DNA of 64,000 nt from positions 21,005,027-21,069,026 of the forward strand of contig OY759221.1 in assembly GCA_963662175.1 (NCBI GenBank), written 5' to 3'. Position numbers and translations under genes: made by a program. The notes beneath the pieces are model-generated. The model was not told the origin of the DNA. It saw only the letters and a list, made by a program, of their open reading frames with translations, and made no database searches. Each line of letters starts with the position of its first letter. Position 1 is the stretch's first letter. Source of the stretch: Aradus depressus (lineage: Eukaryota > Arthropoda > Insecta > Hemiptera > Aradidae). Positions 1 to 64,000 of this stretch are shown one piece after another.

Positions 1-740
1 TTCGCACAATAAACTGTTAATAATCTACATTTCTTCTTTATTCTCGACCTCTGTTACGATAGACATATTATTCATTTCTGATGTCAGAATTCTTCCATCA
101 ACTCGTCTCATATTGAGATCTCCAACCCCCCCTCCCCCCCGCCGGAGACCAAGATAAACTCACAATCAACAGGAAAAGGACCACCCCTCAACCATCCTCT
201 CAACAGCAAGGAAGCAGCCAACGGAACTAGACAGAGGAATATAAAGTAAGTCTTAATATTATTTCCCATAAATATATTACTGTTCTCTTCCAGACTTGGC
301 CATTAGTCAATACATTATCTTTTAAATAATGAATAAGATAGTATCTTGCAAGATATGAATCTCAAAAAATAACGTTATCTTCCCAAATAGTATTTGGTTC
401 TTGAAAAGATACTTTATGCAAGATAACTTGGTTATCTGAGATAGTATTTATGATACTTTTAGCTCAGGTCTGTTCTCTTCTCCCCATGCGCAACACCTCC
501 AGTGATGCCTCTCTCGCTGGCAATTCTGCAACTAACCTTCTTCCTTTTGAAGAGAGTTTATCTTTAAATATTTAATTTAAATTTATTAAATCCGTCCCCT
601 TCGATGAGTATAAAGAAGATCTCTACACTTTCCTAATCAACTTGTTATAACTCTATAACGACCTGGATATTAAGTTGTGCTTTATGAGCAATATAAGGCG
701 CTCTTGGTATCCCTGAGAAAGGCTGGGGTATTTTTTTTTC
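1..740. other. No gene recognised
   Basis: AT-rich sequence with a C-rich patch near 128-142 and short alternating AGATA/TATCT-like words at 320-460. No coding region, RNA gene or clear repeat boundary could be supported. Confidence 0.5.
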
Positions 741-909
741 TTATTAGGCGCATCGACTGCAGAGGCTTAATTGGCAGAGTGGGGGGAGCATCCTGACCAC
801 CGCACCTTCGTTCTTGTGGTAGTGTGGTTCTCTTCCAACCTCCAGAGAAGAGCCTCTATCCAGGGGTTAGCTATTCCTCCGCGAATGGCACCATATAATA
901 TGCTGGTGA

Positions 910-1380
910 TGCAGTCCGGGGTTTCACGAGAATTGCAGCTGCTGGGATGTATAGGCCAAGCTATCTTTCAGCACTGTTCGAGAGTCATGAGGTAATCCAT
1001 CTCTTTCTCGGTACGGTTTGACAGATTCACAGGATTCTAATATGTGGAAGACATTGAGTTCTTCCTAGCATAGTGGACATCTCGGTGGGCGTCTCCGCAA
1101 CAATATGTGGACATGAGTTAGCCAAGTGTGTTCCTTTCGGGAAAGGGACGTCACATCAGGAGTGTCGACTCGAAATTTAACCGACCTCAGAAACGTATTA
1201 CACTCCTCCCATTGCTTTTCCCATTTTGGTTGATGGCCAATTTGAGTGCCTGCTTGATGTCTGCAAGACAGACTGGTCCGCCAGCTCGTTACCCTGGATT
1301 CCTACATGCCCTGAGATGCAGGCGAAGATTATGCCGTTTCCAAGGTTATGTAGCGATTTCAGCTTCCTTAAGATGAGGTG
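910..1380 (-). pseudogene. Non-LTR retrotransposon relic, RNase H and C-terminal region (I-like LINE)
   Basis: Reading the minus strand, the peptide GHVGIQGNELADQ appears near 1270-1330. This is the typical RNase H motif of I- and jockey-related LINEs. It is followed at about 985-1110 by a cysteine/histidine segment (CPLC...EELNVFHILESC), the zinc-knuckle-like block that follows RNase H in these elements. Stop codons and frameshifts interrupt the frame, so this is a dead 3' fragment; no catalytic RT domain is seen. Assignment to a LINE is secure from the two motifs; the clade is inferred. Plus-strand open frames over it are shadows. Confidence 0.7.
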
Positions 1381-1450
1381 ACTGGGGTATTAGGGGTGAC
1401 TGTGGGCCGGGGAGCGGTGCTGCTTCCTTTATAGGAGCAGCCTGCGTGAT

Positions 1451-2390
1451 GGAGCTATTTTCTCTCTTTACCGTTGTCTTGGGCCTGAATGTTGATTGGC
1501 AAGACACTGAGGTTTATTCCTTATTCGAATCCTGGAGGTGGAAACGGCCATAACTATATATTTTTCAATGGAAGAATAGCAAACCAATCACCAGGCAGGG
1601 ATCCGTTAGTCACCTGACTCCGCTAGGCAGGCCGGATTCGTCACCGCTCTACCACACAACCCTTCTTCTCCTGTCCACCTGATGTGTTACAGTGCACTTC
1701 AACCTGCTAAACCCAACCGATCCCCCCCCCCCCCCCCCCCCGCTTTTCAATGGGAAATTTTTATTAAATACATTAATTCAAAAATTATTCGTTGTTCTTC
1801 TTATTGCAATATGTCAATTCGTACAAGCACCTTAGTAGAATATGGGTAACTTGGGCCAATACTTTTCACTTTTGGGTCATCTAGGGAATCCTATGATATG
1901 CCTTCTCTATTTACCTATTTCCTTTACTTGATGCCCCTTTCCTCACCCCTAAACAATCTATTATGTCCTCTTCACTATTTCGATCATCGGGACAGTCCAA
2001 CCTTGGCTGCTCCCTGATGGTATACTTTCCCAGCTTAAATGAGCATGCCGTCTTTAGAACCCTAGACTATTTTTACTTTTCCACTTCCCTTCTTTTGTTT
2101 GTTTTATTTTATTACTTTCACTCTCTTCGCCCCTTTTCCCCACACTTAGGACTTTGGCTGAGCCCCCCATTTTTTTACTTTCCTTGTTATTTCCTTTTCC
2201 TCCATTTTTTTACTTTCCTTATTTTTCCCTTCTCTCTTTTTACTCTCACTTTGGTGTCTTACAATCCCTCCCTTTGTTATACCACTCCGCCTTTGTCTCC
2301 TCCCCATTTGTTGCTGCATCGCCTCATCCTTTGTCCAGCCCTTACCGTCTCCCCTCCCATGCCGTCTCCCGAGGGGTAGGGAGAGTCATT
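1451..2390. other. No gene recognised; contains a 20-base C run
   Basis: A homopolymer of about 20 C lies at 1722-1741. The stretch 1960-2380 is C/T-rich on the plus strand and yields long but compositionally biased open frames without domain-like features, so no gene is called. Confidence 0.5.
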
Positions 2391-2394
2391 TGTA

Positions 2395-3105
2395 CAAAAG
2401 TGGTTGGTATAAGAGAGTCCTGTTATGGGTATATCTCATATATTTTATTTTTTATCCTTTATAATAAAAAACCATCAATAATAACATATTTTAAACATCA
2501 TTGCAAAAATGGTGTAAACAGAAATTTTTGGTTCATTCTTTGGAGCTCATTAACTTTGGTCGTATTGGTTCTATCTCAAATCTAAAAGCATTTCATAGTT
2601 GAAAATTTGATTAATAACATTTTTTGTGAGGACCAATTTTTCGATAGGACTAACCGTAAATGCGTAAAACAAGTAAACATTAAAAAAAAATGGGTTTTGA
2701 GAGTCATTTTAACTCCGTTTTGGGTATATATCTTGAATACCAGGTGAACATCGAAAAAATGTACTTTATATAGAATGTGTCTTATAGTTTTCTCTACTAT
2801 TACTTGAAGAAATTTTCAATCAGATCTAATTTAGCACCGGTGGCATCTACTTTTCAGATTTCATGTTTATTGCTACACTCGTTTCTGTGTTCTACGTTCT
2901 AACCACTTACACACAGACATCATCGCGAAAATAGTCAAAACACATTTCGTACCTCCTGTCGTAACTCCCCCTAGAATGAATGTATCGACACGAAATTTAT
3001 ATGATTTTCCAGAACCCTCTAAGGATGACACCTATTGATTTTCAGCCAAATCCGCCAAAGGGAGGAGGGTATTAGAGGCAAGGCTACTGTAACAACTGCT
3101 GTTAT
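2395..3105 (+). repeat. Dispersed repeat family with ATCGACACGAAATTT units (unclassified)
   Basis: It begins with a word shared with 23,985, 54,868 and 55,503 (GGTATAAGAGAGTCCTG or close variants). It then passes through a stretch also found at 5,560-5,680, and ends with the unit ATGAATGTATCGACACG, followed by AGGATGACACCTATTGATTT. The same unit recurs in many other blocks of the window. No coding potential or terminal repeats were recognised, so the class of this element is unknown. Confidence 0.6.
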
Positions 3106-3106
3106 A

Positions 3107-3806
3107 CCTGGGCCCTCATTATCCGCGGGGGATATGTGCCGACTTTATTTCGCGGATATTAAATCCGCGGATAAAAATTCAACTCCTAAAGTTAAACAGA
3201 CCAAAGCCTAAGATGGACTGGATAAACGAGGGAATAAATGATTGTAAGTACAACATAATATGTATGTATTTTATTCAAAAACTGCAAAATACTTGTGTAA
3301 GAAATTAATGTTTAAGAAACTTTACTTAAAAACTATCTTACATTGTCTGTTTCTGCTCCCACCAGGAGCCGACGAATCGGCAGAACATCGGGTAGTCTGT
3401 TTCCGTCACCATCTGCCGTAGATCCAGTCCCAAATACGATCTTGTCCCATGAATCAACTCCACCCTAGCTTGGTCGTACAGCGGGCATTCGAGGACCACA
3501 TGTTCTGCAGTCTCGATACCGCCGCACGAACAGTTCGGGGTGATCTTCCTGTGGTGTGTCCATAACAGGACTTTGTTATAACAACCAATACAACAGTGGC
3601 CCCTCAGAGTTCGGCAGTGGAGCCCGCTCTTGTTTATTTCAACTTCTATGAATAGAATTATGTACATACATACACACTATTTCTACATTTATGTCATGTC
3701 GCAGATATTAAGGTAGGGACTAGCAGATAATGCGGGAAGGTAGTTATTCATCGCTTCGCGGATAAAAAGTTCGCGGACACTGGGTCCGCGGATAGTGAGG
3801 GTCCAG
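3107..3806. mobile_element. Pogo/Tigger-like MITE with terminal inverted repeats
   Basis: The left end (CTGGGCCCTCATTATCCGCGG, 3109-3129, one base over a 20-mer core of CTGGGCCCTCATTATCCGCG) mirrors the right end, whose reverse complement starts CTGGACCCTCACTATCCGCG. Both ends abut TA dinucleotides, consistent with the TA target duplication of the Tc1/mariner-pogo superfamily. Further inverted words (TCCGCGGATA) occur inside each end. No transposase is present; the middle holds an R1-like LINE fragment. Confidence 0.75.
3338..3667 (-). pseudogene. R1-like LINE C-terminal fragment inside the MITE
   Basis: The open frame carries CSCGGIETAEHVVLECPLYD, the cysteine-histidine block near the C-terminus of R1-clade and related LINE ORF2 proteins, followed by RVELIHGTRSYLGL and a stop about 20 residues after RFVGSWWEQ. 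A diverged relative is readable at 10,330-10,500 (same block, frameshifted), so both come from one LINE family. The first 20-odd residues before HCRTLRG look like non-LINE sequence read through, and the true element is 5'-truncated. It has no RT domain and cannot be autonomous. Confidence 0.75.
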
Positions 3807-3827
3807 CATATATCCTCTAGTGAATAA

Positions 3828-4073
3828 AAGCCCGACTCTACAGTTCGAGTTCTGAATGTTGCCTACGCTCATTTAGTTACCTAGGAGTACCTTTAACGAG
3901 TACCTGACATCGCACATGCTAGGAACCATCTCTTAAATTCTCATCGGAAGTGCTTAATAATAAATGCTCAACGTTTTTTACCTTCTAGATAAAGAATATA
4001 AGGACCTCGGCCAGGTTTCGAAACCGCAATCTTGAGCTCAGCAGTCAACCATGCTACCTCTGAGCTATTTCAA
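3828..4073 (-). mobile_element. tRNA-derived SINE, diverged copy
   Basis: Minus-strand copy of the window's main SINE. The tRNA-like head is at the high-coordinate end (GGTTTCGAAACCG, then TTGAGCTCAGCAG and GAGCTA). The body word ACGAGTACCTGACATCG is shared with the other copies. The 3' tail is missing and substitutions are many, suggesting an old insertion. Confidence 0.8.
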
Positions 4074-4618
4074 TTAATTAATATTTAGAAATGTTGCACA
4101 ATGAATGGAAGTGCAGTATATGCTCTTTCTGTGGGACAGGCTTCTACAATGGCAGCTGTTAGTGCAACAAAGTGAGCACTCAGCAAATCTGAGTCATCAC
4201 TTGGAAATAATGAAAACTGACATTATTGCAGAGATATTGTGAAATAATTCAAATGAACTTGAAAGAAATAAAACTTGTTTATTTATGATATTGTCTAATT
4301 TCTTACATATATCAGAAATAGATACTAACATGGACACAACACACAACATAACAAAATCAACATTTGCACAACACATTAACCAACAGAAACATACATTTGA
4401 TAAAGACACAGGCATAAAATATCTTCATTTCTGCGAAAAAAGCCCATTGCTCAACTCATTAGAACAATTAGAAATAAACAGAAATTTAAAAGATGGAAAT
4501 TGTATGAACGACCAAACCAATCTAAAATATTCCCCCTTATTGTCACCAATAATATGACCCTCCAGTCGATGTGCACAGGTACGTTTAAATATACATAGAA
4601 TTTACCTCTTGCCAATAG

Positions 4619-4661
<43 letters not shown>

Positions 4662-4941
4662 ACAGTATAATAATTTTAATTAAGTTGTAATTGGAACCAA
4701 TTATTATTGATTTGTTAATGTTATATTATTCGCCTGTTCATTGTTAATGCTTTATACCTAGATCTTAGAAGGGGTCACACATTTGAAATATGGGGACCGC
4801 CTTGTCATAAAATATCTCAGCTTGACAATTTAGCTTAGTTAGGAATGTCTGACGTCATGGGGAACACCAGGAGGGAGGGTAATGGGTTCCTCGAGAGGCT
4901 GACATTCTGTAATGTTAACTTAGTCTTATCTCTTATGCTTT

Positions 4942-4977
4942 TGGCTGAGGATGGTAGAAATACCGAAAGTACTCCCA
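4942..4977 (+). ncRNA. Hammerhead-ribozyme-like motif
   Basis: Read in order: TGG (stem I), CTGAGGA (core), T, GGTA-gaaa-TACC (stem II), GAA, AGTACT (palindrome in place of stem III), C, CCA (stem I return). All conserved core elements of a minimal hammerhead are present except for one additional T after CTGAGGA. The palindromic stem III resembles published dimer-cleaving small hammerheads of Penelope-like retroelements. Activity is inferred, not shown. Confidence 0.55.
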
Positions 4978-5162
4978 TGTAAATATAGTTGGTGAAATTA
5001 GACAATACCATAAATAAACAAGTTTTATTTATTTCAAGTTCACTTGGAAATAATGTGAGAAAAATTTATTCCTGAAATAACATTTTATACAATCAGCAAA
5101 TCATGTCAACTAAATTAATTTCATGTTTTTCAAAAAATATTGTCTGTTTCCAAAATATAAAA

Positions 5163-5207
5163 TATATGGGAGTACTTTCGGTATTGCTACCATCTTGAGC
5201 CAAGACT
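5163..5207 (-). ncRNA. Degenerate hammerhead-like motif
   Basis: Minus strand reads TGGCTCAAGATGGTAGCAATACC then GAAAGTACTCCCA (given in two parts). It matches the motif at 4942 but the core CTGA has become CTCA, which should abolish catalysis. Confidence 0.45.
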
Positions 5208-5540
5208 TAACAAATACTAAATGGAAGTTCAATCAATTTAGATTACAAAATGTTCCCTTTTTCAGCCTCCACGGTTTTTTTCAAAATATGGAAAATTTTA
5301 AAAATAAAATTTCGTCTCAAATTGAAATCTTAATAATAACAGAATAATTTTGAAATAGTATATACTGAATTAAAATACAAATATATATGATTATATGAAA
5401 TAAATCAAGGATGACAATAATAAATATATGAATAAAAATAAAAATTCACAGTTTTTTGAGAAAGTAAGTTCGTATACATAGAGACTGGAGGATTATATTA
5501 TTGGAGATTGGTCTGATCGTTCATACAATTTCGTTTTTGT

Positions 5541-5729
5541 AGGAAATCAGATCAAGTTAGCACCGATGGCATTTACTTTTCAAATTTGTTGTTCATCGCT
5601 ACCCTCGTTTCTGTGTTATACGTTCTAACCACTTAGACACAGACATCATCGCGAAAATGGTCAAAACGCATTTCCTACTTCCTGTCTGCCTGTGTGTGTG
5701 TGAAAAAATCTTGAGCATGCCGTCCTTCT
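5541..5729. repeat. Fragment shared with 2,830-2,960 plus SINE scrap
   Basis: The words TTTCTGTGTTATACGTTCTAA and CATCATCGCGAAAATGGTCA-like sequence match 2,880-2,945. A short SINE body piece follows (TTGAGCATGCCGTCCTTCTG). A GT-rich microsatellite lies between them. Confidence 0.55.
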
Positions 5730-6203
5730 GTGAAACACTTAACAAAAAATATAGAGAAAAATATGATCTATTTCACAAAATATATAAAGTATTTTTTATA
5801 CTATATAAAATAAATACTCACTGGAACAACTAGAAATAAACAGAAAGGAAAATATATATAATAACAGAATAATTTTTGAAATAGTATGTGCTGAATTAAA
5901 ATACAAATATATATTCTTCAGTCTCTATGTATACGAACTTACTTTCTCAAAAAACTGTGTATTTTTATTTTTATTCATATATTTATTATTGTCATCTTTG
6001 ATTTATTTCATATAAGCATATATATTTGTATTTTAATTTAGCACATACTATTTCAAAATTATTCCGTTATTATATATATTTTCCTTTCTGTTTATTTCTA
6101 GTTGTTCCAGTGAGTATTTATTTTATATAGTATAAAAAATACTTTATATATTTTGTGAAATAGACAATATTTTTCTCTATATTTTTGTCAAGTGTTTCAC
6201 AAT
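5730..6203. repeat. Large palindrome (foldback element), arms about 180 bp
   Basis: The left arm 5730-5923 (starting GTGAAACACTTAACAAAAA) is inverted at 6020-6203 (ending GACAAAAATATAGAG-like when reverse complemented, then CAAGTGTTTCAC). Arms are highly similar across most of their length and AT-rich. The flank just right of the palindrome (CACAATTTCTCTGCAAAAAT) recurs at about 7,312-7,335, so that sequence is a shared tail of this family. Confidence 0.75.
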
Positions 6204-7611
6204 TTCTCTGCAAAAATGTTAAGTATCATCAATTATTTTATTTATTTTTCTAGCTATACATAGTCTAACAAGGAGAACTTACAGTTTGTGGGTCGTCGAT
6301 TTCAATGAAACTTTTTCTCGTGTTTCTACATCGAAAAATAGTTGTTACGTGTCCGAACGTTCGTGCCAATGTTCTGAGCAAAGAATTAAAAAAAATTTAG
6401 GCGCGAAAGTGGCCAACAATTGCGTTCACAAAGCTGCCACTGCTCCTAGCTCCCTCAATCGCCAATTTCGCCGATTGGCAGTATATTGTTGGAGAAATTA
6501 TAAATTATAATTTTTTTAAATTAGGTAAATTAGATTGCACTTTTCTGGGGGAGGGCATGCTCACTCCTGCCCCCACAAGCTACGCCAACGACAACAACGC
6601 ACTATTGTTTTACTGAGAGAGATGAAGCTGGATGAGGCTTCTGATAGAACATAAAAATTCAAGTTTTTTTGTTCCTTGCCTAAGGAGTTACATATAAGGA
6701 GCCGCTGCCAGATCAAATGGTCTACTTGTATCAATTACTTATAATCTAGAAATACAAGAAGCTTCCAAAGATACTTAACGCTTTAATCGCCTCTCACTTC
6801 CATTAGTGGTAGATTTAAACATGACGTATAGAAAAGACTAGACTGGAATAATAGTTTTCTGGAAACGATCTACAAAGGCCACCGCCACGGACAAAACGAT
6901 TTGCTAAGCAGTTAGATTTATCTAATTGCATCCACACTCTTGCCCACCCAAGTAGCAAAAATAAGAAACGAGTCTGAGAGACCACCATTGTGCTTTCCCC
7001 CACTACCCGAGGTATATATACATGAGTCGTGTAGCTGCAAAAGTGCACATGTCACTCAGAGTCAAATTCAGATATAAAAAAAAATTGCATGGCATTCGAA
7101 GCGTTTCGGCAGTGTGTTTCAGTATGCAATTTATGGAGGCGAGGTATTGAGGGCGAGTTATTTCATTTTTGTTTTGGAGATGGCCAGTTTTGCAGCTCGT
7201 TTTGGATTTGGTCAGTTTTGCAACAATCTGAACTCGAAATAGGTACAACAGAAAATCAGATTCAAGTGGCCACATCTCTCTCAGCCCAGATTTCTTTATT
7301 TTTATCAAGTGTTTCACAATATCTCTGCAAAAATGTTAAATATCATTTGTAATATATTTTAGTGTAAAAAAAATCATTTTTAAGACATTTAGGTTTAATT
7401 TTTGAATTTCCTCCTCCAATTTCTTTTTCAGTTCAGAACTATGTTAACTCAACTCATTATTAACATAAATATTTGAATATTTTAGCTGTTTTATTGCATA
7501 TTTAGAGCATTTTTTTCAAACTCTTTGTATAAGGCACTTGGAGTGCCGGCCCAAATAAATAAATAAATTGATTGAGAACATTTTTGCTGCATATTTTGCT
7601 TTTAGAAACGC
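6204..7611. other. No gene recognised
   Basis: AT-rich. Position 7,295-7,350 repeats the tail seen right of the 5730-6203 palindrome (ATCAAGTGTTTCACAATATC). The short open frames here lack recognisable domains. Confidence 0.5.
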
Positions 7612-7866
7612 AGTAGCGTGCTTGCTTACCGAGTTCAAGATCGCGGGTTCAAAACCCGCCAGAGGCCATTAGGTTTATTATCTAGGAGATGAAAAAACCT
7701 TGAGCACGCCGTCCTTCGGATGTACATCGAATAACAATTTAGGGAAGGCAAAAATTAGAGTAGAGTCGGGCTCATGTCCACCAGAGTGACAAAAGAGCGC
7801 TCTGGTAGTAGGCAATATGATCTTGTAGTTAAAGCCCGGGCATCAGTCATAATAACTAACTATACT
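7612..7866 (+). mobile_element. tRNA-derived SINE with short internal deletion
   Basis: The head includes GGGTTCAAAACCCGCC (box-B-like), followed by ACGCCGTCCTTCGGATG. Part of the centre is deleted, and the body resumes at GTAGAGTCGGGCTCATGTCC, ending AGCCCGGGCATCAGTCATAA. Plus-strand orientation. Confidence 0.85.
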
Positions 7867-7942
7867 ATTCTGCTATACAAAACTCCTACTTCCACTTCTA
7901 ACATTCGCTTGCCCAGTCCGGATCGCTACCAGCAACACTAAC

Positions 7943-8188
7943 ATGAGACGTCTACAAACACTTCAAAATAAAATATTCCGAATAACAACAAATGCACCCT
8001 GGTTTGTCAGGAATCACAAAATCCACGAACAACTGGGAGTTCCTCTTTTTGCAGCTCACATTGAAAAGCTTGTGAAAAATCACCAGGAAGGCCTTGTAAA
8101 TTGTTCCGGGGCTGTACACTACAGTTTTGGCGCGCCTATTCCTGGGAGGCGACTCAAACAAAGACTGTATCAGGACTTCCTATTTTAA
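7943..8188 (+). pseudogene. Jockey-like LINE C-terminal fragment
   Basis: The peptide begins RRLQTLQNKIFRITTNAPWF and matches, block for block, the C-terminus of the better-preserved element at 26,828-27,405 (IQAFQNKVLRIATNAPWFVRN). It ends with PGRRLKQRLYQDFL before a stop, as jockey ORF2 proteins do. The RT active site is absent and it is strongly 5'-truncated. It starts about 75 bases after a SINE; the intervening sequence may be decayed upstream coding sequence. Confidence 0.8.
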
Positions 8189-8214
8189 ACTCTTTCTTTT
8201 ATATATTTGTGTTA

Positions 8215-8500
8215 TTGTTCTTTGTAGAAAATTCAACACCCTTTAAGGACGACCCTATTAATGTTTTGCAGAATCGGCCGAACGGGGATCAGTGGAGGGG
8301 CTCCTCAAGAACCCTAATAACTGCCAATGTAATGAATGTATCGACACCTTTGGGATGAGAATTCAGAAGCTTCTCTATATGTCAACTATCGATTGGTTTT
8401 GGTGGGAGGGGGACATAGATAGTTAATTCGTGCTGTAGAAGTACATAGCCGGTGAGTTTTCAACGACTTTTTTATTTTGATATCTTACTTTCCTACGAAC
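8215..8500 (+). repeat. Dispersed ATCGACAC family block
   Basis: Contains ACCCTTTAAGGACGACCCTA, TAATGAATGTATCGACACC, then AATTCGTGCTGTAGAAGTAC and a CGACTTTTTTATT end. This is the typical order of words seen in the other blocks (for example 21,640-22,080). Confidence 0.7.
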
Positions 8501-8742
8501 AACACAACCATGTTATTTTCTCTCTACTTTTTTTTTTTTTTTTTTGGCAGGAGGGGGAATGCCAATTACGCACATATTTTTGAAACCCTGGATAGTGTAG
8601 GACTCGAGCCGTGGCCCCATACCCACTAAAACCCCCTCCTTCGCCGATCCTGATTCCCTTCCGCGGAACAGACGGCCTGTCATTACTTCACGGAAGGGAG
8701 GATGGGTGGCTGGTAACGCTCCTTCTTCTGTTCATATTGCCG

Positions 8743-8960
8743 CTAACGTTGTTCCTTGTCAGCCCTCTCCTGGAGAGCCAACCCACCCATGATGAGTGCT
8801 GCAAATTCGCAGCCCTCAATCCACGACTCCTGGGAGCGCAGCATAGCGTCCACGTAACTGGTATCAGTCAGTGGGGCGCCCAAGCTGCACTCCAGATTTT
8901 CCCTTCCCTCCTCAAATCTGGGGCATTTGACGAGGACCGTCTCACTTCTCTCTACTCTAT
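8743..8960 (-). pseudogene. R1-clade LINE C-terminal fragment
   Basis: Minus-strand frame reads ETVLVKCPRFEEGRENLE, then a D/E-rich spacer, then SWIEGCEFAALIMGGL and ALQERADKEQR before a stop at 8743-8745. The order (H/ETVL.ECPR, E-rich, EFA..I, KE.ER tail) is that of R1-type ORF2 C-termini. It is a different subfamily from the copies at 3338 and 9552. The plus-strand 168-codon frame over this region is a shadow. No RT domain remains. Confidence 0.7.
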
Positions 8961-9551
8961 GGCGACTCCTAACTCACAAAAATTTTTTTTTACAAAAGCT
9001 TATCTATATTTTGGGGTCGTAATTTTACAGCAATATATATCATTGATGATTTATACAGACAGACGACTTGGAGAGAAAAACAGGGACCCTCTAGTTCTAC
9101 GGAACCCTAAAAAATAAAAGTAGATAGAAGTGGAGACTTGCACCGTTCCCAATGCCCTCGACCATACCCTCCCCCACCGACCTCAATCCAGCCTTAACCA
9201 CCTCCCCCACTTCTTGAGATGCCCCAGAGAAGCTCGGAATCAATGTACTTCCCCACATCAAATAAGTTCATTCTCCCTCCAGTGGCATGTACTTCCCCAT
9301 ACCATATCTCTTTAACAAAAAAAAAAAAAACATTTCTTTTGATCCCATAACAATCGATGCATTCAAGTATAATTATATGAATAGATTATTTGCATTTAAT
9401 ACTCCATTGGTGAGTATGGAGGAGGCGTTCCCTCTTGACGCCTGTGGGGTAGTGTTGGTGAATCTGGGGGTGAATGAGGAGACCGCCCCATCAGCAACCT
9501 TCGGATATGGAATATTTTTATGTAGATATATATTTTCATTGTTTTTTTCTA
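8961..9551. other. No gene recognised
   Basis: Holds a fragment with GTACTTCCCCA words (9,247-9,297) that belongs to the dispersed family's end, and a poly-A run at 9,318-9,331. Nothing else could be supported. Confidence 0.5.
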
Positions 9552-10610
9552 AAAGCCTTGATATCTACCCTCTCAGCAAGCAAGACGTCGGCCCTGCTGA
9601 TGAGAGGGAGAACTGACGCCCGCCAAACCCTCTCCTTGAGGATCCGGGAGATGCGCGTTGAATTCCCGGAGACAGTCACCTACCTAGGTGTGACACTGCG
9701 TCCGGGCTTCAGCGCGACTCCCCATGCTGTTGCCATCAAAGAAAGGACAAATGTCACTTTCAACGCTCTGAGCCGTCTAGCTCGCGCAACATGGGACCTC
9801 GATTACTCAGCGTGTAGAACAATCAACACCGGGGTATTCGAGACAGTAGCTCGGTACGCGGCTGCAGGGTGGTGGTATCACCCCACCAAGCAGCAGAGGA
9901 CGAGACTGCTACAGGCCCAAAGAGCCGCCCTCCTAAGGGTTACAAGGTCCTATCTTACTGTCTCCACTGCAGCGCTACAGGTGCTGGCAGGGGCTCCGCC
10001 CATAGAATTGGTCTTGGACGGGGCGGTCGCCTCGTACTTATGTAGACGCAATTTGCCCCTGAGAGCAGTTATAGATAAGCCCTTGCGCCTCACCATGGAG
10101 GGCGAGCTACATGGACAGAACAGACCAGAGCGTTGCATGGACATTGTCCAAGACTGGATAATGAACAGATGTCAACAGCGATGGTCGCGCTCTTCCGATG
10201 TCCGAACGACATTTGCCTATATTCCTGACGTCCGAGTCCGCCTGCGCTCCACTTGGGTACAGCACGATCACTGGACATCTCAGGTACTTTCAGGTCACGG
10301 CAACTTCAACTCCAAACTCTTCTTCTTCAATAGGAAGGATAGCCTGAACTGCATCGAGACAGGCAGAACATGTGGTTCTCGATAGCCCGCTGTACGACAG
10401 GTCTAGGGTGAAGTTGATCCGCGCGACATGATCGTATCTGGGATTGATCCTGCCAGAGTTGAAGACGGAGTCCAACTAACCGGCGTTCAGGTTTGTCACC
10501 TCCTGGCGGGAACAGAAAAAGGACTTTTGACCCTGCGCCGGGGGCGATTGTCGGGCCAGGCCCGAAGTCTACCCCCGGCGACAGCGATGTAGATGCAGCC
10601 CCCATCCAAT
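9552..10610 (+). pseudogene. R1-like LINE relic, RT thumb to C-terminus
   Basis: A long frame runs to a stop at 10,383-10,385. It shows KTSALLMRGRTDARQ, VTYLGVTLRPG, FETVARYAAAGWWYHPTK and LLQAQRAALLRVTRSY. This is the region from RT domain 6-7 into the connector of R1-clade ORF2. After a frameshift near 10,330 the C-terminal block (IETAEHVVLDSPLYD) continues in another frame to about 10,500. A sister relic with the same blocks is at 37,675-38,830 and a third fragment at 3338-3667. The catalytic domains upstream are missing. The ATG at 9474 is not the biological start: homology begins near 9552. Confidence 0.8.
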
Positions 10611-10621
10611 CGATCTCGTCA

Positions 10622-10664
10622 TAACATATTATGTTATGGTAACAACATATTATGTTGTAACTAA
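10622..10664. repeat. Short palindromic AT repeat
   Basis: AACATATTATGTTATGG and AACATATTATGTTGTAAC form two overlapping inverted words. Similar words occur at 44,711-44,790 and 57,770-57,830. No function is visible. Confidence 0.45.
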
Positions 10665-10669
10665 ATTAT

Positions 10670-11464
10670 TATTATGCTACCTCTTCCCCGACGATAGTGG
10701 GCCGGATGATTAAGAAGAAGAAAGAAAAAACAAACCAAAAAAACAAAACAAAAAAAAAACAGACAAACATTAGTCAAGACAAGGATATAGAAAGCTTCAG
10801 TTCCCAGTCAAACTTGTTATTCGAATTCAAATTACACTTTCTTAAAGTTTGGACTCCAACGAATGCTGCCAATCGGCGAAGTGGAAGCAATAAAATCCGT
10901 AAAAAGAGAGAATTGTTTTTTAGATATTTAGTGCTAACAGCTGAACGAGAATGAAGTTGTAAAAAATAAATTTTAACAGAAAAAGTGTTAGACCGATTTG
11001 CTAAAAAAAAAAAAAAAATAAGGCTTATTTAATTGAGGACACCTTACTACTACTTATTGTATAAGACTGGATGACTTGACTGTTGAAAATTTTAATTGTT
11101 TTGTTTGTTTGATGTTTTGAGCTGTTCCACTTCTTGGTCATTACACCTACATATTCACTTCTGATTGATTCTATTGTTTGTCTCGGGACTACATCTACTC
11201 AGTATTTTAATAGTTTTTTTTTTTGTTTTTTTTACATACCTATATATACTACTACCTACTTATATACTTATATTTTCTTTTTACATATGTATACATGATA
11301 TTGTTATGTTTGTATATTTATTATTAACTTTTACTCTTGTTTTTTTTTTTTCTTTTTTCTTTAAATTTTTCATAACTATTTATTTTTACTCTTGTTTTTT
11401 TTTTTTTTCATTTTTTATAAATATTTATTTTTTCCTTTTTTTTTAACTTTTTTTTTTTCATAAC
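10670..11464. repeat. Low-complexity A-rich then T-rich stretch
   Basis: Poly-A and AAAC runs occur at 10,725-10,765, and T-runs dominate 11,210-11,460. The apparent membrane-protein-like open frame at 11,165-11,446 is a by-product of TTT/TTC/TAT codons and is not called as a gene. Confidence 0.6.
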
Positions 11465-11829
11465 TTTTCTTATATAGGTTAGGTTTTATGGCTCATGCCC
11501 GGGCTTTAACTACGAGGTCATATCGCCTACTACCAGAGCGCTCTTTCTTCACTCTGGTGGACAAGAGCCCGACTCTACTGTGGGAGTCCTAAATTTTGCC
11601 AACCCTAAATTTTTATTCATCTAGGGTAGGGGTCTTTAACGAGTACCTGACATCGTACAGGCTCGGGACCATCGCTTAACGTCCCATCCGAAGGACGGCG
11701 TGCTTAAGTTTATTTTACCTCCCAGATAAAATAAACTAAGGGCCTCGGCCGGGTTTCGAACCCACGACCTTGAGCTCAGAAGTCAAGCACGCATACCACT
11801 GAGCTACCGGCGCCCTCTTTTCTTATATA
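11465..11829 (-). mobile_element. Full-length SINE with 12-bp target duplication
   Basis: The minus-strand copy runs 11,477-11,817, from the tail side (GGTTAGGTTTTATGGCTCAT) to the tRNA head (GAGCTACCGGCGCCC). Box-B-like GGTTTCGAACCC is at about 11,751-11,762. The flanks TTTTCTTATATA at 11,465-11,476 and 11,818-11,829 are identical, a target-site duplication. Confidence 0.9.
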
Positions 11830-12003
11830 GGTTAGGTTAGGTTTTATGACTCATGTCCGGGCTTTAACTACGAGGTCATATCGCCTACTACCAGAGCGCT
11901 CTTTCGTCACTCTGGTGGACACGAGCCCGACTCTACTGTGGGAGTCCTAAATTTTGCCTACCCTAAATTTTTATTCATCTAGGGTAGGGGTCTTTAACGA
12001 GTA
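11830..12003 (-). mobile_element. 5'-truncated SINE in tandem with the previous one
   Basis: A second minus-strand copy starts directly after the shared flank word. It runs through CATATCGCCTACTACCAGAG and stops at CTTTAACGAG, lacking the tRNA head. A third near-copy of the flank word (ACTTTCTTATATA) follows at 12,003-12,016. Confidence 0.85.
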
Positions 12004-12051
12004 ACTTTCTTATATATATTTAGTTTTTAATTTAGTTTCGACTAGATTTTA

Positions 12052-12357
12052 TTAATGAGGTTCGCTTCCGTTTGAAATATTAACGTCAGGTTGATATGCT
12101 GTTCCCCATAGGTATGCCCAACCTGTGCAGATGTTGCAGTCTTCAAAGATATGTTTGATAGTGAGGGGGCTGTTGCAGGTGTTGCACTGAGGTGGCCTGT
12201 CTTTGGTGATAAGGTGGCCATGTGTGAGCCTGCTATGGCCTATCCGTAGTCTTGTTATTACCACTTCCTCAATTCGTTTACTTCTGATTGAAGAGGACCA
12301 GGGTAGAACTGTTGGTTTGATGTACTTTAACTTGTAATCCTGGATCTCGTTCCACAT
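12052..12357 (-). pseudogene. I-like LINE 3' fragment (post-RNase H block)
   Basis: The frame reads RLRIGHSRLTHGHLITKDRP, then PQCNTCNSPLTIKHIFEDC. This is the conserved linker and CCHC-like block after RNase H in I/outcast-type LINE ORF2 proteins. It ends at a stop after SNGSEPH. Upstream RT and RNase H are missing; no poly-A tail is obvious on the minus strand. A clean 100-residue frame suggests moderate age. Confidence 0.8.
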
Positions 12358-12434
12358 TTGTTGATTTTTAATTGTTGATTATTTTGTTATAACCTTCATG
12401 ATACTGGCGGGACCTCTGGTGGTGGACCTCCCCG

Positions 12435-12719
12435 TTATACAGTTGTACATGGTGTGGCCCTCCTCAAATACCCCCTAAGTTTTGTCCAACATTCGGCACA
12501 ATCGATAATGGGTTGTTTTTTATACACTTGCTGGTCACATCGGCGACATCTTAGGGGCATATCTGAGTAGTCAATATCCAAATTATTACATTGAATTTTA
12601 TGAAAGTGTTTAATTACATACTTGTTTCTTAGTCTCCTAAAGCACTTAACATAATAACACCCATCTTCAGTTACTGCGAAAGTTGCATAGTGGCACCATG
12701 TTGTGTCTATATCTATCAT
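12435..12719 (-). CDS. Unclassified small ORF with CxxC pairs
   Basis: A 94-residue frame has two cysteine pairs, CRRC and CAEC, separated by 13 residues near the C-terminus, which would suit a small zinc ribbon. No signal peptide or membrane segment is visible. I do not recognise the family. It lies on the same strand as another small ORF remnant at 12,900-13,212 and downstream of it, so the two may be pieces of one element. It sits among LINE and SINE debris, so mobile or viral-like origin is more likely than a host gene, but that is inference. Confidence 0.35.
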   Translation of the reverse strand: MIDIDTTWCHYATFAVTEDGCYYVKCFRRLRNKYVIKHFHKIQCNNLDIDYSDMPLRCRRCDQQVYKKQPIIDCAECWTKLRGYLRRATPCTTV

Positions 12720-12899
12720 TTTAATACTAATTCTTTTTGTCTTATGAATATGCTTATATAGGGTTAAGAAATAACAAACATAAGTTTATATTATTTTATT
12801 TTCTCTGTTACAGAACTACTGGCAATTGAGGTACACCTGCATTTTATTGTTTTTAAATAAATATATATTACTTATCACGTCTTCTTTTTTTTATCCCTC

Positions 12900-13212
12900 A
12901 TGATGTCTTACAGAAATTCTATGATGAAAGCGCCTCCAACTTCTCCTTTGTATTTCATTTTCAAATCCCCTGCGAAATATAAAAAATATATAAAATCAAC
13001 ACACATTACAACATCATTAGTAGTAATTATTATAAATTACCAGTATATGCACTATATTCGCTTTTTAAAAGCACCTCTGAATAATTATTGCTTCTCCATT
13101 TTGTGGTTGTCGGCCGTATTGTAATAATTTCATACACCTCCCCCACTTCTAATGTTGAAATATTTTCAACAACCAAAGGTTCAAAGTTTAAACCCTGTTT
13201 AACTGAGTCCAT
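12900..13212 (-). pseudogene. Unclassified small protein remnant, frameshifted
   Basis: The minus-strand frame from 13,212 reads MDSVKQGLNFEPLVVENIST, then LEVGEVYEIITIRPTTTKW, and stops at 13,030-13,032. A second piece, FAGDLKMKYKGEVGGAFIIE, follows in another frame at about 12,905-12,975. The composition and the beta-strand-like LEVGEVYEI segment suggest a small structured protein interrupted by frameshift. I cannot name the family. Confidence 0.35.
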
Positions 13213-13382
13213 CTATAATTTAAATAATTATATTACTTCTATGCAACATTCTTAAGTACTGGCTTGTGCACCAGAAAAAAAAAGACATGTTCACTAACCT
13301 TGTTTGAATAATGCTCGTACAACACTAAGCAGTAAATCAGTTCTCGGGTTTATATATACCTATTATCCCGGATATGTTCAAG

Positions 13383-13550
13383 GTTGGTATGATGTGGGAA
13401 AACAACAACAGGATGCAGCTGCCGGATGTTGGAAAACCACAACGACCGGATGTGGTTATGGTTGGTATGATGTGGGAAAACAACAACAGGATGCAGCTGC
13501 CGGATGTGGGAAGAAACCACAACGCCCGGATGTTGTCAAGGTTGGCATAA
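13383..13550 (+). repeat. Two-copy tandem repeat, about 81 bp
   Basis: GGTTGGTATGATGTGGGAAA occurs at 13,383 and again near 13,464. Each is followed by ACAACAACAGGATGCAGCTG and a CCACAACG(A/C)CCGGATGT segment. A partial third start (GGTTGGCATAATGTGGGA) follows at about 13,541. Open frames on both strands are consequences of the repeat. Confidence 0.8.
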
Positions 13551-14012
13551 TGTGGGATGGGGCTGTACATTGCTATACTACCTCCATACCCCACATTGCC
13601 ACCCCAGAAATGAGCATCAGTTCATAAGGAGTGCATGACCTTGAGTGGGGAGAGCGGAAACTTACATTTTTGATTGAGTGGGGGCTCTCTGGGTACGTCT
13701 CGAAAAAACCCAGTTGGTCACCCTTCAGGAATTTTTTTGGGGAGGGGGCATATTACTATACTTTGTCTATGCAGAGGTTGAGGACCCACCACAGTAGGTC
13801 CGAAGGAGGGTGTGCTCATTAGAGCTGGGGTTGTACATCTGAGGGAGCTGCGCGAGCCGTGGGGAAAGGGGGAAAGGTGGTGCGCTGTGGTTAAGGCTGT
13901 TTAGGCCCGGCGCACATTGGACCCAGCACACGCCCAGCCCACGCACAACCCAGACCATGGGATGGGTCGAGTACCGCATATTGAACCCAGTTGTTGTCAC
14001 CCAGGTTTCGCG

Positions 14013-14300
14013 ATGTCAGCGTTAGAACTCCTCCTGGATTTAGAATCCGAGTCAGAACATGAAGAAGTGTTTGTACTATATTCGTTAGTGAAGAGAAGTA
14101 AAAATATTTATTTAGCTGGGAGGAAAACTTACGGAGAGTTCAACCTGTTTCAGCAAGTTCCTCATAGTGTTTTTAAAAATAGTTTTCGGCTGAGCCGGGA
14201 GCAGTTTAGTGAATTACATGAACTCATTAAGATTGACATAACTGGAAAGGAATGTAACGCCCTTTCCCACAGCTCATCCTTCATTTTGGATCTCATATAG
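14013..14300 (+). pseudogene. Harbinger transposase N-terminal fragment
   Basis: From the ATG at 14,013 the frame reads MSALELLLDLESESEHEE, then RKTYGEFNLFQQVP and SFRLSREQFSELHELI. The pattern of an acidic start, a basic Y/H-G-E segment and an FR(L/M)S..QF..L helix is typical of the region ahead of the DDE nuclease in PIF/Harbinger transposases. The DDE catalytic domain is absent. The last residues (from about 14,260) are read from the antisense of the partner gene across the deletion junction. Confidence 0.7.
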
Positions 14301-14419
14301 TCGGCATGACTAGTGTCAAATAGAACGGGATGGCTCCGAACGATTTCTATTAACTTTTTGAACTCCATTTGAAAAGCACAATGGTACCAACGCCCACGAA
14401 ATCTGTGCGGAGAGGACAA
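14162..14419 (-). pseudogene. MADF-domain protein N-terminal fragment (Harbinger partner)
   Basis: The minus frame contains FKKLIEIVRSHPVLFDTSHA followed by DYMRSKMKDELW. This is the first helix and the L(W/F)D....Y motif of MADF domains: a run of L/I followed by HP.L(F/W)D and a Y-x-x-(R/N)-x-K-x-x-x-W. After ELWERA it runs into antisense transposase sequence. The domain is truncated and probably non-functional. Confidence 0.7.
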
Positions 14420-14508
14420 ACGTTTCCACGCGTGGATCCCAACAGACTGGGCTAGCCGTGAGCTGGGTCTAATGTGCGCCGGGCCTGGGTCATACCCCGG
14501 GCGACCTG

Positions 14509-14531
14509 CCCCCCCCCCCCCCCCCCCCCCC
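14509..14531. repeat. Poly-C run, about 23 bases
   Basis: Homopolymer immediately outside the Harbinger derivative's right end; its length is likely uncertain in any assembly. Confidence 0.8.
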
Positions 14532-15064
14532 TCCGATAATAATCCTAGCTACGCCAATGCTTGACACAGGATTTCCTAATTTAATGCCCTTTCTTCGTAC
14601 GCCGGAAGTGCTCTGCAGGATCACTCAGTACAAATTTGGTCAAGACGGTGGAGACTCCCCTAGTGTATATAACTATTTTGTTATCTTTTTTTTTATTTTT
14701 GTTTTAGTCCTTAATGTTCAGTGTTTAATGTTATCTCCTTTTCGCTAACTCTTTATTGAAACTCTTACTATGCCTGCGCTAGGTAGACCAAGTAGATTGT
14801 TGAATTGTGATGTTTGAATGTTTTATTAAAATATAAAAATAAAATTGTAAATGACAATAATAAATTTATTTCGAAATCCGATGCATTATGGTCGAATATT
14901 GCAAAGGAGTTGGAAATATTAGGAATGTGTATATAATTTTAATTCTCAAAGATCTTTTTTTATTTCTCTCATCCCATATTTCTCACCCCGACAACACGTC
15001 GAATTTCAATACTTCAATGAATGTGACAGACTTTTTTTTCGAGTTGGAATCAGGAGCTTTCTTA

Positions 15065-15745
15065 TCGTAAACTGGCTCGTGTGCACCACCTATGACCGAA
15101 TAAGAATAAGAAAATCCCGAATAGATCACCAATTTAGCGCATTATCAGCAAGTATGTGCGTTCATCAAAATGTCGATTAATCATATTTTTCTAGGAGGAG
15201 CTCAATTGATGTTAAGCTGGCACTTGCCCACTACCTTTGACCGGAAATTCCTGCTAAACGGATCGAGCAAAAAAATCGGGATTAGAGCATTCATTTAGCA
15301 CATAATGAGCATTAAATGTGTGATTGATAAAATTTCGATTAATAACTTTGTCTAGTATCACGAGCTCGTGCCCATCTCCTATGACCGGAAATTTCTAGAT
15401 AGAGCTACCAAATCGGGAATAGAGCAAAAAATTAGCACATAGTCTACACTAAATTTTGAGTTCATCAAAATTCCGATTAATCATATTTCACTAGGAAGTC
15501 GGTTTAGCTTAACGTTAACCTGGCTCTGGCCCACCACCTAGGTATGACCGCAAATTCCTGCTAAACAGATCGAGCAACAAATTAGTACATAATCTGCACT
15601 AAGTATTGCGTTCATCAAAATTCCCATTAATCAAATTTTTCCAACACGTGGCCGCACCTATGACCGCCGAATTCCAGCTAAACGGTTGGAGCAACTAAAT
15701 CGGGAATAGAGCAACAAATTAGCACATTATTAGCACTAAATCGTG
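15065..15745 (+). repeat. Tandem array, about 145-bp unit, five diverged copies
   Basis: The phrases CACCTATGACCG, AATTCCTGCTAAACGGAT, ATCGGGAATAGAGCAA, AATTAGCACAT and ATCAAAATTCCGATTAATCA recur in the same order with starts near 15,070, 15,215, 15,365, 15,510 and 15,645. The units are clearly diverged from one another, so the array is old. No coding potential spans the units. Confidence 0.8.
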
Positions 15746-16199
15746 GGATATGTCCGGTTTGATTTTGCGATGGTGGGGGTGGGGTCTAGCTTATTGTAGG
15801 TAAAACCTTTTTGTAGTACTTGTAGCCTTCAAGTCCACTGATGTTGGAGTGGGGGGAAGTGGTTAAGGCTGGGTTGAGGTCGGAGCTAACCAACAACTAT
15901 CGATTATCAACCAAATTGGTAACGCGAAAACGTCAATAAGTTCACTGCCGGTGACTTCGATGCCTTTTTCCATTACAATTCAAATATAAACATGGTTTTC
16001 TTCTCACTCCTCGATGCTGACTACAACTTTATTTTTTGTTGACGTTGACTGTTGAGGCAGATTCTCTGACGGAAGCGTTTTTAAACACACTTTACTATAC
16101 AAGAATACAACAGAAGATACTATAGGCCCTTTAAAAACAAATCTGATAAATGAAACAATAAACATATTTGTGTCTTTGTTTTTGAGACTTCAACTATTA
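15746..16199. other. No gene recognised
   Basis: Mixed-composition sequence with a G-rich patch at 15,765-15,785; a dispersed-family scrap may lie near 15,890-15,980. Nothing firm. Confidence 0.4.
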
Positions 16200-16307
16200 A
16201 GTCATATCGTGGACATGAGCCGGAGACTACTATGGAAGTTCTAAATTTTGCCTAACCTAAGTTTATATTCAACTAGGGTAAGAGTCTTTAACGTGTACTT
16301 GAGGCGC
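16200..16307 (-). mobile_element. SINE, tail-side half, interrupted by a 2.9-kb insertion
   Basis: GTGGACATGAGCCGGAGACT, then AAGTTCTAAATTTTGCCTAA and AGAGTCTTTAACGTGTACTT, match the SINE body on the minus strand. The SINE stops at GTACTT and resumes at 19,187 with ACTTGACAAAGC. Confidence 0.8.
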
Positions 16308-16529
16308 TGAGTTCCAAAAGTCGTTCTTTCCGAAATGAGTGGTTCTTCAGAAAATGCAAAAAAATTGTTTAAAACCAACCGAAATGGTTTTATTATTCAC
16401 TTTTAATTTTATTGTGTGTGGTTGGCTATACTGATGCTTCGTGCCAAGGGAAAAATAACGTGGATCACATGGAAAGGAGCAGGAACACTTTTAAATGTGT
16501 AAAGAAGCAGTTTTGCCACAATCCGCCTT

Positions 16530-16960
16530 AAAGAAACAGACCAATCTCAAATAATAAAGAAATCAGACCAATCTAAAATACTCACCCCTTTTATCGCCAA
16601 TAATATAATCCTCCAGTCTCTGTGTATACGTACTTACTCTCTCAAAAACTGTATATTTTACACATAGGTAGTATTTCAAATTTTTTATTTTTTATTTTTA
16701 AGATCCCAATTTGGGACGAAATGTCATTTTTTATGTTTTTCCATATTTCAAATATTAACTGTACAGAAAGGATAGGAAAACCCCGTAGGGGCTGAAAAGG
16801 GATACCTACCTACCGTTTGGATTGTAAACTACCTAGTTGAACTTCAATTTAGTATTTGTTAAGTCGTGGCTGAAGATGGAGCAATACCGAAAGTACTACC
16901 ATATTATATATTATTTGTGAAATAGACAATATTTTTTTAAAAACATACGTTTTTTTTATT
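16530..16960 (+). repeat. Copy of the hammerhead-bearing repeat family
   Basis: AATCAGACCAATCTAAAATA, then AATATAATCCTCCAGTCTC and ACTCTCTCAAAAACTGTA, match 4,515-4,560 and, inverted, 5,440-5,530. The copy ends with a hammerhead-like motif and ATTTGTGAAATAGACAATAT. It is nested in the 2.9-kb TIR element. Confidence 0.65.
16867..16901 (+). ncRNA. Hammerhead-ribozyme-like motif
   Basis: TGG (stem I), CTGAAGA, T, GG-agcaata-CC (stem II, weak), GAA, AGTACT (palindrome), A, CCA (stem I return). Same family as 4942-4977, with the stem II pairing shortened. Confidence 0.5.
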
Positions 16961-17417
16961 TTTAATTTTAAAGAAACTATCAGTCCAGTAAAGAACCAGT
17001 TTTGACACTTATTTCAAATCACCTGGCTTGTTGATGAATTTCACTCTCGAGGAAGAAAAAATTGTACCAGCAAACAATAACCTTATTTAATAATGAAAAT
17101 GTTGAGTAAACAAATTAAGCACATGAATAAATCTCTCTCTTGAAAACTCTCAACTTGGAGGCAAAGTGACTAAAATAAAGACAAGACGACACAATATATC
17201 TCAGTCAGCATAAGGAGTACCTAAATAATGCTGGTCATAAAAATCAAAATGCGCATAAGGAAAAATAACAAAAAACATAGGTGAAATAAACAAAACACAT
17301 AGGCTTAAAACGGGCGTACCATTAGGTACGTACAACCTTTTTTTTTTTTTTTTTCATACAAAATCTGTAAAAGTGGAGAACACTCTAGTAAGTTAGGTAC
17401 CTACACCCTTTTAAAAG

Positions 17418-17874
17418 TCAATGATAAAAAAACCCAAAGCAGCTTCTTCCCAACGCACTTTCATAAATCTTACACACTAAGATCATCACATTCCTCAAAA
17501 AAGTCGGGTCCTTCTTCCTCCTCATCTGCTGCATCTGAGGCTGGGGCTTCATCATTACCGTTGAATACATTTCTGAAGAAGGCCAACCCTTCCTGCTCAT
17601 GTCAATCATCTCCGAAATGTTTTTCCAACAAAGCTTTGACATCCTTCATTTGTCATCTTTAACTCTGATGCTGTAAGGCAAGACTTCTGGCACTAAGCTA
17701 GTGGCTGATTTTCCTTTCTTAAAGACCGGTTTAAACGTACACAAGTTATTTCGGTAGTGAACTTTATCCGCGATCATATTGATCCTATTGAAGTTTTTTG
17801 AAGAATAATACGTTTTCATAAAGCGAATCGGAAATTGAGTTGAGAAGTGGGTTTTATCGCAGAAGCCACTCTAC
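17418..17874 (-). pseudogene. Degraded coding exon inside the 2.9-kb TIR element
   Basis: A minus-strand frame over about 17,650-17,870 reads DKTHFSTQFPIRFMKTYYSS, then INMIADKVHYRNNLCTFKPV and LVPEVLPYSIRVKDDK, and meets a stop. After a frameshift it appears to continue as ALLEKHFGDD, one stop, HEQEGLAFFRNVFNG and an acidic tail rich in D/E. The composition is protein-like and C-terminal in character. It could be the end of the element's own transposase, but I recognise no catalytic motif. The ORF starting at 17,642 is in a different frame and is not preferred. Confidence 0.35.
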
Positions 17875-18069
17875 TAACATCCATTTTTATAAAAATTTAA
17901 AAGGAAAAATTTAAACTAAAATTAGCTAAAAACAAAGACACGAAAGGACTAAGGACAGACCAGCGAAAGTACAATACGAGCAGGGTATGATTAGTAAAGA
18001 AACAGTTTTGCCACCAACTGAAGCGTCAAACGTAAAGAAACACTTTTGGATCTCATCTATTGGAGTAAA

Positions 18070-19072
18070 AAACGAGTTTTGTAACTAACCGTGATATTCA
18101 AAGCTATTCATAGACGAGAAAGAACGAGTTTTGTAACTAACCGTGATATTCAAAGCTATTTATAGACGAGAAAGAGCGAGTTTTGTAACTAACCGTGATA
18201 TTCAAAGCTATTTATAGACGAGAAAGAGCGAGTTTTGTAACTAACAGGGTATATTCAAAGCTATTTATAGACGAGAACGAACGAGTTTTGTAACTAACAG
18301 GGTATATTCAAAGCTATTTATAGACGAGAACGAGCGAGTTTTGTAACTAACAGGGTATATTCAAAGCTATTTATAGACGAGAAAGAACGAGTTTTGTAAC
18401 TAACCGTGATATTCAAAGCTATTTATAGACGAGAAAGAGCGAGTTTTGTAACTAACAGGGTATATTCAAAGCTATTTATAGACGAGAACGAGCGAGTTTT
18501 GTAACTAACCGTGATATTCAAAGCTATTTATAGACGAGAAAGAGCGAGTTTTGTAACTAACAGGGTATATTCAAAGCTATTTATAGACGAGAACGAACGA
18601 GTTTTGTAACTAACCGTGATATTCAAAGCTATTTATAGACGAGAAAGAGCGAGTTTTGTAATTAACCGTGATATTCAAAGCTATTTATAGACGAGAAAGA
18701 GCGAGTTTTGTAACTAACCGTGATATTCAAAGCTATTCATAGACGAGAAAGAACGAGTTTTGTAACTAACCGTGATATTCAAAGCTATTTATAGACGAGA
18801 AAGAGCGAGTTTTGTAACTAACCGTGACATTCAAAGCTATTTATAGACGAGAAAGAGCGAGTTTTGTAACTAACAGTGATATTCAAAGCTATTTATAGAC
18901 TAGAAAGAGCGAGTTTTGTAACTAACAGTGATATTCAAAGCTATTTATAGACTAGAAAGAACGAGTTTTGTAACTAACCGTGATATTCAAAGCTATTTAT
19001 AGACGAGAAAGAGCGAGTTTTGTAATTAACCGTGATATTCAAAGCTATTTATAGACGAGAAAGAGAGAGTTT
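18070..19072 (+). repeat. 52-bp minisatellite, about 19 units, two variants
   Basis: Units read GAGTTTTGTAACTAACCGTG, then ATATTCAAAGCTATTTATAG and ACGAGAAAGAGC. Two main variants alternate: one with AACCGTGATATTC (52 bp) and one with AACAGGGTATATTC (53 bp), plus AACAGTGAT near units 16-17. The GAGAAAGAGCGAGTTTTG junction resembles the element's subterminal word AAAGAAACAGTTTTGCC, so the array may have grown from a subterminal repeat. Confidence 0.95.
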
Positions 19073-19186
19073 TGCTCCAAACTGATAACACAGATCGAAA
19101 AATGGGGAAAAATAAGATAATAAACCACTACCATCTCAATTTCTCAAAAATACAGAAACAACGACTTTTGGAACTCAGCGCCTCAC

Positions 19187-19342
19187 TTGACAAAGCACAA
19201 GCTCGGCACCATCACTTAACGTCTCATCCGAAAGACGTCGTGCTCAAGAATTTTTTTTTTACCTCCCAGATTGAAAACCACGCCCGCTCAATCGAGTTTA
19301 TCTTGAGTACAATAGAGCGCTACATTTGAGCTACCGGCGATC
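19187..19342 (-). mobile_element. SINE, head-side half (continuation of 16,200-16,307)
   Basis: ACTTGACAAAGCACAAGCTCGG, given here as ACTTGACAAAGC then ACAAGCTCGG, continues the SINE into CTCATCCGAAAGACGTCG, the head and GAGCTACCGGCG. It joins in order with the piece ending at 16,307. Confidence 0.8.
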
Positions 19343-19890
19343 TTCCTGGAGATTGGACTCAAAATACAACAACTCATCACAGTTCCTGAGTAAGACTCCT
19401 ATTGTTTCTCTACCAAATCGGTAAATTGGGTTCAGAGGAAGAGTGAAAACTTAGTTAATTCGCGTTGGAGAAGTACATTACCCAACGCGAAAAGTGTGGC
19501 CAGTGTCTTCGACATGTCTCCTTCCAGTGGCCTTAGAGATTTACAGTCTAATTCATCTATTTTTTTGAAGAACCAACAGAAAGTGATGAACAAAGAGGAT
19601 TATTTCAATATAATTTCCCCTGATTTGGGTTTTTCCGTTTTCTTTACCTGATGCCATTAGCTGCCCATAAATCTCAAAGATTTACTCTACTTACCTCAGG
19701 TTGAACACTCATTATATTATACTCCTGATTTACCGGCTGCGGATTATCCGTGTTGCGGCTTAACCGGGTTGTCTTCTTACCGATGAAATTTTATAAAAAT
19801 AATAACATAAGATTCTAAAAATAACAAGTTTGATGGAGCATTTTAATTTTCAAACATGTCAGACAGATGTTTCTGTTCGCATGTTATATA
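19343..19890. other. Dispersed-family scrap, otherwise nothing recognised
   Basis: AATTCGCGTTGGAGAAGTAC at 19,457-19,476 matches the end region of the dispersed family. No gene is visible. Confidence 0.45.
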
Positions 19891-20206
19891 GGTTAGGTTA
19901 GGTTTTATGACTCATGCCCGGGCTTTAACTACGAGGTCATATCGCCTACTACCAGAGCGCTCTTACATGAGCCCGACTCTACTGTGGGAGTCCTAAATTT
20001 TTATTCACCTAGGGCAGGGGGTCTTTAACGAGTACCTGACATCGTACATGCTCGGGACCATCGCTTAACATCCCATCCGAAGGACGGCGTGCTTAAGTTT
20101 ATTTTACCTCCCAGACAAAATAAACTAAGGCCCTCGGTCGGGTTTCGAACCCACCATCTTAAGCTCAGAAGGCAAGCCCGCATACCACTGAGCTACCGGC
20201 GCCCTC
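19891..20206 (-). mobile_element. Near-full-length SINE
   Basis: Minus-strand copy from GGTTAGGTTAGGTTTTATGA to AGCTACCGGCGCCC, with a small deletion (the CGTCACTCTGGTGG segment is lost). Flanks CATGTTATAT (left) and CATGCTATAT (right) look like a 10-bp target duplication with one substitution. Confidence 0.9.
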
Positions 20207-21265
20207 CACATGCTATATGAAATACTTCTTTTTCGAAAGTTGAAAAGATACATAAAAAAGTCTTAAATTAACGTCTTTAAAATCCTTTTTTTGCTCTATA
20301 ATTATCTGACCCTGTACTGCTTCACTAAACCCGAATTACATTAGGAACAAACAAATTTGAAAATTACTTTAAAAAGCTACAAACTTATTTGAAAATTATT
20401 GGGCCTAATTCGAATTGGGCGCATGTCGAAGAATAAACATGTAAGTATAAACAAATTTGAAAACTAATTTAAAAAGGCAAAAAAATAAATGGCTGATAAA
20501 TTCTGGAAATTTTTTTTAGAAGATTCTAAAATCATTTAACGTAGAAGTTATATACAGGGCAAATAATGTTAATAACCTTTTCAAAGATAATAAACCATTT
20601 TTTTTCCCCCCAAATGTATTTTCTAAGAAACTTGGAACAGGCTCCTTGGGGAAAAGTCTATCAATATAAGATATTACCTTGTAGCCCGGGCATGAGTAAA
20701 ATCATAACTTCGACAATATGTACGTCGTACAGCTGGGGAAGGGGAAAAAACACATTGTGGAATGGATCTGGAATTGCTATGCCTCACATAGACACTTTCT
20801 CTGAAATCAATTACATTATTTAAAAAAAAAAACAAGAAAAAAAAAACTGTTTCACTAAAACTTAATGTATTATTTAAAAGTTAATAATTACAACTGTTTA
20901 AATAAATTATATAGGTATATTTTTATTACTAATTGGTTAAACAAAGCAACATATGAGTCTAATATATTAAAAACAAAAATAAAAAAACTGCTCAATAGAA
21001 TGTATATATTTTCTATTAAGAAAAATTGAATTATTTCAAATTTTGTTTTATTACAAAAATTCTAACTTTTACTCTACAGTAATAATTAAATGTTTTTTAT
21101 ACCTAAGAATATATTCAACACTTAAAACAACGAAAGCAATTCTAAAACTATAACAAAAAAACAAAAGACGAAAAAAAAAAAAAATTTTGTTTGAATACGT
21201 TTTCATTTGTCTGGTACAACTGAGATGTCTTTGCACTTTAACATAAGGTAAGCCTACTCTGTTAG
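20207..21265. other. AT-rich, no gene; SINE tail scrap at about 20,680-20,705
   Basis: CTTGTAGCCCGGGCATGAGT is a plus-strand SINE tail remnant. The remainder is A/T-rich with poly-A tracts and no supported feature. Confidence 0.5.
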
Positions 21266-21522
21266 TTTGTTATTATGACTCATGACCGGGCTTTAACTAC
21301 AAGATTATATCGCCTACTACCAGAGAGCTCTTTCTTCACTCTGGTGGACAAGAGCCCAACTCTATTGTGGGAGTCTTAAATTTCGGCTATCCTAAATTTT
21401 TATACAGCTAGGATAGGGGTTTTTAACGAGTACCTGACAAGGCTCGGAACAATAGCTTATTGTCCCATCCGAAGGACAGTGTGCTTAAGTTTATTTTACC
21501 TCGCAGATAAAATAAATTAAGG
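21266..21522 (-). mobile_element. SINE lacking the tRNA head
   Basis: Runs from TTATTATGACTCATGACCGG to AGATAAAATAAATTAAGGG; the head is missing and several point changes are visible. Confidence 0.85.
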
Positions 21523-21599
21523 GAAATTAAGTAATAAATGAAAATAAATTCGTTGAAAAGTTTTCAACAGAATTACCTCTATATTCCAAGAATGAAAAA

Positions 21600-22380
21600 A
21601 AAAAAGTCTTTGTGTGCGTGACTGTGAACATGATAACTTCCAATAGAATGAATGTATCGACACGAAATTTTATATGTGTATCCAGAACCCTTTAAGAACG
21701 ATCCAATTGATTTTCAGCCATATCGACCAAAGAGAGTAAGGATGAGGCTTAACTCAAAAACTCTAATGACTGCCATTGTAATAAATGTATCGATACAAAA
21801 TTTCATATGTAAATTCAAAGCCCTATAAGGACGACATATATTAATTTTCAACGGAATTAGACGAAGGGGAGGGAGGGGTCATAGGGGGGCTCAACTCAAA
21901 AATCATAGTAATAGTTGACACAAAGTCTAGTATGAGGATTTAGAAGCCACTATTGTCAAATATTGAGTATTAGTCCAAACGGTCGATTGACTTTGGAGGG
22001 AGAGCGAAAACATAATTGATTAATTCTTGCTGGGGAAGTACATAGGCAATGATTTAATGACAATTTTTTTATTAACACAATAAATAATTATTTCTTTTGA
22101 GAATGATTTCATATTGTACATGCTTGTGTAATTTCTCCTAACCTATATGCAATGCAATGGTAAATCACCGGCAATGTACTTCCCCAGCTCGAATTATTTG
22201 CAATCAACTAAGTTTCTACTCTCCCTCTAAACTCCTTTTTATTGCCAATTTGGCTGAAAATCTATAGGTGTCATCTTTGTGAGGTTTTGGATCAATATAC
22301 TCAAAAATTAAATTTCTGGTTACATTCATTACACTGGCTGCACCCCTCTAATCCCTTTCTTCTCAAGTGGCAATTTAGCT
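21600..22380 (+). repeat. Dispersed ATCGACAC family, several internal units
   Basis: GAATGAATGTATCGACACGA near 21,647 is followed about 130 bp later by ATAAATGTATCGATACAA, then ACGAAGGGGAGGGAGG and a closing AATTCTTGCTGGGGAAGTAC. At 22,160-22,380 an inverted copy follows (GTACTTCCCCAGCTCGAATT), so the block forms a head-to-head arrangement. Confidence 0.7.
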
Positions 22381-22433
22381 GAAAATGAATAGGTTTAGTC
22401 CTCATGGCCTTCTGGATACACATATAAAATTTC

Positions 22434-22685
22434 TTGTTGATATGGTTTGGTTTTATGAATCATGCCCGGGTTTTAACTACGAGGTCATATCGCCTACTGC
22501 CAGAGCGCTCTTTCGTCACTCTGGTGGACATGAGCCCGACTCTACTGTGGGAGTCCTAAATTTTGCCTACCCTAAATTTTTATTCACCTAGGGTAGGGGT
22601 CTTTAACGAGTACCTGACATCGTACAGGCTCGGGACCATCGCTTAACGTTCCATCCGAAGGACGGCGTGCTTAAGTTGTTGATAT
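22434..22685 (-). mobile_element. 5'-truncated SINE with 10-bp target duplication
   Basis: The minus-strand SINE body (22,444-22,675) ends at GACGGCGTGCTTAAG without its head. TTGTTGATAT flanks it at 22,434-22,443 and 22,676-22,685. The perfect duplication shows that this truncated form was what inserted. Confidence 0.9.
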
Positions 22686-23984
22686 ATTCATTTTGTCGAA
22701 AGTTATCGTGTCCATAGAAACATACACATGAAAAACAAAAATTTAAAAAAACAAATTGTATCCAGGGTTCGTAAAACATAAAATTCTTGTAAAAAATCAA
22801 CATCGAATTTCTGACTGACTATTTTAAGTAATCAACCAAGAAACTCGAGGAAGAGGGAGGTTACATTCATTTTATTTTAAAAAATGTTAATTTAATGTGG
22901 AAATAACTGGCCTGAAAAAAAATAATTACTAATGATCATATTTTGTAAATAAGATGTACAATTCCAAAATAGAATTGTAAATAACATTATATTATACGGT
23001 TTGGAAGACAGGGATGGAGTGGGGGGGAAAAAGGCGGGACACCAGCTTCAGTTGTTGTCTCACTGCCCTCAGGGATGGACGTTCTGTCGTTTTGTCCAAA
23101 TCAAGCTAATTTTAGCAGGTAATCTTTTTATTTTTCATGTTTTCTGTACACCTTCTTATATCAAACAATTATTTCAATGACAAAATAAATGTTACTGATG
23201 TATGAATTATATATTTTAATTTTTTATGACATTTAGGCCTAAATACATACAATTTCATTGATACTTCAGTTTACGATAAAATATTTTACAATAAAACATT
23301 CTGTCAGTTTTCAATCTTCTGTGAACATTTTCTTAAACCTTAGGAAGTATTGTAATCATGCGAAAATCCGAGATCGAGTTTTCAATAAATTTTTACGTTT
23401 TAAGGTCCCTTGAATACCTTTTGATCTGTGAGTGCTCTATTGTCAAAACTATTGTAGCGATAAACTGTAAATTTGAATTGAAAATGAAGTTACATCGAGG
23501 CCTAAGTGCGTTTGACAAGATACCGCTTATATTTGTGACATTATCAAAAATCTTTAGAAAAAAAAATTGTAGAAAAAACTGAGAGTGACATTTTGTGTAT
23601 AAATTTTTTTTTTTAAGGTCTCTCGTTTTGCGATATACACTCTGAAAATCATCCTGAAATATCTTTTTTTTATTTAAACATTGTCTAATTTACACGAAAA
23701 TGTCTACTGAAAAATCGATTCTTTCCAAAAATGCTCCTTGCTTAATTTCAAACGTCTAAATGAAAGCTTACAATATACTTAAGTTATAGCTTCTTAAACG
23801 AATTTTTGGTGTCTTTATCCCTCTGCTTGTCAGGTGACGGAAAACAAATTTGTCCCACATCTTTCATTATCATTCTCTCCCTCTCTTTTTTCCCTCAGAT
23901 TCATTTCGTACTGGCATTACTGGGTATATGAACATCATTGCCAGAACTCCGCTGTGCAATTAAGGGAGAGGGGAGTGATCTGTG
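22686..23984. other. No gene recognised
   Basis: AT-rich. The segment 23,355-23,560 (ATGCGAAAATCCGAGATCGA, AGGTCCCTTGAATACC) is a diverged relative of the 336-bp repeat at 53,179 and 53,580. Confidence 0.5.
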
Positions 23985-24285
23985 TAAAGATGGTATGAGA
24001 AAGTCCTGTTTTGGCTATGTAACATATATATATTTACCTATGTAATCAGTCTAAAATTCGATGTAGAGTTTTCAGCGGAATTTCATGTTTACAAAAAACA
24101 AAAGGGCTCCTATTTATTTTCAGCTTAATGAAACAAAGGAAAAGGGTGGAGGCTTAATACAAAAATTTTAATAACTGCCGTTGTAATGAATTTATTGACC
24201 GAAATTTCATATATATATATAAGGACGACACCTATTAATTTTCAGGGGGCTCAACTCAAAAATCCCAATATCTGCTGATGTAGTA
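23985..24285 (+). repeat. Dispersed family block (start and internal unit)
   Basis: Begins with GGTATGAGAAAGTCCTGTTT and continues to AAGGACGACACCTATTAAT, the same order of words as in the 2,395 block. Confidence 0.65.
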
Positions 24286-24516
24286 TCAAAGTCGTGGGTT
24301 CGAAACCCGACCGAGGCCCTTAGTTTATTTTTTTAGCAGGTAAACTAAACTTAAGCACGTTGTCCTTCTGATGGGACGTTAAGCCCTGTACGATGTCAGG
24401 TACTCCTTTAAAGACCCCTGCTCTAGGTGAATAAAAATTTACGACTCCCATATTAGCGTCGGGCACTGCCCATATGACCTCGTAGTTAAAGCCCGGACAT
24501 GAGTCATAACTAACTT
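24286..24516 (+). mobile_element. SINE with partial head
   Basis: Begins within the head at AAAGTCGTGGGTTCGAAACC and ends at GACATGAGTCATAACTAAC. The central ACCAGAGTGACGAAAGAGC part is deleted. Confidence 0.85.
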
Positions 24517-25690
24517 TAAATGAAAGTTAATATTAAAATACAAGACACCATAAGGATGAAACTTATTAATTTTTTCCGCGAATTCGTTTGAGGGGAGGGG
24601 TAAAGAAGAGTTGTTTGTCTAAGTAAGCTATTGATTCTTGGAGAGAGAACGAAAATTTAATTGAGGAATTCCTGTTAAGTGCACAACCTGTGAGTCACTG
24701 ACATTTTTTTAACTTCTAATATTGAATAAAAGTTATTAAAAAGTTTAATTTTTATGAAATATTCTATATGCTGCTAAGTTTGATAAGAATTACATATCTT
24801 AATAACAGTATTGCAGTTGTTGACAGAGAGGAGTTGTTTATGGAGACTTGAATACTGAGAATTTCAACTTTTGGGATTAGGTTATTGTCTGTTTTTGTTT
24901 GCATGATGTCATCTGTGTTCTCATTTTTTTTTCTTCTTAATTTGTCAATTTTTTTAAATTTAAATAATACCAAGTAACTGTTGATCCGGTTGTATTTAAA
25001 TGTTTACATCTGTATTTTAATTAAGGTCCGGATCTAATTTGTATTGATGTTATAAAAATAGTATATTAGTAATTCTCAGTGTTGCCACCTGTTACCCACA
25101 ACATATTCCACATTGTAATATTATTTACCCAGCTGTACCAAGTATTTGGGAAGTTATATAGGGCAAAAATTCGAAGTTGAGTTGTCACTGGAATTTCATG
25201 TTTTCTGTTTTTTTTTTTTTTCAAAAATTAAAAAATATAATCTCTTAATAGAATGAATGTATCGACACGAAATTTTATATGTGTATCCAGAACCCCATAA
25301 GGACGGTAATCTAATGCTTTTCGGTCAAATGGGAGGGGGGAAGTGCTTAATACAATATCTCTAATAACTGCTAATGTTTTGAATATATGTGAATTTAACC
25401 CCTCTGGGGGGCGACAACTATCGAGTTTTAGCTAAATCGAACCATGGGAAGGGGAGACAACACAAAAACTTTAATATCTGCTGTTATAATGAATGTATTC
25501 TCACATTTTGATCAGTGGGAGCTCTATTTACACAATACAACAATAACTGCCGATGTAATAGATGTATCGATATGAAATTTTATATTTTAAATTAAAACCA
25601 CATAAGGACCTATTAATTTAGAGCGGAATCATTCGAAGGGAAAGGGAGGGAGGGTCGTCTAAAATAAATGTATCGATACAAAATTTATGC
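24517..25690 (+). repeat. Dispersed family, several internal units
   Basis: Units with ATGTATCGACACGAAATTTT and diverged versions occur near 25,255, 25,374, 25,488, 25,555 and 25,663, about 70-125 bp apart. The part 24,700-25,230 shows no other recognisable feature. Confidence 0.6.
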
Positions 25691-26282
25691 CTGTTTTCAT
25701 TCACTTAACCTAAGATATCTTCCTATCCTAGGGCGCCGGTAGCTCAGTGGCCCTTAGTTTATTTTATTTGGGAGGTAAAATAAACTTAAGCACGCCGTCC
25801 TTCGGATGGGACGTTAAGTAATGGTCCCGAGCCTGTACGATGTCAGGTACTCGTTAAAGACCCCCTGCCCTAGGTGAATAAAAATTTAGGGTAGACAAAA
25901 TTTAGGACTCCAAGAGTAGAGTCGGGCTCATGTCCACCAGAGTGACGAAAGAGCGCTCTGGTAGTAGGCGATATGACCTCATAGTTAAAGCCCGGGCATG
26001 AGTCATAAAACCTAACCTAACCTCTTCCTATTCTCCTCTAGCCTACTGAGGTCAGGATCTCGGGTTCCCGGCAGAGGATATTGCTAATGGGACAATAAGC
26101 CGTCCTGAGCCTGTGTGATGTCAGCTACTTATAAATGGCCCCTAGGTGAATAAACCTATGTAGGCAACATTTAGGACTTACATAGTAGAGTGAGACTCAT
26201 GCCCACCAGAGTGACGAAAGAGCGCTCTGGTAGTAGGCGATATGACCTTGTAGTTAAAGCCAGGGCATGAATCACAATAACT
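25686..26282 (+). mobile_element. Older SINE subfamily copy, split by a younger SINE
   Basis: Left part 25,686-25,731 (TTCATTCACTTAACCTAAGA) and right part 26,032-26,282 (CTCTAGCCTACTGAGGTCAG, TTCCCGGCAGAGGATATTGC, then the common SINE body) match an uninterrupted inverted copy at 50,101-50,390. The head differs from the main SINE. Confidence 0.8.
25718..26031 (+). mobile_element. Young SINE nested in an older one, 9-bp target duplication
   Basis: Starts GGGCGCCGGTAGCTCAGTGG (box-A-like) at 25,731, then jumps directly to CCCTTAGTTTATTTTATTTG, so about 55 bp of head including box B are deleted. Ends CATAAAACCTAACCTAACC. TCTTCCTAT flanks it at 25,718-25,726 and 26,023-26,031. Confidence 0.85.
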
Positions 26283-26814
26283 AATTTTATATTGTTTGTT
26301 TTTAAAGTTTGGAAATATCTGAATATCGCCATTGTGAATAAAATTTTGAAAGAAAGATCGTTGGAAAGCTCATGACAATGGCATCGTGTACCCTTTCACC
26401 AAGTGTATTCCTGCAAAAACTACAGTGGGAAGTGGCACCTCATTTTAAAGGTGTTTCAAATAGATTCAGCTTTTGATCATAACATTATTCAAAATGGCTG
26501 CCTATTATAACAAGTGTGCCGCCCCTCCCCCACCACAACACAACCACAATATAATACTGGGCTCAAAAGACTCAATCTTATTACAAAATTATTTACAATT
26601 AGTCCTTCGCCAATTAAAGTTTCCAAGTAATACAGTTTTATTTTCTCATATATATGTAGTATAGGGGCAGTTATGTAATCGGAAGGTCAGCCCTATTCCC
26701 TTAATATAAAAAACATTGTCGTTTTTGACCTTACGATAAATTAACACACTAATAACAATGAGCTATACAAGATTAGCGTGTATCTCTTTTGTAGATTACG
26801 ATATCTAGTTAGTT
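26283..26814. other. No gene recognised
   Basis: Nothing beyond short open frames without domain-like features. Confidence 0.5.
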
Positions 26815-27669
26815 AACTCATTATTTTCACACTCGCGTGGCGAAAATTTTTACACTCAGACGTCCAAATAATCCGTCTAAATTGGAGTTTTCTCTGAAAC
26901 CGGTAGAATGGAGTCCCAAAGAAGAAGCGGTCAAATACTTAGGGGTCCACCTGGACAGGAGGCTGTCTTGGAACTTCCATGTGAAGACAAAGCTGACGGA
27001 AGCACATGCCAGATTGGCTATGCTGTATCCTATCCTCAACAGGAAATCTCATCTACATCAAAAATGTTCCCTCCTTCTTTATACGGCTATTCTAAGACCA
27101 TTACTGACATACGGCAGCGAAGTCTGGGGTGGACTCTCAAAGACGAATGGGAAGCGGATCCAAGCGTTTCAGAATAAAGTATTGAGGATTGCAACGAACG
27201 CTCCATGGTTTGTTAGAAATTCGCAGCTCCATCGTGACCTCAAGTTTCCCACCATTGCTGAATTTATAAAATCCAAATTTCTAAACTATAAAGCCCGCCT
27301 AGCAGACACGAAAGGAGCAGTTGCTTTCAACCTGGGAAGACCTACCGAGCACCCACGACTTAAGCCCAGACTTCTTCAGGACCTCTTCCAAGAAGATACC
27401 TTATAAATTGATATTTCACTTAGTTATTATGGATTAACTAGGGCATTACCATTGATTGATAGAGGACATTTAATTTCATTTTTCCTTCTACAATTGATTA
27501 TACATTCATCTATATTATTTTACAAACGCTCTGACTCAACATGTATTAAGTAAGGGTAAAATTACCCATGTATTATAGTGATTAAGCTTCATGTTAATAA
27601 CACCATGTATAACATGAATTTGTTGATCTGGTGAAATAAAGAATTTACAACAAAACAACTCATTATTTT
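26815..27669 (+). mobile_element. 5'-truncated jockey-like LINE with 13-bp target duplication
   Basis: AACTCATTATTTT occurs at 26,815-26,827 and 27,657-27,669 and brackets a 5'-truncated element. It carries the C-terminal ORF2 piece, a 3' UTR of about 250 bp and a short tail (AATAAAGAATTTACAACAAA) instead of a long poly-A. The structure is that of target-primed reverse transcription. Confidence 0.92.
26828..27406 (+). pseudogene. Jockey-like ORF2 C-terminal fragment
   Basis: An open frame of about 190 codons ends with a stop at 27,404-27,406. It shows VKYLGVHLDRRLSWNFHVK (RT domain 7), LLYTAILRPLLTYGSEVWG, QAFQNKVLRIATNAPWFVRN and PRLKPRLLQDLF. This is the standard C-terminal order of jockey reverse transcriptases. 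There are no internal stops, indicating a fairly recent insertion. The start is not biological: coding begins at the truncation point, so RT catalytic domains and the endonuclease are absent. A related fragment lies at 7943-8188. Confidence 0.9.
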
Positions 27670-28315
27670 AAAATGAGAAACATCAATTAATTTATCTGTT
27701 GTATAGTTGTATCTCTATCTTCATAAGGGGGCTAGAGCGGTGGTAGGGCTAGCAACTGTGGCACGTTCCGAAGTGATCTGTACTGTGGCAGTTTCAGAAA
27801 ACTTGAAGTAGATTAAATCTGAAGTGAAACAGTATATTTCTAAGCAGCCCCAACACAGTAGACAGTCGTCCCTTTATTAAACTGACAGAAAGATCTAGAT
27901 TCGTGATGACCTATTGTACCTCTATGTATATTCTTAAGAAATTAATCAAGAAACAATTTTTGTAACGATTTTGAGGCTGGGCCACCGATTTTATACAGTT
28001 TAAGCCTCTTCTTCCTTAATAAAAGTGTTATACTTGTCTAAGATCTCTTTCCTTCTAGGTAATATTTGTAAAACTATCAACTTTTCTATGGTTTCATTCA
28101 ACATTTCTGTACCATCAATAACTAACAAGTTAAACACAAAGGATACTTTTTTTCAGACTGTACCTACTGGGCAATTACCTGTATTCATCAATGAGTCCAG
28201 ACCTAAGTGTTAATCATGAGAATCAGACCTAAGTTAATTTTCAATTCATATTTAATGTATTGTATTTTATAAATAAAAAATTAATTAATCTTTATAAATA
28301 AAACTGTTAGTTTTA
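27670..28315. other. No gene recognised
   Basis: Short open frames only; no domain, RNA or repeat could be supported. Confidence 0.5.
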
Positions 28316-28390
28316 GGCTGTGGTCGCATGGTATCACCATTGGTTTGCGGGTTCGTATCCCGTCCGGATGTCGTCGATAACTAGATAACA
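28316..28390 (+). repeat. tRNA-like (SINE head) fragment
   Basis: GTGGTCGCATGGTATCACC resembles a box A region and GCGGGTTCGTATCCCGTCC a box B. The stems do not form a clear cloverleaf acceptor, so a SINE head is more likely than a tRNA gene. It differs from the main SINE family. Confidence 0.45.
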
Positions 28391-28757
28391 CGTTTATAAG
28401 CTTAATATGCATCGTACATAAGGCCAAAAATAAAATAAAAAAATATTCATATGAAAAAAAACGTAAAATAATTTCAAAAAATTACCCCTCCTTCGATTTA
28501 GTAAATAGTGGATCCACTATTTATTCTTCTTCCGGTATTAAGGCCTTAATTACCGGTAATTAAGGAAAGTAATTAACTATTTAAAATTTTTTTTACTTTT
28601 TAATTGTTGCTAGGACGTGAGCCTAAGAAACCTAAATGTTTTATGTTAATAGAAAATTGAGAAGAATATTAAATTGAGGAAGAAGGATGCAGAAGTCTTA
28701 AACGTCTTAAAGGGGGACAAAGGATAAGTGTTTACCTCTTCAAACATATCATTCCTT
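28391..28757. other. No gene recognised
   Basis: AT-rich, with a short inverted word at 28,530-28,562 (TTAAGGCCTTAA and ACCGGTAATTAAGG). Confidence 0.5.
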
Positions 28758-29058
28758 TAGGTATGTGGGTTCGAAACCCGACCGAGGCCCTTAGTTTATT
28801 TTATCTGGGAAGTAAAATAAGCTTAAACATTCCGTTCTTCAGATGAGATGCTAAGCAACGGTCCCCAGCCTGTACGAGGTCAGGTATTCGTTAAACCCCT
28901 GCCTTAGCTGAATAAAAATTTAGGGTAGGCAAAATTTATGACTCCCACAGTAGAGTCGGGCTCATGTCCACCAGAGTGACGAAAGAGCGCTCTGGTAGTA
29001 GGTGATATGACCTTGTAGTTAAAGCCCGGGCATGAGTCATAAAACTTAACCTAACCTA
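28758..29058 (+). mobile_element. SINE lacking box A
   Basis: Starts at GTGGGTTCGAAACCCGACCG and runs to CATAAAACTTAACCTAACC. Its body is otherwise complete. Confidence 0.88.
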
Positions 29059-29089
29059 ATTTTAGCATATTTGAAAAAAATCGTCTGCC

Positions 29090-29440
29090 GCACTCTGATC
29101 CGTCTCTTCCTTTCGACATATTTCAAGGAAAATTAGTAGGTGCTGTCTTTATGGTTTTGCATCTATATGAAATTTAAATATAAAATTTCATATAGATGTA
29201 TTAATTTCAACGGCAGTTATTGGAGTTTTTGTGACAAACTCCCGTCCATTCCCCCCCCCTTTGGTCGATTTGGCTGACAAATTAATTAGGTATCTTACTC
29301 AGTGACTTTTGAATTATTATGTTAAATTTTGTTTTAATTGTCATCAACAGTTATTTTTAAGGTGTTTGAGTTGGCCCACTTTCTCTGATCCCCCACTTTT
29401 TCTTTTGCCAATTTAACTGAAATTTGAAAGTTAATTTCGA
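29090..29440 (-). repeat. Dispersed family block, inverted
   Basis: AGGTGCTGTCTTTATGGTTTTG and TTGGTCGATTTGGCTGACAA-like words are the inverse of the plus-strand units; a pyrimidine-rich part (CCCCCCCCTTTGGTCG) matches their purine-rich GGGGAGGG segment. Confidence 0.55.
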
Positions 29441-29809
29441 TTCACACACAACAGTGCCGAAACCGGCCCGTGATTCCGCCGGCCGTGATCATATATTGAT
29501 TTATATTCACGTTGGTCAGTGTTTGTTGTCGTAGTGCACATGATGGCCGAGTATGGCCAAGTTCTCGAACGATGGATGACCTATTTACTTACCTGGTGTT
29601 TTCATTTCTGCTCCTATTTTACTCCAGAGAGTATCCTTGAAATCTGTGTCCATCTGTGCGCACTAACACAATATGTTTTTTTCGTCATTCATGAAAACCC
29701 GCTAATCTGCCAATGGCACGGCCGTGAAGGGAGAAAAATATCGACGACAAGTAACCAGACGATCACGCGCCGTGAAACGACCTTTAAAGTTTTTTTGATT
29801 TATAGAATC
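29441..29809. other. No gene recognised
   Basis: The open frame at 29,519-29,857 runs into the following SINE and has no domain-like features, so it is not called. Confidence 0.5.
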
Positions 29810-30062
29810 GCGTGTTCGAAACTTGGCGGAGGCCCTCAGGGAGGTGAAAGAACCTAGAGCACGCCGTCCTTCGGATGGGACGTAAGCTATGATCTCTAGC
29901 CTGTACGATGTCAGGTACTCGTAAAAGACTAACCTACCCTAGGTGAATACAAATTTAGGACTCCCACAGTAGAGTCGGACTCATGTCCATCAGAGTGACG
30001 AATGAGTGCTCTGGTAGTAGGCAGTATGGACTTGTATTAAAGCCCTGGCATGAATCATAATA
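29810..30062 (+). mobile_element. SINE, diverged, partial head
   Basis: Begins GCGTGTTCGAAACTTGGCGG and runs through CACGCCGTCCTTCGGATGGG to CATGAATCATAATAACTA. Confidence 0.85.
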
Positions 30063-31320
30063 ACTAACAATACTTTACTTCAAAATAGTCGTCGATAAAT
30101 CACCAGAAATGTACTTCCCCAACGCGAATCCATCAAATACGTTTTTGCTCTCCCTCTAGAACCAATACATTGATTAGGTTGAAAATCAATTGGTCTTTCG
30201 TGTTGAAACATTCGTTAGATAGTTCATATGTAGTTATTAAGATTTTTGTACAACTCCGCCCCTCATCAGGTCGGAAAATATGGAATTCCTGTGAAAACTT
30301 AATATCTTATTTCTGACGATTACATAATTTCCCCTATACTTGGTATATCTGTATTTCTTTAACTTGAAATTGGCAGTATTGTTCGCACTAACTCAAATAG
30401 TGACTGAAAACAACTGTTCCAAGAACTGTGTCCCATTTTATTTTTTGCGGAATTGTCTGTTCCTATTTCTGTTTTTCTTCACCAGATGTCCATTAGTTGC
30501 AGGCTGTTATTCTGTTCCGAACATTTCGTTGTAGTCAGCAGTAATGATTAAAAACTGCGTTGCTGGCTGTCCTGAGTGGTATTATTTATCTGTTGTCAAG
30601 TCGAAACCTGTCTGGTAGCGAGATGGGTTCTCATCCTTTATCACGCTTCCGTTTCCTTCTGCGTATTCAGACTCTTCTGAGCGATAGTCAATAAGATCAT
30701 CGCTCACTTTACTAATATATGAAAAGAGAAACTTTGTATATATGTCGATTGCATACGCTGCCTAAACCGTTGAAGATATATCAAAACTATGGAGAAATTG
30801 TTGATAATAAAAAGTTCTACAAAAAAAATATATATATTTCTGCGCTCAGCGCATGAAGGACTCTACACTCGAAAGAAAAGAAAAAAAGAAAGGAGATTTT
30901 AATTCATTACAAAATGTCCTGGTAAAGTTGAGGTTTGATTCCCCTGTTTTGGGTTGGTTGCCCTTAGTGAAAGAAGTCAGCACCAGAAACCAAAAATAGC
31001 CCTTCGTGGTGCTTCGTCTGCAAGAAGTTTGCCATGTCAAGAAGGGTGGTTCCTCGACGAATTCGGGTCTTCAGGATGAATCAGGGTGGTTACTGCCAAG
31101 TTTAGTGTTTTCTGCGTAGGTAAGTAGTGGATGTGTAGAGGAGAGGAGAGTGAGGCAAGTGTACCTTCTGTTGATGTGTTGCGGTACTCGCTTGCGTGAG
31201 TTTTTTGGTTGTGTTCTTTCTGTACATATGAATGCCTAATTGTTTCGTGGTCAGGAATGTAGTTTATGTAAGCGTTGTTCACGTGTAGTTTTGTCAATGT
31301 TGTAGTGTCAATTTTTGGAA
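30063..31320. other. Dispersed-family scrap, otherwise nothing recognised
   Basis: GTACTTCCCCAACGCGAATC near 30,110 is the inverted end of the dispersed family; the rest carries no supportable feature. Confidence 0.45.
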
Positions 31321-31374
31321 GAGAGTCAATTTAATAGAAATAAAAAACGTTGTCTTCCCACTGTTTTATTTTAT

Positions 31375-31416
31375 ACCAGAACCGGTTTTCGACGCAACAG
31401 CGTCATCATCAGTGGT
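31375..31416 (-). ncRNA. Hammerhead-ribozyme-like motif (left arm)
   Basis: Exact reverse complement of the motif at 31,478-31,519, with the same pairings on the minus strand. Confidence 0.65.
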
Positions 31417-31477
31417 TCATCCCACCCACACAGCACAGCGGTATGCTTCCAACCGCTGTGCTGTGTGGATGGGATGA

Positions 31478-31519
31478 ACCACTGATGATGACGCTGTTGC
31501 GTCGAAAACCGGTTCTGGT
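31478..31519 (+). ncRNA. Hammerhead-ribozyme-like motif (right arm), best example
   Basis: In order: ACCA, CTGATGA, T, GACGC-tgtt-GCGTC, GAA, AACCGGTT, C, TGGT. Stem I (ACCA/TGGT) and stem II (GACGC/GCGTC) pair perfectly. AACCGGTT is self-complementary, as in small hammerheads proposed to act as dimers through stem III. The only departure from the canonical core is the single T after CTGATGA. Predicted cleavage would follow the C at 31,515. Confidence 0.65.
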
Positions 31520-31610
31520 ATAAAATAAAACAGTGGGAAGACAACGTCTTTTATTTCTATTAGAAATCTCGTCCCACAACATCTTACTATCACATATGAG
31601 AGTCAATTTA

Positions 31611-32255
31611 GGCCTCTGACAACATGAAATTTAATTTTCTACCTGTTAAACCTATGTCTCTTAACCCTTTAACCCTAAACATCTTTAACGTTAAAAGGGT
31701 AACCAAATGACTGTTCTACAAAAAAAAAGTCTGTGACGGCATGTACCTATATATAACAGTCTCCAACAAGAGTTTTTATCTCTAGATATAAATCTGTAGT
31801 TTTGTCTATCAAATAGTATTCTTATAGCCCGGTTCAAACGCGGACCAGGAGATATATATTGGGAGATCTGGCGTCGTGATCCATGCCGACCCAGCACTAA
31901 CCACCGTTGAATCACCCTCAATGTATATCCCCACACCTACTGTTCCACATCGAAAAATTGTAGCAATCTTTGACATCATCCCTATGCATAGACAAAGTAA
32001 GGCAATCTGTGGCCTCACTATATACATAGAGAAAGTCTAGTAATATCTATCCATCAACTTGGCGTAGTCAATCGCCCCTCGAAAAAAAAGCCTTGAGGGC
32101 TCTTAATTGTATTACATCCAGAGAGCCGGAAGTTGTTTTTTCTAGCAGCTATGGTAGCAAGTAACAAACTAACTAGCAAAATGACTGACCGAAACAATTA
32201 TCTCTTTACATGTCAATCAATTCATAGAAAAATTTCTGGATGCATTCAGTGTGCC
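31611..32255. other. No gene recognised
   Basis: Nothing supportable; small inverted words near 31,660-31,700. Confidence 0.45.
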
Positions 32256-34105
32256 TTGTGATGGATAGACAATTCCATATATAATGCTAGATCTCGAATT
32301 TTTTTTTCAACTTGACGGCCTCCCAAGACTTACAATCTTCAACTTAAATACAATTGATGTGTGGAATTAGAAGAAAGAACCAAATGACCTTGAGGGAGAG
32401 TGAAAACTTACTTTGATATAGTTATAGTGGCTATGTCCCCAATCATTATGGAGAGGCTTAACTCAAAAACTGTAATAACTGCCGATGTAATGAATTTATC
32501 GAGACAAAATTTGAGGTTTTAGGAGCCCCCATGTAAGTCAACTATTCAATATTAGTTCAAATGGTTGAATGGTTTTGGAGGAGGAGCGAAAAATTAATTG
32601 ATTAATTCGTTCTGGGGAAGTACATTGCCGATGATTCACTGACGACTTTTTTTTTTCACGAGTTCAATATTAGTTGAGATAGATAGTTTAAAAACTGGAT
32701 AGTGCATGAAGTAAAGTAGAAAGTGCTATACGATTATCTGAAGGTATTGGGACTCGTTTTGTGAATCCTGAAATCAGGACTACCTGCTTTCAGTACTTGG
32801 AGTTTTATGCCCCTGATCATATTTGGGACCCTTGAGAAGTTCTAAGTAATGAGCCTGTCCCTATTATACCTGGAACCTTAGTCACCCTGCCTTTCGAAAA
32901 TGGTTATCTCAACTTGTCCTATAGTATTTTCTTTTTTGCGAGATCTTGAGCTTTGACTTCATCGTTTGCTTCTTCCTTTCGGATTGGCTCTATGGTCTTT
33001 GATAATCTTAATGTCATTGTTTATATAGCTTGCGGGTAATTCTGCTGCAGGCGTAGATTTCGAATGAAACAATATTTGGATATTTGTCACGTCAAATACA
33101 CTACGCAAGTCTAGTATAAATGTGGGGTTCGTTATCCTAAGGTGTAGGTATTATAGAACATAAAGTCTCATAGGATTTCACGTCGAACCAGGAGATTCTC
33201 TTCTTGATGGTCGTACTGTTTCCCATTCCTTATGTGTGCTGTACTGCAACTGTCCATTGTTCTGCTTTGGGAACATAGAAAGTGCTTTCTCATATTCTGC
33301 ATATCCTCTCTTTTTGCCTCGGGTACACTCCACGACAAGTTGCACACGTGGTTCTCAACGAACCCAAACTGGAAGACCGAATGTCGTAGGTGCTTTGCAG
33401 GAAATTAGGAGACAACATATGTCCAATTTCAATGGTACAGACTTTGAGCTTCTCGACAGATATACCTACACAGTTTCGGTATCACAATAATTTATAATTT
33501 TTGGTCAGAAATAGATTATATAGAATGTCTTCCTTTAATTTGAGATATAAAATGTTCGTCTTGGTCCATTAGAAGCTGAGATTTGCCGTTCAGAATAGTA
33601 GCAACTTACTTATTTCTATACGAACAGTTTTATTAACTAATATGACTTAAGGAAAAATAAAAATAAAGTGTAATTTACCATAAAAATCTACTAATTTTAT
33701 GCAGCTGCTGCGTGCACCGACTTTTTTATGTGTCTTCTAGCCCTCCTGGTTCTTACTGGGTAGTTCTACATTTTATCTGAATACAGTTATTCACTTCCCA
33801 TCTATTCCATTTTCTCTTCTGCCACCTTTTTATATATATTTATTACCTCCAAGTTTTCAGGTATCTGCGACTATTTGCCAGTCAAAACTATATTTATTGA
33901 CCCCAGTCATGGTCTGCAGACCTGTCAAGGCAGGTAGTGTTGGTGAGGGAGGCTGTAGATCCCGTGCAGCCCAGAGACTGTCAACTCTCAAGTCTGTGTA
34001 TACCTTTTTTTTAAGTCAACCGGTCAGTCTATTTATAAACCGGTTTCTCAGTTGCCATGAGAGTACTGAGAAAACATTTTAGCGCACGGTATGTCGAAGA
34101 TCGTA
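32256..34105 (+). repeat. 1.85-kb duplicated segment, copy 1
   Basis: Nearly identical to 46,843-48,716 in direct orientation. It starts TTGTGATGGATAGACAATTC and ends GTATGTCGAAGATCGTA. The left part belongs to the dispersed ATCGACAC family. The rest has an 84-codon frame (33,236-33,490) that is kept in both copies but has no recognisable domain. No terminal inverted or long terminal repeats and no target duplication were seen. Confidence 0.9.
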
Positions 34106-34739
34106 CATGAAATCCTGTACTAAAAGGCGGACGTTTGACTTCTGTCTTCTACCTGGATATCCTCCTTCATGAAGACAATTGAAGCTGTATAACTGAAACT
34201 TCACTCAGAGTTGAAGAGTGATATATGAAAATTACAGAAAATCAATAGAGAAATAAATTATTGGGTAAAGAGGAGATGTTAGTTGAACAAAAGCAATAGT
34301 TGTATAGTTACGTTGGAGAGAATTTTCCGAAAAGAATGTCACAAACAATAGTTACACTGAACACCAGGTACAGTTCCTACGTTTATTTAATTGATTTATA
34401 GTAGGACTCGGCGTAATCTGAAAACTCGCTGTATTCATGCTGTTTATAGAAGAAGAATGTTACGTTAGGCGCTCAAATGCTGTTTATAGGCTTTTGGCAG
34501 AACATATCACAAATCAATGTCAATTTTTACAATTTTCTGCTGGAAATAACCAGGTGGTCTCTAAAAAAGATAGCGGTCTAAAACAATCTTTTAGATGAAT
34601 AATAAGATTAAAATAACTTTAGAACATGAAGAGAAATACTGTTGAATACAAATATACAGATTTGAATTTAACTTCAGTAAAAAAGAAATCAACTATGAAG
34701 GGAATAATAAGTTCGAATATTAAGATTATAAAATGGTTC
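34106..34739. other. No gene recognised; possible decayed LTR side of the Gypsy relic
   Basis: Lies beyond the integrase end of the minus-strand Gypsy relic, where a 3' LTR would be expected. No matching LTR partner could be found by eye near 37.5 kb. Confidence 0.35.
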
Positions 34740-35640
34740 AGTTCGAACATTGCTTCCTCCTTGAGACCGAGGGTCTCGATCAGGTAGTCTGCCTCCTCCG
34801 TGGAAAGCAGCCAGGCGATCCAGATAAACAGCCTTCATCTTGGTTCGAGGACTTTGTCGAATAAGGTATACTACGTCGTTGTCCTTTCCTATGCTGCTGG
34901 AGCTTCGGTGACTTGCCCTTCATTCTGCGAGGGTTCTACAGCCACATCTGATCTTCATTCTGTCACTGGCAAGATTTATTTCCCGCTTGTAAGCCTCCTC
35001 ACAGCCCTGAGTCGCTGGCGCAAGGCATCGATTTAACCGCCGATGCTGGTCCTCTTCTTGAGGTTTGCCATCAGGTCACACTGCAGACGAGGGTTGATGG
35101 GCGAAAACGACTGGCTTGGTAGATTCGTGGACTGCAGACCAACAAGAAGATTGGCAAATGCTAGTCCCAAACCTTCTGGTAGCTCTCCGCAAGTTTAGAG
35201 AAGCATACATCAAACGTTTTATTGAACCTTTCTGCCATGCCGTCCGACTGCAGTTGTCTTATGGTCTTGTGAATTCCGAGAGTGTCACACATCCCCTTGA
35301 ACGCTTCAGACTCGATGTTCCTTGGATGGCCAGGTTATGTACTAGGCATCTTGGTCTCCTGGTTCGGGATGGCATGTGCTGCCGGCCACTTGGAAAAGTA
35401 GTTCATGACAAGAAGTGTATTGGTTGCCCAGTTCAGTCCGAGGAAAGTCTGGATCATGTCTGGTGGATCAACGCTTCATCGGTCTGCTTCAGGACCTTGC
35501 TCCTATGTTCGCATTACAGGTAGCGCACTCCCGGATCCATGTTTCCACTTTATCCAGTAGAACCTTCCTCGCAGCTTAGTTTAGGTAATGTTTACTCCCA
35601 GATGTCCGCCCGAAGCATCTCCATAGACTTCGTATAAAAT
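34740..35640 (-). pseudogene. Ty3/Gypsy integrase relic
   Basis: On the minus strand: a zinc-finger remnant with WIRECATCNANIGA near 35,510-35,560; the core motif YFSKWPAAHAIPNQE near 35,345-35,400; QLQSDGMAERFN at 35,222-35,257 (the region around the catalytic E); and a C-terminal KAVYLDRLAAFHG near 34,820-34,845 that resembles the GPY/F-module end. The residue ahead of YFSKW is N where the catalytic D is expected, and stops and frameshifts occur throughout. The plus-strand 135-codon frame is a shadow. A retroelement origin is firm; the lineage inside Gypsy is not resolved. Confidence 0.8.
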
Positions 35641-36859
35641 CTTCTGAACTCGTTTCCTGGATTCCACCACCTGCTTCTTCGGGTGTTCCGTCAGCAGATT
35701 CCCAGACTCTTCAGACAGTCAGCTTCCATTCTGAGCAAGTTCCACTGAGCCGTGAGAGCTTTTGTCGCTGGCACCAAGAACACCAGTAACATGGGGAAGA
35801 GTGCAAAACACAAATGTTAACTGGTTTATTTAAATATTATGAATATGGAGAAATTGAATCATCAGAAATAGAAACGTAATATTGTAGGGGATAAGAAACC
35901 CAATACTTTTGGAATTGTTGATAGCCGAGTGCTATGTTTCCCAAAGAGGGTAGGATGTTCAGAGAAGGGATAGGAAACGCCTTAAGGAACGACGGATGTG
36001 CTGTTTCAAGGAAGTCCAGAAAGGCGATAAACAGGATGGTGAAGTTCCGTAGAAAGTTAAAAGGCTTTACAAGAAATATACTTAAAGTTAGTTTGAGATT
36101 TTTTAACAAGTCTCAAGACTATCTAACGTAGAGTCAGTAGAATATTGAAAAAATCCGAAGCCCAGCAGAAATCGCGGTAGATGGCGCCACGCAGCAAGGT
36201 ACCTGTAGATTATAAATAATATATAAATGTATTTTAGGATAGTAGTATAGAAAAAGATTCTGATAAATAACCATAAATATCAATAATGTTTTCATCAAAT
36301 ATATTTATTAAAATTATGAAGTAGGTTTCTTTTTGTATTTTGCAACCTCATTCATCTTAGTTTTTCTAAACTGTTGATAATCTTGGCGAACCCACAAACA
36401 AACCAAAAAATAAGATAAGGCATTACAAATAAAGTTATTAATAATTACACTTCAATGATGATCCTCGTGACATTCGCTGAGGTTTTTCCACGCTCGACAG
36501 ATGTCGATACTTGATGGGAGCTGCAAGTTCGGTAGTAATCCGTTTCAGAATCATTCCCGTTCTACCCTGGGTGCTCCCTACTGTTCTTTTTTTCAGAACT
36601 TCTTTCCACTTCGTCCTTGGTTCCTTTTCATCTACCTTAGTTAGTCTATGTTATAATCCTAGATCAGGAGAGTGTCTTCTCCAGTTTTACAAGTTGGGAG
36701 ATATTACTCGCTCTTGGCGCCTTTTTAAGGTCTGTCCAACACTCGCCCCTCTGCGCTGGCCCCCTTCAGTTTTCTTTTGTATCTGAAAAAATCATGTCCT
36801 GTGTGGCATGTTCTCCTCGCCTGGGAACCTTCTCGCTCGTCCTACTTGGGCCAATTCTC
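35641..36859. other. Unresolved part of the Gypsy relic or later insertion
   Basis: Between the integrase and gag pieces RT and RNase H would be expected, but none was recognised. The space is occupied by unrelated AT-rich sequence, including a 65-codon plus frame at 35,934 of unknown nature. Confidence 0.35.
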
Positions 36860-37330
36860 TTTCGGGCAATTCCTTGATAGGCCCCTTCTCGTTGCATCCG
36901 AAACACTTGATGGTGCGAGCAGGTGCCCCCTCTCTTCGGGAGCAGAGGTTCATAACTTACAGAGCTTCGTAGATGACGCATTTTCTTTGGGCTCCAGTCC
37001 TATTGTGATGCCTCTGCGTCCCTGAAGTGCGTTGCACATAGCTCCTACCCCCAGAGCATGTGACAATACCGAACTTATGGTGAGCCAACCTCATCGTCAT
37101 CCGCTGGAGCTTGAAATCTCTGATCCCTTCAATAAGTGATTGGCAAGCCAGCTGCTCTATTGGCGTATCCGGGTAAGCTAGATGGACAAGCCTTTCAGCT
37201 TGCGCCTCGAATTCTTGAAAGGCCTTCGTTGTTTCTCGTATTCTTCAGTTGAGTCAGGTATGCCTGAGGGGGTTTTTTCATCAAATTAGTTCAATTTCTG
37301 TGACCCTTACCTCGTATTTTTCGACTTTCT
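36860..37330 (-). pseudogene. Ty3/Gypsy gag relic
   Basis: Minus-strand reading gives AFQEFEAQAERLVHLAYPDT, then QSLIEGIRDFKLQRMTMRLA, typical of the capsid C-terminal region of Gypsy gag. It is followed at about 36,880-36,910 by IKCFGCNEKGPIK, a decayed CCHC zinc knuckle whose histidine is replaced by proline. It is ordered 5' of the integrase relic on the same strand, so both come from one internally rearranged element. Confidence 0.75.
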
Positions 37331-37404
37331 CCTCGCACATCAATTTTGAATGGATGTTTTTTGGGTCACCTCCGGGTCAGTATTAAATGCTGACTGAATG
37401 GTCT

Positions 37405-37480
37405 CAACTGGCGCCACAATTCGTCGGTCTCCTTTCTGCTTCTTTTTTTTTTTTTTTTTTCTTGTGGCGCCACAACTTGT
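37405..37480 (-). other. Possible primer-binding-site region of the Gypsy relic
   Basis: TGGCGCCACAA words occur at both ends of this stretch (GGCGCCACAA at 37,409-37,418 and TTGTGGCGCCACAA near 37,464-37,477). On the minus strand TGGCGCCACAAG lies upstream of gag, where a primer-binding site beginning TGG would be. A poly-T run separates them. Tentative. Confidence 0.3.
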
Positions 37481-37674
37481 CTGTTGTTCTGAGAGGTATT
37501 TGATTCTCATTAAAGCTCGCCAAGGATTCCACCAGAGTTTTCAGTATGTCTTCCATACCTGTATTTCTTTTAATATAACGTGTTTCAACCCGTATGCACA
37601 ATAGACCCTAAAAAATCAATTAAATAAAAGATATTTATTAAATAAAAGAAACCTGTGGGGAATACCTTACCGTG

Positions 37675-38830
37675 TCGCCACTGGAAGGCTCCAATCAGTT
37701 CCTCCTGCGGCCTCCATCAGAGATAGCGACTTCACGCCATGTCCTTGGAGGAGACAAAGAGGATATTCTTGAGAGAGGCATTTCCGGAAGACGACCCGGC
37801 TCAGGATTCGTCCAGTTAACGTGACATCAGGAACGCTGCCCGTACCCTACTGGATAGGGAAGACGCTCCTGATTGGGACGAAATCGATTTGCTCCTAGCA
37901 GTTGGTAGGCAAAGTGTGGTGGGGCGTCTGGGAGTGACTTCATCGACGCTGCCATAATCAAGAAATCATTCCCTATCATCAAGGCAGATCTCTTACACCT
38001 GTTTAAAACCTGTTTAAGGTGGGGTCACTTTCCTCATGGATTGAAGCGCGCTCTTGTTAGCACGTTTGTTAAGCCCGGCTACAGAGACCTCGCCTCGGCA
38101 AAGGGTTACAGACCGTTTATGTTCACTGCGATTAGAGCGCAAGTTCATGCCTTCGTATCCCATAGGCAATTTGGTTGCATGAGAGGCAGATCCATCGAGG
38201 ACGCATTGCAAGGTTGCTGAGATTGGACGTAGAAGTACGCGAAGGCAAATATGCTCCCTGGGTCTTCTTCGATGTTGCGTCAGCCTTCGATTCCGCCTGG
38301 TGGCCCGCCATCCTCACGCGACTACGCGTTATGGGACTGCCTAGGAATCGTGGATATAAAGCAATAGACTACGTTGAGGATCTCGTGGTCACGATATAAG
38401 CTGATAATCATGTCACTCTGGCTCATTGTGCACAAGCCGCCATTGACGATATACGCAACTGGTGCTGTGCCAACAAGTTGGCCCTTTCACCTTTACTGAT
38501 GAGAGGGAGACCTGATCCATGTCACCCTCTGGCTTTAATGATCCACGTACCACATGTGATCACGTACCTATGGGTGCGAATCGCGCCAGACCTGAAAGTA
38601 AAGCCGCACGTTGTAGCCATTAAAGAAGCCTGAGCCGCCTAGCCTGCGCGACGTGGAGCCTCGGCTACTTTGCGTACAAGACAATCTACATCGGAGTATT
38701 CGAGGCCGTAGTAAGGTACGCTGCTACTGGTTGGTGGTATCACCCCACAAAGTGGCAGCGCATGATTCTGTTGCAAGCCCAGAGAGTAGCCCTTTTAAGG
38801 GCAACAAGAGCTTATCGAACCGGATCATAC
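37675..38830 (+). pseudogene. R1-like LINE relic, RT domain with altered active site
   Basis: In shifting plus frames: KPGYRDLASAKGYRPF (RT domain 2), HRQFGCMRGRSIEDAL (domain 3), APWVFFDVASAFDSAWWPAI (domain 4) and DYVEDLVV, where the usual (F/Y)ADD box is changed to YVED. Then follow LALSPLLMRGRPD, VFEAVVRYAATGWWYHP and LLQAQRVALLRATRAY, parallel to the relic at 9,552. Frameshifts and stops separate the blocks. The endonuclease and C-terminal block are missing. It lies about 160 bp upstream of the exon of the unknown gene. Confidence 0.8.
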
Positions 38831-39003
38831 CTTCCTTTTGCTCTCCCAAAACCTCTAGTATTCAGACTCAATACCGGAGTATTTGATTTGTATAGTAAAG
38901 ACGCGGAATTTAAAATAAGAATCATAACTTTTTAATTATAATTTATTGTACAAACATTTATGCTATTTATTCATTGTTAATTTTGTATTTTGTTTGTTTT
39001 CAG

Positions 39004-40903
39004 AAATGTTTTTAAGAGCTCGCAGACATCAAGACAGAATCACACGATGGAATCCAATAGCGGATCTGGCAACGGTCCAAGAACGGACAAGGCCTTAAAA
39101 CAGTTTGTGAGCAAGAGGTTGCAGAACATAATGGCAAAAGAATGGTTAAATTATAATGGAGTCAATAAAATGGGCCATACAAATGATCACGTGGTTACAT
39201 TATACAATTGCGCTAATCTTTGCCCTTCTTTTGAGAGTTTCTTAAGTACTCGAGAAAATGAGCTGACAAAAATTCTTGAACGAAGACCTGCCATCAGACC
39301 GAGAATTTTTTGTGGTGCTGATCGCCCCGCCAAAGCTATTCCAAAACCTCCTCAACCAGCACCATTGCACAAGAGGGAAGACGCTAAAGAATTAAACAGA
39401 CTGCTGAAAAGACTTTTTCCAGACGAAACAGTTTCTAAGAGCAAAGGAGGTGACTCTAAACATTCTTCAAAATATGTTAAAAGTCCAAAAAAATCTGAAC
39501 ATCCACATAAATCTCGTTCTTCTAAAAAACATAAAGCCAGCACCGTTGAAGTTCCTTCAGTTAATCATAGCAGTATAGAAGACAGAGTTAACCAGTTTGC
39601 TAGTGAAAGCAAAATGCTGGAATCTACTATTCCGTCGAATAATGGGGATTTAAAGATCAAAATAAAAACTGTTAATGGTGTAAGTAATTTGTCAAAAGGC
39701 ATTAGTGAAAATAGCACCTCTTTAGTACCCAATAAAGACAAGAAGTTAGAAGTAGAGGAAATTATTTCTGATCATTGTCACAGTAACCTCGGTGTGAGGA
39801 AGGAAGAAAGGCATAAACTTGAGAAGGAATCTTCTAGTTCAATTTCAGAAGTTATGGAAAAATATAAAATTAAAAATTGTTCTGTTGTTCTGAAACGTAT
39901 CGACACACCTGACCTTACATCTCGCCAGTGTTACAATAGCACTGATTCGGAAGAATCTACTGTAAACGACTGCATGACTAACGAAATAGTCCCTTTTGAA
40001 CCGATGGTTTGCATTCCATCCGCTGAAAACAAACTTGTTCTTAAATTCTTAAATGCAACACCAAAAAAACAAATAATTCAAGAAGAGACCAAAATGGAAA
40101 TTAGATGCTCTTTGAGCATTGAACCTATCCTCGAAGTGTTACCGACAAACTATAATACGTTACCATCAAACGGTAAGACGTTACCGTCAAACTATAAGAC
40201 CTCATATGAGCAACTCAGTAAACAATCTAAAGCTAACAAAAAACTGATGGAGTGCATTTCTCGCAAGTCCACAAGCAAAGTAAAACATAGAGCCATGGAA
40301 CGAGCGCAAAAGCAAATCGAAGAAGGAAATTGTAGGACAACTACAAGTGATCTTATTGAGAAGAGCAAGGACAAGGATATATTGTGTGAGACACTGGATA
40401 GTAATGATAATGAGGTATTAGTAAACAATGCGCAATTTAGGCTACCAGAAGTATCTGTTGAAGGTACTAATCGATTAGGTTTCTACAAGGAAAATTATGA
40501 AGACAATACATCTCAGGCAAATGAAGACAAATCAACAAAGAAAGAGCAAGATTTAAAAGACTCTCCCACAATGAAGACACTTCCACTGCAGGAAGTTTGT
40601 AGCAACATTGCTATGGATTTACCAGAAGATTCTATTTTAATACCTCTTAAAGATTATGCATTGAAAAGAAATAGTGGTTTCGATGACAAGAATATATTCA
40701 AACGACCTCGTCTAGAACTTAACTTAAAGGATATGAAATTTGAACATTGCAAACCCTGGCCAGAATATTGTTGTGCATTTTGTAAGACGCGATTTGATAC
40801 CAAACGCGATTGGATCCTTCATTATGATTCGGATCTTCCCAAATGTTCACCAAGTACGAAAATAACCTGGGATAAAATAAAAAGCGTTACAACTGTGGCA
40901 TAG
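39004..40903 (+). CDS. Unknown protein, 618 residues, C2HC zinc-finger-like C-terminus
   Basis: A pyrimidine-rich acceptor (TTGTTTGTTTTCAG) ends at 39,003, so the exon probably starts at 39,004. The first ATG in a good context is at 39,047 and gives 618 residues. The longer frame upstream uses no ATG and crosses the acceptor. Residues about 14-80 look folded and conserved (KQFVSKRLQNIMAKEWLNY). Residues 131-163 are rich in K, S and H and are probably disordered and nuclear-directed. Three seven-residue repeats (LPTNYNT, LPSNGKT, LPSNYKT) lie near residue 365. The C-terminus has C-x2-C-x12-H-x7-C at about 576-600. I do not recognise the family; a nuclear role is inferred only. An upstream noncoding or coding exon is expected but not found. 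Confidence 0.8.
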
Positions 40904-42535
40904 CACCAACGATATGATAACACCAGTACTATTATACAGTTGGTGTGTTCTTTCACTCTGTGATACTTCCAACAAAAGGAATTTATTTTTTAAATGTGAC
41001 TTCTCATGTATATATAAGGAAACAAATGTTTATTTTTATTATAAATCTACTTATGTAAATATATTGTAAATAATAGAAATGAAGAGGGTTGTTTTTTTTT
41101 CGCAAAATATTTTGTGGAAGTTCATATTGTAGAAACTGTTAAATGGGAACACGATGTAGTAAGTCATATTCCACTATATTTTTAAAATATATAATAAAAT
41201 ACATACAGTTTTATTATTTAAGGCATTATTTATTATTATAATCAATGTTATTATTATTATACAGTTGTCGTTTGTGTCGCTTTCCTCTGTGATACTTACA
41301 TCTAAAGGTTTTTCTTTTTATTTATTTTATTGAGACTTAATAGTGATGTTATACTCTCGTGAAGTCTATTGTTATTTTTTAAAATTACATATGACTTATG
41401 TTCTCATTTAATAGTTTTAAACAAATTAAGAGATTTGACTTTTATTTTTATATGTATATACTTAAGTATTGTTTTAAAGACTTAAGTTTGTAAGTATAGT
41501 TATTTTTCTATAGTTTTGTGATATTACTTTTACGTAGTAGACTACACATTACTTAGTAGTTTTTTCCTATTTTGTATTTTATGTTTAAGTAGAAAGAAGT
41601 TATTATTCATCGTGCTATCTGAATTAAACGATAGCCATTTGAGCTTAAACAGTGCAATTTGAGTTATATTTTCTTTTTAATTTTTTCTGAAAAAAAAATA
41701 TATTTTTTTTTTAATTTTTCGACACCTATGTTCTGAAATAGGTGATAAATGTAAATTCTAAAGGTTATAAGTTTGGAAAAGATTAAAAAAAGAAATGTAT
41801 GGTATTCGTTTTAGTATTTTTTCTCATAAGTACCTATCCAAAATAAATATTTATAAAAAAAAAAACTTAGGTTTTTATTTAAATTGTATTTTTTTTTTTT
41901 TTACTTAATATTGATCTCGAATTTAACCACACAGTATGCAATTTAATTTTGGAATCAAAGAATTGTTAGAAATAAGAACGCTTGATTGGTGGGATAAAAT
42001 ACATCTGCCAATACGCTCAGTTCTGTTCAAAATTCTCAGGAGTTGTTAATTCAAGAGAAAGGTTGATTGTGCTTACTTTAGTCTCTTTACAATCTTCAGT
42101 AATAGAAATGGTAACAATATGGAATCTATATTGATGATTAATATGCAGGGTTGCCAGATAAATTGTAGAAAAATAAGCTTGTAAAATAAAAAATAAAATT
42201 AAAGATTTTAAATTGTTTATTTATTTTTATTTTAAGAGTAAGCTAATGTACTTCTTAAATGACGAGGGTAATAATATTCCTTTTACCAAATAATGTATAA
42301 TTAGAAAAGAAAGGAACAGAACATGTAAAAAAAAATCTGGCATCCCTATTTAAACAATACGAAAAATATGATTTGTTAAGTGTTGAGACTTTTTAAACTC
42401 AAAAGAAACAATTTTTTATTTAACGAATTGTCATTTCAGATTAAATATTTCATTTTTTAAGACTTATGTATTTCTATTTTTTTATAACCCTTTCCAGGCA
42501 ACTTATGTTTGTCACAAACTAACTACTGTAATTAA
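40904..42535. other. 3' UTR and AT-rich intergenic sequence
   Basis: Candidate poly-A signals after the unknown gene include AATAAAATAC near 41,200 and AAATAAATATT near 41,840. No further coding region is visible. Confidence 0.5.
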
Positions 42536-42539
42536 GTCT

Positions 42540-43110
42540 AGTATGGGTGAAGAGCCATTGTGGGTTAACAGGAAATGAAGTGGCTGACAGTGCGGCAAGG
42601 GAGACCACGTGGCTGCAGGATTCACATCTACTGATAATTTCTTGTAGTGATGTAAAAAAAAAAATATATATAAACAGAAGTGCTACGAAATATGGAATGC
42701 TTATTTTACCTTGTCTATGAATGTTAAAGGAAAATTCTTTGCCTCCATATAAAGAATTATCCCAATTAAACCATGATATGATAAATTCTCAGAAACTAGA
42801 ACATTACACCATTTGCTGGCTGAGATTTAATTACAATTACTCCCCTCGTCATCTGGCATGTATTGGAATGCATATGTCCTTGTGATTCGGAATCGGTAGC
42901 GGATGCCAACTACATCATCTTAGCCTCCATACAAATACACTAGCGGTATGGATCAACTGTGGAGAGCAATAACACAGACTGACTGCCCAGTACCGGCTAA
43001 CTTACTAACAATACTATCACATAACGAACACGACTTAGATTTGGAATTACACAGGGCTTTCACATCAAAGAGCCAAGTGTTGCATACACGTTGTACCAGT
43101 AACCCCGAAT
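42540..43110 (+). pseudogene. I/jockey-like LINE RNase H fragment
   Basis: WVKSHCGLTGNEVADSAARE near 42,548-42,607 is the C-terminal RNase H motif (W..SH.G..GNE.AD..A). It is followed in other frames by decayed C-terminal sequence ending around the 72-codon frame at 42,948. Several stops and a poly-A-like run at 42,655-42,664 interrupt it. Confidence 0.65.
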
Positions 43111-43162
43111 TATTGGTCGCTAAGTTTAAGTTGCTCTTCATAATTATGTCTTCTTCATCATC

Positions 43163-43519
43163 ATGAGACGATTATGTGATGATATTGATGAATGCGGTAA
43201 TGAAGTTCTAGACGAAAGGTTCAAAGAAGAAAACACCGAATGTGGGTGCACCCCTATTGGAGAAATAACGTGGAAAATCATAGCCCTGATTTCAGAAGAA
43301 CTGCTGGCACACCCCGAGAAATTTCAACAGATGTACAAAATGAAGATAGAGACGTTTCAGAAACTGTTGAGGATTATTATTACCGTTCACAAAACTATAT
43401 GTTTCTCTTTGTTGGTCAAAATGTATACACTTGTACACAATAAATTATTAAATTCATTTGCCATTTTAGTGCAGCAATGTGACTTATGTAAGTGGCATGA
43501 TGCCCATTTTGTAAACTGA
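43163..43519 (+). pseudogene. PIF/Harbinger-like transposase N-terminal remnant
   Basis: The frame includes ISEELLAHPEKFQQMYKM and IETFQKLLRIIITV. The run of K-F-x-x-x-(Y/F)-(R/K)-M-x-x-x-x-F-x-x-L-L resembles the segment preceding the DDE domain in Harbinger transposases. It ends without any catalytic motif. The match is to a pattern known for the family, not to a specific member. Confidence 0.45.
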
Positions 43520-44404
43520 TTTGATCAGATCAGTGAGCAAAACGATTAACGAATTTACGTAGAATCAAGTGATCTAAAAAGTTTAATTTGAACGACCAAA
43601 TTCATTTCAAATTATCACCTCTGTTAACGCCACCGTTAAATAATAATTATAATTTCAATAATTGTATACATTAATATTTTTATTTTCCGTCATTTTTCAT
43701 TATTCTGTATTTATTTATAATACATATTCTTGGGGACAAATGTGTCCAACACGTGTTGCGTCGAATGTCGCTCCGATGTGAAAGCCACCTAAAACAAGTT
43801 TGTTGAACAGTTATTATAGATATATCAGGTAGATAAGGAAGGGTTGCAAACTGAGCTAAGAAATCTCTATGGCTTGACATTTAAGAATTTGTTCTGAAAT
43901 ATTTATTACCCTTTTTTCAATAATAGTGGTAAAACTAAATCTAAAATTATTAAATTCTAACAAGATAAAATATTCATAACGTTATGTTACACACACCCTG
44001 CCTTAAGCCTCTGCTCACTATTATGCTGCAGGAGCGAGGTAAATTCCCTTTGTGGTTATCCGTGTCAGGTTCTGTTACCCAATTATGATACCCCTTCGGA
44101 TGGGACGTTAATATTTTTTGTAGTTTCAATCTGCCCTTTTGTTTCCATTTTCAATCCATAACTAACCGGATTCGTGAAATGCATATAAAAAACAGTAAAT
44201 AGCTCAAAATTACACGTGTTTTGGATATTTCAAAAAGCTGAACATGTGTCGCAAACCTGAGAGTGAGTTTAGGCTCTACCTTAAAGGGGGCTCCATGCCT
44301 CGAGGCGCCGGGCCTTGAGGCGAACCTAAATAGTGGGGGGTCTCCACACACTACGGAATATCCGAAGGCCAGCCTTAAGGCACTCCAGTTTGTGTGTTCG
44401 CGCA
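43520..44404. other. SINE scrap at 44,093-44,111, otherwise nothing recognised
   Basis: CCTTCGGATGGGACGTTAAT is a 20-base SINE body remnant. Positions 44,285-44,390 hold inverted GC-rich words that may be the end of the following Harbinger relic. Confidence 0.4.
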
Positions 44405-44659
44405 ATGGCGTCAACAGATGATGCTCTTGCTGTTGTTGGTTTATTGTTAGCTATCAAAAGTAATAAGAAAATAGTGAAGCGAAAGTTGTGGACTAAAGAC
44501 TCGTTACAGAAAAGGAAAGTTTACTCCCATGTAAATTTATTAAAAGAACTGAGGTTCAGTCCGAAAGATTGGCACAATTGTTTGCGGATGGATGAGGACA
44601 CATCTTTTTTAATTACTCACTCAATTTTTAAAACTCACAATTTTCAAATATTTCATTGA
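44405..44659 (+). pseudogene. PIF/Harbinger transposase N-terminal relic
   Basis: From the ATG at 44,405: ALAVVGLLLAIKSNKKIVKR, then KLWTKDSLQKRKVYSHVNLL, then KELRFSPKDWHNCLRMDEDT. The order of a hydrophobic start, K/R-rich (R/K)(R/K)xWxK segment, L.EL and F(R/L)RM(D/S) motif is characteristic of the N-terminus of Harbinger transposases. The frame ends at 44,657-44,659, before any DDE residue. The 24 codons upstream of the ATG are probably non-coding. Confidence 0.7.
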
Positions 44660-45799
44660 TATTCCTCATCTAACAGCAATGTGTGTGATATAATAGATTA
44701 GATTATTTAAACAACATAATATGTTGTAATATGTAACAATAATAATTCCCTAATTCCCCTACATAATATGTTGTATTAGCATATTATGCTACTAATTATT
44801 ATTTCTTTTACAAAATACGTTCTTATCATTTCAATTCAAGTCATATGTTTTTTTCCATTTGGTCAACTGTTGTACGGAGTGAGTGATAAAAACCTTGAAT
44901 CTTTAGAAATATGGAACATCATTGGAGCCCGGACAAGTTCAGTCATGTTGTGGAGGATTCATATTAGATGTGAGAGGTTGTCCGCCATCTTGTGAGCGTG
45001 GTCGGGGTCGAGATAGCAATGCCGACTATCACTCCGCCTCATCCTCCAACCTGCGGCCAGGTCGCATACATCGTTCCAGAAGTATGTTCCTACGTTGGGT
45101 TATCAACTGAAAGAGCATCGTAATTAAATCGCACAAAACAAATAATGTTTGCAAAAAATCAATACTGCAAGTACCAGAGTTGCTGGGGAAAGAGCGAACA
45201 TAGAAGGTTCTCCTATGGGGGACTAAACATAAAATTGATTGCTTTCTCTCTCTACTAGTTGATAGGATTTCTATGAATCAGGTCCCTGTATGCCGGTTGG
45301 AAGAGAAAGGGGAAAGGCAGGCTGCTTGGAGCCAATAGGCCAGCAAATCGTTGCCTTGACAACAGTCCAACGTCGCCATCTTTCCCACTCTATAGTAGCA
45401 TTGCACTACTGTCTCACTCCTCAGTTTAATTATTATAAAACAGAAAATAACAGTATTTACCGAAAATGAACAGGTAATTCAGGATTTGCATGTAAGTGGC
45501 AAGAACAAGCGGCAACATCGTAGCTCACCCCCACTCCACTTTTCAACGATCTGAGGGACATGATTCACCGGTCTGACTGCACTTTTTAACATCTCTGATG
45601 ATTGTTCTTGACACCAGTGTAAACTATCATTTTAAAGAGCATGCATTTCAGTGTGACATTATGGATTTTACGCAAATATGCACTTGATTCGACTCACAAC
45701 AAAAGATAGACGTATATCATGGATCCCTCAACAATGACGCTTGCTTGGAGTCGTCTTTTTTCTTTTACTAATAAATAATTAGCATACTGGCAGAATGAA
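44660..45799. other. No gene recognised
   Basis: Palindromic words such as AACAACATAATATGTTGT at about 44,711 recall the 10,622 repeat. Short open frames lack domain features. Confidence 0.45.
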
Positions 45800-45837
45800 G
45801 CCCTGAAAGAAGGTATACTCTGTGCCGAAAGCTAGGC
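45800..45837 (+). ncRNA. Hammerhead-like motif
   Basis: GCC, CTGA-AAGA, A, GGTA-tactctg-TGCC, GAA, AGCT, A, GGC. Stem I (GCC/GGC) and stem II pair (one G-T), and AGCT is palindromic. The core has an extra A (CTGAAAGA instead of CTGANGA). No palindrome or target duplication was noticed around it. Confidence 0.45.
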
Positions 45838-46142
45838 AGAAATTCCACATGTTTATTTTATTCGACCATAAGCCTTATCTCTCCTCCTTCGTATTAGATC
45901 GTTGGTCAATCCCTCCCTAATTGATAAAAGATAAAAACAATAATTATAAGAGAAAAAAGCATAATCAGCGATTTGGGTTAAATAACCTTGGTCATCATTG
46001 ATAACCTCATTTCAATGACGGAGAAAAATATATCTCTTTTACAACATATATCTAAAAATGAACGAACACAACAATATCAACTAGAATAACAATATTCTGT
46101 CAACAATAACCTAGAAATTAAAAATAAAATATTACAATTACA
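45838..46142. other. No gene recognised
   Basis: AT-rich sequence with nothing supportable. Confidence 0.45.
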
Positions 46143-46482
46143 TTGTGGCGCCACTCACATGTCTTATTTATTTGTTTTATTTATTCGATTTATAATTTTG
46201 AATTAATTAATAATCGATAACATTTATTTCCATGTAGGTAATTTAAAAACATATGTTTTAAGAAAAGACAATCAATATACATAATTTAGCGGTTATGAAA
46301 GCTAATAAACTTCAGTTTTTAAAATATTATTTATTAACGAGAAGCAACTCACACTAACTACATAACATGTATATTGATTGTCTTTTCTTAAAACATATGT
46401 TTTTAAATTACATGGAAATAAATGTTAATAATTAATTCAAAATAATAAAATGAATAAATAAGACATGTGGGGGGCGCCACAA
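46143..46482. mobile_element. MITE with long inverted repeats, about 340 bp
   Basis: TTGTGGCGCC at 46,143 and GGCGCCACAA at 46,473-46,482 are the ends of two long inverted arms. Inside, ACATGTCTTATTTATT, CATTTATTTCCATGTA and AAACATATGTTTTAAGAAAA are mirrored. The arms total about 140 bp each. No open frame. No certain target duplication is seen. Confidence 0.85.
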
Positions 46483-46842
46483 CATTAAGAAAATGAATCT
46501 GCAACAAGCGATGAACCTCTCAGTGTCAAATTGAAATTGAATATCTTACGTTGGAGGATATAATTAACAGCCCAAGCGGTCAGTTCAGCAAACATTTTGA
46601 TAAATATACTAATAAATTCTGTCTGCATATATGGGTGAATCTGTGAACCCGATAATTCCCGAGAGAATGAATGTATCGGCACAAAATTTTAGATTTGTGT
46701 CAAGAACCTCATACTGACAACACATAACGGTTTTCAGGTTAAGTGAAGGGAGGCTTAGGGGAGAGGCTTAACTTAAGACCTTCTTATAACTGCCTTTATA
46801 GGGGGGCATGGTGGGCATACGGGCTAGAGCGTAGGGCTTTTT
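46483..46842. repeat. Dispersed family scrap
   Basis: GAATGAATGTATCGGCACAA near 46,664 followed by AGTGAAGGGAGGCTTAGG is one family unit; the rest carries no clear feature. Confidence 0.55.
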
Positions 46843-48716
46843 TTGTGATGGATAGACAATTCCATATATAATGCTAGATCTCGAATTTTTTTTTCAACTT
46901 GACGGCCTCCCAAGACTTACAATCTTCAACTTAAATACAATTGATGTGTGGAATTAGAAGAAAGAACCAAATGACCTTGAGTGAGAGTGAAAACTTACTT
47001 TGATATAGTTATAGTGGCTATGTCCTCAATCATTATGGAGAGGCTTAACTCAAAAACTGTAATAACTGCTGATGTAATGAATTTATCGAGATAAAATTTG
47101 AGGTTTTAGGAGCCCCCATGTAAGTCAACTATTCAATATTAGTTCAAATGGTCGAATAGTTTTGGAGGAGGAGCGAAAAATTAATTGATTAATTCGTTCT
47201 GGGGAAGTACATTGCCGATGATTCACTGACGAATTTTTTTTTTTCACGAGTTCAATATTAGTTGAGATAGATAGTTTAAAAACTGGATAGTGCATGAAGT
47301 AAAGTAGAAAGTGCTATAAGATTATCTGAAGGTATTGGGACTCGTTTTGTGAATCCTGAAATCAGGACTACCTGCTTTCAGTACTTGGAGTTTTATGTCC
47401 CTGATCATATTTGGGACCCTTGAGAAGTTCTAAGTAATGAGCCTGTCCCTATTATACCTGGAACCTTAGTCACCCTGCCTTTCGAAAATGGTTATCTCAA
47501 CTTGTCCTATAGTATTTTCTTTTTTGCGAGATCTTGAGCTTTGACTTCATCGTTTGCTTCTTCCTTTCGGATTGGCTCTATGGTCTTTGATAATCTTCAT
47601 GCTTGGTTCAGGACCATCTACAAGTCATTGTTCATATAGCTTACGGGTAATTCTGCTGCAGGCGTAGATTTCGAATGAAACAATATTTGGATATTTGTCA
47701 CGTCAAATACACTACGCAAGTCTAGTATAAATGTGGGGTTCGTTATCCTAAGGTGTAGGTATTATAGAACATAAAGTCTCATAGGATTTCACGTCGAACC
47801 AGGAGATTCTCTTCTTGATGGTCGTACTGTTTCCCATTCCTTATGTGTGCTGTACTGCAACTGTCCATTGTTCTGCTTTGGGAACATAGAAAGTGCTTTC
47901 TCATATTCTGTATATCCTCTCTTTTTGCCTCGGGTACACTCCACGACAAGTTGCACACGTGGTTCTCAACGAACCCAAACTGGAAGACCGAATGTCGTAG
48001 GTGCTCTGCAGGAAATTAGGAGACAACATATGTCCAATTTCAATGGTACCGACTTTGAGCTTCTCGACAGATATACCTACACAGTTTCGGTATCACAATA
48101 ATTTATAATTTTTGGTCAGAAATAGATTATATAGAATGTCTTCCTTTAATTTGAGATATAAAATGTTCGTCTTGGTCCATTAGAAGCTGAGATTTGCCGT
48201 TCAGAATAGTAGCAACTTACTTATTTCTATACGAACAGTTTTATTAACTAATATGACTTAAGGAAAAATAAAAATAAAGTGTAATTTACCATAAAAATCT
48301 ACTAATTTTATGCAGCTGCTGCGTGCACCGACTTTTTTATGTGTCTTCTAGCCCTCCTGGTTCTTACTGGGTAGTTCTACATTTTATCTGAATACAGTTA
48401 TTCACTTCCCATCTATTCCATTTTCTCTTCTGCCACCTTTTTATATATATTTATTACCTCCAAGTTTCCAGGTACCTGCGACTATTTGCCAGTCAAAACT
48501 ATATTTATTGACCCCAGTCATGGTCTGCAGACCTGTCAAGGCAGGTAGTGATGGTGAGGGAGGCTGTAGATCCCGTGCAACCCAGAGACTGTCAACTCTC
48601 AAGTCTGTGTATACCTTTTTTTTAAGTCAACCGGTCAGTCTATTTATAAACCGGTTTCTCAGTTGCCATGAGAGTACTGAGAAAACATTTTAGCGCACGG
48701 TATGTCGAAGATCGTA
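46843..48716 (+). repeat. 1.85-kb duplicated segment, copy 2
   Basis: Direct copy of 32,256-34,105 with few substitutions. It has about 25-30 extra bases near 47,598-47,630 (GCTTGGTTCAGGACCATCTA) that copy 1 lacks. The 84-codon frame is kept at 47,847-48,101. Confidence 0.9.
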
Positions 48717-48818
48717 AATATATTTTGTTTCTGCAAGTGTTTTTGTTCATTTTCCGAGAAACGGCCCCCCAAGAAATTTTGATACAGGGCCCACTCAGGG
48801 CTAGCTACGCCACTGTCT

Positions 48819-49051
48819 GGGAGGTCAAAAAAACTTTAGTACGCCGTCCTTCGGATGGGACGTTGAGCGATGGTCCCGAGCTTGTACGATGTCAGATACT
48901 CGTAAACACCCCTACCCTAGATGAATAAAAATGTAGGGAATGCAAAATTTAGGACTCTCACAGTAGAGTCGGGCTCATGTCCACCAGAGAAACGAAAGAG
49001 CGCTCTGGTAGTAGGCGATAGTCAAGGCCCGGGCATGAGTCATAATAACAA
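48819..49051 (+). mobile_element. SINE lacking the tRNA head
   Basis: From about CTGGGAGGTCAAAAAAACTT through ACGCCGTCCTTCGGATGGGA to CATGAGTCATAATAACA; 19 bases near the end (TGACCTCGTAG) are lost. Confidence 0.85.
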
Positions 49052-49462
49052 ACTAATCACCATATGTTTTTTCCAATAAATAATGTATTAATGAATAAAG
49101 AAAGAAAACTAAAATAACAATAAATTATTATTGAAGGCATTGTCTGGTTATTTTCCCGCGTAACCTTTAGGGAGGTTGCATTATTTTGATTTGTTTTCTG
49201 AGGATTGTATCATTTCTACAAGTAGTAAATAATAAGTAAAATATTGTAGTTTTACATAATTAAATATTCCTTTCCCGTTTAATTCTTCAGTAGAAAACAG
49301 TTAAAACTTCCGTAAGTTCTAGATTGTATTTAATTCTAATTAGAACAATTTCTATAAGTTGGTTGTCGTTTTATAACTTCTTTTATACATTTGAATTGTT
49401 TTAGTTTCTTGTGAACTTATGAAGAAGGTTTATTACCCGAAATATTGATCCACTGTTCAAAT
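49052..49462 (+). promoter_or_regulatory. Upstream region of timeout (5' UTR/promoter expected)
   Basis: AT-rich sequence between a SINE and the timeout start codon. A core promoter would be expected here, but no specific element can be defended by eye. Confidence 0.3.
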
Positions 49463-49559
49463 ATGTCTAATGGTTTTCTCTCAGCCGAATTAGCTGCTAC
49501 CTGTAACGCAATTGGTTATTACGATGGACATAAATATCATCTGGAACCTCATAGCAAAG
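49463..49559 (+). CDS. timeout: timeout exon 1 (residues 1-32)
   Basis: Starts ATG TCT AAT GGT; encodes SAELAATCNAIGYYDGHKYH. Donor GGTGCGC at 49,560; the last codon is split after one base and completed as GAA in exon 2. Confidence 0.9.
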
Positions 49560-52500
49560 GTGCGCTTATAATTTTAACGTTTTAGAATTTCATTTCAATA
49601 ATTATAGTGGACCCACAGTAATGTATTTTTCTTCAAATATAATTTGGTGAAAGAGCATAACATTGTACAAACTATCGTAAGAACTACATTGAGGGAAACC
49701 AGTTTAAAGTATTACTTTCTCCATGCAAAAATATAATCCAGAACGTTGAACAGTTAAATCTTCCTTTAAGACCTTTCAAATAAGCAAATAATTACTTTTT
49801 TTTTTTTCCAAAGGTGAAAACCACGATTATTGTTGTATAAGGATGTTCAGCGAATGGGAATTATCCCTGAATTTTATTTGGGGAAAAACGGAATTTTTCT
49901 TTTCCCATATTTTCAGAAATTGCAGAGTTGTGCCCAATGCCCACACATTAATTTGTAGGTCATGTTTGGGTTTATCTTATTTTAATTTAATTTTTGTAAC
50001 AATAATTGTTTTTGTTTGTGACGAGTTAAATACCGGTTGCCATATTGTTCCAGACAACCATTTGTTGCCAGAAGAAAAATACAATTTATTATAATGGGAG
50101 AGTTAGTTATTATGACTCATGCCTGGGCTTATCTACAAGGTCATATCGCCTACTGCCAGAGTGCTCTTTCGTCGCTCTAATGGACATGAGTCCAACTCTA
50201 CTATGGAAGTCCTGAATTTTGTGTACATAGGTTTATTGGGGGTCATTTATGAGTAGCTGACATCATACAGGCTCGGGACCATCGCTTATTGTCCCATTAG
50301 CAATATCCTCTGCCGGGAACCCGCTATCCTGCGCTCAGTAGGCTTGAGGGGGATACGAAGATATCTTAGGTTAAATGAATGAAAGCAGGCATTCGGTCTT
50401 TTTTTTCATTGGGTATTTAAAGAGACGTTTCAAGCCAAAAGCTCTTCATCAGCACTTTATTGTGGCTACTCTTTTTAGTAACGAAAAAACTTAACTGAAT
50501 AAGGAAGAAAGTTTTGGTTAGGCCTAAGAAAACTTCTTTCTTAATCCGTCTGTTTTTTCTTCTATAAATGGAAGTAAGAAAAGGCTGGAGATAAACTATT
50601 GGATTTGAACGTCTTTTTTATTACTAAATGAATACATTTTGGGAGACCAAAATCTTCTTACATCTACAGTAAAATTAAAACTTATTCCGATGATATAAAA
50701 TTAAAATTTATACACTATCTATCGGTGGCTAGGTAAACAACTAATTCGCTTTTTCGTTCTACATTATATTATTATGACGCGATATATTATGATATATTTT
50801 CCTCTGCTTACGTTGCGTGAAATCTAAAAAACGATGTGTCGATACATTCACTACATCGGTAGTTATTGGGATTTTTGAGTTGTCTCCCTCTGATTCCTTC
50901 CCTCCCCTTCGGCTGATTCCGCTGAAAATTGATGAGTGTCGTCCTTATAGGGCTTTGAATTTACATATGAAATTTCATGTCAATACATTCATTACAATAG
51001 CAGTTATTCGAGTTTTTATGATGAGACTTTCCCGATTTGGCTGAAAATAAATGGGTGTCGTTTCATATAAAATTTTGTGTCGATATATTCATTGAGTGAT
51101 TGTTCACACACACACACACACATAGAACTTTGTTTTCCATTTTTGGAATCAGGCGGAAGGAAAACATAAAAATTCCATTGAAAACTCCATCTTGAATTTT
51201 TTACCGAGTAGATAACTCCTATATACTTCGTAAAGCGAAAGCGAAGTAAAAAATAGAATCTCTCTCAATGAGTTGGTGCTCAAATAGCTACCCTCACAAG
51301 TGATTGGGTATCATTGGCAAACTTTTAGGCATTATTTTGTTGCCATTCTTTTCTTGTAAGAGTGAATTGAAACATGTTTGGCATTAATACTTTGAAATAT
51401 GCTTATATTTGTATTTCTTAGTACTCCCTGAAGAACTAAACTCTTTGTCGTTTCAGAAACTATCAAAGATGTGATTAGATATTTGCGTCGGGACGATGAT
51501 TCTCATGAAATCCGGCGGTTTGTTGGCAACGCTAAACTTCTTCAGACAGATTTACTTCCTATTCTTAATTGTCACTCAAAAGACAAAGAATTACTGGATG
51601 TTGTCCTCAGGTAATACCATAATATACTTACAAGGTTGTAATTAAGAATATAATTTTGGGTGTCTTTATAAACCCATATTTTTATATTGATATTTCGGCT
51701 TCAATTAGATTTTAAAAAACAAAGTTTTGGCTTAGTATCAATCTTCTGTAGAGCTCGTATTGAATAAGCTTACATACTTTGTGATATTTAACATTTTCTG
51801 CAGAGGTATTGTGAAACACATAATAAAAAATAAACCCACGTTTAAAAAAAAAGTTGTATATTTCAAACAATATATATAATATATGGGAGTACTTTCGGTA
51901 TTGCTCCCATCTTCAGGCACGACTTAACAAATAAAAAAAATATATTATATCTTTGATGGGCGGGAAAAAGAGTACATTTTTGGCCAAAACAGTATATTTT
52001 GTACGACATATGAAGTCAATCTCCAGAAGTGGTGAGAAGAGGACAAGTCGGTCATGTCTCTGACGTAGTGTAGACCTAATTTTTTGGCAGTTTAAAAAAA
52101 CGTCCAGTGGCAAAAGACATTTTCTTTTCTCCTGAAAAATTGACTTTTTTGACTTGTACTGTTATTGCCTCCCACCAAAGGTATATATCTGTGAAATATA
52201 TAATATTTTTCCTTAATTTACATACCACGAATTTTTTACTTTATCTCAGGAAAAAATGTACTGTTTGACTAAAAGGACTGAAGATAGGGTCAACATTTTA
52301 TTCTTTTGGATGCATGAAACGAAAAGAACAAATCTTATCATGTATCTGAAAGAATAGAATTTTGATCCTCCTGTCGGTCCTTTTAGTTAAATAGTACAGA
52401 TTCTCCAGAAAACAGCATTGGGTAAATTGAATAAAAGGTACACACACTTCTCCTCATACATCAAAATTTGATATAAATTAAAGATGTTATTATTATTATT

Positions 52501-55500
52501 TTTTTTTTATTTCAAACAACAATTAATTCAATTCTATTCTACCAATTGTATAAATATAAATCTCTTCAGTACAAATTGGTATAATTTTTGTTTTTAAAAA
52601 TATAATTGGGTACCGAAGCATCGATCTGGAGATGCGAGTATAGGCTTATACGGAGTACATCCATAATTTTCAGTTATTTTAATTAATATTTTCACTTTTT
52701 ACAGACTTATTGTTAATTTGACGACACCAGCTATAATAGTCTACAATGAAGTGGTGCCTACGGATAAGTTGGAACATAATAATTATTTGCAAATCATTAC
52801 TCATTTGCAACAATACAAGGAAGCTTTTAGCGATCACAAGCCATGGAATGTTTTGTCGGAGTATTTAAGTAAACTTCTTAATAAGGTATCCTTTCTATTT
52901 GAAAAAATAATATGTATATAATAATAGATGGAAAAACTCATTCGTTCTTCTAGAAATTTTATTCAATAGTAATTAAGGAAACGTTTCTACCGAAAAGGTC
53001 ATCTTCAGCCTTTTCTTACCTCTACCCTTATTTATCCCTAGGCCTGAGAAAATACTCAAAAAATATATATAAAAAAAACAAGGTAATTTGAAGAGAAGCT
53101 CGAAAGTTGTGTCATTTGACTGAAATCTGAAAAGGAAACTGGAAGCCCGAATGCGTTTTTTCGTCTTCTTTATTTAAGATGTCTTTATTTTACATGACAA
53201 TTTGTTTTTGAGGCTGTTTTTCCTTTCCTATACCTACGGTATGAGCAAATGATGTAATCGTGCGAAAAACCCAAATCGAATTTTCACAAGATTTGCAGCT
53301 TTGAAGGTCTCCTGAATACTGTTTGACCATTTTCGCGATGATGTTTGAGTGTATGGGATTGAAACATTATGCGCGCTCTAACGCAGCAACGTACCTATGA
53401 ATTTTAATTTTAAAATGGATTAGTGACATTTGCTTAATTTGATCTGAATGGTTTTTGACCAAAATCGGACGAAAAATGAGACAACTTTACTTCGGAGCCT
53501 AGGTACATTTTGCAGGATTTACATTACAAAGGAAAAACAGCCTCAAAAACAAATTGTCATGTAAAATAAAGACATCTTAATGTCTTTATTTTACATGACA
53601 ATTTGTTTTTGAGGCTGTTTTTCCTTTCCTATACCTACGGTATGAGCAAATGATGTAATCGTGCGAAAAACCCAAATCGAATTTTCACAAGATTTGCAGC
53701 TTTGAAGGTCTCCTGAATACTGTTTGACCATTTTCGCGATGATGTTTGAGTGTATGGGATTGAAACATTATGCGCGCTCTAACGCAGCAACGTACCTATG
53801 AATTTTAATTTTAAAATGGATTAGTGACATTTGCTTAATTTGATCTGAATGGTTTTTGACCAAAATCGGACGAAAAATGAGACAACTTTACTTCGGAGCC
53901 TAGGTACATTTTGCAATATACCGCTTATTTATGAACTAATCAAAACGATTTTCAAATAAAAGTCATAGAGACAATTAAAAGGCACATTTTATCTGACAAA
54001 ACAGTTTTTCGCAGATCTTGCGATTTTTGAGATGCATGCCACTGTTCTGATATATCGTATTGAAACCCATTTTGATAGATTTATGCGAAAGAGTTAGCCC
54101 TATCAAAAAAATTGGCTCTTACCAAAATTGTTCCTTTTTAAATTTCCAATCGCTTATGTGTCCTCAAATTTAAAATAAGACCAATAGGAATAATGTTATA
54201 GAGCCCCGAAGAACGTAAACTAAATGTCTGTAAAGAATATATCTAACAAGTAATTTTTCGAAACCCGGCTGAGGCTCTTAATTTATTTTATCTGGGAGGT
54301 AAAATCAATTTAAGTATGCCGTCCTTCGGATGGGACGTTAAGCGATGGTCCCGAGCCTGTACAATTTCAGATACTCGTTAAAGACCCCTAAGTGAATAAA
54401 AATTTAGGGTAGGCAAAATTTAGGACTCCCACAGTAGAGTCGGGCTCATGTTAGTCATAATAATTAACTTACTTGTTGGTAGTTAGTTATTATGACTCAT
54501 GCCCGGGCTTTGACTATGAGGTCATATCGCCTACTACCAGAACGCTTGTTTATTCGTCACTCTGGTGGATATGAGCCCGACTCTACTGTGGGAGTCCTAC
54601 ATTTTTCCTATTTAGGTTTATTCACCTAGGACAGGGATCTTTAACGAGTACCTGACTTCGCACAGGCTCGGGGCATTCTCGCTTAACGTTCCATCCGAAG
54701 GACGACTTACTCAAGATCTTTTTTACTTTCTAGATAAAATAAACTAAGGGCCTCGGCCGGTTATTATTGGTAGTTATTACTGAAATTGATAAAGATGAAA
54801 AACATAAAATATATGTGATGTGGCCATAGATCACTTTCTCTCCACTCTCTCTCTCTTCTCAAAATCATTACTTGGTATAAGAAAGTCCTGTAATGACTAC
54901 ACATATATTTTTATTTTAAAGTATAAAAATGAATAAAATCAGAATTTGTTTAATAAAGATCTGAAAAATTGTATTTATTTTGTTGTATGCTAGGAGGTGG
55001 AAGAACGAGATGAGGATGAGCAGAGAATCATAGAGAGGATCCTGATCTTGATTAGGAACGTACTCCATGTACCGGCCAATATTGACAGTGACTGGAGGCC
55101 AGACAACGATGCCAGTGTTCACGATCAGGTAACAACCACCCTCCGTACCTCTCCAACTCCAGATAATGTTGTTTTGCTGGTAGAAATAAGGGAATCATGT
55201 GCTGTGGAACTCATTGGTTAAAAATTATAGTTTGAAGTCAAAATAAATAAATTAAACAAACTGCTTTTTGAAAAACAATGGCAAAAAGTTTATCCGTACT
55301 TCCGGATTACTCGTAATAAGGGTCCTAAGGGAATTTAGGTAGTCAGGGAATTTTCATTAAGGTTGGATCCCCCCCCTCACCTAGGGCCTTCCCCAGGGCT
55401 CAGGGTGGCGCAGTCTTTGGTAATCTGAATTGTATAATATGACCACCTAGCCAACTTAAATGTCATATACCCAGTAATGCCAGAATTGAATTATTTTGAC

Positions 55501-58500
55501 CATGGTTGGTATAAGAAAGTCCTGTAATGGCCACACATATATTTTTATTTTAAAGTATACTCAGATGAAAAAGTTCTTAATCTTTAATTATTATTATTAT
55601 TTTTTTTTTGTTGAAAGATTGATGTTCTGTTTTTTTAATATTGCATAAATGTAGCGTCATCCCATTGTTTCTCAATCAAAAATATACATTAGATAAACAC
55701 AATTTGCTGCAATAACGAATGTTGAAAGAGTAATATCCTGTTTAAAACGTTATTTAAATGTTATGTATACAAAGCAAACTAGTGGTGGATCAATGAGTGA
55801 GGGAAAAGTGGGAGTGACTTTTCTCCCTCCCCTCCCCTTCCAGGGTAGTAAGGAAAAATAAAAGTGTTATCATTTATATCATCATTAGTTTGTTAGTTAT
55901 TGTAACTCATGCTTGGGCTTTAATAAAAGGTCATATCGCCTACTACCAGAGGGCTCCTTCAGTTTTGGTGGACATGAGCCCGACTTTAATATGAAAGTCC
56001 TAAGTTTTGCCTACTTAGGTTTATTCACATAGAGTATGAGACTTTAACGAGTATCTGACCTCGTACAGCCTCTTTGATATTATTTCATATAGCCCTTATT
56101 TCCTTTATTATATGTATTATGCTATAAACATTTTTATAAATGTACTATTATATTTATTTTTGTATTTTCTTTATTATATCATATAGTCCTTATTTCCTTT
56201 ATTATATCCTTAATTATATGTATTATGCTATAAACATTTTTATAAATGTACTATTATATTTATTTTTGTATTTTCTTTATTATATCATATAGCCCTTATT
56301 TCCTTTATTATATCCTTAATTATATGTATTATGCTAAAAGCATTTTTATAAATGTACTATTATATTTATTTTTGTATTTTCTTTATTATATCATATAGTC
56401 CTTATTTCCTTTATTATATCTTTAATTATATGTATTATGCTATAAATGTTTTTATAAATTTACTATTATATTTATTTTTGTATTTTCTTTATTATATCAT
56501 ATAGCCCTTATTTCCTTTATTATATCCTTAATTATATGTATTATGCTATAAACATTTTTATAAATGTACTATTATATTTATTTTTGTATTTTCTTTATTA
56601 TATCATATAGCCCTTATTTCCTTTATTATATCCTTAATTACATGTATTATGCTGAAAGCATTTTTATAAATGTACTATTATATTTATTTTTGTATTTTCT
56701 TTATTATATCATATAGCCCTTATTTCCTTTATTATATCTTTAATTATATGTATTATGCTATAAATGTTTTTATAAATGTACTATTATATTTATTTTTGTA
56801 TTTTCTTTATTATATCATATAGCCCTTATTTCCTTTATTATATCTTTAATTATATGTATTATGCTATAAATGTTTTTATAAATGTACTATTATATTTATT
56901 TTTGTATTTTCTTTATCTTATTTGTTTATTGACAACTCAAATATTTGTATATTTGCAGTCTTAGGTAATCTGAGAATTGTACCTATATAATATGACAACC
57001 TAGCAAACCGAAACCGGTACTCTATGTACATATATATTTTTGTGGAATTAGACATAATATAAAAGTTAAACAAGCTCTTTGTTTTTACTTTAGTTATAGA
57101 CAAAGATTCACTAAGGGTTTTAGTTTATATACCTGACGATGGTGTAAAGCCGAAACCGTTAGTTCATGTATATATTTTTGTGGAATTAGACATAATATAA
57201 AAGTTAAACAAGCTCTTTGTTTTTACTTTAGTTATAGACAAAGATTCATTAAGGGTTTTAGTTTATATACCTGACGATGGTGTAAAGCCGAAACCGTTAG
57301 TTCATGTATATAATTTTTTGTGTATTAGACAATATTTTAAAAATAGTATATACCTGACGATGGTGTAAAGCCGAAACCGTTAGTTCATGTATATATTTTT
57401 TTGTGTAATAGACAATATTTCAAAAAATTGGTAACGTTGGAATGACGAAAGTGAAAGGTAAATACAGATGTTATAAGTTAAATACATCGTTGTATATCTT
57501 ATAACAGCTTTCCAGGAAATAGGGTCAACCGAGTTTCCTGGGAGTTCGCCATTTGTTTTCTTTATTTTCATACTCTTCCAATCTTAGTTTTGTATTCTGT
57601 TCTTAGAAAAATCTCAAATTGTGCAGATTATTGTGCTCTAATAATTGACAAAGAAAAAAAAAGTCTTCGGTGAATCACTGGTTATGTACTTCCTCAGTGG
57701 TTATTGAGTTTAAGATCGGAGGTTCGAAACCCGGCCGAAGCCCTTCATAATATATAATATTATTTAAATTTTAATGTTATATGTTTAACATAATATGTTA
57801 TATGTTTAACATAATATATTATATTTGTAATGTGATTAAATTTAAGTAACTAAATCCTCTTCCACAACCTGTGTGGAGGGGGATTGTCGGACAATGACTA
57901 GCTAAATTATTGCTTTTCATTTCTACTTTTTTTACGAGCTTGTAAGCAGGAAAATGACATGGTAAGTTAATAACTAGTAGGACTCACTATAATGGTCAAA
58001 TTTTATACAACTACAGGCATTTTATTATTATTATTTTCATGCATACAATTGATGGGGTTTGAATTAAAATGGTCCAAGTGACATTTTTGAAAATTTTTCG
58101 TTGAGTTCATAATCGGGTACAAAAATGATAGTTCTGTTCAGGAAAAAAGTTGTACAAGTGAAATCCTAGCCAGTGCTAAGATCTAGTGGCAAATCACTTA
58201 TTCCATTTTGTTGACATGAACAAGTAACTTAAACATATCAATAGTGACCTTGAAATTAAGATTTTTATTCAATTTTATGGTTTGCTAATAGCAACTTTCA
58301 CCATAAAAGCAGAAGACAAAATATTTCCGGTTTCGATAAATTATAGATTTTCTAAATGAGTTAAGAACTTAATGCACAGTTTCTTCAAATTTTTAAAAAT
58401 GTCAATTAGACCACTTTGATTCTAACCCCAATTAATAACTATTTCAAACACCAGTTTTCACAAGTAAATGGAGTTGAGAGGTTTCTACGTGAAGATGACA

Positions 58501-60473
58501 TTAAATTTTCTTCTTGTGGGAAATCAGGCTCAGAAATTAACATCTTATTTTTAATTTCAGGTTATCTGGGCCCTCCATCAATCGGGAATGCTCGATTTGC
58601 TTTTGTACATTGCAAGTTCAGTGCAGGAATCGCATTTTTATATGCACATATTGGAGGTGAGTCATTATTAAGAGCAAGTACTGAGAATACAGAGTAGTTC
58701 AATCAAGGGGTTAGCAAATTTTTATATTCAACGATTTATTTAAATAAATGTTTTTTTCACATTTATTATGTGATTTTCAATTTTGTCATAAGTACAGAAA
58801 GTTGTTTAAATAAAATTTGTAAATATTCTTGTTTCAGATATTTCAGACGCACAAACAGTATTTTTTTGCGAATTATACACTTAATAATAAGATGCATTCT
58901 GTTCTATGTTAGATTATTTGCCTTCTGGTTCGTGAGCAGCCGCCATCCCTACTTGCTCAGACGGCTGCCCAGAGGAGTAACGAAGAGAAATCTCGGGATG
59001 ATCAAGAACTGTTGAAATTGAGACAAAAGGAGCTTGAACTTCGACAGAACAAAACAAGAAAATATCTTGGAGCCAGGTAATTCATAGTAACCTGATGTTA
59101 TTTGTTAAATGGAGAATCAACGTAAGGAGTGCTACAAACAATACATAGATACTTTATGTAGTAGTAAGATATAGAGACTTAGATGTTTGTGGGTGGATGA
59201 GTGCAGTGTGGCATGTGTCAGTTTGAAGTAAATGTGTTGCGCCCCAGATCAGTTTGATAAATAAATAAAACAAACTTCTTTTTAAAAATATTTTCTATAC
59301 CGCCAAAAACATTTATAAATAAAGTACCGGTTTAGGCATTACAACATCGTCAGATTTAGTTATAAATCGGTATATATACAGTGAAACCTGGTTAAGTGGG
59401 ACCTGGATTAATGAGAAACCTCTATTATTGAGAGTTGCAATGAGGTCCCGGTTCTTTTTCATTAAATTACCTCTGTTAATGGGACTTTTTGAACCTGGTT
59501 AAATGAGATTTGAATTCTAAGACTTTTACCTAAGACTAAGATGTTTACCTCTATAATTGAGACTCTGTAGCTCAATTACCTGTATAAATGAGACAAATTA
59601 TTCAGGTATTAACACGTTTTGACATGTTTGTTTACATACATTTCGCGTCGTCTTTCGCGCATGCTTTGTTTGCCAGTACTATCTCAGGTTTTGACCTAAA
59701 AACAAGGGAATAAAAGTGTACAAAATGTCCAAACGTAAATATAAAACTGCCACTTCTTTTAATTGGAAAATCTAAGAGCCCAAGATGCTTCAAGGGTATT
59801 AAAACGTTGCCTGTTAATTATCAAAACAATAAAAAGGCCTGGATGACTTCTGAATTATTTGCAGATTGGTTAAAAAAAGTGAACGCCGATATGAGGGCCC
59901 AAAAACGAAAAATCATTATGTTTGTCGACAACTGCACAGCTCACAACAATATGCCCAAATTAGACTATGTTACATTATTGTACTTACCCGCCAATACCAC
60001 AAGTAAATTGCAACCAAGTTTTACACAAGTATTTCGAAATGTCAAATATTGATAATTCTAATATTTTTGATCAAATTTATTCTATCGAGAAACAGGTTTC
60101 AGCAACTAGCAATCAAGTACAAACAAACATAACCGATTACTTTAAGTCATAAACTTTACGTATTATTTAAGTCATAAACTTTACGTATTGTTTTTTTTTT
60201 CGACGCAATACATTATGTATGTACATTCATACCTACATTAAATTCATAACACCAAAAATACGCATTTTTATTAACATTTCCACCTCTAAAAATGGAATAA
60301 CGACACATTTCGACCTCTGTAAGTGGGGGCCTCTGTAAATGAGACAACTATAATTTTAAACCTGCTTAATTGGAAAACTGGAATATTGGAAACCCTCAAT
60401 AATTGGTACATATGTGTTGGTCCCTTGAGATTCCAATTAACCAGGTTTCACTGTATATATGATGTATAAATCG

Positions 60474-60504
<31 letters not shown>

Positions 60505-62141
60505 TATGTTACTGTCAGAAGGAGTTCAGGCAAAATAGGAGACTCCTAACGACCGCAGACACTAAGAGGATCGGATACTGCTGTCTTTTTGTGAAATGTA
60601 CCCATAATTTTATTTAAACAACAGGAGAATTGGTACTACTCCGACGGGAGTCAAAACGTTAATCTTTCGGAAACCTGTCATGATTTGTTCTTATCATATC
60701 ATGTATCCGGAATAATAAATGTTGACCCTTCTGTCGGTTCTTTTAGCGAAGCAGTACAGTTTCCCCAATTAAAAATTGAAATATATTAAAACAGTTTATT
60801 ACTAAAAGCCAATACTAATAGGTTCTTTTAGTGTCTGCGGTCATTTTGGGTTTTGGTTAGTCATAAATTTGCTTTTTACAAGGGAGTTTGAATTTTTATA
60901 TTTCAATAGAGAAATTTTATATAGAATCATAACTTATTTCTCTTTCTCATATTTTAGAGTTTTGTTTGTTTTTAAGGCACTCCAATTTTGGTGGTACGTT
61001 TGTTGTTAAAAATATGAAGTCGATCAGTGACAAAGAGCTGATCTACCACAAACCTCTCCATGCTGCCAACACTATAAGTCTGGATTTCGAAAAGGTATCA
61101 CTTTATTGTATAATACTACTTATTTACTAGTATAATTTAACCTGATACCTTGTATCCAAGAACAAAAAAAAATTGGTCGTGCAAACTATACTCGCACAAT
61201 TAGTGTTCTGTGCCATCAGCCCCCCCCACTTAAATTATTAATAGTAATGCATTCGTGATAACTTTCGTTAAATTTACACCTTATAGTCACTGTTCCAGTT
61301 TTTTTCCAAATGTTTCTGAATTATACTTTTGGAGGTAGGATGGGAGGATAACAAATTTTAAATAATTTCTATAATAAATTTTGAAAAACATTTGAGAACA
61401 ACAACTTTTTCTCAAAACCAATTCAGCAGTTATAAAGAAATAACAATGAAATTGTTTATAACAATTGATCGCGCTAGAATTTTTCAATCCTGATAATTTT
61501 TTAGATATCTTTTCTTTACAAAATGTCATAATTATCCATCTAAGGATGGAAGGTTTTTCTATCTTATGAAGGAAATGGAGAATTCAGCACATTTAGAGTA
61601 GTAAATGTGAAATCTTAACAAGTACATATCCTTCTAAAGTAGTGAAGTTGGTTGAAGATTCGGAGACTTGGACAGCTCGACTGCACAAAAATCACTGGGA
61701 AGAAGCGATATATATTAAATTTATATTCCCAAAATCCTGAAATAAATGACAGGATAAAAAAATATTTTTTTACAGAAAAAGGTTAAAATACCAAAAAATC
61801 GTCAATCACTAAAATGTGAGAATGTGGAGAGAAGATCAGCTCTAAGTGTTCGGCTAATTTTGAAACAGTTCTGTGTTGAAATTTTGAACGCTGCCTATAA
61901 CCCACTGATGAGATATATAAAGGTATTTATGCTAACTCATTTCAGTAAAATGTATTGTGTTTGGAAATATATTACTATTTTCATATAATACATTCTTCAG
62001 CTACATTTCTCCCATTTTCTGGTTTTTAAAACCTAGCAATAACCGACGTTTTTGGAAGTATTCCCTTTCAGTTTCTATAATTTATCTGTTATTTATGTTC
62101 ATATTTTTTCATGTAAATTATTATCTTCTTATTTATTGAAA

Positions 62142-62195
<54 letters not shown>

Positions 62196-63724
62196 AATAC
62201 ATAAACTGTTCTGTTGGCTTGATATTTAAATACTATCAGTTATTTCACAGGTTGCAAAATAAAAATGTAGTCTCAACTCCCACAGATTTAAATACTTTTG
62301 CTACCCGGCTTTCGAGGTTGCCCTCTTCATCAGGCAGTCTGATAAAAAACAAAACAATTCAAAATACATAGTTTAAAATGTTTTTTTTAATGGTTCAATA
62401 TCCGGCCGAGGCCCTTTGTTTATTTTATTTGTGAGGTAAAATAAACTTAAGCACGCCGTCCTTCGGATGTTAAGCGATGGTCCCGAGCCTGTACGATGTC
62501 AGGTATTTTTTTTTTTCACAGGATGTCAAATATAAGATAGTCTGACCTCTCACAGATTTTTATTGGTAGTAATAGCTAGCCGGCTTTCGAGGTTTCCCTC
62601 ATCATCAGGCAGTCTGATAAAAAATTAAAAATTTTGAATAGAAGTAAATAATATAATAAAAATAATTAAATAACAATCTAAAACATTAACTATTTAAAAT
62701 TTCATGGATGGGGGCAGACGAGTTATCCCTGTCCACCATCAGTTGTGACTCAGATGGTGGACAGGGATAACTCGTCTGTCCCCATCCATGAAATTTTAAA
62801 TTGTTAATGTTTTAGATTGTTATTTATTTATTTTTATTATATTATTTACTTCTATTCAAAATTTTTAATTTTTTATCAGACTGCCTGATGATGAGGGAAA
62901 CCTCGAAAGCCGGCTAGCTATTACTACCAATAAAAATCTGTGAGAGGTCAGACTATCTTATATTTGACATCCTTGAAATAATCACTTCTCACTACATCAG
63001 CCATCTTCATATTAATGTCAGGTACTCGTTAAAGACCCCTGCCCTAGGTGAATAAAAATTCAGTGTAGGCAAAATTTAGGACTCCCATTGTACAGTCGGG
63101 CTCATGTCCACCAGAGTGAAGAGCGCTCTGGTAGTAGGCGATATGACCTCGTAGTTAAAGCCCGGGCATGAGTCATGGTAACTAACTATAACAAATGTTA
63201 ACATAAAGACAAATAAATTATAGAATCTAATGATGCGAGAGCTTCCCGAAACTTCTTCAATCGCTAGGTTTTAAAACCCAAAAAATAAATGGGAGAAATG
63301 TAACTGTGATGAATATATTATATATAAATTCAGAATCTCAATATACTTTCCAAAAATTATTATTTTCTATATTTTATTAAAATTGTTTGTCATTAGGATT
63401 ACTTAGTTCGTGGAAAAACTCAAGATAACGATGAATCATATTATTTCAATGCTATGAAATTTTTCATGGAGTTTAATCGTAAATATAATTTTCAAGTCAA
63501 ATTTGTCAGGTTAGTAAATTATTGAAATTAAGTAGATATTAAAATTTTAAATTGTTATATTATGATATGTACTGTTTTTGTTTAATTTCAGTGAAACAGT
63601 GTCTGTGGAAACATTTCATTTTGTTCAAAAGTACTTGGAAACGTGGCATGAAATGATGATTACTGATAAAAAGAAGATTCCTCTTTGGTCAACAAGGATG
63701 CACATTGCACTTAAAGCTTATAAA
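49463..63724 (+). CDS. timeout: Timeout (tim2), TIMELESS orthologue, 5' part, ten exons
   Basis: Ten exons join in one frame: 49463-49559, 51457-51610, 52705-52885, 54994-55128, 58561-58656, 58913-59076, 60977-61094, 61776-61922, 63397-63509 and 63592-63724. They have GT...AG borders and give 446 residues without a stop. The protein matches the N-terminal TIMELESS domain of vertebrate TIMELESS and insect TIMEOUT: ELAATCNAIGYYDG, IRYLRRDDDSHEIR, LIVNLTTPAI, RIIERILILIRNVLHVPAN, HSNFGGTFVVKNMKSI and RRSALSVRLILKQF. The family acts with TIPIN in the replication-fork protection complex and chromosome cohesion, in the nucleus. TIMEOUT, not clock TIMELESS, is favoured by closeness to the vertebrate protein. 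The C-terminal part lies beyond the window. Introns of 80 to over 3,400 bp are full of mobile elements. Confidence 0.95.
50101..50390 (-). mobile_element. SINE subfamily with alternative head, in timeout intron 1
   Basis: The inverted copy of the element split at 25,686-26,282: TTGTCCCATTAGCAATATCC, CTGCCGGGAACCCGC and CCTCAAGCC-type head words are shared, while the body matches the main SINE. Confidence 0.8.
50418..50455 (-). ncRNA. Weak hammerhead-like motif
   Basis: Minus strand reads CTGATGA, an imperfect hairpin, then GAAACGTC. The core words are right and ACGT is palindromic, but stems I and II pair poorly, so it is probably a decayed copy. Confidence 0.3.
50810..51100 (-). repeat. Dispersed family block, inverted
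   Basis: Contains ATGTGTCGATACATTCACTA and GTGTCGTCCTTATAGGGCTT, the inverse of the plus-strand units, followed by a CA microsatellite at 51,105-51,122. Confidence 0.65.
51457..51610 (+). CDS. timeout: timeout exon 2
   Basis: Acceptor TTTCAG, donor GTAATA. Encodes ETIKDVIRYLRRDDDSHEIR and LLQTDLLPILNCHS; ends two bases into an arginine codon. Confidence 0.93.
51884..51919 (-). ncRNA. Hammerhead-like motif in timeout intron 2
   Basis: Minus strand: TGC, CTGAAGA, T, GGgagcaataCC, GAA, AGTACT, C, CCA. Nearly identical to 16,867-16,901 except that stem I TGG has become TGC, weakening it. Followed on the minus strand by the shared ATATATTATAT tail. Confidence 0.5.
52705..52885 (+). CDS. timeout: timeout exon 3
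   Basis: Acceptor TTTTTACAG, donor GTATCC. Encodes LIVNLTTPAIIVYNEVVPTD, then a helical stretch ending YLSKLLNK; phase 0 end. Confidence 0.93.
52975..53012 (-). ncRNA. Hammerhead-like motif in timeout intron 3
   Basis: Minus strand: AAGG, CTGAAGA, TG, ACC-ttttc-GGT, A, GAA, ACGT, TT, CCTT. Stem I can pair (AAGG/CCTT). Extra bases flank stem II and precede the stem I return, so it is a relaxed version of the motif. Confidence 0.4.
53179..53915 (+). repeat. 336-bp direct duplication with inverted spacer
   Basis: 53,179-53,514 and 53,580-53,915 appear identical. The 65-bp spacer contains an inverted copy of the unit's first 40 or so bases (AAACAGCCTCAAAAACAAAT then TGTCATGTAAAATAAAGACA). A diverged relative lies at 23,355-23,560. 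Confidence 0.9.
54257..54466 (+). mobile_element. SINE fragment, plus strand, in timeout intron 3
   Basis: Starts CGAAACCCGGCTGAGGCTC and runs to GAGTCGGGCTCATGTTAGTC; the ACCAGAG...GCCCGGGC part is deleted. Confidence 0.85.
54477..54764 (-). mobile_element. SINE, minus strand, head-to-head with the previous one
   Basis: Starts TTATTATGACTCATGCCCGG, ends GGGCCTCGGCCGG. Box A is missing. Only about 10 bases separate it from the plus-strand copy, tail to tail. Confidence 0.85.
54865..54925 (+). repeat. Dispersed-family start word
   Basis: TTGGTATAAGAAAGTCCTGT followed by AATGACTACACATATATTTT. The same sequence recurs at 55,503-55,555, on each side of exon 4. Confidence 0.6.
54994..55128 (+). 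CDS. timeout: timeout exon 4
   Basis: Acceptor ATGCTAG, donor GTAACA. Encodes EERDEDEQRIIERILILIRN and an acidic loop ending DASVHDQ. Confidence 0.93.
55500..55560 (+). repeat. Dispersed-family start word, second copy
   Basis: TTGGTATAAGAAAGTCCTGT and ACACATATATTTTTATTTTA, matching 54,868-54,920. Confidence 0.6.
55898..56075 (-). mobile_element. SINE fragment next to the 107-bp satellite
   Basis: AACTCATGCTTGGGCTTTAA to ATCTGACCTCGTACAGCCTC; head missing. It abuts the satellite directly. Confidence 0.8.
56084..56917 (+). repeat. 107-bp AT-rich satellite, about eight units
   Basis: Unit: CATATAGCCCTTATTTCC, TTTATTATATCCTTAATTAT, ATGTATTATGCTATAAACAT and TTTTATAAATGTACTATTAT, then ATTTATTTTTGTATTTTC. 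The first unit is shortened. Units differ by few substitutions (AGCCC/AGTCC, AAACA/AAAGCA/AAATG). It lies in timeout intron 4. Confidence 0.95.
57127..57173 (+). ncRNA. Hammerhead-like motif, array copy 1
   Basis: TATATAC, CTGACGA (57,133-57,139), T, GGT-gtaaa-GCC, GAA, ACCGTTAGTTCAT, GTATATA. Stem I (TATATAC/GTATATA) is the strongest of the set but its return is offset by two bases; stem III is small or absent. Confidence 0.5.
57265..57311 (+). ncRNA. Hammerhead-like motif, array copy 2
   Basis: CTGACGA at 57,271-57,277 and GAAA at 57,290-57,293; identical to copy 1 in the motif. Confidence 0.5.
57348..57396 (+). ncRNA. Hammerhead-like motif, array copy 3
   Basis: CTGACGA at 57,354-57,360 and GAAA at 57,373-57,376. 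The unit before it is shortened to about 83 bp, but the motif is intact. Confidence 0.5.
57715..57752 (+). mobile_element. SINE head scrap
   Basis: GATCGGAGGTTCGAAACCCG and GCCGAAGCCC are the box-B end of the SINE head; the body is absent. Confidence 0.7.
58561..58656 (+). CDS. timeout: timeout exon 5
   Basis: Acceptor TTTAATTTCAG, donor GTGAGT. 32 codons: VIWALHQSGMLDLLLYIASS, then VQESHFYMHILE. The 93-codon frame starting at 58,416 is a read-through in another frame and not the gene. Confidence 0.93.
58913..59076 (+). CDS. timeout: timeout exon 6
   Basis: Acceptor TATGTTAG, donor GTAATT. Encodes IICLLVREQPPSLLAQTAAQ and a charged stretch (LLKLRQKELELRQNKTRKYL) ending in a split arginine codon. 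Confidence 0.93.
59310..59355 (-). ncRNA. Degenerate hammerhead-like motif in timeout intron 6
   Basis: Minus strand reads CTGACGATGTTGTAATGCC then TAAACCGGTACT. The GAAA box is changed to TAAA, so it should be inactive; ACCGGT remains palindromic. Confidence 0.35.
59379..60453 (+). mobile_element. Pogo/Tigger element relic, 1.07 kb, in timeout intron 6
   Basis: CAGTGAAACCTGGTTAAGTG at the left end is mirrored by TTAACCAGGTTTCACTG at the right end. TA flanks both sides. Inside are further inverted words (CTGTAAATGAGACAA, TCTGTTAATGGGAC). The element is internally deleted and keeps part of a transposase. Confidence 0.92.
59800..60153 (+). pseudogene. Pogo/Tigger transposase DDE fragment
   Basis: LPVNYQNNKKAWMTSELFAD (frame from 59,807), then KRKIIMFVDNCTAHN and VTLLYLPANTTSKLQP. 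The D of VDNC is the second catalytic aspartate of the DDE domain in Tigger/CENP-B-like transposases; the N-terminal DNA-binding part and the first D are missing. After SKLQP the frame departs from the expected reading. A further piece near 60,000-60,150 (VFRNVKY, then an unrelated frame to a stop at 60,150) looks like the decayed C-terminus. Confidence 0.85.
60977..61094 (+). CDS. timeout: timeout exon 7
   Basis: Acceptor GTTTTTAAG, donor GTATCA. Encodes HSNFGGTFVVKNMKSISDKE and LIYHKPLHAANTIS, the best-conserved block of the family. Confidence 0.93.
61776..61922 (+). CDS. timeout: timeout exon 8
   Basis: Acceptor TTTTTTACAG, donor GTATTT. Encodes KKVKIPKNRQSLKCENVERR, then SALSVRLILKQFCVEILNAA and YNPLMRYIK. 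Confidence 0.93.
62140..62195. repeat. TA microsatellite in intron 8
   Basis: Long alternating TA run; similar shorter runs occur at 4,621-4,657 and 60,474-60,501. Confidence 0.85.
62302..62335 (-). ncRNA. Diverged hammerhead-like motif
   Basis: Minus strand: TGC, CTGAAGA, GGGCAACCTC, GAA, AGCCGGGT. It resembles the motif at 62,883 but lacks two bases before stem II, and the stem III palindrome is imperfect. A related flank (CAGATTTAAATAC) lies beside it. Confidence 0.4.
62576..62611 (-). ncRNA. Hammerhead-like motif (left arm)
   Basis: Mirror of 62,883-62,918. Confidence 0.55.
62883..62918 (+). ncRNA. Hammerhead-like motif (right arm)
   Basis: GC, CTGATGA, T, GAGG-gaaa-CCTC, GAA, AGCCGGCT, A, GC. 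Stem II is perfect, AGCCGGCT is an eight-base palindrome, stem I only two pairs. Confidence 0.55.
63397..63509 (+). CDS. timeout: timeout exon 9
   Basis: Acceptor GTCATTAG, donor GTTAGT. Encodes DYLVRGKTQDNDESYYFNAM and KFFMEFNRKYNFQVKFV; last serine codon split. Confidence 0.93.
63592..63724 (+). CDS. timeout: timeout exon 10, last in the window
   Basis: Acceptor TTTAATTTCAG, donor GTACGG. Encodes ETVSVETFHFVQKYLETWHE, MMITDKKKIPLWSTRMHIAL and KAYK. The gene continues past the window. Confidence 0.92.
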
Positions 63725-64000
63725 GTACGGTGATTTTGTGATAGTTTAGTGCAGAGTTGGGCAAAATTGTATCAAGGAATATTTATTTACTTCTAAATTT
63801 TTTTAATAGTAAAAGGTTGTTGATAAACACCAATTGGCCTTATGGTCTCCCAAATATTTTTTATTTTTTACACATCTGCTATCGTTTCACCCATTCGGGC
63901 ATTTTTAAAAATTAATTTTTCTGTGTCTAAATACTTATTTTATATGTCAATCTTAATATCCAACTTACAATCCATATTATTGTGTTATTGATAAAACTAG

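Follow-up and report, generated by a model that had tools for sequence, protein, structure and literature searches.

How Penelope-like elements (PLEs) insert, and why their copies have inverted pseudo-LTRs (pLTRs) with an odd one-sided tail, is explained in different ways in the accessible parts of two published studies: self-priming on an antisense template for a rotifer element (2013, PMC3846280) and priming from two strands in vitro for a lizard element (2024, PMC11167929). A locus of the flat bug Aradus depressus raises the same question. In a 64,000-nucleotide stretch of contig OY759221.1, hereafter the window, a palindrome carries two small hammerhead motifs, which an earlier note on this DNA took for a compact element with a ribozyme at both outward-facing ends. 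We asked whether the palindrome is an element or the product of an insertion, and conclude that it was left behind by an insertion reaction on two strands and is not a two-ribozyme element.

Structure of the insertion

A perfect 13-bp direct repeat, GAGAGTCAATTTA, is found at positions 31321 to 31333 and 31598 to 31610 of the window and constitutes the target duplication, the last two bases of its left copy also matching the adjoining arm. Between its copies lie two inverted arms of 111 nt each (31332 to 31442 and 31452 to 31562), which are 98% complementary, are separated by 9 nt, and form a near-perfect palindrome of 231 bp. An AC-rich tail of 35 nt (31563 to 31597, plus strand) is present on the right side only and adjoins the second duplication. 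Each arm contains a complete small hammerhead motif, ACCA-CTGATGA-T-GACGC-TGTT-GCGTC-GAA-AACCGGTT-C-TGGT, located at 31478 to 31519 on the plus strand and at 31416 to 31375 on the minus strand, both pointing outwards. The earlier description of a 13-bp duplication around a palindrome of about 230 bp with a tail of about 34 bp and one complete motif per arm was therefore accurate.

Comparison with the 162-nt reference of the repeat family, designated S, revealed that the tail-less arm (31332 to 31442, minus strand) is an antisense cDNA of S positions 16 to 126, begun at an inner start site. The tail-bearing arm (31446 to 31597, plus strand) corresponds to S10 to S161, S162 being a G at 31598 that is common with the duplication. 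The tail thus lies between the inner (31562) and the outer (31597/31598) start sites. A 3-nt filler (31443 to 31445) joins the two arms, and this junction varies from copy to copy. The ATG at the beginning of stem II (31488 to 31490, plus strand) sits where lizard Poseidon has its start codon, and the frame that it opens ends at a stop within S.

The hammerhead motif

In the tail-bearing arm, the motif comprises stem I (ACCA/TGGT), the core CTGATGA, an extra T, stem II (GACGC/GCGTC), GAA, the palindromic stem III AACCGGTT and C17. Cleavage would be expected after 31515, which the earlier note had named and which is the correct place for the predicted motif, and between 31379 and 31378 in the tail-less arm. 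Judged from its sequence, the S motif has all core bases and stems I to III of a type I hammerhead, in the minimal PLE variant. A strict pattern, requiring 4 pairs in stem I, the core, 4 or more pairs in stem II, GAA and a stem III complementary to itself, had two matches in the window, and 200 first-order Markov resamples of the window gave none. Two scans of viral contigs for the motif gave no matches, as expected for an animal-type element.

In a scan of the whole window, no Rfam family reached its gathering score and no hammerhead was listed at the insertion. This silence is expected, because the motif has an extra base after CTGANGA and its stem III is a bare palindrome that is not closed. 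At E≤10, 18 matches were obtained for positions 31001 to 31960, 15 of them to microRNA models; we rejected identity with a microRNA precursor, since such models match a long hairpin. The extra base, which the earlier note had pointed out, also occurs in the hammerheads of two autonomous PLE families of this genome, A and B (see below). The S, A and B hammerheads agree in their core and T linker, and in each of them stem III is complementary to itself (AACCGGTT, AGCCGGCT and ACCGGT, respectively). Stem II differs yet pairs in all three (GACGC/GCGTC in S, GAGG/CCTC in A and GGT/GCC, with one G-U, in B), and stem I contributes 4, 2 and 3 pairs. In S, the hammerhead lies at the start-codon position in the PLE manner, with CTGANG-ATG and a palindromic stem III. 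The start codon of the lizard element is likewise at stem II and preceded by G8, according to the accessible text of PMC11167929; by analogy with that text, the lizard hammerhead would have the same extra base as S. The predicted cut is at +28 from the stem-II ATG in S, and the lizard cut is given as +26 in that text.

Energy calculations gave a dimeric hammerhead fold of -29.7 kcal/mol, against -30.8 kcal/mol for the best dimer structure, and a monomeric one of -4.7 against -11.6 kcal/mol. As modelled, two S RNAs thus come close to their best structure in the hammerhead fold, a single RNA falls far short of it, and good closure of stem III takes a pair of RNAs. This agrees with the statement, cited in the accessible retrozyme literature, that PLE hammerheads cleave as dimers.

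Conservation of the motif relative to the rest of the element, which had been suggested as a check, was measured among the copies described below. Per-site variant rates were 0.0089 in the motif, 0.0091 on its 3' side and 0.0120 on its 5' side. Variation in the motif is therefore close to that on its 3' side, with approximately one base difference per arm among copies, and the check is indecisive either way: the S family is too young for selection on the motif to be judged from its copies.

Other hammerhead-related sequences occur in the window. Tandem units at 57031 to 57426 contain three family-B-like motifs (CTGACGATGGTGTAAAGCCGAAACCG) with spacings of 138 and 83 bp. The minus strand holds two remnants of PLE-like hammerheads at 59292 to 59353 and 62310 to 62333, of which one resembles family B and the other family A. 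On the same strand, CTGANGA...GAAAC motifs similar to hammerheads, but belonging to none of families S, A and B, are found at 50428 to 50452 and 52984 to 53008.

Copies of S and definition of the mobile unit

A search of the 698-Mb assembly (74 contigs) with the 264-bp insert produced 1,549 first-look candidates, and all 40 scored copies matched at least 262 of 264 bases with 92 to 100% identity; neither 1,549 nor 40 is a copy number. The search for further copies that the earlier note had called for thus found the arrangement again in every scored match. Since this first query contained the tail, a second query of 95 nt inside one arm, blind to the tail, offered a fairer test of how tails are distributed. 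It gave 680 candidates, of which 40 were scored, with matches at 39 places; 36 of these were read, namely, 30 new loci plus L010, L011, L014, L015, L018 and L019. The combined set contained 60 loci (L001 to L030 and L065 to L094) representing 58 independent insertions, L011 and L024 having the same centre and duplication as L008 and L023, respectively, and being dropped as duplicates. Fifty-four loci were two-armed (52 independent copies) and six were one-armed (L067, L069, L073, L074, L078 and L079).

The arms agreed across the 60 loci, and the centres and junctions differed. Among 104 arms, the 5' end fell at S1 to S5 in 52, at S6 to S30 in 47, at S58, S71, S105 or S111 in four, and at approximately S16 to S24 in the tail arm of L094, where an internal deletion removes part of the hammerhead motif. 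The junctions of the 52 two-armed copies comprised 17 overlaps, 30 fillers (including L094) and 5 blunt joins. Target duplications were 11 to 14 bp long in 46 of the 52 copies and outside that range in five; the remaining two-armed copy, L003, had no detectable duplication. As arms agree and centres differ, the palindrome arises anew at each insertion, from two separately started cDNAs, and the mobile unit is S, a 162-nt non-coding RNA that carries a single hammerhead motif and a single tail.

These observations bear on the reading of the palindrome itself as the propagating unit, similar to a foldback element or a MITE, with its two outward ribozymes. Although the many near-identical full-length copies and the near-perfect inverted arms would suit such a unit, its centre and arm lengths vary, one-armed copies occur and the duplication length is variable. 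Furthermore, the end opposite the tail was the inner start site, with no matching terminus, in 52 of 52 copies, and S has neither the matching terminal inverted repeats nor the fixed-length duplication of a foldback or MITE DNA transposon. We consider this explanation extremely improbable. The proposal of a two-ribozyme element did not survive the comparison, since copies differ at their centre and six of 60 loci are one-armed; its other parts, a non-autonomous, non-coding nature (S is 162 nt long and its frame is closed by a stop) and a retroposon-like target duplication, were upheld. Elsewhere in the window, a self-comparison showed a sequence of approximately 470 bp (62511 to 62981) to match its own reverse complement at 96% identity, and a 52-bp tandem repeat with about 19 copies occupies positions 18073 to 19074.

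The one-armed L067, L078 and L079 bear the tail and have no detectable duplication; the tail-less one-armed L069 has a clean 12-bp duplication. Because six of 60 loci are one-armed, three of them without duplication, the two-strand outcome is usual and not obligatory.

One tail per insertion and two start sites

Exactly one arm bore the tail in all 52 independent two-armed copies of S. The rule held in each of the 24 newly fetched two-armed copies of the tail-blind set (L065 to L094), and in 30 of 30 when the six tail-blind copies already in the first set were included (L011 duplicates L008). Half of the copies would break this rule if the arms chose their start site freely and evenly. Inner arm ends were located at S123 to S131 (mode, 126) and outer ends at S159 to S162 (mode, 162, the end of the S reference).

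The autonomous PLE families A and B displayed the same pattern. Outward-facing ends of families A and B in L031 to L064 were paired if they had a common flank of at least 9 bp, unpaired ends not being counted. All 11 resulting insertions (9 of family A and 2 of family B, with shared flanks of 12 to 16 bp each) combined one tail with one inner end. Measured from the stem-II ATG, the inner and outer ends were at 75 and 110 to 111 nt in S, and most often at 84 and 122 nt in A and at 88 and 134 nt in B. Both arms started from the same site in none of the 52 S copies and none of the 11 paired autonomous insertions. Thus, two-armed copies of S carry, on one of their inverted units, the 30- to 40-nt tail between two reverse transcription start sites that has been described for PLEs. 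A search of the open-licence literature found no statement of such a one-tail rule, which is not proof of absence; in its strict form, the rule is new here.

Evidence that both arms are copied from RNA

Palindromic junctions, and arms that share variants within a copy, could also arise if a single cDNA folded back and copied its own second arm. Certain junctions, for instance the S5/S15 join of L002, L003, L006 and L010 (3-nt overlap), are readable as hairpins, and a longer tail arm, observed in 27 of 52 copies, is allowed by this mechanism, which is also the published view in that the accessible part of the 2013 rotifer study (PMC3846280) favours self-priming on an antisense template. However, the tail-less arm clearly extended further 5', by 6 to 55 nt, in 15 of the 52 copies (L008, L010, L017, L025, L026, L030, L066, L071, L077, L082, L086, L088, L089, L090 and L091), a count that leaves out L094, for its internal deletion, and L020 and L070, where differences of 6 and 3 nt depend on ambiguous junctions; the arms were equal in 7 copies. 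The tail, for its part, cannot be copied from a tail-less arm. Since in these 15 copies the tail-less arm holds extra 5' sequence and the other arm holds the tail, both of their arms were copied from RNA. In addition, the tail-less arm stopped at the inner start site (S123 to S131) in 52 of 52 copies, and its partner may be truncated far inside the element (S58, S71, S105 and S111), neither of which fits copying of one arm from the other. Snap-back synthesis is therefore very unlikely, and the genomic data favour two-strand priming, as in the 2024 lizard study, over the self-priming of the 2013 rotifer study.

The template of these cDNAs was not cut by the ribozyme at the motif. None of the 104 arms had its 5' end within 2 nt of the predicted cut site. 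The queries made at least one arm per copy span that site, so that the fair sample consists of the partner arms of L065 to L094, none of which ended there. Because the sampled arms do not begin at the cut site, RNA uncut at the motif served as the template.

The same result argues against a metazoan retrozyme, in which ribozyme-cut, circularised RNA would have been inserted by a PLE. S resembles the non-LTR retrozymes described in the accessible text of PMC7229834 and PMC7761336 as a small non-coding repeat with a type I hammerhead motif, and retrozymes are proposed there to be moved by PLE enzymes. Those retrozymes, however, consist of direct repeats in tandem, with canonical type I hammerheads, and have circular RNA. 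S shows neither the tandem arrangement nor the canonical hammerhead, its arms being inverted and its motif of the minimal PLE type, and motif-cut RNA was not the template of its sampled insertions. A retrozyme is thus a highly improbable identification.

Autonomous PLEs and the origin of S

A search of the genome for GIY-YIG domains gave 150 scored matches among 1,852 candidates, and the three PLE frames tested all encoded RVT_1 followed by GIY-YIG. Families A and B have hammerheads at their pLTRs with the same ribozyme layout as S, alongside long RVT_1 plus GIY-YIG frames, the assignment to family B being based on a hammerhead that follows the frame. In L051 to L064, PLE frames remain open over up to 859 aa and some form tandem units approximately 2,819 bp apart, which suggests recent PLE activity. 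The family-A protein had 36 relatives at E≤0.001 among 7,994 scored, mostly proteins with a reverse transcriptase domain and, where organisms were named, from animals; comparison with the PDB yielded no relatives at E≤0.01. In the window itself, open frames that by eye resemble pieces of non-LTR retrotransposon reverse transcriptases lie at 26813 to 27406 and 9474 to 10385.

S was more similar to the leader of family A (z of 6.8 overall and 5.3 after the hammerhead, relative to mononucleotide shuffles) than to that of family B (4.0 and 2.2). In the PLE loci read, no element was found to combine the S leader with an ORF, and S was matched only in part (L056, L060 and L063). At 162 nt, S lacks the ORF for a telomerase-like reverse transcriptase with C-terminal GIY-YIG that defines an autonomous PLE. 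As it resembles the A leader and no ORF follows an S leader in those loci, S is best called a non-autonomous PLE-type element, and its helper is probably a family-A-like protein. The connection with Penelope drawn in the earlier note is supported by the inverted units, the tail between start sites, the place of the hammerhead and the PLEs present in the genome. Non-autonomous PLEs are known from green algae. No animal PLE was described as non-autonomous in the form of S in the open-licence literature searched, which is not proof of absence.

Proposed insertion mechanism

Given its PLE-type hammerhead motif and PLE reverse transcription start region, S is very probably a non-autonomous PLE-type retroposon that inserts by two-strand priming. 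Judging by the arm 5' ends, the RNA would be made from about S1. A PLE protein with reverse transcriptase and GIY-YIG domains, encoded elsewhere in the genome, where candidates were seen, would bind this RNA. It would cut both target strands; the duplications and flanks show the cuts to lie mostly 11 to 14 bp apart, at a two-fold symmetric site. Reverse transcription would then begin from both 3' ends, using the outer start site on one strand, which gives the tail, and the inner site on the other, an outcome shown by all 52 S copies and all 11 paired autonomous insertions. Each antisense cDNA would be extended towards the 5' end of its RNA template, and the pair would be joined head to head, through short overlaps or fillers as the variable junctions show, to form the palindrome. 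The hammerhead motif would be carried along, with uncut RNA as the template.

The flanks of 47 insertions showed A at -3 in 35 and at -2 in 30, C or G at +1 in 37, and T at +2 in 28 and at +3 in 32; C at -1 was weak (17). This two-fold symmetric target preference suits a symmetric dimer, and the lizard protein forms a dimer in its published AlphaFold model (PMC11167929, accessible text). Five variants between S14 and S122 were common to both arms within a copy; 5,000 random re-pairings gave a mean of 0.40 and never more than 4. Together, the one-tail rule, the symmetric target and the shared rare variants suggest two reverse transcriptases, one per DNA strand, each with its own start site.

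Two reverse transcriptases probably act on one RNA. Priming on both strands from two independent RNA molecules is quite conceivable, if on balance doubtful. In its favour, variants are mostly confined to a single arm; a template that has been copied once may be difficult to use a second time, and two bound RNAs are a simple arrangement for a dimer. Against independent molecules, rare variants pair within copies above chance, and in L080 an unusual 5' extension is present on both arms. Two RNAs from one source locus would, however, still explain the shared variants and the L080 extension, so that the shared rare variants would place both arms usually on one RNA or on RNAs of one source locus. 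Both arms of L080 run at least 37 nt upstream of S1 and were templated by a longer RNA, which offers a lead to the source locus.

A fuller model, to which we give even chances, places a symmetric dimer on a single RNA with two start sites about 36 to 46 nt apart. Each protomer would cut one strand and start at its own site, yielding one tail per two-ended insertion. The tail would be the footprint of the second protomer, inverted pseudo-LTRs would be the normal product, and the 162-nt leader would be enough for mobilisation in trans.

Relation to known systems

LINE-1 twin priming, in which both target strands prime on the element RNA and produce inverted segments, is a minority outcome that starts at poly(A); in S, two-strand priming is the usual outcome and uses fixed paired start sites. 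The following comparisons refer to the accessible parts of the two PLE studies. The Penelope element of Adineta vaga (PMC3846280) is similar to S in its head-to-head inverted units, short target duplication and junction palindromes, and in a 31-bp tail at one inverted pLTR. It differs in having an ORF, duplications of 8 to 10 bp, against mostly 11 to 14 bp in S, and an optional tail, whereas exactly one arm is tailed in every two-armed S copy read. Anolis Poseidon (PAc, PMC11167929) has, like S, a hammerhead at the start codon, two adjacent reverse transcription start sites with a 30- to 40-bp tail between them, and cutting and extension of both strands. Its reverse transcription starts 111 to 118 nt into the ORF, and the outer end of S is 110 to 111 nt from the ATG. 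For Poseidon in vitro, no start-site difference between the strands is reported, a result that does not itself predict the one-tail rule; in S, two sites are paired, one per insertion end.

S is young, multicopy and only 162 nt long, and its insertions keep both start points, the 5' ends and the duplication, making it a natural assay of PLE insertion. The S data speak against self-priming in more than a quarter of the copies sampled, suggest that each DNA strand has one of the two start sites as its own and give a symmetric target. They also bear on the role of PLE hammerheads, in that the sampled insertions used RNA uncut at the motif, and S offers a minimal substrate for a bench test of PLE insertion.
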